Shown piece by piece: positions 1 to 37,500 of a stretch of 37,500 nt of DNA. The stretch spans positions 1 through 37,500 of the forward strand of contig JAJDTB010000070.1 in assembly GCA_022827345.1 (NCBI GenBank), written 5' to 3'. Numbering within the stretch: position 1 is the stretch's first letter; each line of letters begins with the position of its first letter. The DNA is from Gemmatimonadota bacterium (GTDB lineage: Bacteria; Gemmatimonadota; Gemmatimonadetes; Longimicrobiales; Gaopeijiaceae). The translations under genes and the position numbers were made by a program. The notes beneath the pieces are model-generated. The model saw nothing but the letters and a program-made list of their open reading frames with translations, was not told the origin of the DNA and ran no database searches.

Positions 1-19
1 CTGCTTGGACGGTGGTCAT
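1..19 (-). CDS. Start of an unidentified gene, cut by the window edge
   Basis: Only the first six codons are inside the window (Met-Thr-Thr-Val-Gln-Ala), so no product can be named. The start is supported by a strong purine-rich ribosome binding site (GAGAGGAGA) a few bases upstream of the ATG. It also follows a long non-coding leader that contains a candidate -10 box, G-tracts and a 10-bp hairpin ending just before the ribosome binding site. Strand and orientation match every other gene in the window. Confidence 0.6.
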
Positions 20-423
20 TCTCGTTCTCCTCTCTGTGGTTAGTGAGTTGTTTGAAGCACTTCTCATCTAACCCCGGCGAGGCCGGCTTGGCCACCGTCC
101 TTTCCTTAGGCCTACTGTCAGGTGATTACTGTACTACAACATTCCGTGACTCCGCCCTCTTGGCGTCCAGTGGCATTCTACTTCCGGTGCCGTCGTGGAC
201 ACTGAGAGGCAACTGAACGCTTCTCCTCGGGCATGCCGTCAGAGATGCCGGATGGGATCGGGCACCCCCCCCAAGATTCCCGACATTTACCCCCGTTTTC
301 CCGCCATTTCAACCCGATCGACCCCGACACGCCCCAGCGGCAAGAAGCGCAGATCGTGCAGTCCCAGTTATACTTACAGGATTTCTTGCCTTAATTCGCA
401 TCCCCTCTTGGTCGTCTCCTAAG
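20..423 (-). promoter_or_regulatory. About 400-bp non-coding leader/promoter region of the left-edge gene
   Basis: I see no credible gene in this stretch, and by eye it is less GC-rich than its surroundings. Read on the minus strand it holds, in order: a candidate -10 box TATAAC (complement of 367-372) with only a weak -35; seven G-tracts between 335 and 265, including a run of eight G; an 18-codon mini-ORF (234 to 178, MPEEKRSVASQCPRRHRK) without a clear ribosome binding site; a small CCGGC/GCCGG hairpin at 74-86; a 10-bp hairpin at 38-73; and the ribosome binding site of the edge gene. If the -10 box is real, the transcript leader would be roughly 340 nt, which is long enough to regulate. 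The mini-ORF may be chance. Confidence 0.45.
38..73 (-). promoter_or_regulatory. Leader hairpin just upstream of a ribosome binding site
   Basis: On the minus strand GGTTAG-A-TGAG pairs with CTCACTAACC. This gives ten base pairs with one bulged A and a 15-nt loop. The 3' foot ends about three bases before the purine-rich ribosome binding site of the gene starting at 19. The position suits control of translation or protection of the 5' end; the function is inference. There is no U-run after it, so it does not look like an intrinsic terminator. Confidence 0.45.
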
Positions 424-465
424 CCTAAGCAGTAGGCCCCAGGTTCGAGTCCTGGCGGGGACGTT
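424..465 (+). repeat. tRNA-Arg(CCT) 3'-half remnant, copy 1 (direct repeat)
   Basis: Read on the plus strand this matches a tRNA from the anticodon to the discriminator. It has anticodon CCT (424-426), then AA and the 3' side of the anticodon stem. A perfect T-arm follows (CCAGG, TTCGAGT, CCTGG at 439-455), then the acceptor 3' strand CGGGGAC with a following G. No 5' half (acceptor GTCCCCG, D-arm) precedes it, so it cannot be a working tRNA. It is repeated at 2003-2044 with 39 of 42 bases identical. tRNA 3' halves are classic integrase attachment sites, so this could be one end of an inserted or excised segment; that is inference. Confidence 0.7.
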
Positions 466-473
466 GGGGAGGA

Positions 474-1964
474 TCACCAGGCGGCCGACAGCCGCAGATG
501 GCCGCCGTCGAACGGCAGCCGCGCGAAGTTGTCCAGGTCCCAGGCGACCCCGGCCGTCACCTCGAAGCCCGACCGGAACCGGTGGCCCGCTTCCGTGGTC
601 AGTCGCTGATTCTGCGCGGTGAGCCAGGGCGCCAGGAAGCCCGCATCGCGGTCCAAAAAGGCGTAGGCCAGGCGGCCCGTCCATCCCGCCTTCGGGTACC
701 GGACCAGGGCCGTCCGGGCGAAAACCTCACGGTCACGGTGCTCGCGGGAGGCGCCCCCTTCCGGCGAGCGCCATTCGGGTCGCCCCACCCGCACCAGGTC
801 CGTCTCGACCGCCCACAGCGGGTTCAGGCGCGTCCGCGCGCGGACACCCACGGTCACCGTCTGCTCGCGCAGAGTGAAGCCGACCCCGCTCGCGGGCGCC
901 TGCCGCTCGGTGTCCGCCCTCGCCCAGGTGCCCTGCAGCGCCAACGTCACGCGCTCGAGCGGCGTGACCTGGAGGAGTGCTCCCAGGAACGCGACCTTTT
1001 CGAGCTGGGTGAACGGAGCCAGACCGGTTGCCGGAAAGGTCACCTGCAGCTCGCTTCTTCGGCTCGATCCCGCGTGCAGCTCCGCTCGCCAGCGTGACGC
1101 CGTGGCTCTCAGGGTCGTGCGAGCCGCGAGGGGAGCCCCCGCGTAGTCGTAGTGGGCGTCCACCTCGTCCGCCCTCACTCCCAGGCCCTGGAAGATCGCC
1201 TCGTTGAATGCGTCGAGCGCTGCGAGGCGCACCTCCAGCGTCCAGCTCCGGTCTTCCCTGTCTCTCCAGGAGCGTGCCAGCGCGACCTCCACGTCTGCGG
1301 ACGGCTTGAAGAAGTGGACGCCGATCCCCACCTGCACGATCCACGGCGTCCCGAGCATGTCGCGCCAGCGCATGCCGACCCACGGGTAGTCGCGCCGTGC
1401 CGTGAGCGATCGCTCCCGGCGGTAGCGTGCCATCAGGTCCACGGGGCCGGAGACGTGGATCTCCTGGCGCCAGTCCAGGACGTTGAGGATGTGCGGATGG
1501 CTGATCGAGGCCCCGGCAACCCGAAAGCCGTTGGGCGCCTCGGCCCAGCGTGCGTCTTCGCCTGGATGGAAGAGGCTGCGGATTTCCAGCTCGTACTCGT
1601 CGTGGATTTCAGGGTTGAACCGCTGGAAGATGCCCTCTTCTGCCAGACGGCCGTAGTAGGCACCGTCGCGGTCGAGCAAGGACAGCCACACCTGATCCGC
1701 CCACACCGCGAGCGTCGCGACAGCCGCCGAGTCGGTCTCGCCCGCAGGGGAGGTCGCGGATTCCTCTACGCCCGACTGCGCGTGGAGCGACGGCACGGCG
1801 AGGAGGGAAACTCCGGCCAGCAGTCCCTGGACAAGGCCCCGCGAGCACCGAGAGCGGCGAGGCGCCGGACTGACAAGGTGCGGCGAGGGGCCAATAGCAG
1901 CGCTATTGGGCTGAGTAGCAACGCAGAGCCGCAGTGCTGAAGGCGTCAGGTGTATACTTAACAT
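474..1964 (-). CDS. Exported, outer-membrane-barrel-like protein of unknown function
   Basis: The 496-residue product is not a family I recognise. Residues about 36-62 form an arginine-led hydrophobic signal ending in an Ala-x-Ala-like cleavage site (HA|QS). The mature part is rich in alternating polar and hydrophobic strands with many aromatic and charged residues. It ends in Leu-Ser-Ala-Ala-Trp; an aromatic C-terminal residue is typical of BAM-assembled beta-barrels. The start is uncertain. The ATG at 1964 is the only good in-frame initiator, but it places about 35 unusual residues before the signal, has no clear ribosome binding site, and may be leaderless. A perfect 8-bp palindromic hairpin lies inside this early coding stretch. 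The gene is alone between two tRNA-Arg remnants and ends 8 bp from copy 1, so it may be mobile or recently acquired cargo. Confidence 0.7.
   Translation of the reverse strand: MLSIHLTPSALRLCVATQPNSAAIGPSPHLVSPAPRRSRCSRGLVQGLLAGVSLLAVPSLHAQSGVEESATSPAGETDSAAVATLAVWADQVWLSLLDRDGAYYGRLAEEGIFQRFNPEIHDEYELEIRSLFHPGEDARWAEAPNGFRVAGASISHPHILNVLDWRQEIHVSGPVDLMARYRRERSLTARRDYPWVGMRWRDMLGTPWIVQVGIGVHFFKPSADVEVALARSWRDREDRSWTLEVRLAALDAFNEAIFQGLGVRADEVDAHYDYAGAPLAARTTLRATASRWRAELHAGSSRRSELQVTFPATGLAPFTQLEKVAFLGALLQVTPLERVTLALQGTWARADTERQAPASGVGFTLREQTVTVGVRARTRLNPLWAVETDLVRVGRPEWRSPEGGASREHRDREVFARTALVRYPKAGWTGRLAYAFLDRDAGFLAPWLTAQNQRLTTEAGHRFRSGFEVTAGVAWDLDNFARLPFDGGHLRLSAAW
1891..1909 (-). repeat. Perfect 8-bp inverted repeat near the start of the barrel-like gene
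   Basis: CCAATAGC and GCTATTGG are separated by a three-base loop. The element lies within codons about 19-25 of the 474-1964 gene, before the signal peptide. It could be an operator or an mRNA hairpin if transcription starts close by. It could also be chance, but a perfect 8-bp arm in a GC-rich background, made partly of A and T, stands out. Confidence 0.4.
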
Positions 1965-1980
1965 GACATAATGTAAGGTT
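1962..1980 (-). promoter_or_regulatory. Possible operator/promoter of the barrel-like gene
   Basis: This short AT-rich stretch lies directly over the ATG at 1964. On the minus strand CTTACAT, six bases and ATGTTAAG form an imperfect inverted repeat spanning roughly 1957-1977. A -10-like TACATT (complement of 1970-1975) would place a transcript start almost at the ATG, giving a leaderless mRNA. No good -35 hexamer is visible. It is reported because it is the only non-coding sequence between this gene and the tRNA remnant at 2003. Confidence 0.25.
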
Positions 1981-2002
1981 GTCTTTACGTATTGGGTCTC
2001 CT

Positions 2003-2044
2003 CCTAAGCAGCAGGCCCCAGATCCGAGTCCTGGCGGGGACGTT
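2003..2044 (+). repeat. tRNA-Arg(CCT) 3'-half remnant, copy 2 (direct repeat)
   Basis: This is the second copy of the 42-bp element at 424-465, in the same orientation, with three substitutions. Two of them damage the T-arm: CCAGA no longer pairs with CCTGG, and the loop is TCCGAGT. It is therefore the more decayed copy. Its antisense strand is translated as the C-terminus and stop codon of the DUF368 gene. The anticodon CCT is at 2003-2005. No tRNA 5' half is present upstream. Confidence 0.7.
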
Positions 2045-3278
2045 TGCGCCGCCGTCCGGCTCGATCGAGCCCGATGACCGCCGCCACCCCGAGCGCGAAC
2101 AGAAGCGTCACCGAGAGGACTTCCGGGTCGCCCGCGTCCGGCCAACCCGCCACTTCCCTGCCCTCGGCCGTGTACTCGGTAAAGGGCCACAGCTTGCGCA
2201 ACGATCCGACCATCAGCCCCGTCAGGACGGCGAGGGTTCCATCGCGCCACCGGGTCAGCAGCCGCTTGACCACACGCACGAAGGTCAGGAGCCCGATGGC
2301 CAGCGCCACGGCGAAGGTTGCGACGACAACAGCGGATGACGGGTCCCGGTAGGCGAGCGTCTGGGACAGCGAGTAGAACACGAAGTGGTAGAGCCCCAGC
2401 AGCAGCAGGACGAATGCGCCGGACACGCCCGGCAGCACAAGAGCAGAGATGGCGAGCACACCTCCCACGAATACATAGGCAAGTGCGGGATTGAGTCCGC
2501 CGGCAAGCTGCGCCGGTTGGACGACACCCGCAATCGCAACCGGAGCCTCGGCTGCCGCCAAAGTCCCGCTCGCGACGTTCCCGACGCTCCCGGACATCCT
2601 GGCGACAACCTCCACTTCGACGCTGGTTGCGCCCGCCGGTACCGCCATCGCGGTGGCCAGTCCGTAGGCGATGTCGCCGCGCGTCCCGTCTCCCGGAGCC
2701 AGCAGGGTCAGGTTCTGCGGAGTGAGCCGCACGTCCGCCTCGACCGGGGCCGCGAACTCCAGCGTCACCGACCCGCGTGCGTGGCCGCCGGTCGGCTCCG
2801 GCAGACCGACGAACCAGGCGGTGATGACGCAAGCGATCAGAGCAAGGATCCAGCGTGACGGGCCGCGGCGCTCCAGTTCACGCCACGGAACGACCACCGA
2901 CGCCAGGACGAGGCCCAGGAAGAAGCCCCGCATCTGGGCGGGATAGAGGCCGAGCAGCGGCGGCAGCACCTGCGCACCGATGGCGAAGGCGGGGAGGATG
3001 CCGGCGGCCAGCGAGGCCAGAAACAGCACCCGGCCGGCGTCGTGGCCCGCGGCACTGGCCGGCAGCCGGGACGGGTCCCTCAGCCCCGACACCGCAAGCG
3101 ACCAGAACGACCGGTCGCGCACCCGGCGCAGGGTCGCGGCACCGAGCCCCCCGATGGCGTCGATCAGGCGCGAATAGATGCCCAGGATGAGCGCGATCGT
3201 ACCGCCGGACACACCCGGGACCGCGTCGGCGGCTCCCATGCAGAGGCCCCGCAGCGCGTTGGCCAGCCAGTGCCTCAT
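2004..3278 (-). CDS. DUF368 membrane protein, probable undecaprenyl-phosphate translocase (PopT-type)
   Basis: The N-terminus carries the DUF368 signature (MGAADAVPGVSGGT, residues 14-27) and the second half repeats it as LPGVSGAFVLLLLGLY (282-297). DUF368 proteins have been shown to return undecaprenyl phosphate across the cytoplasmic membrane for reuse in envelope synthesis. At 424 residues it is well above the usual 260-320. About 100 residues (160-265), rich in Val, Ala, Gly and Thr and without obvious membrane spans, are inserted between membrane segments; this looks like an extracytoplasmic beta-type domain. The last dozen codons and the TAG come from an antisense tRNA-Arg remnant, giving the tail RPRQDSDLGPAA. 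It follows surE by 13 bp and begins with ATG without a clear ribosome binding site. Confidence 0.85.
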   Translation of the reverse strand: MRHWLANALRGLCMGAADAVPGVSGGTIALILGIYSRLIDAIGGLGAATLRRVRDRSFWSLAVSGLRDPSRLPASAAGHDAGRVLFLASLAAGILPAFAIGAQVLPPLLGLYPAQMRGFFLGLVLASVVVPWRELERRGPSRWILALIACVITAWFVGLPEPTGGHARGSVTLEFAAPVEADVRLTPQNLTLLAPGDGTRGDIAYGLATAMAVPAGATSVEVEVVARMSGSVGNVASGTLAAAEAPVAIAGVVQPAQLAGGLNPALAYVFVGGVLAISALVLPGVSGAFVLLLLGLYHFVFYSLSQTLAYRDPSSAVVVATFAVALAIGLLTFVRVVKRLLTRWRDGTLAVLTGLMVGSLRKLWPFTEYTAEGREVAGWPDAGDPEVLSVTLLFALGVAAVIGLDRAGRRRKRPRQDSDLGPAA

Positions 3279-3291
3279 CCGTGGGGGGCAA

Positions 3292-4038
3292 TCACAGGCT
3301 CAGATTCCATCCGCGCAGCTCGTCCAGCCGGCTGTAGCTGGTCAGGTCGAGGTGGAGGGGCGTGACCGAGATGTAGCCGTCCTCGATCGCCCGGTAGTCG
3401 CACTCCGGTCCGCCGTTCCAGTTGGCGACCCCACCGCCGATCCAGTAGTACTCCCGGCCGGAAGGATCGGGCGCGCGCGTGATCGCGTCGCTGTAGCGCC
3501 GCCTTCCCAGGTTCGTGACCCGCACGCCGCGCACCTCGTCCGGCGCCAGGGGCGGGAGGTTGATGTTGAGGAACTCGTGGCTCGGGATGCCGCGGGCGAC
3601 GATCTGGCGCAGGAGGCCGCTCACCACCGGTTGCCACCCCTCGAGCTCTTCGATGCTGCGGCCCACATAGGAAAACGCCACCGCGGGAACCCCCAGCATC
3701 GTGGCCTCCATCGCACCCGCCACGGTCCCGGAGTAGAGCACGTCCTCCCCCATGTTGGGGCCGTAGTTGATCCCGGACACGCAGAGGTCGGGGGGTGTGT
3801 CCAGCAGGTCGCCGACGGCCAGGATGACGCAGTCGGTGGGCGTCCCGTCCACGATGGTGGTTCCGTCGTGCGTCTTCCGCATTCGCAGCGGGCGATGCAG
3901 CGTGAGCGCGTTGCTCGAGGCGCTCTGCTCGCGGTCCGGGGCGACGATGTCGACCGAACCGATCTCATGGGCGGCTTCCGCCAGGATCCGGATTCCCGGC
4001 GACAGATAGCCGTCGTCGTTTGTGCAGAGAATCCTCAC
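3292..4038 (-). CDS. surE: SurE 5'/3'-nucleotidase (survival protein E)
   Basis: This is a metal-dependent phosphatase that hydrolyses nucleoside 5'- and 3'-monophosphates. The N-terminal metal site is clear (MRILCTNDDGY, acidic pair in NDDG), and the SGINYGPN motif that completes the active site is present. The length of 248 residues is normal. The start is GTG at 4038, directly abutting the TAG of the upstream merR-type gene, so the two are probably translated from one message. The family is cytosolic. Confidence 0.95.
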   Translation of the reverse strand: MRILCTNDDGYLSPGIRILAEAAHEIGSVDIVAPDREQSASSNALTLHRPLRMRKTHDGTTIVDGTPTDCVILAVGDLLDTPPDLCVSGINYGPNMGEDVLYSGTVAGAMEATMLGVPAVAFSYVGRSIEELEGWQPVVSGLLRQIVARGIPSHEFLNINLPPLAPDEVRGVRVTNLGRRRYSDAITRAPDPSGREYYWIGGGVANWNGGPECDYRAIEDGYISVTPLHLDLTSYSRLDELRGWNLSL

Positions 4039-4410
4039 CTAGGACGCCTGTTCCCCGGATCCAGGAAGGGTCAGCTCCTCGCGCAGGGCGAGCAGCGCGT
4101 CCCGGATCGATCCCAGGAGCGCGGGCTCGGCCGTGAGCTGGCGCATCTCGATGAGCTGTCCTCCATCACGCATCTTCTGCAGTTCCTTCTTCGCCCCCGC
4201 GATCGTGAAGCGCTTCTCGTAGAGCAGGTGTTTGACGAGAAGGACCGTTTCGATCTCCTTCATCCGGTAGACGCGGCTGCCCCCGCGGTTCTTCGTCGGC
4301 GACAGGATGTCGAACTGCGTCTCCCAGTAGCGGAGCACATGCGGCTTCAGTCCCGCGAGTTCGCTCACTTCGCCGATCGAGTAGTACGTCCTCTTGACGA
4401 TCGGTTCCAC
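4039..4410 (-). CDS. MerR-family transcriptional regulator
   Basis: The N-terminal winged helix-turn-helix is typical of the family: YYSIGEVSELAGLKPHVLRY followed by WETQF, then a recognition stretch ending in Gly-Gly-Ser-Arg-Val-Tyr. The rest is helical and short (123 residues in all), without the C-terminal cysteines of metal sensors or a large ligand domain. It resembles the small MerR-like proteins often found next to housekeeping genes. It starts with GTG after a GGGAG ribosome binding site, 3 bp after gpsA, and abuts surE. The target is unknown. Confidence 0.85.
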   Translation of the reverse strand: MEPIVKRTYYSIGEVSELAGLKPHVLRYWETQFDILSPTKNRGGSRVYRMKEIETVLLVKHLLYEKRFTIAGAKKELQKMRDGGQLIEMRQLTAEPALLGSIRDALLALREELTLPGSGEQAS

Positions 4411-4413
4411 TTC

Positions 4414-5484
4414 TCAGCTCCCCTCTCCCGCACGAAGGGCGTCCGGGGTCTCGGGCTTGGGTTCTCTGGTCATCAGGCGGTGCAGCGCCTCCATCGGATC
4501 GGCGCCGTCGGCAATAATGTGGTGAACTTCGGTGGACACCGGCATCTCGACCCCGGTTCGGAGCGCCAGCCTGTGGACGGCCCGCACGGTGGCGACCCCC
4601 TCCGCGACCGTGCGTGCCCCGCCCGTGATCTCCTGCATGCTCTCCCCCCGTCCCAGGCGGAACCCTACGGTGCGATTGCGGCTCAGGCCGCCCGTGCAGG
4701 TGAGGACGAGGTCGCCCATCCCCGCGAGTCCGGCGAAGGTCGAGGGCTGGGCACCCAGGGCCACCCCGAGACGGCTGATCTCGGCCAGTCCCCGCGTCAT
4801 CAATGCGGCGATCGTGTTGTGGCCCAGGTCGAGCCCGGCCGCTACCCCCGCGGCCACGGCGATCACGTTCTTCAGCGCGCCGCCCAGCTCCACCCCCACG
4901 ACATCCGGGTTCGTGTAGACGCGGAATCGATCCGTCTGGAAGAGGGCCTGCACCTCGAGGCGGGCCCCCTCGTCCCTGCTCGCGACCACCACCGCCGTGG
5001 GCGCTCCGGCGACCACCTCGCGCGCAAAGCTGGGACCCGACAGCACGCACAGGCGATGCGCATGAGCTGCGGGGAGCGCCTGGGCGAAGATCTCGTCCAT
5101 TCGGCGCAGCGTCGTCACCTCGATTCCCTTCGAAGCGGTCACGACCGCCGCACCCGCCGGGATGTGCCGCGCCGCGTCGGCCAGCACCGCCGCCGAATGC
5201 TGCACCGGACACACCCAGACCACGAACTGCGCACCGGCCAGCGCCTCCGGCAGCGAATTGGTGACCGAGAGCCGTTTGCGGTTCAGCCTGGCGCCCTCCA
5301 GGTACAGGACGTTCTCGCCACGCTCCGCGAACGATTCCGCCACCTCGGGCTCCCGCGCCCAGAGGCGGACGCGATTGCCGGATTCCGCGAGCAGGTTGGC
5401 GAGCGCCGTACCCCATGCACCGGCGCCGACCACGGCCACCTGCGCGGGAGGCATCCCCGACGAGCCCCGGTCAGAGGGAGTCAC
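4414..5484 (-). CDS. gpsA: NAD(P)-dependent glycerol-3-phosphate dehydrogenase
   Basis: The enzyme reduces dihydroxyacetone phosphate to sn-glycerol-3-phosphate, the backbone used by the adjacent PlsY. Visible features are the dinucleotide-binding motif VAVVGAGAWGTALANLL, the SGPSFAREV segment, and the catalytic lysine region ALKNVIAVAAGVAAG. The GTG at 5484 overlaps the plsY stop (GTGA). An ATG eleven codons in (5454) would give the N-terminus more usual for the family, so the true start is between these two. Length (about 346-356 residues) is slightly over the standard 330-340. Confidence 0.95.
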   Translation of the reverse strand: MTPSDRGSSGMPPAQVAVVGAGAWGTALANLLAESGNRVRLWAREPEVAESFAERGENVLYLEGARLNRKRLSVTNSLPEALAGAQFVVWVCPVQHSAAVLADAARHIPAGAAVVTASKGIEVTTLRRMDEIFAQALPAAHAHRLCVLSGPSFAREVVAGAPTAVVVASRDEGARLEVQALFQTDRFRVYTNPDVVGVELGGALKNVIAVAAGVAAGLDLGHNTIAALMTRGLAEISRLGVALGAQPSTFAGLAGMGDLVLTCTGGLSRNRTVGFRLGRGESMQEITGGARTVAEGVATVRAVHRLALRTGVEMPVSTEVHHIIADGADPMEALHRLMTREPKPETPDALRAGEGS

Positions 5485-6104
5485 TCGTCTCTGCCGCCCG
5501 CCTTGTGCGCTTCATGGATGGTGGGTTCCCGGCCCGCCAGCAGCCTCTGGATATTGGACCGGTGCGCCCAGACCACAAATGCCGCCATGAGAACGAGGAA
5601 GGTCATGAGCGGCGCATCCGGATCCATCGCGAAGAAGGCTGCAACCGGCACCGCCAGCGCGGCGGCGATCGACGCCACCGAGACCCTGCGCGAGATCAGG
5701 AGGGCCACCAGCCACGTCCCTGCCCCGACGGCGACGGCGAGCGGGGCGGCCGCGATCAGCACGCCGGCGCTGGTGGCGACCCCCTTCCCTCCCCTGAACC
5801 GGACCCAGAAGGAGAAGACGTGCCCGATGATCGCGGCGCCGCCGTAAACGACGGTCCACACGGACGCGGTGTGATCGTCGATCATCGGGAACCAGAATGC
5901 CGGCGCGAAGCCCTTGAAGACATCGAAGAGGCCGACCGGAATGGCCGCGTGCCATCCGATGACGCGCTGCACGTTGGTCGCACCGAGATTGCAGCTGCCG
6001 AGCGTCCGCAGATCCTTGCCGAAGATGAAGAGGCCGGTCCAGTGAGCCGCCGGAATCGCGCCCACGGCGTACGCCGCCAGGATCAGCAGAACAGTGGTGA
6101 TCAT
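5481..6104 (-). CDS. plsY: Acyl-phosphate:glycerol-3-phosphate acyltransferase
   Basis: This integral membrane enzyme makes 1-acylglycerol-3-phosphate from acyl phosphate, the first acylation of phospholipid synthesis in the PlsX/PlsY route. The family motifs GSCNLGATNVQRVIG and GGKGVATSAGV are present among about five hydrophobic spans. At 207 residues it has normal length. ATG at 6104 is preceded by a strong GGAGGAG. It overlaps gpsA downstream by 4 bp, so the producer of glycerol-3-phosphate and its user are coupled. About 125 bp separate it from der; I see no convincing promoter there. Confidence 0.95.
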   Translation of the reverse strand: MITTVLLILAAYAVGAIPAAHWTGLFIFGKDLRTLGSCNLGATNVQRVIGWHAAIPVGLFDVFKGFAPAFWFPMIDDHTASVWTVVYGGAAIIGHVFSFWVRFRGGKGVATSAGVLIAAAPLAVAVGAGTWLVALLISRRVSVASIAAALAVPVAAFFAMDPDAPLMTFLVLMAAFVVWAHRSNIQRLLAGREPTIHEAHKAGGRDE

Positions 6105-6228
6105 AGGGTTTGCTCCTCCGAATACGACGTTACCACCGCCGCCTGCCGGAATCCAGAGTCGCCCGCGGGACCGCTCACCGACCGGCGCACGGCGGTGCTA
6201 CACGGGGCCGGCCCCTGCGCCGACCACA

Positions 6229-7542
6229 TCAGGCGCCGCTCTTGCGGAGTCGGATCCGAACCGGCACCCCCTCGAAGTCGCGGAGGCCGCGCAGCGAGTT
6301 GACGATGTACCTGCGGTAGTGCACGGGGATTTCGTCGGGCAGGTTGGCGAAGAGGATGAAGGTGGGAGGGCGGGTATCGGCCTGCGTGGCGTACTTGATC
6401 TTCACGGGACGGCCCCGGGCGTGGGGCGGCGGCCGGCGGCCGACGATGGCTTCCACGGCTTCGTTGACCTCGTGCGTGGCAACCCGTTCCTCGCGGCGCC
6501 GGGCGACCTCGAGGACCAGGTCGAGCGTCTTGCGCGCACGCAGCCCGGTCAGCGCCGATGCGAAGAGGAACGGCACGTGGCCGAGGAACGGCGCGCGCGC
6601 CGCGGCCTCCTTCACGAAGGCCTCGGCGGTCCCCGTCCCCTTTTCGACAAGATCCCACTTGTTGCAGACGACGATCACCCCGCACCCCGCCTCCCATCCG
6701 GTCTCGGCCACCTTGATGTCCTGCAGGTGCAGCCCTTCGGACGCGTCGATCAGCACCAGGCACACGTCCGCCTCCCGCACCACCCGCTCGGTGCGCAGCG
6801 TGCTGTAGTACTCCACCGAGTCCCTGATCCGGGCGTGACGGCGCAGCCCCGCGGTGTCCACGAAGGTGAGGTCGAGGCCGTGGTACTTCATGGTCAGATC
6901 GACGGGGTCGCGCGTCGTGCCGGGCTCGTCGCTCACCACGACCCGGTTCTCGCCGAAGAGGCGGTTCACCAGGGTCGACTTGCCGGCGTTCGGCTTCCCG
7001 ATCACGGCAACCCGGATATCGTCCGCGTGCGGATCGTCGTCCTCGTCGGGAAGGAGCGGGAGCATCGCGTCGAAGAGGTCGCCGAAACCCCTGCCGGACA
7101 TGGCGCTAACCGGGTGGGGCTCGCCCATCCCCAGCTCCCAGAAGTCCAGGTGGGTGTTCTCGAGGGGGAGGTTGTCGACCTTGTTCACGGTCAGGAGCAC
7201 GGGCTTGGCGCTCCGCCGCAGGACCTCGGCCAGCTTCTGGTCGAGGGGGTGCACGCCTGTCTTCGAATCCACCAGGAAGATCACGAGGTCGGCTTCCTCC
7301 ACGGCGGTCATGGCCTGGCCGCGGATCAGCCGGTCGATGGTGCGATCGGACCCCTCCACCACCCCGCCCGTGTCGACAACGAAGAAGTGCCGGCCCGTCC
7401 ACTCGGCGCGAGCGAAGTTGCGGTCTCGGGTCACGCCGGGCGTGTCGTCCACGATCGCGACCCGCCGCCCGATCGCCCGGTTGAAGAAGGTGGACTTGCC
7501 GACGTTCGGGCGGCCCACAACCGCCACGACCGGAAGGCTCAT
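6229..7542 (-). CDS. der: Ribosome biogenesis GTPase Der (EngA)
   Basis: This is the tandem-G-domain GTPase needed for 50S subunit maturation. The first P-loop is GRPNVGKST (residues 11-19) and the second is GKPNAGKST in the middle of the protein. Both NKxD motifs are visible (NKVD, NKWD). The C-terminal KH-like domain ends with the RNA-binding region around IVGRRPPPHARGRPVKIKY. Length 437 is normal. ATG at 7542 overlaps the stop of the DUF512 gene (ATGA). Confidence 0.97.
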   Translation of the reverse strand: MSLPVVAVVGRPNVGKSTFFNRAIGRRVAIVDDTPGVTRDRNFARAEWTGRHFFVVDTGGVVEGSDRTIDRLIRGQAMTAVEEADLVIFLVDSKTGVHPLDQKLAEVLRRSAKPVLLTVNKVDNLPLENTHLDFWELGMGEPHPVSAMSGRGFGDLFDAMLPLLPDEDDDPHADDIRVAVIGKPNAGKSTLVNRLFGENRVVVSDEPGTTRDPVDLTMKYHGLDLTFVDTAGLRRHARIRDSVEYYSTLRTERVVREADVCLVLIDASEGLHLQDIKVAETGWEAGCGVIVVCNKWDLVEKGTGTAEAFVKEAAARAPFLGHVPFLFASALTGLRARKTLDLVLEVARRREERVATHEVNEAVEAIVGRRPPPHARGRPVKIKYATQADTRPPTFILFANLPDEIPVHYRRYIVNSLRGLRDFEGVPVRIRLRKSGA

Positions 7543-8861
7543 GTGCGGCGGGTTCCGGGGCCGCCGCCAGCGAGCGGGACCGGTGCCGGCGGAAGCATCA
7601 GCGTCTCGACCAGGTCGTGCCCGGCGCGGACCCGGGCCGGCGCCATGCGCGCGGTCACCTCGCCCAGGGGCATGCCGTCGATGAAGACCTCATCGTCGTT
7701 GAGCGCCGTCCCGGGGAGCAGCACCAGGTCCCCGGGACGGGCGCCAGCCACATCGTCGACGATGTCGCGCCCGGGGAGAAGCCCGGCTACCGTCACCGAC
7801 GGGCCGAAGTACCGGTTCTCCACCGGGACGACCTCGACCGCGCACTCCATGCGGCTGGCAATCGCGGGGGCGAAGCCCTCCAGGAACGGCGTCATCGAAG
7901 TGCCGGTAACGATCCGCACGCGGTCGACGCCAGCCGTGGGAGCAAGCCGCCCCTTCCCCGCCGCGAAATCGTCGATCAGCGTCCGCAGCGCCCCGACGCC
8001 GTTCTCGCGAAGCGGCCAGTCATCGTAGTAATCGGCCCGAGGCACTTCCTGGCCGGCGATCAGAAACAGCTCGTCGGCCGCGTAGCACCAGTGCCGCCCG
8101 CGCTGCCGCGCCGCCCGTTCGCGAATTGCCCCCGTCTGCCGGATGGCCGATCCGGCCTCGCCGCGCTCCAGCAGGCGCACCGGACGCCCCAGGTTATAGC
8201 GGGTCAGTCCCACCGGTACCACCGACAGCGACAGGACCCCCGCCCCGAGGGCGTACAGCTCCCGAATGGTGCGATCCAGCTCGGCTCCATCGTTCCACTC
8301 GGGGCACAGGACCACCTGGGTGTGCACCTCGAGACCGGCATCGAGCAACGTGGCCAGCTGCTCGATGATCAAGCCCGCGCGGTCGTTCTTCAGAAGCCGG
8401 ACGCGGAGCTCCGGATTCGTGGCGTGGACGCTGACGTAAAGAGGCGAAATCCGCTGTTCGACGAGCCTCTGAATCCCCCTGGGCCCGAGGTTGGTAAGCG
8501 TCACATAGCTGCCGTAGGTGAAGGACAGACGAAAGTCGTCGTCCCTCAGCCAGAGCGGGTCGCGGGCGTCCGGCGGGTTTCCGTCGATGAAACAGAACAC
8601 GCACTCGTTGGCGCACTCGCGAATCGTATCGCGCTCGGGCACGATCCCCAGACTCTCCGAAGGATCGCGGGATATCTCGCACACGACCCTGGCACCATCG
8701 GGATCGACGGTCTCGAGTTCGAGCTCTTCCTCGGCGGTGAGAAAGTGAAAGTCGATGCTGTCCCGCACCCGTGCGCCGTTCACCCGCAGGATGCGCGTCC
8801 CGATGCGCAACTCGAGCGCGTCGGCGATCGACCCGGCCCCGATTTCTCCTATTCGCACCAC
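7539..8861 (-). CDS. DUF512 radical SAM protein with N-terminal PDZ-like domain
   Basis: The first 70 residues resemble a PDZ-type fold (GSIADALELRIGTRILRVNG). A cysteine cluster ECANECVFCFIDG follows, giving CxxxCxxC, the iron-sulfur motif of radical SAM enzymes. The C-terminal half is the DUF512 domain. Proteins of this build are widespread and lack an assigned substrate as far as I know. The order DUF512-der-plsY-gpsA also occurs in clostridia, so the link with Der may be functional. Two consecutive GTG codons (8861, 8858) follow GGGAGG; the first is used here. Product 440 residues. Confidence 0.9.
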   Translation of the reverse strand: MVRIGEIGAGSIADALELRIGTRILRVNGARVRDSIDFHFLTAEEELELETVDPDGARVVCEISRDPSESLGIVPERDTIRECANECVFCFIDGNPPDARDPLWLRDDDFRLSFTYGSYVTLTNLGPRGIQRLVEQRISPLYVSVHATNPELRVRLLKNDRAGLIIEQLATLLDAGLEVHTQVVLCPEWNDGAELDRTIRELYALGAGVLSLSVVPVGLTRYNLGRPVRLLERGEAGSAIRQTGAIRERAARQRGRHWCYAADELFLIAGQEVPRADYYDDWPLRENGVGALRTLIDDFAAGKGRLAPTAGVDRVRIVTGTSMTPFLEGFAPAIASRMECAVEVVPVENRYFGPSVTVAGLLPGRDIVDDVAGARPGDLVLLPGTALNDDEVFIDGMPLGEVTARMAPARVRAGHDLVETLMLPPAPVPLAGGGPGTRRT

Positions 8862-8933
8862 TATCCGGCGCCTCCCTGAAACGTCCGGGAAGCGGGTGTC
8901 CCCGTCCGGACCGGTGCGCGCCCGGCTGCTTCG

Positions 8934-9806
8934 TCAGCGGTTCCGGGCGAGCATCTCCTGAAAGCGAATGTGGCCGCGAACGGGCTCCCACGTGTAGCGG
9001 GTTGACAGGCTGTTGACGGTGACCAGCGTGGAGCTTGCGATCAGCGGTTCGAGCAATTCCACTGCCGCCTCGACATCGCCGAGTTCCGCGTAGGTCTGTG
9101 CCCATCTGCGCTGCACTCCGGGCCGCGCGTCGTCGCTCACCGGCATCGACATCGCCTTTTCGAGAGCCGCCATCGCGTCTCCCGTCCGCCCGGCGCGTGC
9201 CAGGTTCCGGGCGTACTGTCCCTGCCAGTTCGCCTGAGCGTCGAGGTTGGTGAATTCGAGCGGATTCCGGTCCCACGCCGCCACCAGTTCACCCCAGAGC
9301 AACCTCGACTCGTGCTGCCGCCCCGCAACCCGGTGTACCCAGGCTTTCTCCGCGAGGCATGGGCATCGGTAGTCGGGGTCGGGGTGGTCTTCACGGAAAG
9401 CGAGAATCATCTCGTCGTACTCGCCGCCGGTCAGGAGCGACGGGAAGTTGTTGGTGATCGAGGCGATCTGCTGAGGCGTCATGCTGATGCGCTGCAGCGA
9501 CGAACGGAAGGCCCGCTGCATCCCGTTGATTCCCTCGCCGGCGGCGAGCGCGTTGAAGATCATCTCGGTGACCCAGGCATTGCTGACCTGGTCGAGCGCC
9601 AACGTCGCCCTTTCGAGAAGGTCGTCGGCCTGGCCGAAGTTGCCAAGCAGCCGCGCGGCCGAGGAGGCGCTGAGCAGCACATCGAAGTCCCCGGACATTT
9701 CGGCGGCAGCGATGCGGCGCTCGAGCTCTTCGGCGGGAGTCTGCCCTGCGGCCGGCGACACCGCTGTCAGGCACAGCAAGACGAGCAAGGAATTGATACG
9801 TCGCAT
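8934..9806 (-). CDS. Secreted TPR-like repeat protein, function unknown
   Basis: The 290-residue product starts with a signal peptide (MRRINSLLVLLCL..., cleavage probably near AAG|QTP at residue 21). The mature part is helical with repeats of the kind found in tetratricopeptide proteins, for example LARAGRTGDAMAALEKAM and YAELGDVEAAVELLEPLI. It is likely periplasmic or exported. ATG at 9806 follows GGGAGG. A weak promoter may lie upstream (TTGGCT, 17-bp spacer, TAGGTT between the hairpins and the start). I cannot name a family. It may be related in role to the TPR lipoprotein on the other side of the tRNA. Confidence 0.8.
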   Translation of the reverse strand: MRRINSLLVLLCLTAVSPAAGQTPAEELERRIAAAEMSGDFDVLLSASSAARLLGNFGQADDLLERATLALDQVSNAWVTEMIFNALAAGEGINGMQRAFRSSLQRISMTPQQIASITNNFPSLLTGGEYDEMILAFREDHPDPDYRCPCLAEKAWVHRVAGRQHESRLLWGELVAAWDRNPLEFTNLDAQANWQGQYARNLARAGRTGDAMAALEKAMSMPVSDDARPGVQRRWAQTYAELGDVEAAVELLEPLIASSTLVTVNSLSTRYTWEPVRGHIRFQEMLARNR

Positions 9807-9890
9807 GGCTACCTCCCATCGTTGGAGTGAACGGCCCCTTCTGACTGCAACCTACTTTCGGGACCCCGTAAAGCCAATACCACGACCGAA

Positions 9891-9907
9891 GGCGGGAAGA
9901 TCCCGCC
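9891..9907 (-). terminator. Stem-loop downstream of tRNA-Gly (second of two)
   Basis: GGCGGGA and TCCCGCC form a perfect 7-bp stem with a 3-nt loop. On the minus strand it lies 36 bases after the tRNA end and about 85 bases before the next start codon. There is only a weak T stretch afterwards, so termination is likely but not proven. It may instead block 3' exonucleases. Confidence 0.45.
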
Positions 9908-9920
9908 CGAGTGACGGGGT

Positions 9921-9937
9921 GGTGTTTCCCAAACACC
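9921..9937 (-). terminator. Stem-loop immediately after tRNA-Gly (first of two)
   Basis: GGTGTTT and AAACACC form a perfect 7-bp stem with a 3-nt loop, starting 5 bases beyond the tRNA 3' end. It could act in 3' processing of the tRNA or, together with the hairpin at 9891-9907, as a terminator. No poly-T tract follows it directly. Confidence 0.4.
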
Positions 9938-9942
9938 CGAAG

Positions 9943-10015
9943 AGCGGGAGACGGGGCTCGAACCCGCGACCCTCAGCTTGGGAAGCTGATGCTCTACCGA
10001 CTGAGCTACTCCCGC
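9943..10015 (-). tRNA. tRNA-Gly(CCC)
   Basis: A complete 73-nt cloverleaf can be drawn. The acceptor is GCGGGAG/CTCCCGC, the D-arm GCTC...GAGC, and the anticodon stem TCAGC/GCTGA around the loop TTCCCAA (anticodon CCC, reading GGG glycine codons). The T-arm GCGGG/CCCGT has the loop TTCGAGC. The discriminator is T and CCA is not encoded. It begins 24 bp after the stop of the TPR lipoprotein gene on the same strand, so it is probably processed from that transcript. Confidence 0.97.
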
Positions 10016-10039
10016 GGCAAAACTCCCTGCGCCGATCCG

Positions 10040-11413
10040 CTAATTGGGGCTGACCACCTCGTAGTAATACCCCAGAACTTCCTCATCGCTGGAGAAATCG
10101 GCGCGGAAGGGCTGTACGACGCCCGCGTCGGGCGCGGAGACGCGAATATCCGTCGTTCCGATCTCCGCGCCGTCCAGTCCGTTGAAGTGCACTCGAACCG
10201 TGACAGTCGTGCCGGGCTCCAGCGACACGTTCAGCAGACCACCGTTGACGGTCGCACCCCCGCTCCGGGGCTGAAGCTGGCTTTCGATCAATTGGAAGGC
10301 CAGGTCCTCCCGAGTCTGCAGGACTGTGACGGCCTCCTGTTCCTGCTCCATGCGCACCAGCGCCTGGCCCAGAATGGTGTAGCTGTCCGGATTGTAGCCG
10401 TCCAGTTCGAGGAGCTGCCGGCCGATGGGGACCAGTTCCTCCCACTCTTCGCCTTCGAACAGGGACTGGGCCAGGTTGAACAGCGCGTCCCGGTTCTCCG
10501 GGGCGATGGCGACGATTTCGCGGAACGCCTCGGAGGCCCGGTCAAATACTCCTGCCTGGTACAGCCCCACGCCGATATTGAAGTAGTCGCGGGTCCCCAG
10601 CCCCTGGCCCGCCAGGAGGTTGTCGTAGATGGCCTGGGCCGAATCCGCCTGTCCCGACTGAGTAAGGACCGACGCCAGGTTGGCGAGGGCCGACATGTCC
10701 CCGGGGTTGCTCGCGAGATAGGTCTCGTACGCGGCCGCGGACTCGGCGTAGCGCTCCGCACTGCTCAGGAGGGCCGCCAGGTTGAAGGTGACACTCTGCT
10801 CCCGTTCCTGCCAATTGGCGGCGGTGGCGCTGTCCGCGCGCTCCATGGCCGGCCCGCGGATGACCTCCAGGGCCGCGCTGTAGGCGTTGACGGCATCGTC
10901 GGGCCGACCCGCGCTGTTGTAGGTCACCCCCAGGTTGATCAGCGCTTCGGGGCGCTGACCGTCGAAGATCACCTCGGCCATCTCGAGCAGCCGGATCCCC
11001 TCGTCGTTGTCGCCGGAGTCCAGCGGCCCGATCGCCTCGTTGAACAGGTTGATCCAGGCCGTTTCCCGCTCGACCCTGATTTCCTCGTCATAGCCGGGAT
11101 ACCGTTCGAGCGCATTGGCAAAGAGGGTGTCCGCGGCAACGTAGTCGGAGAGACCGACCTGGGCCCGGGCGGCCAGGAAATATCCCCGCGCATTCGCGGA
11201 GTCATCCATGATGGAGTTCATCGCGGCTTCGAGCGCTTCCTGGTAACGCTCCACCATGCCGAGGCTCGCCGCCTGGGTCAGAAACAGCTCGGCGCTCCTG
11301 GTGTATTCATTGTCTCCCGGTGCACCGTCGCCTCCGCCACCGCCACCGCCGGACGCGCAACCGGAAAGGACGAGGGCACCCGCGGTCGCCAATGTGACTC
11401 CGAGCCTGGACAT
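10040..11413 (-). CDS. TPR-repeat lipoprotein
   Basis: The 457-residue product begins with a lipoprotein signal peptide whose lipobox is LVLSGC, with the lipidated Cys at residue 19. A glycine-rich linker and then several tetratricopeptide repeats follow, for example INLGVTYNSAGRPDDAVNAY and LANLASVLTQSGQADSAQAI. The last 100 residues look like a beta domain. It should be anchored in the inner or outer membrane and act as a protein-interaction scaffold; the partner is unknown. The ATG at 11413 is preceded by AGGAGGA; an upstream in-frame extension is possible but would pass through the promoter and lose the signal peptide. tRNA-Gly follows 24 bp downstream. Confidence 0.88.
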   Translation of the reverse strand: MSRLGVTLATAGALVLSGCASGGGGGGGDGAPGDNEYTRSAELFLTQAASLGMVERYQEALEAAMNSIMDDSANARGYFLAARAQVGLSDYVAADTLFANALERYPGYDEEIRVERETAWINLFNEAIGPLDSGDNDEGIRLLEMAEVIFDGQRPEALINLGVTYNSAGRPDDAVNAYSAALEVIRGPAMERADSATAANWQEREQSVTFNLAALLSSAERYAESAAAYETYLASNPGDMSALANLASVLTQSGQADSAQAIYDNLLAGQGLGTRDYFNIGVGLYQAGVFDRASEAFREIVAIAPENRDALFNLAQSLFEGEEWEELVPIGRQLLELDGYNPDSYTILGQALVRMEQEQEAVTVLQTREDLAFQLIESQLQPRSGGATVNGGLLNVSLEPGTTVTVRVHFNGLDGAEIGTTDIRVSAPDAGVVQPFRADFSSDEEVLGYYYEVVSPN

Positions 11414-11494
11414 GATCACAACATTCCTCCTAATGGGTCGTTCTGCCCGCGCTCCGGCCCATGGGCGCGGAAGCAAGGCAATATGGGGAGAGGA

Positions 11495-11524
11495 ATTATA
11501 CTCGTTCAGCCCAAGGCGGGTCAA
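11495..11524 (-). promoter_or_regulatory. Strong sigma-70 promoter for the TPR lipoprotein/tRNA-Gly unit
   Basis: On the minus strand TTGACC (complement of 11519-11524), an 18-bp spacer and a perfect TATAAT (complement of 11495-11500) form a near-consensus housekeeping promoter. Transcription would start near 11487, leaving a leader of about 75 nt before the ATG at 11413. It is the clearest promoter in the window and separates this unit from the long operon ending in uvrC. Confidence 0.8.
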
Positions 11525-11626
11525 AGGCTGCCGCGGCGGGCCGCAATGCGCGCTGTCCGGGTCGGGCAACACGAGACCGGCACGCCAGCGTCGACAGGCC
11601 GGTACGCGCGCCGTGCGGGCCAGAGG

Positions 11627-13474
11627 TCAAACGGCTCCCCGGCCGAGGTAGTGGAGGATTTTCACCCCCATGGCTTCGCTGAAACCGGGGATGCGGCCGA
11701 TCTCGGCGGCGGATGCCTGCTTGACGCCTCGAAGCGACCCGAAGCGCGAAAGCAGTGCCTGCTGCCGCCGCGGTCCGATTCCCGGTATGTCGCCGAGGTC
11801 GGAGCGCACGGTGCGCCGCGATCTGAGCTTGCGGTTGTAGCGCACCGCGAATCTGTGCGCTTCGTCGCGGGCCCGCTGGAGCAGGTGGAGCGAGCGGGCG
11901 GTCCTCGGGATGCGAACGCCGCGCCGGCGGCCCGGGAGAAAGACGATCTCGTCCCGCTTGGCGAGCGCGGCCAAGGCGAGGTCGCCGAGCCCGATCTTCT
12001 CCAGCGCCTGCCTGGCCGCCGTCAGCTGGCCCTTGCCGCCGTCGACCACCACGAGATCGGGGAGAGGATCGTCCCCGGCCCGGTCCGGCTCGAAGTACCG
12101 CGTGACCGCCTCGGCCATCGACCGATAGTCGTCGTTACCCCAGTCGCCGCGAATGCGCATGTGGCGGTATCCGGCCTTCTTCGGTTCACCGTTGAGGAAG
12201 ACGACTGCGCCGGCCACCGTTTCGGCGCCCTGCGTATGGGAGACGTCGAAGCAGGCGATGAGGCGGGGCACGACCTTGAGTTCCAGGAAGTCCTGCAATT
12301 CGTAGAGCACATCGTCCGTACGCGGCTGCAGGCCTCCACCCTTCCGGACGCGCTCGTCCAGCACATGGCGGGCGTTTGCGACGGCCAGTTCGATCAGCCG
12401 GACCTTGGCGCCGCGCTGCGGTACGCGCAGCCACACCTTCCGGCCCGCCCTGCTCGTCAGGATCTGCCGGAGCACCTCCCGGTCGGGAAAGTCGGTGGGG
12501 AGCAGGATCTCGGGCGGCAGCTGTTCGACGGCGCTCGCTCCGCCCGACAGGTAGGCGTGGGCCACGGATCGCGAGAGCAGTCCACCGTCCGATTCGTGCT
12601 CGACATCGGTCATCGTGTGCGTGTCGCGTCCGATGAGCACGCCGCCCCGCACCCGTAGGGTCGATGAGACCGCGAGGGACCCGTCGCGGGCCAGACCCAC
12701 GATGTCCTGGTCTCCGCCGCCAATCGTCTGCACGCGTTGCTGACGGGCGATTCCGTCCAGTCCGGCCAGCACGTCACGAAGATGGGCGGCCCGTTCGAAG
12801 TCCATGGCGGATGACGCATTACGCATCTCGGCCTCAACTTCTACCTGAATCGATGCGACGTCGCCCGACAGGATGCGGACGACCTCATCCACCCTGCGGC
12901 GATAGTCTTCCCGCGACTGGAGCCCGACACACGGCGCGTCGCACCTGCCGATGTGATGGTCGAGACACGGCCGCGCGGGCGACTCCCGGAGCAGGTTGTA
13001 ACGGCACGACCGAATCCCGTGGCTTCGCTTCAGGACATCGAGCGCGCGGCGCACCCTCCCCACCGAAGTGAACGGCCCGAAGTAGCGCGACCCGTCCTTG
13101 CGCACCCGGCGCGTGACGAAGGCCCGGGGAAAGGGCTCCGCCACGGTGACCTTGATGTAGGGATACCTCTTGTCGTCCTTGAGCTGGATGTTGAAGCGGG
13201 GCTTGTGTTCCTTGATGAGATTGGCCTCGAGGATGAGCGCCTCAGCCTCCGATCCGACGACCAGCGTCTCCACTCCCGCCGCCAGGCGCACCAGTTCGCG
13301 CGTCTTGACGGTCGTGTCCTTCGCCCGGGACAGATACGAGCGCACCCGGTGGCGGAGCGATTTCGCCTTGCCGACGTACAGGATCTCGCCCCTTGAGCTT
13401 CGGAACATGTACACGCCGGGATCGGTCGGCAGCCGGGACATGGCGGCCGCGCGCAGGGGGATCCCCGTCCTCAT
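11627..13474 (-). CDS. uvrC: Excinuclease ABC subunit C
   Basis: UvrC makes both incisions in nucleotide excision repair. The GIY-YIG nuclease domain is at the N-terminus (PGVYMF, YVGKAKSLRHRVRSYL). A cysteine set (CRYNL...CLDHHIGRCDAPC) fits the iron-sulfur cluster known in UvrC. The UVR motif (MDFERAAHLRDVL), the RNase H-like domain (CFDVSHTQGAETVAGAVVF; PDLVVVDGGKGQL) and terminal helix-hairpin-helix repeats complete the order. I chose ATG 13474 because it leaves the usual 15-20 residues before PGVY. An ATG at 13549 is in frame and overlaps murJ by 14 bp, but would add a low-complexity 25-residue extension. It ends the long operon. Confidence 0.96.
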   Translation of the reverse strand: MRTGIPLRAAAMSRLPTDPGVYMFRSSRGEILYVGKAKSLRHRVRSYLSRAKDTTVKTRELVRLAAGVETLVVGSEAEALILEANLIKEHKPRFNIQLKDDKRYPYIKVTVAEPFPRAFVTRRVRKDGSRYFGPFTSVGRVRRALDVLKRSHGIRSCRYNLLRESPARPCLDHHIGRCDAPCVGLQSREDYRRRVDEVVRILSGDVASIQVEVEAEMRNASSAMDFERAAHLRDVLAGLDGIARQQRVQTIGGGDQDIVGLARDGSLAVSSTLRVRGGVLIGRDTHTMTDVEHESDGGLLSRSVAHAYLSGGASAVEQLPPEILLPTDFPDREVLRQILTSRAGRKVWLRVPQRGAKVRLIELAVANARHVLDERVRKGGGLQPRTDDVLYELQDFLELKVVPRLIACFDVSHTQGAETVAGAVVFLNGEPKKAGYRHMRIRGDWGNDDYRSMAEAVTRYFEPDRAGDDPLPDLVVVDGGKGQLTAARQALEKIGLGDLALAALAKRDEIVFLPGRRRGVRIPRTARSLHLLQRARDEAHRFAVRYNRKLRSRRTVRSDLGDIPGIGPRRQQALLSRFGSLRGVKQASAAEIGRIPGFSEAMGVKILHYLGRGAV

Positions 13475-13535
13475 GCGGGCACCGCCCGGCTCCGTCGGTG
13501 CCGCCACCGCGCGATTTGCTTCACCCGTCACCCCC

Positions 13536-15107
13536 TCAGTCGCCGGCATCCCCCGCCCCGCCGCCCCCCCGCACCCGGCGCAGCAGTGTGCGCAACCGCA
13601 CCGGTGACACGCCCATCGCCTCCGTGACGGCCAGGTAGGTGACGCCGAACGGCAGCAGCGTTGCCGCCGCCGAGAGCAGCGGGTGGACGGGCGGCAGCAG
13701 AAGCGCGGGAACGAGCCCCACCAGCGAAGCCACGGCCGCGGCCAGCAGGTAGCGCCCCAGCCGCCTGCGCCCGAACGTCAGGCCCGGGAGCCGGTCCCGC
13801 GCCTTGCCGGCAAGGAGGCGGAGTTCCAGCCACGCCCCGGCGGTAGCGCCCGCGGCCAATCCCGCGGCACCCATCCCGAACCCGCCCGCTGTCAGCCGGT
13901 CGAGCGGGTACATGAGTGCAAACCCGATCACCGCCGACACCGCAATCCTCGCATAGGCGATCCGGGCCGGCGTCCTGGTGTCGCCCAGGGCGAAGAATGT
14001 GGAGGACAGCACACGGGACGTGCCCGACGCGGGCAGCCCCAGCGCAAAGACGCCCAGCACGAGGCCCACCGCCGTCGCGTCGCCCGCGCCGAATTCACCG
14101 CTGGGCAGTATTCGCAGGAAGGCGGTGACCTCGTCGCCGAAGACGATGTAGCCCGCCGCGGAGGGGATCAGCCAGAAGAGCACCTTCCGCACGGCCGCGT
14201 CCGCGCGCCCGCGCACCGCCTCCTGGCCGGCAACGGTGTCGCGGGACAGTTCGGGCAGCTCGGCGGCCGCGATCGACAGGCCGAAGACCGATATCGGAAG
14301 CACATACAGAGTGTGGGCGTAGCCCATGATGCCGAGCGCGCCCTGTGCGAGCAGCGAGGCCAGGGCAACGTCGAGAAGCGCGCTGAGATTCACCGCGCCC
14401 CGGGCAGCGACGATGGGGACGAAGTTCCTCACCACCTCGCCCACATGAGCGACCCGCCGGCCGAGCGACGGCACCACGTGCCTCAGGTGGCGCGCGGCGA
14501 ACGGCAGCTGAAACAGGAGTTGCAGCGCCCCGCCTGCCAGTGCTCCCCAAGCCATTGCGAGCAACAGGTCGACCCCCATCAGCCCCCGGCTCGCGGCCCC
14601 GACGACCGCGGTGATGATCGCGACGTTCCAGAGGGCCGGCGCTACATAGGATACGAAGAAGCGGCGGTGGCTGTTCAGAATCCCCAGCGCCCACGCCGAC
14701 ACGACCAGAACCGCCGTCATCGGAAAGAGGATCGGCAGCAGCGAGACGAGGATGTCGGCCCTTTCGCCGGTGAAGCCGATGGCGATGCGCGTGAGCAAGG
14801 GCGCGCCCCAGACTCCAGCCGCGGCAATGGCGCCGGCGGCGACCGCGAGCAGCCCGAGGACCGCTCCCGCGACCCGAGCGGCCTCCCGTTCCCTCCCCTC
14901 CTCCAGAAGCCGCGCGTACACCGGGATGAACGATGCGCTCAGACTCCCCTCGCCAAGGAGGTTCTGCACCACGTTGGGGATGCGCAGACCCGCCCGCCAC
15001 GCGTCGGCGAGGGCTCCGTTGCCGAAGTAGTGCGCGAAGACGCTCTCTCTCACCAGCCCGAGCACGCGGCTGATGAAGATTCCCGCTGCTACCCTGGAGG
15101 CCGCCAA
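13536..15107 (-). CDS. murJ: Lipid II flippase MurJ
   Basis: This polytopic inner-membrane protein (523 residues, about 14 hydrophobic spans) exports lipid II for peptidoglycan synthesis. The N-terminus is typical: RVLGLVRESVFAHYFG, then ADAWRAGLRIPNVVQNLLGEGSLS. The start is TTG at 15107, 12 bp after the stop of the small coiled-coil gene. Earlier in-frame codons reach that stop, and no better initiator precedes the conserved region. Confidence 0.95.
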   Translation of the reverse strand: MAASRVAAGIFISRVLGLVRESVFAHYFGNGALADAWRAGLRIPNVVQNLLGEGSLSASFIPVYARLLEEGREREAARVAGAVLGLLAVAAGAIAAAGVWGAPLLTRIAIGFTGERADILVSLLPILFPMTAVLVVSAWALGILNSHRRFFVSYVAPALWNVAIITAVVGAASRGLMGVDLLLAMAWGALAGGALQLLFQLPFAARHLRHVVPSLGRRVAHVGEVVRNFVPIVAARGAVNLSALLDVALASLLAQGALGIMGYAHTLYVLPISVFGLSIAAAELPELSRDTVAGQEAVRGRADAAVRKVLFWLIPSAAGYIVFGDEVTAFLRILPSGEFGAGDATAVGLVLGVFALGLPASGTSRVLSSTFFALGDTRTPARIAYARIAVSAVIGFALMYPLDRLTAGGFGMGAAGLAAGATAGAWLELRLLAGKARDRLPGLTFGRRRLGRYLLAAAVASLVGLVPALLLPPVHPLLSAAATLLPFGVTYLAVTEAMGVSPVRLRTLLRRVRGGGGAGDAGD

Positions 15108-15119
15108 GGATGTCCCGGG

Positions 15120-15398
15120 TCAGGAATCGGACTCGTCGCCGCGGGGCAGCGAGTCGCCCCCGGACCGGCGCTCAAGCAGTTTCTGGATGAACTGGTTCTC
15201 TTCCTCGACACGCTCGACGTCCTGGGCCAGGCGCTCCAGTTCTCCCTCCAGGTAGGCGAGCCGGTCGTGCGTGCCGTCGTTTCCGACGCGCCGCTGCCCG
15301 CGCTCGAGACGCTTGGCCAGCGCCTTGCCGACATCCGAATCAAGGAAGATCGCCAGAATCGGAATCAGCAGAATCAGGACGAAGATCGAAGCAAACAT
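15120..15398 (-). CDS. Small membrane-anchored coiled-coil protein
   Basis: The 92-residue product has an N-terminal hydrophobic span (residues 2-19, FASIFVLILLIPILAIFL). A charged region follows, then a heptad-like helix around residues 48-76 (YLEGELERLAQDVERVEEEN) and an acidic tail. The build is reminiscent of PspB-like proteins, but I cannot assign it to that family. It sits between bshC (5 bp gap) and murJ (12 bp gap), so it is co-expressed with a peptidoglycan precursor exporter. The real-gene call rests on tight packing and coherent topology. Confidence 0.75.
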   Translation of the reverse strand: MFASIFVLILLIPILAIFLDSDVGKALAKRLERGQRRVGNDGTHDRLAYLEGELERLAQDVERVEEENQFIQKLLERRSGGDSLPRGDESDS

Positions 15399-15403
15399 GG
15401 GAC

Positions 15404-17005
15404 TTATCCTACGTCCTCCCGGAACCGGGTTCCAGCGGCCAGCTCATCGAGCGCCATGGTAACGAAGTCGGGTCCGTAGCGCATCAGGTACTGCAAGGGA
15501 CCCAGAACGCGGTCCTGCGGCTTGCCGGTGGGCCAGAGGTGCATGCGTGCCTTCCCTACCTGTTTCCACGTCGTTTCGTTTCTGCGCTTCACGGCCCGCG
15601 CCACCTTCTTCTCCAGTGCGCCTACGGCGGCGAGTCCCGAATTGCGAGCTTTCGCGACCGCTCCCTTCAACACGGGGTCGATCGCCGCCGCGGCCTCCAG
15701 GACCTGCGCCGCGCGCGACTCGATCCCCTCCCGCCATCCCGCCACGCCGTCGCTCAGATCATCGGGAAGCTGGTCGCGCGCCAGGCGGCCGAGCAGGCCG
15801 CTGCCCTCGCGCAGTTCGTCGGCGTCCAGTCCGAACTTCCTCATCGCCCGATCCACCTTCGTCTCCACCGCCAGGAGCGATCCCCGGGGGACGACGACCG
15901 GCATCCCGACCCGGTGCCGCTCGAAGAGCCCCGGAAGCTGGGCGAAATACGCGAGTTCTCCCGGCCCCCCGACGTAGGCCAGCGTGGGGAAGATGAAACT
16001 CTCGACAACGGGCCTGAGCAGGACATTGGGCGATACCATCTGCGGGTCATCGTCGATCAGGCCGACGATTTCCGCGCGCGAGACCGTCCTCCCCGAAGCC
16101 CTGAGGCTGTAGGCGCCGCCCCGATGCCGCAATCGTTCGCGCCCCCGGGCGGATTCCACGAACAGGTTGACTGCGCCGGCAACGAGGGCCACCTGGAGGG
16201 GATAGCCGCCGCGCGCCACCGCGTCGCTGCTCTCCCTGACCGCCGCTTCCGACGCGGACGGGTCCTCCGCCTCGGCCCGGAGGATCGGCCGGGAGGCTTC
16301 CTTCAGCGCCCGGCCGGCCGCGTCCACGAGTCCCACCGGTGTGTCCCTCAACAGCTCGGCCATGAAGTCGGAAAACGCGGACGCCATGGTGGCCGAGGGA
16401 CGGAACGTGTCGCCGACAAGCTGCATGCAGGATTCGTGGAACGGACTCGGTGCGAAGTGTGCACCCAACTCATGCGCGATGTCGCGAATGCCCTCTCCCA
16501 GGCGCACCCGGCCGAGAGAGCGCCGGACCCGGGCCGGGCCGGGGGCCAGGGCGAGCAGGCGGAGCTGGTCGGTCCGGTCGACTACATGGGCCTGGTTGGC
16601 TTCATCCCAGTCGTGGTCCTCCGAGGCGACCCAGAAGAGCGGCATGACGGGGCGGCCCAGCTCCGCCCCCAGCGTGCGGGCCAGCTGAACGGCCGTCAGC
16701 GCCTTGTAGAGGCTGTAGAGCGCCCCGCCGAACAATCCCGGCTGCTGACCCGTGGTGACGAAGTATCCTCCCTCGCTGGCCACCTCCCGCAGCGCCTGTT
16801 CGGCGACGGGGCCGGCGGGCCTGATCATGGGAACCACCCTGGCGATCGCATCCGGTCCGGTCGATCCCTCGAGCTCCGCGGCCTTGCGGCGATAGATCTC
16901 CTTCCGGAACGGCGAGCCGCGATAGAACACGGCCGCGCTGTCGGCGCCACTCAGGTAGTCCTGCACGAGCTGCGATCCGCCAAGCGGCCTCGGGAGGAGG
17001 CGCAT
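15404..17005 (-). CDS. bshC: BshC, putative cysteine ligase of bacillithiol synthesis
   Basis: BshC is thought to add cysteine to glucosaminyl-malate in the last step of bacillithiol synthesis. Family landmarks are VTTGQQPGLFGGALYSLYKA near residues 102-121 and MPLFWVASEDHDWDEAN shortly after. The C-terminal part is helical and coiled-coil-like, as in known BshC. Length 533 is normal. ATG at 17005 overlaps the methyltransferase stop by one base. BshA and BshB are not in the window. Confidence 0.93.
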   Translation of the reverse strand: MRLLPRPLGGSQLVQDYLSGADSAAVFYRGSPFRKEIYRRKAAELEGSTGPDAIARVVPMIRPAGPVAEQALREVASEGGYFVTTGQQPGLFGGALYSLYKALTAVQLARTLGAELGRPVMPLFWVASEDHDWDEANQAHVVDRTDQLRLLALAPGPARVRRSLGRVRLGEGIRDIAHELGAHFAPSPFHESCMQLVGDTFRPSATMASAFSDFMAELLRDTPVGLVDAAGRALKEASRPILRAEAEDPSASEAAVRESSDAVARGGYPLQVALVAGAVNLFVESARGRERLRHRGGAYSLRASGRTVSRAEIVGLIDDDPQMVSPNVLLRPVVESFIFPTLAYVGGPGELAYFAQLPGLFERHRVGMPVVVPRGSLLAVETKVDRAMRKFGLDADELREGSGLLGRLARDQLPDDLSDGVAGWREGIESRAAQVLEAAAAIDPVLKGAVAKARNSGLAAVGALEKKVARAVKRRNETTWKQVGKARMHLWPTGKPQDRVLGPLQYLMRYGPDFVTMALDELAAGTRFREDVG

Positions 17006-17805
17006 CAGGCCGCCGCGCTCGCCAGGACGATGAAGCGCGGGGACAGGCGGGAGAACGATCTCCGGTCATACCCCCCGAAACGGGCTCCCGCGGACAGCCC
17101 GGCGGCTTCGAGCATGCGGGTGAGTTCGCCGGGCATGTAGAGACGCACCCGTTCGACGAATTCCCGGGACGGCGCGCCGTCCCGAGCTGCGATGGCGATC
17201 CTCTTCTCGACAATCCTCCCTCCCTGCACCAGGCGCCGTTCCTGGACCACGTCCACGCCGCCCACCGTCCGGTGATCCCTCTCGCGCAGATTGGCGACGA
17301 CCTGGTCGGCGTTCAGGAAGTCCAGCAGGAATCGTCCTCCGGGGCGCAGGACCCTCTGCACCTCGTGCAATACGCGCGCGTCGTCTTCCTCGTCGTCGAA
17401 GTAGCCGAACGACGTGAAGTAGGAAGTGACGATGTCGAATCGCGATGTTCGGAAGGGGAGCTGCCGCATGTCGCCGCGCACCAGTGCGGGCTGTCGGGAG
17501 ACCGACCGGGCCGCAGCCAGCATCGGCATCGACAGGTCGAGACCGGTCGCACGGTATCCGAGCCGGCACAGCTCGACCAGGTGGCGTCCGGCTCCGCAGC
17601 CGAGGTCTAGGACGCGGTTGCCGGGCACCTGCTCCGTGGCCTGATGCAGGAGTTCGACGGCCTGGCGCGCCTCCGCTCGGTCCCGGTGCGGGTATAGGGC
17701 AAGGTACTCGTCGCCGAACCAGTCCCGGAACCACGGGGTCCCATGCTCTGTCACGGGCGGCCTCTGTTCACTCGCTTCCACTCCCCGCTCGACTTCACGG
17801 CTCAA
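17005..17805 (-). CDS. Class I SAM-dependent methyltransferase
   Basis: Motif I of the Rossmann methyltransferase fold is clear (RVLDLGCGAGRHLVEL). It is followed by an acidic post-motif (ATGLDLSMPML) and the later RPGGRFLLDFLN strand. The C-terminal YMPGELTRMLEAAG region is common in small-molecule methyltransferases. The substrate cannot be told. The start is taken as TTG 17805, which overlaps the rlmH stop (TTGA) with AAGG-type bases upstream. GTG codons at residues 9 and 18 are alternatives. It is coupled to rlmH upstream and bshC downstream. Confidence 0.88.
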   Translation of the reverse strand: MSREVERGVEASEQRPPVTEHGTPWFRDWFGDEYLALYPHRDRAEARQAVELLHQATEQVPGNRVLDLGCGAGRHLVELCRLGYRATGLDLSMPMLAAARSVSRQPALVRGDMRQLPFRTSRFDIVTSYFTSFGYFDDEEDDARVLHEVQRVLRPGGRFLLDFLNADQVVANLRERDHRTVGGVDVVQERRLVQGGRIVEKRIAIAARDGAPSREFVERVRLYMPGELTRMLEAAGLSAGARFGGYDRRSFSRLSPRFIVLASAAA

Positions 17806-18266
17806 TCCCGTCCCTTGTGATAGGGCTCGTGCCTGAGAATCGTCCCGGCCCGGTACAGTTGCTCCGCCATGACCAGGCGAGCCAGGTCGTGTGGAAGCGT
17901 GAAGGGCGACAGGGACAAGGAAAGATCACACTCCTCCACGAGATTTGCATCGAGTCCGAATGCGCCTCCGATGATGAAATGGGCACCCCGCTCCGGGCCG
18001 ATGGACAGCCGCTCCAGCCACCTGGCCAGTTGCAGCGAGGAATAATGGCGTCCCGCCCGGGTCAATGCGACCCGGAGGTGCCCCGGCCGTAGCCGTGTCC
18101 GGATGTTTTCGGCCTCGCGGCGGCGGATCTCGGCGCTGCTCCCGCCCCGCGCCTGCGGGACCTCGATCGACTCGAAGCGCCAGTAGCGGGCCGCGCGCCG
18201 TTCGTAGTCCTCGATTCCTGCCGCGAGGGCGCGCGCCCTGCCCACCGCTAGGATCGAGACGCGCAT
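17802..18266 (-). CDS. rlmH: 23S rRNA (pseudouridine-1915-N3) methyltransferase RlmH
   Basis: This SPOUT-class enzyme methylates pseudouridine 1915 in helix 69 of 23S rRNA. The SAM-binding knot motif IIGGAFGLD and the C-terminal signature FTLPHDLARLVMAEQLYRA followed by PYHKG are present. The ATG at 18266 gives 154 residues, the normal size, and starts with MRVSILAVGRARA; the longer open frame upstream is lpxK read in another frame. It overlaps the 3' end of lpxK by 19 bp. Confidence 0.95.
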   Translation of the reverse strand: MRVSILAVGRARALAAGIEDYERRAARYWRFESIEVPQARGGSSAEIRRREAENIRTRLRPGHLRVALTRAGRHYSSLQLARWLERLSIGPERGAHFIIGGAFGLDANLVEECDLSLSLSPFTLPHDLARLVMAEQLYRAGTILRHEPYHKGRD

Positions 18267-19276
18267 GGGTCTCCCGTCACTTCCTCCATGGCCTGCCGCA
18301 GGGGTGGTGGCGGTTCGCCCGCGACACCGAATCCGATCACCGCGCAGTGGGGCGCCAGCTCCGGGAAGGCCGCGAGCTTGACCGCGTCCTTCTCCGTGCA
18401 GACCAGCGTGCGGTCGCCGAGCCGGCCGAAGATCACGGACACATCGCGGCGGGAATATGGGTGATGGTCCGCGTGGGGCACCAGTTCGATCGCGGCGTCG
18501 GGAAGCAGCTTCCGCAGACCCTGCAGGAAGGAGAGGGGCCGCGCCACCGAACACAGCGCGAGGACATCCCCCTTGGGAGGGGCGGCGGGTTCGTCCCGCA
18601 GGTTGTGCCAGCCATCCATGACGAGATCGACATCCGTGAGGGGAACCCCGGGCGCCACGCGGGATATCTTCTTGCGCCACGCCTGTCGCCGTCCTCTGCG
18701 TGGCCCCCTGCGGGTCAGCAGGATGTGCGTCGCCCGCGCGGCCGCCGATAGAGGCTCGCGGTACGGCCCTCGCGGCATCAGGCGCGCCCGCATGGGATCT
18801 TCGGCGGCCACCAGCAGGATATCCAGCTCCCTGCCGAGTCTCCTGTGCTGAAATCCGTCGTCGACGAGTGCCAGGGCAAACCCGAGATCGGCGGCGGCGC
18901 GAACGGACCCCTCGCGATCCCGGCCCGAAAACACCGCACCCGCGCCGAACCAGCGGCGGTACAGGGCCAGTTCGTCACTCCCGTAGCCGCGCGTCACGAT
19001 TGCGGTGCGGGCGCCTGCCCCGCGAAGCCAGTCCCCCAGCCAGCGCACGACCGGCGTCTTGCCCGTTCCGCCGGCAGTCAGGTTGCCTACCGAGACCACC
19101 GGGATCGCCGTCGCAGGCTTGTGGGCGCGGCGGTACCAGACACTCCTGGCGGAGACTGCGAGTCGAAAGAGCAGCTCCGGTGGCGTCAAGGCCACGCCCA
19201 GCAGGCGGGCCGCCGGCGACGGGTCTTCGATCGCCCACAAATCCCTGATCCAACGGCGCGGCCGGTCGGTCGTCAC
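18248..19276 (-). CDS. lpxK: Tetraacyldisaccharide 4'-kinase
   Basis: LpxK phosphorylates the 4' position of the lipid A disaccharide precursor at the inner membrane. The Walker A motif is NLTAGGTGKTP (residues about 61-71), preceded by the usual IPVVSVG strand. ALVDDGFQHRRLGRELDILL is the family's second landmark. The start is GTG at 19276, overlapping the lpxB stop (GTGA), giving 342 residues. The longer in-frame extension upstream is antiphase lpxB sequence, not a fusion. Confidence 0.95.
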   Translation of the reverse strand: MTTDRPRRWIRDLWAIEDPSPAARLLGVALTPPELLFRLAVSARSVWYRRAHKPATAIPVVSVGNLTAGGTGKTPVVRWLGDWLRGAGARTAIVTRGYGSDELALYRRWFGAGAVFSGRDREGSVRAAADLGFALALVDDGFQHRRLGRELDILLVAAEDPMRARLMPRGPYREPLSAAARATHILLTRRGPRRGRRQAWRKKISRVAPGVPLTDVDLVMDGWHNLRDEPAAPPKGDVLALCSVARPLSFLQGLRKLLPDAAIELVPHADHHPYSRRDVSVIFGRLGDRTLVCTEKDAVKLAAFPELAPHCAVIGFGVAGEPPPPLRQAMEEVTGDPCASRS

Positions 19277-20439
19277 GGGGTTGCCCGGGTCGGCTGGTTG
19301 CTCAGGATCTCCTCCATCATGTCCACGACCCTGACCGCGGCGCCGGGTGTGCCCATGGAGGCCCGGACCTTTGCAAGACCGGCGACCGCGGCCGCGCGCT
19401 CGGTCGAGGACCGGTCCAGCAGGGGCTCGAGTGCGCCGGCGAGGGCCTGTGGCGTCGCGTCTCGCTGGACGAACTCCCTCGCGACCGACTCTCCCGCCAC
19501 CAGGCTGGCAAGGGCGATGGAGGGCACCCGCACCAGCCGGCGCGCAAGAAAGTACGTCAGCGGGTGTGTGATGTAGGCGACCACGAAGGGCATCCCGGCC
19601 AGCGCCGCCTCCAGCGTGTTCGTACCTGACTTCACCAGACCCGCCGTAGCCAGCGCTCGCAGCGAGGCGGCGTCCGTCGTCGTCGGAAACGGGAATCCGC
19701 GATACGCCGCCCGGGGGAGGTGCGGTAGCCTGCTCACGATCACCTGCAGCCCCGCCACGCGCCGCTGAAGCATGAGCGCGGCCTCGGTGAAGGGCCTGCA
19801 GTGCCGCTCCAGTTCCTGATCCCTGGACCCGGGAAAGATCGCCAGCACCGGTTTGTCCGGATCCGTTCCCAGAGCTTCTGCCAGCGCGAGCGGATCGGGC
19901 GTGGCGGTCTCGTCGAGCAGCGGATGCCCCACGAATCGGGCGCGTCCTCCGTGCGCGCGGTAGAGACGCGGCTCGAAGGGAAGAACCAGCGCGATGCCCC
20001 GCGCCATGTCCGCCAGCCGCTTTGCGCGCCCCGCCTTCCAGGCCCACACCTGGGGTCCGATGTAGTAGAGGACGGGCACGCCCAGCTTCGACGCGCATGC
20101 CGAGATCCTCATGTTGAAGCCCGGATAGTCGACCGGGATGACGATGTCGAAGTCTCCATCCCCAAGCAGCGCTCGAATCCGCCCTTCCAGCCGCCGGAAG
20201 AAAGGGAGCCGCCGGACGACCTCGGCGAACCCCATGACCGAGAGTTCGCGGAGACCGCACAACAACTCCACTCCGGCGCGGGCCATTCGCTCGCCGCCCA
20301 GCCCGATCAACGAGGCTTCGGGCCATCTTTTCCGGATCTCGGTCGCGACCTGGGCGGCATGGGCGTCCCCCGAAGCCTCGCCGGCCAGGATCATCACCCT
20401 GGGCCCGGCGCCGGCCCCCGGGTCGGCTTTCGCGCCCAC
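19273..20439 (-). CDS. lpxB: Lipid-A-disaccharide synthase
   Basis: This is a GT19 glycosyltransferase that joins UDP-2,3-diacylglucosamine and lipid X. The N-terminal MILAGEASGDAHAAQVATEI, the VIPVDYPGFNMRI segment, YYIGPQVWAWK, and the LPFEP and FVGHPLLDE motifs are all characteristic. Length is 388 from GTG 20439, which lies 4 bp after the small membrane gene. An internal ATG at 20394 (starting at MILAGEASG) is an alternative start. Confidence 0.96.
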   Translation of the reverse strand: MGAKADPGAGAGPRVMILAGEASGDAHAAQVATEIRKRWPEASLIGLGGERMARAGVELLCGLRELSVMGFAEVVRRLPFFRRLEGRIRALLGDGDFDIVIPVDYPGFNMRISACASKLGVPVLYYIGPQVWAWKAGRAKRLADMARGIALVLPFEPRLYRAHGGRARFVGHPLLDETATPDPLALAEALGTDPDKPVLAIFPGSRDQELERHCRPFTEAALMLQRRVAGLQVIVSRLPHLPRAAYRGFPFPTTTDAASLRALATAGLVKSGTNTLEAALAGMPFVVAYITHPLTYFLARRLVRVPSIALASLVAGESVAREFVQRDATPQALAGALEPLLDRSSTERAAAVAGLAKVRASMGTPGAAVRVVDMMEEILSNQPTRATP

Positions 20440-20443
20440 CAGG

Positions 20444-20578
20444 TCAGAAGGCCCGTCCGAGGTACCAGATGATCAGGGTCACGACAACCAGAAGGATGAC
20501 GAGCGAGGCCGGAGACCGGCCCTTCTTCGCGTCGATCCAATCCTTCTTACGACGACGCCGAACGCGTATGAGCGACAT
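20444..20578 (-). CDS. 44-residue single-pass membrane protein
   Basis: The predicted product has a strongly basic N-terminus (MSLIRVRRRRKKDWIDAKKG) and one hydrophobic span (SLVILLVVVTLIIWYL), ending in Gly-Arg-Ala-Phe. The charge distribution predicts N-in topology. ATG 20578 overlaps the 3' end of the oxidoreductase gene by 32 bp, and the stop is 4 bp before lpxB. Its placement inside the lipid A operon suggests an accessory membrane factor; that is inference. Confidence 0.65.
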   Translation of the reverse strand: MSLIRVRRRRKKDWIDAKKGRSPASLVILLVVVTLIIWYLGRAF

Positions 20579-21551
20579 GGTCCTCAATCTGTTGTTGAAT
20601 AGCCAGTGCAAGTTGCAGCGCTCGGCGTCCATCCTCGCCTGTTACCGGCGGCGGCGCCAGTCCCGCGACGGCATCGCGGAAGGAAGCCTGCTCCAGCGCC
20701 AGCGGTTCCGTTCGTCCGCCCCGGATGCGAATGCGCTCCACGACCGATGAAAGCCCGGCCAGGGAGCGAACCCCTTCGGGCAGCGAGGGGCCGTCGAGCG
20801 CGGAGATTCCCTCCTTCAGCCGGTAGAACTCCCCCTTCCCCGCCGCCAGATCGAGCGACAGATACCCGGAGCGCTGCCAGATCCGCAGTTTCCTCACCTT
20901 TTTGACCGACACGCGGCTCGCGGTGAGGTTGGCGACCGCTCCCCCTGCGAAGGCGATCCGGGCATTCGCGATGTCCACGTGACGGGACAGCACGGGCACG
21001 CCGGTCGCGGCCACCTGGCCCACCGGGTCGCCGACCAGGGAACACAGCAGATCGACGTCGTGGATCATCAGGTCCAGGACGACGGCGACGTCGAGTGAGC
21101 GCGGGGTGAAGGGCGCAAGCCGGTGCGACTCCACGAAGAGCGGGCGATCGATGTGGGGAAGCGCGGCCACCAGCGCCGGGTTGAACCGTTCCACATGCCC
21201 CGTCTGGACCAGCACGCCGCGGGACCGGGCCGCGTCCAGAATCCGGTCGGCACCGGCGACATCGGCGGCCAGCGGCTTCTCGACGAAGACGTGCACGCCG
21301 GCGTCGACGGCCTTCAGCGCGACCTCTTCGTGAGCGGTCGTAGGCACCGCGACGATCACTCCGTCACTGGCCTGCAGGAGGGCCTCCAGGGAAGGATGCA
21401 CCCGGACGCCCAACTCCCTGGCGATCAGCCTGCCGCGCGCCTCGTCGGCGTCGAAGATCCCGGCGCACACGGCACCGCCCAGTCCGCGGGCGACCCGGGC
21501 GTGATGCCGCCCGAGGGCGCCGACCCCGACTACTCCGATCCGCGGCTGCAT
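20547..21551 (-). CDS. Gfo/Idh/MocA-family oxidoreductase in the lipid A operon
   Basis: The N-terminal Rossmann domain has GVVGVGALGRHHARV. The conserved Glu-Lys-Pro (VFVEKPLAADV), a GHVERFNPAL segment and the DLMIHDVDLL stretch are the usual family landmarks. This family oxidises or reduces sugars with NAD(P). A relative named GnnA sits between lpxA and lpxB in Acidithiobacillus and, with the aminotransferase GnnB, makes the 3-amino sugar used for amide-linked lipid A. This gene has the same position, but no gnnB is visible. It starts at ATG 21551, 16 bp after lpxA. Confidence 0.88.
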   Translation of the reverse strand: MQPRIGVVGVGALGRHHARVARGLGGAVCAGIFDADEARGRLIARELGVRVHPSLEALLQASDGVIVAVPTTAHEEVALKAVDAGVHVFVEKPLAADVAGADRILDAARSRGVLVQTGHVERFNPALVAALPHIDRPLFVESHRLAPFTPRSLDVAVVLDLMIHDVDLLCSLVGDPVGQVAATGVPVLSRHVDIANARIAFAGGAVANLTASRVSVKKVRKLRIWQRSGYLSLDLAAGKGEFYRLKEGISALDGPSLPEGVRSLAGLSSVVERIRIRGGRTEPLALEQASFRDAVAGLAPPPVTGEDGRRALQLALAIQQQIEDHVAHTRSASS

Positions 21552-21567
21552 GGTACCGAATCGCGCC

Positions 21568-22380
21568 TCAGCAGATTATGCCGCGCTTGCTGGTCCGGAT
21601 GAAGTCGATGAAGTAGGCCACCTCGGGGTCCCGGAGAGTTCCGTCGGCTTCCACCTGCGCAATGGCGCGGGACCGGGTCAGGTCGGATTGAAAGAGGATG
21701 CGGTACGCTCTCTTGAGCCGGCGCCGCGACTCGGTGGAGAAACCCCGGCGCTCGAGTCCGACCGCGTTCAGTCCGTACAGCTTGGGAGACGGATTGCCGG
21801 CCACCCTGCAATAGGGCGGTACGTCCTGCGGGATTCTGGAACCGCCGCCGACGAACGCGTGGGCGCCGATCCGCACGAACTGATGGATCGCCACCAGCCC
21901 GCTGATGATCGCCCAGTCCTCGATGGCGACGTGGCCCGCCATGTTCGTGGCGTTCGAGAGGATCACGTGGTTCCCGATTTCGCAGTCGTGCGCCACATGG
22001 CAGTACGCCATGATGAGACAGTCGGAGCCCACCACCGTCTTGCCGGCCGCCGCGGTCCCCCGGTTCAGGGTGGCGAATTCCCGGATCACCGTCCGGTCCC
22101 CCACCTCCAGGCACGTCTTCTCGCCCTCGTACTTGAGGTCCTGGGGATCCGTTCCCAGCACGGCGCCGTTGGCGATCCGGCAGTCGCGCCCCACAGCCGT
22201 GTCCTTCTCGATCAGCACCCTGGGGCCGAGGCGCGTGTTGTCGCCGATCGTCACGCCGGGGCCCACGATGGCGAACTGTGCGATCTCGACGCCCGATCCC
22301 AATTCGGCCGAACGATGCACGAACGCGCTCTCGTGGATCGAGGCGGACCGCGTTTCCGCGTCCGGTCTCCAGTCCGTCAC
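21568..22380 (-). CDS. lpxA: Acyl-ACP--UDP-N-acetylglucosamine O-acyltransferase
   Basis: LpxA carries out the first acylation of lipid A synthesis. The left-handed beta-helix of hexapeptide repeats is obvious (for example IAQFAIVGPGVTIGDN). The catalytic His lies in CHVAHDCEIGNH, and GLNAVGLERRGFS follows in the C-terminal helical part. The GTG at 22380 overlaps the lpxC-fabZ stop (GTGA) and gives 270 residues, the normal length. Open frame further upstream is fabZ in another phase. Confidence 0.96.
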   Translation of the reverse strand: MTDWRPDAETRSASIHESAFVHRSAELGSGVEIAQFAIVGPGVTIGDNTRLGPRVLIEKDTAVGRDCRIANGAVLGTDPQDLKYEGEKTCLEVGDRTVIREFATLNRGTAAAGKTVVGSDCLIMAYCHVAHDCEIGNHVILSNATNMAGHVAIEDWAIISGLVAIHQFVRIGAHAFVGGGSRIPQDVPPYCRVAGNPSPKLYGLNAVGLERRGFSTESRRRLKRAYRILFQSDLTRSRAIAQVEADGTLRDPEVAYFIDFIRTSKRGIIC

Positions 22381-23669
22381 TTGTCCACGATCCTCGCGGT
22401 CATCTCGGCCTCGGCGACCACTTTTCCATCGACCAGCCCCTTCCCCCTCATCCTGCAGATCCGCCGGCGCAGGTTCTGCATCTCTACATCGAACATCACC
22501 TGGTCCCCCGGTGTGACGGGCCGGCGCCACTTCACGTTGTTGAGGGACATGAAGTACACCACCTTGTCCCGCGGGTCATCGACGGCGTCCATGAGGAGGA
22601 GTCCTCCGACCTGCGCCATCGCTTCGACCAACAATACCCCCGGCATGATCGGATGTTCGGGAAAGTGGCCGCGGAAGAACGGTTCGTTGATGGTTACGTT
22701 CTTCAGCCCGACGATCCGTTTGCGCGGCTCGAATTCGATGACCCGGTCGACCAGCAGCATCGGGTAGCGGTGCGGCAGATACTCCATGATTCGCCGAATG
22801 TCGATCTCGCGCGCCCGCTGTCTGCTCTCATGCTGCCGCAGGATTGCGCGGGCGAGCGCGACATTGCCCGCATGACTCGGCCGGTCGGCGACGATGTGTC
22901 CCCGCAGCCTGCCCCCCACCAGCGAGAGGTCTCCCAACAGATCTCCAACCTTGTGACGAAGGAATTCGTCGGGGTACCGCAGGTCGCCGTTCATGACACC
23001 GTCGCCGTCGAGCACGACCGTGTTGTCGAGCGACGCGCCCCTGCCGAAACCCCGGGCGCGTAGCGCGTCGGCCTCCTCGTAGAACCCGAAGGTGCGGGCG
23101 GGCGCGATCTCCCTTTCGAAGCCGGGGCCGTCGAGTCTGAAGTCGCCGTACTGGCGGCCGATGGAGGCGTGGTCGAAGTCGATGGTGGCCGATACGCGGA
23201 GCCCCGGGTGCGGAACCGCGACGTACGAGCTGCCGCCCTCCCCCTGGACGGTCATCGCATCGGCGATCTCGATCGTCGTCGCGCCGTCCGGCTGCGACTC
23301 CTTCCCGGCTTCCTGTGCGGCTTCGATCCACGGGCCGAAGCTGCCATCGAGGATCGGAACTTCGGGACCGTCCAGCTCCACCGCCGCGTTGTCGATCCCG
23401 AGCGCGGCCAGGGCCGCCAGCAGGTGTTCGACGGTGCTCACCTCCACCCCTCCCGCGCCCAGCGTAGTGCCGAGTTCGGTACTGGTCACAAACGCCAGTG
23501 CGGCCGGGATATCGGCCTGGTCCGCGACATCCGTGCGGCGGAAAACAACCCCCGTTCCCGCGGCTGCAGGCCTGATACGGACATTCGTGGCCTCGCCGGT
23601 GTGGATGCCTACCCCGGCCAGCTCGACCTCATGCGCAAGCGTGCACTGCTTCAGGTTATCGCGCGCCAT
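22377..23669 (-). CDS. lpxC/fabZ: LpxC-FabZ bifunctional fusion (deacetylase/hydroxyacyl-ACP dehydratase)
   Basis: The N-terminal about 280 residues are the zinc-dependent UDP-3-O-acyl-GlcNAc deacetylase LpxC. It shows VEHLLAALAALG with a zinc His, then FLRHKVGDLLGDL with the second His and the Asp, then SHAGNVALA. A short linker leads to FabZ from about residue 285: YLPHRYPMLLVDRV, then the catalytic GHFPEHPIMPG and VEAMAQ. The fusion is known from Bacteroidota, Chlorobiota and relatives including Gemmatimonadota. ATG 23669 is used because GGGGAG precedes it at good distance. A 66-bp AT-richer gap from lpxD may hold a weak promoter. Confidence 0.96.
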   Translation of the reverse strand: MARDNLKQCTLAHEVELAGVGIHTGEATNVRIRPAAAGTGVVFRRTDVADQADIPAALAFVTSTELGTTLGAGGVEVSTVEHLLAALAALGIDNAAVELDGPEVPILDGSFGPWIEAAQEAGKESQPDGATTIEIADAMTVQGEGGSSYVAVPHPGLRVSATIDFDHASIGRQYGDFRLDGPGFEREIAPARTFGFYEEADALRARGFGRGASLDNTVVLDGDGVMNGDLRYPDEFLRHKVGDLLGDLSLVGGRLRGHIVADRPSHAGNVALARAILRQHESRQRAREIDIRRIMEYLPHRYPMLLVDRVIEFEPRKRIVGLKNVTINEPFFRGHFPEHPIMPGVLLVEAMAQVGGLLLMDAVDDPRDKVVYFMSLNNVKWRRPVTPGDQVMFDVEMQNLRRRICRMRGKGLVDGKVVAEAEMTARIVDK

Positions 23670-23735
23670 CAACCTCGCTCCCCGGAAAAGTTGATTCCTA
23701 AAGTAAACGTTGCGGCGTGGGGTCGGGCCACTGCG

Positions 23736-24815
23736 TCACGGCTCCGGGTCGCCCGGAGAGGAGCCGGGAACCGCGGCGGCGAGGCTGCGCTCGATCCGCT
23801 CGAGGCGCTTCACCACCTCCCCGAGCCGCATGACGCGGGCCATTGCCTTGAGGTAGGTCCTGTGATCCCGGGCGGGATAGCCGGAGACGGTCTGCCCGGG
23901 CTCCACATTGGAGATCACCCCCGCCTGCGCGCCGATCCGGGCTCCCGCGCCGATCTTCAGGTGTCCGACGATGCCGGCCTGGCCGCCAACGACCACCCCG
24001 TCCCCCATCCGCGTCGAGCCCGCGACTCCCACCTGCGCGACAACGAGCGAGCCCCGCCCGACCACCACGTTGTGCCCGATGTGGACCAGGTTGTCCAGCT
24101 TCGATCCGGCGCCGATCCGGGTGCTCCCGATCGATCCCCGGTCGATCGCGCAGTTGGCGCCGATCTCGACATCGTCTTCGATCACGCAGCCCCCGACCTG
24201 GGGCACTTTGACATGCGCCCCGTCCACCACGGCGTAGCCGAACCCGTCGACCCCGATCCGCGAGCCGGCGTGGACGATCACCCGCCTGCCGAGCACCGCA
24301 TCCGCGTAGACGGTCACGTTCGGGAACAGAATGGTGCCCTCGCCGATCTCGACCCGCTCGCCGATCACGCAGCTGGCACCGACGCGCACCCCGCGTCCCA
24401 GCGTCGAGCCCGCTCCGATGACCGCGTGCGGCCCCACGGCGGCTTCCCCGTGAACGACGGCTTCCGGGTGGATGACCGCCGACGAATGCACGCCCCAATC
24501 TTCCGCGGGCGCCGGATGCAGCAGGGAGAGGAGCGTGACCAGCGCCTCGTGCGGGTCGCGAACCACGAGGCGGTCGACGGGTCCGCCCTCCAGCTCCGCG
24601 AGTGTCTCGGACGCCAGCAGAGCCGCACCGCCGCATTCCTTCAGGTCGGGCGCGTAGCGACGGTCGGCAAGAAGCGCCAGATCCTCCGGCCCGGCGTCGA
24701 ACACCGGCGCGACACGGCGGAAGCGCGCCCTTCCGTCTCCCACGACCCGTCCGCCCGTCGCTTCCGCCGCCTCCGACAGCGTGAGGACCGGGCCGGACGC
24801 GGAAGGGTCCGTCAT
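23736..24815 (-). CDS. lpxD: UDP-3-O-(3-hydroxyacyl)glucosamine N-acyltransferase
   Basis: LpxD adds the second, N-linked acyl chain in lipid A synthesis. The N-terminal uridine-binding domain covers about 100 residues. A long hexapeptide-repeat beta-helix follows, with the catalytic histidine region LDNLVHIGHNVVVGRG, and a C-terminal helix (VMRLGEVVKRLERIERSL). Length 359 is normal. ATG 24815 overlaps the ompH/skp stop (ATGA), so chaperone and enzyme are coupled. Confidence 0.96.
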   Translation of the reverse strand: MTDPSASGPVLTLSEAAEATGGRVVGDGRARFRRVAPVFDAGPEDLALLADRRYAPDLKECGGAALLASETLAELEGGPVDRLVVRDPHEALVTLLSLLHPAPAEDWGVHSSAVIHPEAVVHGEAAVGPHAVIGAGSTLGRGVRVGASCVIGERVEIGEGTILFPNVTVYADAVLGRRVIVHAGSRIGVDGFGYAVVDGAHVKVPQVGGCVIEDDVEIGANCAIDRGSIGSTRIGAGSKLDNLVHIGHNVVVGRGSLVVAQVGVAGSTRMGDGVVVGGQAGIVGHLKIGAGARIGAQAGVISNVEPGQTVSGYPARDHRTYLKAMARVMRLGEVVKRLERIERSLAAAVPGSSPGDPEP

Positions 24816-25339
24816 CCCCCTCCGGTGTCCTGCGCCTGCAGGCGCGCGAGCACCTCCTGGGTCAACTCCAGGGCGGGGTCCGCCGCCAGAATGACCTGCG
24901 ACGCCCTGTCCAGGATCATCGCGAAGTTCCCCTCCACGCGCAGTTCCTCGATCACGGCCGTCACCCTGTCCATGACGGGCTGCAGCAGCTCCGCCTGACG
25001 CTGCTGGAACTGGACCTCGAGTTCCTGTGTCCGCTGCTGAAGGGCCTGCTGCTGACCCGCCAGCTCCTGTTCCCGATTCTGCCGGGCTTCCAGCGTCATG
25101 GACATGGCCTGCTGCTGGTACTCCTCCATCGCAGTCTGCCAGCCACGACCCAGCAACTGAAGCTCCGCCTCGGCATCCTGGCGGGCGGACTCCAGCTGCT
25201 GCCGGGCTTCCTGTGCGGGTGCGTACTCGGCCAGAACGGCGTTCGAGTCGACGTACCCTATCCTTGCCGCCTGGGCTTCGACGGATGCCGCCCAGAGCAA
25301 TGACAAGGCAAGGGCCATTCCCAACCGAGAAACACTCAT
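24812..25339 (-). CDS. OmpH/Skp-family periplasmic chaperone
   Basis: Skp-type chaperones hold unfolded outer-membrane proteins in the periplasm for BamA. A signal peptide (MSVSRLGMALALSLLWAASV, cleaved near AQA) is followed by the family strand RIGYVDSNAVLAEY. Long glutamine- and glutamate-rich coiled-coil arms come next, then the returning strand FAMILDRASQVILAADP. ATG 25339 is chosen because it has GGAGGAG upstream and starts the signal peptide; the frame is open further upstream without support. It lies 171 bp downstream of bamA. Confidence 0.92.
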   Translation of the reverse strand: MSVSRLGMALALSLLWAASVEAQAARIGYVDSNAVLAEYAPAQEARQQLESARQDAEAELQLLGRGWQTAMEEYQQQAMSMTLEARQNREQELAGQQQALQQRTQELEVQFQQRQAELLQPVMDRVTAVIEELRVEGNFAMILDRASQVILAADPALELTQEVLARLQAQDTGGG

Positions 25340-25510
25340 TTCCGCTAACTCCTCCGGTTTGTAAGAGCCGCTCCGGGTGTGGAACGGCACGCTAGTCGTT
25401 GATCAAGCCTCGCCAAATATCGGTTTCCTGTCACGGGCGGGCCAGAAGTCAGCCCCGGGACGGCATGTCGTCACCTTCGATGCTCCGCTGGATTCGGCCA
25501 CGGACAAACG

Positions 25511-27964
25511 CTAGAAGTTCGGGCCCATCTTGAAGTGGAGCTGCCACCCCGGCTCCAGCTTGTCGAAGCCATAGGCGTAGTCCAGTCCGATCGGGCCGAA
25601 GGGCGTGACGAGCTGGACCCCGAACCCCGCGCCCCGGAAGAGCCGCGAGGTGTTCAGGTGTCCGGGGCTCTCCCAGTTGTTGCCGGCATCGAAGAAGGCC
25701 GACAGGCCGATGTTGGAATTGATCACGGCCTTGACTTCGGCGGTCGTCGAGAAGTACGCGTTGCCCAGCCGCTCGATCTGCCTGATGCCCCCGCCCCGCT
25801 CCGGGAAGTAGCCCTGCGGCGTAATCGAGGTCTCGTCGTATCCGCGGAGCGGCTGGCCGAACTGGACGCCGCCCATCCAGAACGACTCGAAGGGGAAGCG
25901 GGACGCATCGCCGAACAGCGCCCCTCCCCTCGCGTGGAGGCCGAGCGCGAACTGCACGCTGCCGGGGGTCGCACCCTCACCCCCCAGCTGCCCGATCGAG
26001 ATCATCCACTGCGCCTGTGCGGTATGCTTGATGAAATCTCCCGCTCCGCCCAGCGGGCCGCCGTTCAGCTCCACGGTCCAGGTCTGCATCGATCCCGAGG
26101 TCGGGAACAGCGGGTGGTTGAGGGTCTGGCGGGTAATCCCGACCGAAACCGAACTGAGCAGCCCGGGCGGCAGTCCGAAGAGAGAGGTGTCGTCGGCGCT
26201 CCGGAACGACTCGTAGCTGGTCCGCGACAGCGAGTACCCCAGGAACACCCGTGTGCGCAGAGAGCCCGGGAACGGGATGCCGAACCGGGTCGTGAAGCCC
26301 CGTCTCTGCCGGCGCCCGGTCGCGAACTGGAAGAAGCGGTCGGTAGAGTCGAAAAGCGAAATCGATCCGCTCACCGTGCTCTGGAAGAGGGCCGGATCGG
26401 TGATCCCCAGGGTAAAGCTCCGGATGTACCGGCCGAAGTCCCACCGCACACTTCCGGCCTTCGCCTGCCCGAACAGGTTCGGCTGGTCGTATCCCAGGAA
26501 TCCGGAGAGCCCGACACCGCCTCCGACCGCCGTGCCGAACTGGAGAGACCCCGTCTGCTTCTCGGCGATGTTGAAGATGATGTCGACATCGCCGGTCTCC
26601 TCGTTCGGGCGGATGTCGGGCGGAGGCATCGGCGCCTCGAAGAAGCCGAGCGACTGGATGTTCTGGTAGGACTGGAGCAGCCGCGCTTCGCTGTACACGT
26701 CCCCCGGCAGCAGAAAGACCTTCTCGCGGATGATGCGGTCGAAGGTGAAATCGTTGCCGGCGATGATGATGCGGTTGACGTAGGCCTGCGTCTGCTCCTG
26801 TATCCGCCAGCCCGCGCTGACCGTCGGAAAACCGGCGACCTCGTCGCCCGTTCTCTCCCAATACGGTTCCAGCTGCGCGTAGAGGTACCCCTCGTTGCGG
26901 TAGAGCTCGCGAACCCGGTTGGCGGCGTCCTCGAACGCCACGATGTCGAACACCCTGCCCGCCTCGTCCTCGGAGTCGTCGCCGCCGAATCCGAACGCCG
27001 ACAGGAGGCCGCCCGAATCGTCCTCGAAGAAGCCTGCGACCACGTCCGTCTCGAATGCGTCGGCGCCTTCGACCACGAAGTCCGCCAGCCGGTATTGCCG
27101 GCCTTCCACCACTTCCAGTTCGAGCCGGGCCTTGCCGGTGGTGGGATCGACGATGAGCGTGTCGCCGACCACCTGAAAGTCGAGGTACCCATCCTGGTGG
27201 TAGCGCCGGGGGAGCGATTCGAGGAGATCGAGTTCGAAATCGATGTCGTTGTAGTTGCCGGAGCGGAACCACAGAAACCCTTCCTGCTTGGTGTCCATGG
27301 CGCCGCGAAGTTCCTCGTCGCTGAAGCGCTCGTTGCCGACGAAGGTGACCTGGGCGATGGTCACCCGCTGTCCCTCGTCGACCTCGAGCACCACGTCGAC
27401 GCGGCCATCTTCGCCCGGCACGGGCTCCTCCTTGCGCTCGATCAGGGCGAAGGGCACACCGTTGCGCCGCAGTTCCTCCCTGATGTAGGCCTCCGCCTTC
27501 GCGACGGAGTTGCGGGACAAGGGCACGTTCTCCTGAAGGCCCGACTCCTCGATGACGTCGTCCTCCGACACCGATTCCAGGCCCGTGATGCGCACGAGGC
27601 GGGTCACCGGCCGCTCCACGACCTCGAAGATCAGCACATTTCGCCCGGTGGATTCGTCGAGCATGACCGAGATGTCCTCGTACTGGCCCGTCGCCCACAG
27701 ATTCTTGATGGCCCGCTGGATGTCGACGCCACTGTTCTGGCTGCCCGGCTGGATGCCCGCCACGCCCGTAACAGCCTGCTCGGCAAGCCGCACATTGCCC
27801 CGCGCAACGATGGAATCGATCCGCACCAGCGCTTGTTGTCCGGGAGCCTGGGCCGAGACCGGGGGTGCGGCGGCGGTCGCGGCCAGGATCGCCGCCGCGA
27901 ACCCGATCCGCCGAACGGGCCCGAGGCGCCCGCGAGCCGCTCCCGGTGTCGAGCGCAGGATCAT
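25511..27964 (-). CDS. bamA: Outer membrane protein assembly factor BamA
   Basis: BamA is the core Omp85 insertase of the outer membrane. A signal peptide (cleavage near VSA|QAP, residue 39) is followed by about five POTRA repeats. One example is TIAQVTFVGNERFSDEELRG. The C-terminal barrel includes the loop-6 motif as LRGYDE, and the protein ends in Phe, the usual terminal signal. Length 817 is normal. ATG 27964 overlaps the clpC stop (ATGA), which ties an outer-membrane gene to a cytosolic unfoldase. Confidence 0.96.
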   Translation of the reverse strand: MILRSTPGAARGRLGPVRRIGFAAAILAATAAAPPVSAQAPGQQALVRIDSIVARGNVRLAEQAVTGVAGIQPGSQNSGVDIQRAIKNLWATGQYEDISVMLDESTGRNVLIFEVVERPVTRLVRITGLESVSEDDVIEESGLQENVPLSRNSVAKAEAYIREELRRNGVPFALIERKEEPVPGEDGRVDVVLEVDEGQRVTIAQVTFVGNERFSDEELRGAMDTKQEGFLWFRSGNYNDIDFELDLLESLPRRYHQDGYLDFQVVGDTLIVDPTTGKARLELEVVEGRQYRLADFVVEGADAFETDVVAGFFEDDSGGLLSAFGFGGDDSEDEAGRVFDIVAFEDAANRVRELYRNEGYLYAQLEPYWERTGDEVAGFPTVSAGWRIQEQTQAYVNRIIIAGNDFTFDRIIREKVFLLPGDVYSEARLLQSYQNIQSLGFFEAPMPPPDIRPNEETGDVDIIFNIAEKQTGSLQFGTAVGGGVGLSGFLGYDQPNLFGQAKAGSVRWDFGRYIRSFTLGITDPALFQSTVSGSISLFDSTDRFFQFATGRRQRRGFTTRFGIPFPGSLRTRVFLGYSLSRTSYESFRSADDTSLFGLPPGLLSSVSVGITRQTLNHPLFPTSGSMQTWTVELNGGPLGGAGDFIKHTAQAQWMISIGQLGGEGATPGSVQFALGLHARGGALFGDASRFPFESFWMGGVQFGQPLRGYDETSITPQGYFPERGGGIRQIERLGNAYFSTTAEVKAVINSNIGLSAFFDAGNNWESPGHLNTSRLFRGAGFGVQLVTPFGPIGLDYAYGFDKLEPGWQLHFKMGPNF

Positions 27965-30459
27965 GTCTTGGTCGGAGAGGCCACCCCGATCGACAGGGCC
28001 CTTCCGTCCTCGTCCACATCCACCTCCAACTCGTCCCCGGCGGCGAACTCCGCCATCAGGATCTTCTCCGAAAGCGGATCCTCGATGTAGCGCCGGATCG
28101 CCCTCTTGAGGGGCCGGGCGCCGTACCGCTCGTCGTGGCCGTGGTCGACCAGAAAATCAACCGCGGCCGGTGTAGGATTGAGCGTCATGTCTTCCTGCGC
28201 CAGCCTCTCCCGCAGATCCCCCAGCATGATATGGACGATCTGGGCGATCTCGTCGCGGCTCAGCGGGTGGAAGACGATCGTGTCATCGACCCGGTTGAGG
28301 AATTCGGGGTTGAAGGCGCGGTTCATTTCGTCGTTGACGGTGTCGCGCATCGCGTCGTAGCTGGAACGCCGATCCGGAAGCTGGAAGCCGAGTCCGCCCT
28401 TGGCGATGCTTCGCGCTCCCAGGTTCGAGGTCATGATCAGCACCGTATTCTTGAAGTCGATCTTGCGCCCGTAGTTGTCCGTCAGGTGCCCCTCGTCGAG
28501 GACCTGAAGCAGGATGTTGAAGACATCCGGGTGGGCCTTCTCGATCTCGTCGAGCAGAACGACCGAGTAGGGCCGCCGCCGCACCGCCTTGGTGAGCGTC
28601 CCCGAGTCGTCATAGCCCACATACCCCGGAGGCGCCCCGATGAGCCGCGAAATGGAGAACCGCTCCATGTACTCGCTCATGTCCACTCGAATCAGCGCGT
28701 CCTGGTCCGCGAAGAGGAACTCCGCGAGAGTCCGCGCGAGCTCGGTCTTCCCCACCCCGGTGGGCCCTGAAAAAATGAACGACCCGATGGGGCGGTTGGG
28801 ATCCTTCAGCCCCGCCCGGCTGCGGCGGATGGCGCGCGAGATCGCCGTGATCGCATCGTGCTGCCCGACCACGCGCTTGTGGAGCTCGTCTTCCATGTTG
28901 ACGAGCCGCTCGGTCTCCGCTTCGCGAATCCGGGTGAGCGGGATACCCGTCCAGCGGCTCACGATGAAAGCCACTTCCTCGACCGTAATCTCCGGTCGGA
29001 AACGGCGCCGTTCCTCTTCCCAGGCGGCCCGTTCGTCGCGAATCGTGCGCTGAATCTCGCGCTCTTCGTCGCGCAGCTTGGCGGCGCGCTCGAAGTCCTG
29101 GTCCCGGATCGCGCTTTCCTTGCGGTCGGCCACCGCGGCGAGCTGTTCCTTGAGTCCCTCCACCTCGGCCGGCGGCACCTGGCTCGCAATCCTGGCCCGC
29201 GCGCCGGCCTCGTCGATCACATCGATCGCCTTGTCAGGGAGGAAGCGGTCGGTGATGTACCGGTCCGACAGCTGGGACGCCTGCGCCAGCGCCTCGTCCG
29301 GGATCGTGATCTTGTGATGATCCTCGTAGTGCCCCCGCAGTCCGGCCAGGATCTCGACGGTCTCCTCCACCGTCGGCGGATCGATCACCACCGGCTGGAA
29401 CCTGCGCTCCAGCGCGCCGTCCTTCTCGACATACTTGCGATACTCGTTCAGCGTTGAAGCTCCGATGCACTGCAGTTCGCCGCGCGCGAGCGCCGGCTTG
29501 AGCATGTTGGACGCGTCGATCGCGCCCTCCGCGGCGCCGGCGCCGACCAACGTGTGTAGTTCATCGATGAACAAGACGACGTTACGGTTGCTTGAGATCT
29601 CGTTCATGACCGCCTTGAGGCGCTCTTCGAACTGCCCGCGATACTTGGTTCCCGCGATCACCGCGGCCATGTCCAGAGCCAGCACGCGGTGGCCGACCAG
29701 GCTCTCCGTGACCTCGCCCCGGGAGATCAGCTGGGCCAGCCCCTCGACGATGGCGGTCTTCCCCACGCCGGGCTCGCCGATGAGCACCGGGTTGTTCTTC
29801 TTCCGCCGGCAGAGGATCTCCACGACCCGTTCGATCTCGCCGGTGCGCCCGATGATCGGGTCGAGCTCTCCCTGCCGCGCCAGTCCGGTCAGGTCGCGGC
29901 AGAAGTGATCCAGCGCCGGCGTCTTCGACTTCTTGTCGCCCCGTTGCGGACCGGGGCCGGGGGTCGGTGCCGGGCCCGCGCTCCCGCTGCCCGCCTTCCC
30001 CGTCGCACTGCCGGAGCTCACGTCGGGCCCCAGAACCTTCTGGGTCTCCGCGCGCGCTTCGTCGATCGTCACGCCGAGCGAATTCAGGACCTGCGCAGCA
30101 ATCCCCTTGCTCTCGCGCAGAAGCCCGAGGAGAAGGTGCTCGGTACCCACATAGGAGTGACTGAGCTCGCGCGCCTCGGCCATGGCGAACTCCAGCACCT
30201 TCTTGGCGGGGTTGGTGTAGGGCAGTTCGCCGAGTGCGATGGTCGCCTTTCCCCTGCGGACGGACTCGTCCACGCGCTCGTGCACCTGGTCCAGATCGAC
30301 GTTGAGATTGCCGAGCACGTGGGCCGCAACGCCCTCGCCCTCGCGGATCAGCCCGAGAAGGATATGCTCGGTCCCCACGTAATCGTGCTGAAGGCGGATT
30401 GCTTCCTGGCGGGCCATGGAAAGCACCTTCCGAACTCGTTCCGTGAAGTTGTAGTTCAT
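27961..30459 (-). CDS. clpC: ClpC-type AAA+ unfoldase
   Basis: The 832-residue product has two N-terminal Clp_N repeats (about 1-140) and a Gly/Pro-rich linker. The first AAA+ module has Walker A GEPGVGKT (228-235), and a UVR-like middle-domain segment follows ([14 protein letters not shown]). The second AAA+ module has GPTGVGKTE. The tripeptide region GLGF fits the ClpP-docking loop. The middle domain marks it as ClpC rather than ClpA. ATG 30459 ([13 protein letters not shown]) is the family start. It follows mcsB and mcsA, the arginine kinase that marks ClpC substrates. Confidence 0.96.
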
Positions 30460-30526
30460 CTCGATCGGTCCTTCCCGGGTGCCCATCGGGTGCAATCCTG
30501 CCCGCCGCCTTCTAACAAAGTCGCCA

Positions 30527-31627
30527 TCACGGCCCCGGATCGGAAGTGCCGTGCGCACTTTCGTCACGCAGGGCCCGCCGCACGTATTCGGCGCGGTGCG
30601 CCCGCCGCTCCGAAGAGGAGAGCGGACAGCCGGCCGCATCTTCGAGGTGCGCCGTCTGCGAAAAGATCATCATCCTGTTCAGGGAATATACCGGCGGGGA
30701 CGGGAGGACTTTCAGCGAAACCCCCAGCCGGACCCCGGAGAGCAGGTTCATCAATTCCTCGTAGGTGAGGGCCCTGGCGTAACGGAGGAGCCCGTAGGCC
30801 CGCCAGACCTGGTCCTCCGTGACCGCTCCCGCGTCGCGCATCAGGACGCGCCGCGCTTCCCTCTCCTTCAAGATGACCGTCGCGACGATTCGGTCGAGGT
30901 GATCGATCAGGTCCTCCTCGCTCTGCCCGAGCGTCGTCTGGTTCGAGACCTGGAAGAAGTTGCCGACGAACTTGGAGCCTTCGCCGTACAGTCCGCGGGT
31001 GGTGAGGCCCACCTGCGCAATTCCGTTCAGGGCCCGGTCGATCTCCTTGGTCAGCACCAGGCCGGGGAGGTGCAGAAGCGCCGACGCCCGCAGCCCCGTC
31101 CCGACGTTGGTGGGACACGAGGTGAGGAACCCGAAGTCGTGATGATAGGCCAGGGGCAGATGCCGCCCGAGTTCCTCGTCAAGTCCGTCGACACGGCTCC
31201 ACCCGTCCACCAGACGCAGGCCCGACATGAGGCACTGCAGCCTCAGGTGGTCCTCCTCGTTGATCATGACGGACAGGGTCTCGCGCGGACACACCGCCAC
31301 GCCGGCCCCACTCTCGGGCTCGCCCCGCCCGACGATCTCGTCGGATACCAGGCGCCGCTCCAGCAGGATCCGCTGGGTCCTGCGGCGCAGTTCGGCAAGG
31401 GGAAGGAGGACTGCATCGTCCGGCAGCGAAGCCTGGTCGACGGCGCGGGCTACGGCCCTGAACACCGTCTGCCGGTCGCTGTCGCTGGCCCGGGAGAGGT
31501 AGCGGTGGCCCTGGAGGTTGCGGGCAAGCCGTACCCGCGTGGACAGGACGATGTCCGCGTGAGGCCCGCTGGCGTCGAGCCAGCCGAGGCCGAAATCCGG
31601 GACCGCCAGGAAATCGTCCACGGTCAT
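30527..31627 (-). CDS. mcsB: Protein arginine kinase McsB
   Basis: McsB phosphorylates arginines on proteins, which targets them to ClpCP. The phosphagen-kinase-like domain shows STRVRLARNLQGH, then TSCPTNVGTGLRAS with the conserved Cys, and QVSNQTTLGQSEEDLI. Near the C-terminus RRAHRAEYVRRAL corresponds to the phosphoarginine-sensing RDxxRA region, with Asp replaced by Arg. Length 366 is normal. ATG 31627 overlaps the mcsA stop (ATGA). No ctsR is present, unlike the Firmicutes operon. Confidence 0.95.
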   Translation of the reverse strand: MTVDDFLAVPDFGLGWLDASGPHADIVLSTRVRLARNLQGHRYLSRASDSDRQTVFRAVARAVDQASLPDDAVLLPLAELRRRTQRILLERRLVSDEIVGRGEPESGAGVAVCPRETLSVMINEEDHLRLQCLMSGLRLVDGWSRVDGLDEELGRHLPLAYHHDFGFLTSCPTNVGTGLRASALLHLPGLVLTKEIDRALNGIAQVGLTTRGLYGEGSKFVGNFFQVSNQTTLGQSEEDLIDHLDRIVATVILKEREARRVLMRDAGAVTEDQVWRAYGLLRYARALTYEELMNLLSGVRLGVSLKVLPSPPVYSLNRMMIFSQTAHLEDAAGCPLSSSERRAHRAEYVRRALRDESAHGTSDPGP

Positions 31628-32139
31628 CCGGCCGTCTCATGCTCGCGAATCAGGTCGCGGAGCACGGCTGCTCTCTCGAAGTCCTCGGCGTCGATCGCCC
31701 GCTGCAGGCCCCGGCGCAACCCGTCCAGGCGGCGCCCCAGATCGGCCGCGGCGGGGTCGGCCGGCAGATAGACCTTCCCCGCGTGCTGGCTGGCCCCATG
31801 GATCCGTTTCAACAGGCGTCGCATCCCGGTCTCGAATGAGGTGTAGCAGTGCGGACACCCGAGACGGCCCGACTCGCGAAAGTCGTCGAAGGTCATGTCG
31901 CAGAAGCTGCACGGCTCGGGAGCGACCGCCGCAGACCTGGCCGGGCCCGCCTCGCCGAGCTGCGCCAGGAAGTCGGAGACATCCACCGCGGGCGCGGGAT
32001 CGGTGCTGATTCCCTTCGCCTGCGCACACGCCTTGCACAGGTAGCTGGTGGTCGACTTGTTGTCGACGACCGTAGTAAGGTGCACAACCGCCGGCTTGCT
32101 GCACTCCGGTGCGTCGCAGACCCTGCCTTCCTCAGACAT
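31624..32139 (-). CDS. mcsA: McsA, zinc-finger activator of McsB
   Basis: The protein has paired cysteine clusters (CDAPEC...CKAC and CSFC...CPHC) that should bind zinc, and a C-terminal UVR domain (LQRAIDAEDFERAAVLRDLI). This is the architecture of McsA, the cofactor of the arginine kinase McsB. Length 171 is normal. It starts with ATG at 32139, overlapping lolD by 8 bp, and is coupled to mcsB through ATGA. Confidence 0.93.
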   Translation of the reverse strand: MSEEGRVCDAPECSKPAVVHLTTVVDNKSTTSYLCKACAQAKGISTDPAPAVDVSDFLAQLGEAGPARSAAVAPEPCSFCDMTFDDFRESGRLGCPHCYTSFETGMRRLLKRIHGASQHAGKVYLPADPAAADLGRRLDGLRRGLQRAIDAEDFERAAVLRDLIREHETAG

Positions 32140-32830
32140 CTTCCAGTACGCCCTCGTTCAACCTGAGTATGCGCTGCGCCCTCGATGCCAGTTCACGGTT
32201 GTGCGTAACGACCACGAGCGCAACTCCGTAGCGGTCCCTGAGGTCGAAGAGCACCTCCTGCACGTGTGTGCTGGTGTGGACATCGAGGTTGCCGGTGGGT
32301 TCGTCGGCGAGGACCACGATCGGGCGGTTAACCAGCGCCCGCGCGACCGCGACCCGCTGCTGCTCTCCGCCCGAGAGTTCGGATGGCTTGTGGCCGACCC
32401 GGTCTCCCAGCCCCACCTGCTCGAGCAGGGTGGTTGCCGCCGCCCTCGCGCCGGCCGGGCTCCGGCCCTGGACGAGGGCGGGCATCATCACGTTCTCGAG
32501 GGCGGTGAAGTCCTGAAGGAGGTGATGGAACTGGAACACGAAGCCGATCCGGCGGTTGCGCAGCGCCGCGGCGGACTCGTCGTCCAGCGCGGCGGTGTCG
32601 ACGCCTCCGATCCGCACCGAGCCGGCCGTAGGCCTGTCCAGAACGCCCAGCAGGTGAAGGAGCGTGGACTTGCCGGACCCGCTCGCGCCCACGATCGCGA
32701 CCGCTTCGCCGGGGTCCAGCGCAAGGTCCAGTCCCCTGAGGATGTGAAGTTCGGTGCCCGACACGCCCGGGTATGTGCGGCGCAGTCCGCGGGCTTCGAC
32801 CACCGGTACCGACGCGGCTCCGTTATTCAT
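32132..32830 (-). CDS. lolD: LolD-type lipoprotein-releasing ABC ATPase
   Basis: Walker A (GASGSGKST), the Q-loop region [17 protein letters not shown], the signature [14 protein letters not shown], Walker B ([12 protein letters not shown]) and the switch His (VVTHN) are all present in 232 residues. The FQFHHLL wording and coupling to a LolC/E-type permease point to lipoprotein release rather than the related MacB or FtsE roles. It overlaps the permease gene by 8 bp. Confidence 0.93.
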
Positions 32831-34097
32831 GGCGGATCGCCTCGATCGGCTCCAGGGCCGCCGCCTGGCGCGCGGGGTAGATCGTGGCCAGGACCGAGAT
32901 CATCAGGCTCACGCCCGCGATCCAGAGGATGTCCCCCGCGGACAGTTCCACCGGGAGGCGATCGACGAAGTACACGTCCGGGGGTATGGGGATGAGCTTG
33001 TAGCGCTCGATCAGAATCGCGAGGGTGAGCCCCAGCCCCAGCCCCGCGAAGGTGCCCACCACGCCGATCCAGAGCCCCTGGAACATGAAGGCGCGCAGCG
33101 TGTCCTTCCGGGTCAGGCCCATCGCCTTCAGGATCCCGATCTCCTTCGTGCGGTTGACCACCACCATGATCAGCGTGCCGACGATGTTGAGGGCAGCGAC
33201 CAGCACGATCAGCGACAGGATCAGCGCCATCGCGAGCTTCTCCAGCTTCAGCGCCGAGAACAGCTGCCGGTTGTCGGTCGTCCAGGAGTCGACGATGTAG
33301 GGCCACCCGCCCAGCGCCTCCTCGACGCGGTCGGCCATCTCGTCGGCCGCCCAGGGGTCTTCCACGCGCGCCCCCACGAACGAAGCCACGTTCTCGTCGA
33401 GCTTCAGCAGGCGCTGCACGTCGTCGAGCCCGGCGTAGCCCTGGCGCAGATCGAAGTCGTACATCCCCGTCTCGAAGATCCCGGACACGATCCAGTCCTC
33501 GATCCGGAACACCGGGTCGCCGTTCGGGCTCCAGTCCCAGTTCTCCAGCGCGATCACCGTCAGCGTGTCGCCGTCCAGAACGTTCATGCGCGCCGCCATC
33601 CTGATGCCGAGCGCGACGGGCGTCGCCCCGCCAGCCGAGGCGGGCAGCGCGATGCGTCCGGTCCTCAGGCTGTCCTCCATCGGGGTGAGCGGCGCTCCCT
33701 CGCCCTCGAGGTCGACGCCGTAGAGATCGAGCACGTCCACGAAGTCGGACGCCTGCAGCCCCACCCTCGTGAACCCGACCGCCGAGGCCGCAACGACCCC
33801 ATCGACATTCTCCACCACCTCCACCACCCGCTTCCAGTCCTCCAGCCGCAGCGACATCCCGGCCTGGCGCACCCTGACGTGCGGCTGCGATCCCAGGATC
33901 TTCTCGCGCAGTTCGTTCTGCATGCCGGTCATCACGCCGATGACGACGACCAGGGCGGTCACGCCGACCGTAACGCCGCCGAGCGCGATCCAGGTGATGA
34001 AGGAGAGGAGCTTGCCGCGCTTCCGCGACGCCAGGAAGCGGCCCGCGAGAATCCACGCAAGGCGCCTGCGGGAGGTCGGCGTCGTGCGCTCGCTCAC
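32823..34097 (-). CDS. lolC: LolC/LolE-type lipoprotein-releasing permease
   Basis: An N-terminal membrane span (LLSFITWIALGGVTVGVTAL) is followed by a large periplasmic domain of about 220 residues. Three C-terminal spans around the FtsX domain include KEIGILKAMGLTRKDTLRAF. This is the topology of LolC and LolE. Only one permease is encoded here, so it may act as a homodimer (LolF-like) with LolD; that is inference. The start is GTG at 34097, overlapping the lysS stop (GTGA). Length 424 is close to E. coli LolC/E. Confidence 0.92.
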   Translation of the reverse strand: MSERTTPTSRRRLAWILAGRFLASRKRGKLLSFITWIALGGVTVGVTALVVVIGVMTGMQNELREKILGSQPHVRVRQAGMSLRLEDWKRVVEVVENVDGVVAASAVGFTRVGLQASDFVDVLDLYGVDLEGEGAPLTPMEDSLRTGRIALPASAGGATPVALGIRMAARMNVLDGDTLTVIALENWDWSPNGDPVFRIEDWIVSGIFETGMYDFDLRQGYAGLDDVQRLLKLDENVASFVGARVEDPWAADEMADRVEEALGGWPYIVDSWTTDNRQLFSALKLEKLAMALILSLIVLVAALNIVGTLIMVVVNRTKEIGILKAMGLTRKDTLRAFMFQGLWIGVVGTFAGLGLGLTLAILIERYKLIPIPPDVYFVDRLPVELSAGDILWIAGVSLMISVLATIYPARQAAALEPIEAIRHE

Positions 34098-35629
34098 TCT
34101 TCCTCGCGCAGTGTGGGAAAGAGGATCACGTCGCGGATCGAGGGCTGGTCGGTGAGCATCATGACTACCCGGTCGATGCCGACCCCCACCCCGCCGGTGG
34201 GAGGCAGTCCGTACTCCAGCGCGCGGATGTAGTCCTCGTCCACCACCTGCGCCTCGTCGTCGCCCGCCGCGCCCAGCGCCGCCTGCTCCTCGAGGCGGGC
34301 CCGCTGCGCCATGGGGTCGTTCATCTCGCTGAAGGCGTTGGCGAGCTCCTCGCCGGCGACGTACAGCTCGAAGCGCTCGGACAGCTCCGGCGCCCCCCGC
34401 CTGGCCTTCGCCAGGGGGCTGAGCTCGCGCGGGTGGTCGACGACGAAGGTGGGCTGCACCAGCGACGGTTGCACCAGTTCGCCGAACAGCTTGTCCATCA
34501 GCTTGCCCTTCCCCGCTCCTTCGAGGCCGTCCGCGCCGAGCGCCGCGGCCCGGTCATGGAGCTCCGCCCGGGACAGCCCGAGCGGATCGTCGCCGAGGCG
34601 GTCGGCGAGCGCGTCCACGAAGGAGAGCCGTGCAAAGGGCGGCGCGAGGTCGATTTCGGTGCCCTGGTAGACGATGCGCGGCCGCCCGGCCGCCGCCGCG
34701 GCCAGCGCGACCATCAGCCGCTCGACCACCTCCATCATGTCCTCGTAGTCGGCGAAGGCCTGGTAGAACTCCAGCATCGTGAATTCGGGGTTGTGGAAGC
34801 GGTCGATGCCTTCGTTGCGGAAGTCCTTGGAGATCTCGTAGACGCGATCGAGGCCGCCCACGATCAGCCGCTTCAGGTACAGCTCGTCGGCGATGCGAAG
34901 GTAGAGACGGCGGTCCAGCGTGTGATGATGCGTCACGAAGGGCCGCGCGGATGCGCCCCCGTACAGTGGCTGCAGGACGGGGGTCTCGACCTCGACGAAA
35001 CCGAGATCGTCCAGGAACCGCCTGGCCGCGCTGACGATCAGCGTCCGGGCGCGGAAAACGTCCCGGACCCGGGGGTTGACCGCGAGGTCGGCGTACCGTT
35101 GCCGGTAGCGTGCTTCGCGGTCGGCAAAGCCGGAGTACGTGACCCTGTCACCCGTCTCGTCGTCCACCTCCACCTTCCCGAGCGGCAGCGGACGCAGCGA
35201 TTTGCACAGCAGTTCGAAGCCGTCGGCCTGGATCGTCACCTGCCCCATGCGCGTGCGAAACAGGCTCCCCTCGACGCCGATCCAGTCTCCCAGATCGAGC
35301 AGATCGAGGAGCGAAAAGGCGTCCGCGCCGAGCACATTGCGCTTGAAATAGACCTGAATGCGCCCGGATCGGTCCTCGAGGTCCGCAAAGGCGCTGCGCC
35401 CGTGGGACCGGAATCCCACCATTCGTCCCGCCCAGCGGCCGGAAACCTCGCTCCCGGCGGCTTCGTCCGACCCTTCAGCTGCCTCAAACGCCGCGGTCGA
35501 CGGCGCTGCGAACTGCGTTACGTCGCAGGAGTACGCGAAGGGCTCCACACCCCTAGCCTTCAGCGCCTCCAACTTCTCCAGCCGTGTCTTCATGACCCGG
35601 GACAGGTCGTCGCCCGCGGAAGCGCTCAT
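34094..35629 (-). CDS. lysS: Lysine--tRNA ligase (class II)
   Basis: An N-terminal OB-fold domain (GRMVGFRSHGRSAFADLEDR) precedes the class II catalytic core. Motif 2 is FRNEGIDRFHNPEFTMLEFY, and motif 3 is GVGVGIDRVVMMLTDQPSIR. Length is 511 from ATG 35629, normal for LysRS. This ATG overlaps the prfB stop (ATGA). The open frame further upstream is prfB in another phase. The prfB-lysS pair is also seen in E. coli. Confidence 0.97.
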   Translation of the reverse strand: MSASAGDDLSRVMKTRLEKLEALKARGVEPFAYSCDVTQFAAPSTAAFEAAEGSDEAAGSEVSGRWAGRMVGFRSHGRSAFADLEDRSGRIQVYFKRNVLGADAFSLLDLLDLGDWIGVEGSLFRTRMGQVTIQADGFELLCKSLRPLPLGKVEVDDETGDRVTYSGFADREARYRQRYADLAVNPRVRDVFRARTLIVSAARRFLDDLGFVEVETPVLQPLYGGASARPFVTHHHTLDRRLYLRIADELYLKRLIVGGLDRVYEISKDFRNEGIDRFHNPEFTMLEFYQAFADYEDMMEVVERLMVALAAAAAGRPRIVYQGTEIDLAPPFARLSFVDALADRLGDDPLGLSRAELHDRAAALGADGLEGAGKGKLMDKLFGELVQPSLVQPTFVVDHPRELSPLAKARRGAPELSERFELYVAGEELANAFSEMNDPMAQRARLEEQAALGAAGDDEAQVVDEDYIRALEYGLPPTGGVGVGIDRVVMMLTDQPSIRDVILFPTLREEE

Positions 35630-36742
35630 GCTCCGTCGGTCCGGCCGAATCTCTTGAGATAGGCCTCGATGAACGGGTCCAGCGCCCCGTCCATGACGCC
35701 GTTCACGTTGCCCGTCTTCACTTCGGTGCGGTGGTCGTTGACCATCGTGTACGGCGCAAAGACGTAGGACCGGATCTGGTTGCCCCACGCGATCTCCGTC
35801 TTGGAAGCCTCCAAGGCCTGTTTCTCCTTTTCCTTCTCTTCCCTGGCCCTCTGGTAGAGCGCCGCCTTCAGCATCTTCATCGCCGTCGAGCGGTTCTTGT
35901 GCTGCGAGCGCTCCTGCTGGCAGGAGACCACGATCCCGGTTGGCCTGTGGGTGATGCGTATCGCGGAGTCCGTCTTATTGACGTGCTGACCCCCCGCTCC
36001 GGATGCCCGAAAGGTGTCGACCCGCAGCTCGGAGTCGTCGATGTCGATCTCGATCTCGTCGTCCAGCACCGGGTAGATGAAGACCGACGCGAACGAGGTG
36101 TGCCGCCTGGCCTGGGAGTCGAACGGGGAAATGCGCACCAGGCGGTGCACGCCCTTTTCCGCCTTGAGGTAACCGTACGCATGATCCCCGGTGATCTCCA
36201 GCGTCACGCTCTTGATGCCGGCTTCCTCGGCCGGCTGCAGGTCCAGCACCTTGAGTGCGTATCCGCGCCGCTCCGTCCAGCGCATGTACATGCGGGAGAG
36301 CATCTCGGCCCAGTCCTGCGACTCGAGTCCGCCGGCGCCCGGGTGAATGGTCAGCATGGCGTCGCGGTGATCGTCCTCACCGCCGAGCATGCTGCGGAGC
36401 TCCAGGCTCCCGATGCCGGCTTCGAGCGTGCGGACTTCATTGCGCCATTCCGACTCCAGCTCGGGGTCGTCCTCGTCCGCGAGCAGTTCCCGCAGTTCGC
36501 CCAGCTCTCCGGCCTTGCTGTCGAGAGCGAGCCAGGGCAGGACCCATTCCTTGAGCCCATTGGCCTCGGCGATCAGCCTGCGCGCTTCCTCGCCGTCGTC
36601 CCAGAACCCCTGGCCGGCCATCTCCGCTTCGAGGACCGCGAGGCGATCCTGTCTTTGCGGGATGTCAAAGATACCCCCGTAGCTCGTCGATCCGGCGACG
36701 GGCGGACCTGAGGCGCTGAGTCTGTTCTTGTGATGATCCCAT
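35626..36742 (-). CDS. prfB: Peptide chain release factor 2, read through a programmed +1 frameshift
   Basis: RF2 terminates at UGA and UAA. The coding sequence is in two frames. A 25-codon segment from ATG 36742 ends in Leu-Arg-Gly-Tyr-Leu followed by an in-frame TGA (36667-36665). Reading resumes one base on with GAC (36666) and runs to 35626. The joined protein has 371 residues, with the SPF stop-recognition tripeptide at about 205-207 and GGQ at about 250-252, the positions known in E. coli RF2. Annotating the +1 frame alone from 36816 gives a false N-terminus. A GGGTGA upstream of ATG 36742 may be the ribosome binding site. The stop overlaps lysS. Confidence 0.95.
36664..36682 (-). promoter_or_regulatory. 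prfB recoding site (internal SD, slippery CTT, TGA C)
   Basis: On the minus strand CTACGGGGGTATCTTTGAC combines three elements of the RF2 frameshift signal: a G-rich internal Shine-Dalgarno three bases before the CTT, the slippery CTT codon, and TGA followed by C, the weak termination context. In the known mechanism low RF2 lets ribosomes slip +1 on CTT, so RF2 controls its own synthesis. Confidence 0.93.
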
Positions 36743-36804
36743 GGGAAGTCACCCGGGCGATCGCCGGAAGAGTTGGCGGCAGGGCACGAGCCGCGACGGT
36801 GCCG

Positions 36805-36837
36805 GCGCGGCTTCACGAAAGATAAGACACGCCGCGC
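36805..36837 (-). repeat. Inverted repeat between the PorV-like gene and prfB
   Basis: GCGCGGC and GCCGCGC flank a 19-nt AT-richer loop (TTATCTTTC on the minus strand). It lies 22 bases after the PorV-like stop and about 60 before prfB. It could be a terminator without a T-run, or it could frame a prfB promoter within the loop. Neither is certain. Confidence 0.3.
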
Positions 36838-36859
36838 GCGAGGTGGACCCCCGGCGCTG

Positions 36860-37500
36860 TTAGAAGCTCACCGCCAGCGTGACGTGGAGAGGCTGGGTCT
36901 CTCCCGTGACCATCGAGCGGGTCAGCGACTTGGCGAGGTTGAGGTCGAATCGGTCGAGGCTGAAGCCGACGCCCACCGACGCGCCGTTGGTCTGGTCGAT
37001 CGTGCCGCCGACATATCCGGCGCGCACCTGCAGCAGGTCCGCCGCCGAGTAGTCGAGTCCCAGATAGATGGAGGGTGACCCGGGGCTGCGGGCCCGCTCC
37101 TCGCCCTCGACGGTGAGCCACAGCTCCATCGGCATCGCCTCCACGAAACGGTTGAGCACCTCGTAGGCGGCCGCCAGGCGCACGCGCGTGGGGAGCGGAT
37201 CCGACTGCTCCTGGTCGGCGACCCGGAACTCCGTGCCGGCGTGTGCAAGCATCCACCCGAATCTCAGCGGAACGTCGCCGAAGGGCTCGGCCTGCACGCC
37301 GATGTCGAGAGCGTACGCGGAACTCGTAGTCTCGAGGTCGGGGCACTGGCCCCGGCAGGCCACCCTGAACTGCACCAGCTTCAGGTTCACCCCGGCGCTG
37401 ATGCCCCCCGGCAGGGAAGCGGCGTAGCTGCCGACAGCCAGATGGTTGCGGATCGAAAACGAGCCCAGGACATCGCCGAACTCGTTCCGCAGGTCCTGAT
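36860..37500 (-). CDS. PorV/PorQ-like outer-membrane protein (5' end outside window)
   Basis: The frame stays open to the window edge, so the start is missing; an internal GTG at 37390 is not the start. The visible 212 codons include the family-like stretch SYAASLPGGISAGVNLKLVQ. Repeated amphipathic strands follow, and the end is Leu-Ala-Val-Ser-Phe, a terminal aromatic typical of outer-membrane barrels. PorV/PorQ-type proteins are barrel proteins, some of them tied to type IX secretion; the role here is not shown by the sequence. Confidence 0.75.
   Translation of the reverse strand, partial: QDLRNEFGDVLGSFSIRNHLAVGSYAASLPGGISAGVNLKLVQFRVACRGQCPDLETTSSAYALDIGVQAEPFGDVPLRFGWMLAHAGTEFRVADQEQSDPLPTRVRLAAAYEVLNRFVEAMPMELWLTVEGEERARSPGSPSIYLGLDYSAADLLQVRAGYVGGTIDQTNGASVGVGFSLDRFDLNLAKSLTRSMVTGETQPLHVTLAVSF

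Follow-up and report, generated by a model that had tools for sequence, protein, structure and literature searches.

A lone outer-membrane-type gene between two displaced tRNA-Arg(CCT) halves in a Gemmatimonadota bacterium: a probable scar of tandem island insertion

Features of the locus

The window is the whole stretch of DNA that was analysed, 37,500 nucleotides, and comprises an entire contig (JAJDTB010000070.1, here C20) of the 75-contig genome of a Gemmatimonadota bacterium (GCA_022827345.1, here G000). Position 1 is a contig end. The following features were recognised near this end; attR, island and age designations follow the interpretation given below.

335..423, plus strand: P-arm at the right end of a younger tyrosine-integrase island; across 277-468, identity to the attR ends of the islands in relatives G015 and G011 is 87-89%
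424..465, plus strand: displaced 3' half of tRNA-Arg(CCT), probable attR of the younger island; 42/42 identical to the intact tRNA region on contig C40
474..1964, minus strand: lone probable outer-membrane protein gene of an orphan family (ORF; conserved part about 474-1823)
1818..1990, minus strand: leader-like dispersed repeat that precedes this gene and is joined to it in frame; about 30 copies in the same genome, 10 copies aligned
2001..2044, plus strand: probable older displaced 3' half of tRNA-Arg(CCT); 39/42 against the other copy, 3' flank matching the one at the DUF368-side half of G009
2004..3278, minus strand: DUF368 / undecaprenyl-phosphate translocase-like gene (PF04018, E 3.5e-57), conserved chromosomal neighbour of the site
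3292..4038, minus strand: SurE-like gene (presumably, judging by its sequence), conserved chromosomal flank that adjoins DUF368 in relatives

A sequence-only reading had described two 42-bp elements, 424-465 and 2003-2044, as 3' halves of tRNA-Arg(CCT) lacking a 5' half, and both coordinates and identity are correct. Compared directly, the two window copies are identical at 39/42 positions and have the same orientation; a match of this quality is expected by chance anywhere in the window about 2e-9 times. Each spans the tRNA from the anticodon CCT to the discriminator plus 2 nt. The 5' half is absent at both, and ARAGORN predicts no tRNA at either. The 2003-2044 copy differs by three substitutions, as expected of an older copy, which may weakly hint at its age. 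Its left flank is unlike that of the 424-465 copy, its right flank matches the flank of the DUF368-side half in G009, and the arm present at the other half copies is absent. The stretch 2004-2042, read antisense, encodes the last ~12 residues and the stop codon of the DUF368 ORF. Each of the 23 genomes searched in this genus has a single copy of the DUF368 gene.

The interval 466-2002 holds a single long ORF of coding character (474-1964) and no recombinase, in agreement with the earlier description of one gene without integrase or transposase. Its product has no Pfam or NCBIfam match; another 14 complete or almost complete copies share 83-95% amino-acid identity with it. It is probably an outer-membrane beta-barrel protein, to judge from a signal-peptide-like N-terminus and a C-terminal aromatic residue (both assessed by eye only); the AlphaFold2 prediction has a mean pLDDT of 28. 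The ORF (hereafter the barrel gene) takes its start codon and its first ~40 codons from the repeat at 1818-1990. The upstream part of this repeat is AT-rich, a small palindrome is present, and an open frame follows in several of the ten aligned copies. The link between the gene and the older half (1864-2002) is represented by one contig alone.

The arm and the integrase family

The arm to the left of position 424 (about 335-423) is common to the half copies of G015, G011 and G009. About 39 copies were found in the own genome, many of them 5-15 kb from an integrase of one tyrosine-integrase family. This family has about 26 near-complete members in G000 (55 matches including fragments; e.g. on contigs L120-L143), which are 69-76% identical to the integrase of G015. 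In 8 of the 11 elements in which an integrase and an arm could be paired, the longest word shared by both ends was 9-12 bp, against a mean of 6 bp for non-cognate pairs (n=110, one as long as 13; Mann-Whitney p 1e-6). The sharing of the arm with other half copies, its recurrence near family integrases and the words common to both ends mark the copy at 424 as the probable right end of a younger island, of which positions 1-334 are presumably the remainder.

The integrase elements of G000 carry short element-specific direct repeats at fixed distances, and some family copies have inserted, as judged by eye, into another integrase gene or into a gene resembling mobC. A tRNA-Ile of the same genome (L120, 2588-2661) has an integrase on either side, each with its C-terminus towards the tRNA; a tRNA-Arg of G015 (L027, 16848-19402) lies between two integrases in the same manner.

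The intact tRNA gene

An intact tRNA-Arg(CCT) elsewhere in the genome had been named as a sign of insertion at a tRNA gene. It is present on contig C40 (2562-2635), is the only intact one in the genome, and is 42/42 identical to the 424 copy. The genes upstream of it, named by eye, encode an Ig-like protein and a threonine-dehydratase-like protein. Since both are also found upstream of tRNA-Arg(CCT) in G001, G007, G016 and G021, the short end of C40 would face the left end of the window in the expected gene order. The two contigs are thus probably linked physically, through a join that is not assembled. Intact tRNA and cognate 3' fragment both occur in G000, but on separate contigs; in G009 and G015 they share one contig and one orientation. 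No integrase was found in the first 12 kb of the window or, on C40, within 2.5 kb downstream of the tRNA; the remainder of the younger island is unassembled.

The locus in related genomes

The genomes of the relatives were assembled from metagenomes and belong to Gemmatimonadota (records named Gemmatimonadetes, Longimicrobiales and BD2-11 clade); the bacteria are presumably sponge inhabitants. Where both genes lie on one contig, the distance from tRNA-Arg(CCT) to DUF368 in same-genus relatives is 0.1-17 kb. Differing genes fill the interval, in some cases as tyrosine-integrase islands with the tRNA at one end and a 3'-half copy at the other. Two sites are nearly empty, with the tRNA ~120 bp (G013) and ~550 bp (G002) from DUF368. 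A tyrosine integrase lies beside tRNA-Arg(CCT) in G015, G009, G020, G022 and G003, and remnants of one in G007, G012 and G021. Wherever the contig permits placement, half copies are located at the tRNA or at its DUF368-side locus.

The gene order in G015 is tRNA, tyrosine integrase (PF00589, ~50 bp from the tRNA), type ISP restriction enzyme and other genes, arm, tRNA 3' half, DUF368. This island of ~10.5 kb lacks the barrel gene and has one half copy, and is one of the intermediates to be expected. In G009, the closest relative, the intact tRNA abuts the barrel gene, which is followed by a larger remnant ending in arm and half copy beside DUF368. The barrel gene also directly adjoins the intact tRNA in G016 and G019. 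A 5'-half copy of the tRNA was not found in the 19.8 kb searched upstream of the tRNA of G009. For the barrel-gene copies of G021 and G002, whose flanks are mosaics, clean empty sites were not found.

Origin of the locus

The locus is very probably a tandem-insertion (accretion) scar left at tRNA-Arg(CCT) by tyrosine-integrase islands. Among the readings considered this is the best supported, because the relatives provide near-empty sites, an island without the gene, and the gene beside an intact tRNA; it also upholds the earlier suggestion of repeated insertion at a tRNA gene, given the intact tRNA on C40 and the integrases and half copies found at the same locus in relatives. The interval 466-2044 is best explained as a decayed, integrase-less remnant, similar to a CIME, that was displaced by a younger island.

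In the ancestral state the tRNA would have adjoined the DUF368 gene. A tyrosine-integrase element would then have inserted by a crossover in the anticodon region, restoring the tRNA at its left end and leaving beside DUF368 the 3'-half copy that is now 2003-2044. This first element would have decayed to little more than the barrel gene at its tRNA-proximal end. A second, younger island would later have entered this tRNA too, so that a new half copy, 424-465, came to separate it from the old remnant. That the copy at 2003 is the older scar is suggested by its three substitutions, its different left flank, and its right flank matching the DUF368-side half of G009; the barrel gene abutting the intact tRNA in G009 corresponds to the arrangement predicted for the time before the younger island. 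The older element presumably lost its arm at 2003, by deletion or replacement, with the arrival of the dispersed repeat. The half copies, the intermediates and the integrase family are seen directly by comparison, and the order of the insertions is the likely one that follows from them. The barrel gene would have been passenger cargo, probably passive, that spread among species of the genus.

Spread of the barrel gene and alternative explanations

The locations of the barrel gene differ between lineages. In G000/G009, G016/G019 (tRNA-Arg) and G003, no more than about 70 bp separate its stop codon from a tRNA att site. In G003 it adjoins a half that reads as tRNA-Pro-like and is preceded by the same arm, and at L065 it adjoins integrase-end sequence (nhmmer E 1.8e-9) and a tRNA-Leu. 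No att signal was seen near the copies located outside tRNAs and outside the tRNA-Arg-DUF368 interval. A fixed terminus of a mobile unit was considered and not accepted: homology stops after CGCGCYAG in several copies and runs 50 bp further in others.

It is possible, though unlikely, that one recombinase-less outer-membrane gene is repeatedly carried to tRNA att sites by a greatly expanded integrase family acting in trans, and circulates in this way between species of a symbiont genus. Unlikely as well is the earlier proposal that 466-2044 is a minimal non-autonomous cassette of one gene and two att cores moved by such integrases. The recombinase from elsewhere that it calls for is plausible, with about 26 near-complete members of the relevant integrase family in the genome; at several independent places (tRNA-Arg, G003, L065) the end of the barrel gene is 9-70 bp away from the att side, and homology between its copies is nearly confined to the ORF. 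However, the arm carried by the integrase elements is missing at 2003, a gene copy with a half tRNA on each side was found in no other genome, the copies away from tRNAs and the tRNA-Arg-DUF368 interval have no att signal nearby, and the flanks beyond the ORF diverge to varying extents rather than at one fixed terminus. No evidence was found for 466-2044 as an active cassette, and that part of the proposal was not sustained.

Across 18 species, identity at fourfold sites of the barrel gene is 0.80-0.95 (mean 0.88); the averages for DUF368, SurE and Der are 0.46-0.50. Trees were computed with IQ-TREE, and the species tree, built from DUF368 plus SurE, was rejected for the barrel gene (AU p = 0.002), yet the closest sister species still group in its tree; this indicates spread between lineages followed by vertical descent. 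These comparisons demonstrate, at the level of sequence, that the barrel gene has spread horizontally among species of the genus. Vertical inheritance of a gene unusually constrained in its nucleotides, with only its location changing, would accord with the clustering of sister species; it is nevertheless very unlikely, in view of the rejected species tree and the differing locations. Moreover, 49% of the fourfold sites are variable, mostly in single species (56% would be expected for recent star-like spread), and homoplasy at them is low (CI 0.71), a pattern that is not explained by constraint plus a few saturated free sites. Overlapping antisense coding as a cause of the fourfold conservation is unsupported, the antisense frames containing stops.

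A dispersed tRNA-derived repeat family (SINE- or MITE-like) flanking the gene by chance, also proposed earlier, would fit two copies 1.5 kb apart and is rejected as extremely improbable, since the half element occurs in the genome only at the intact tRNA and twice in the window, with two weaker matches besides (tRNA-Arg(TCT) and a 33-bp partial at E 9e-4), and keeps in relatives to the tRNA and DUF368-side positions described above.

At L037 (7150-9180) a two-component-system-like module is 90-97% identical across several species and has a recurrent sharp end at contig edges. It is apparently another horizontally moving segment.

Comparison with known systems

Islands in tRNA genes are known to be marked by an intact tRNA, a displaced fragment and an anticodon-centred crossover (PMC4383910), and the occurrence of such islands in tandem, together with displaced pieces of the tRNA, has been documented (PMC4383910, PMC5704250). 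Like Islander-type islands (PMC4383910), the locus has in its relatives an integrase beside the tRNA, an anticodon-centred crossover, a 3' fragment at the far end and tandem occupation. Unlike them, the inner interval 466-2002 is integrase-less and only 1.5 kb long, and would fail the integrase and 2-kb length filters.

The locus also resembles the model in which ICEs and IMEs decay and accrete to give CIMEs (PMC5704250): att sites lie on both sides, recombinase and transfer genes are absent inside, and another island stands in tandem. It differs in that one gene is left and that the distal att has no arm, which makes mobilization doubtful and would argue against mobilization of the remnant in cis. 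Among the small set of parent-island proteins that was searched, none was recognised as the product of a transfer gene. A larger version of the remnant, with arm and half copy, is present in G009, and the remnant of G000 probably derives by deletion from a larger element. The islands at ssrA in Dehalococcoides (PMC3146451) are likewise integrated at a single RNA gene, and are mobilised there; target, phylum and recombinase differ.

The bracketed gene is thus explained by known island accretion, and what is unusual is its wide spread between related species. A single gene, probably for a surface protein, has recently spread within a Gemmatimonadota genus known only from metagenomes. The ~26 near-complete related integrases with different targets in one genome may offer a natural system for the diversification of integrase specificity.
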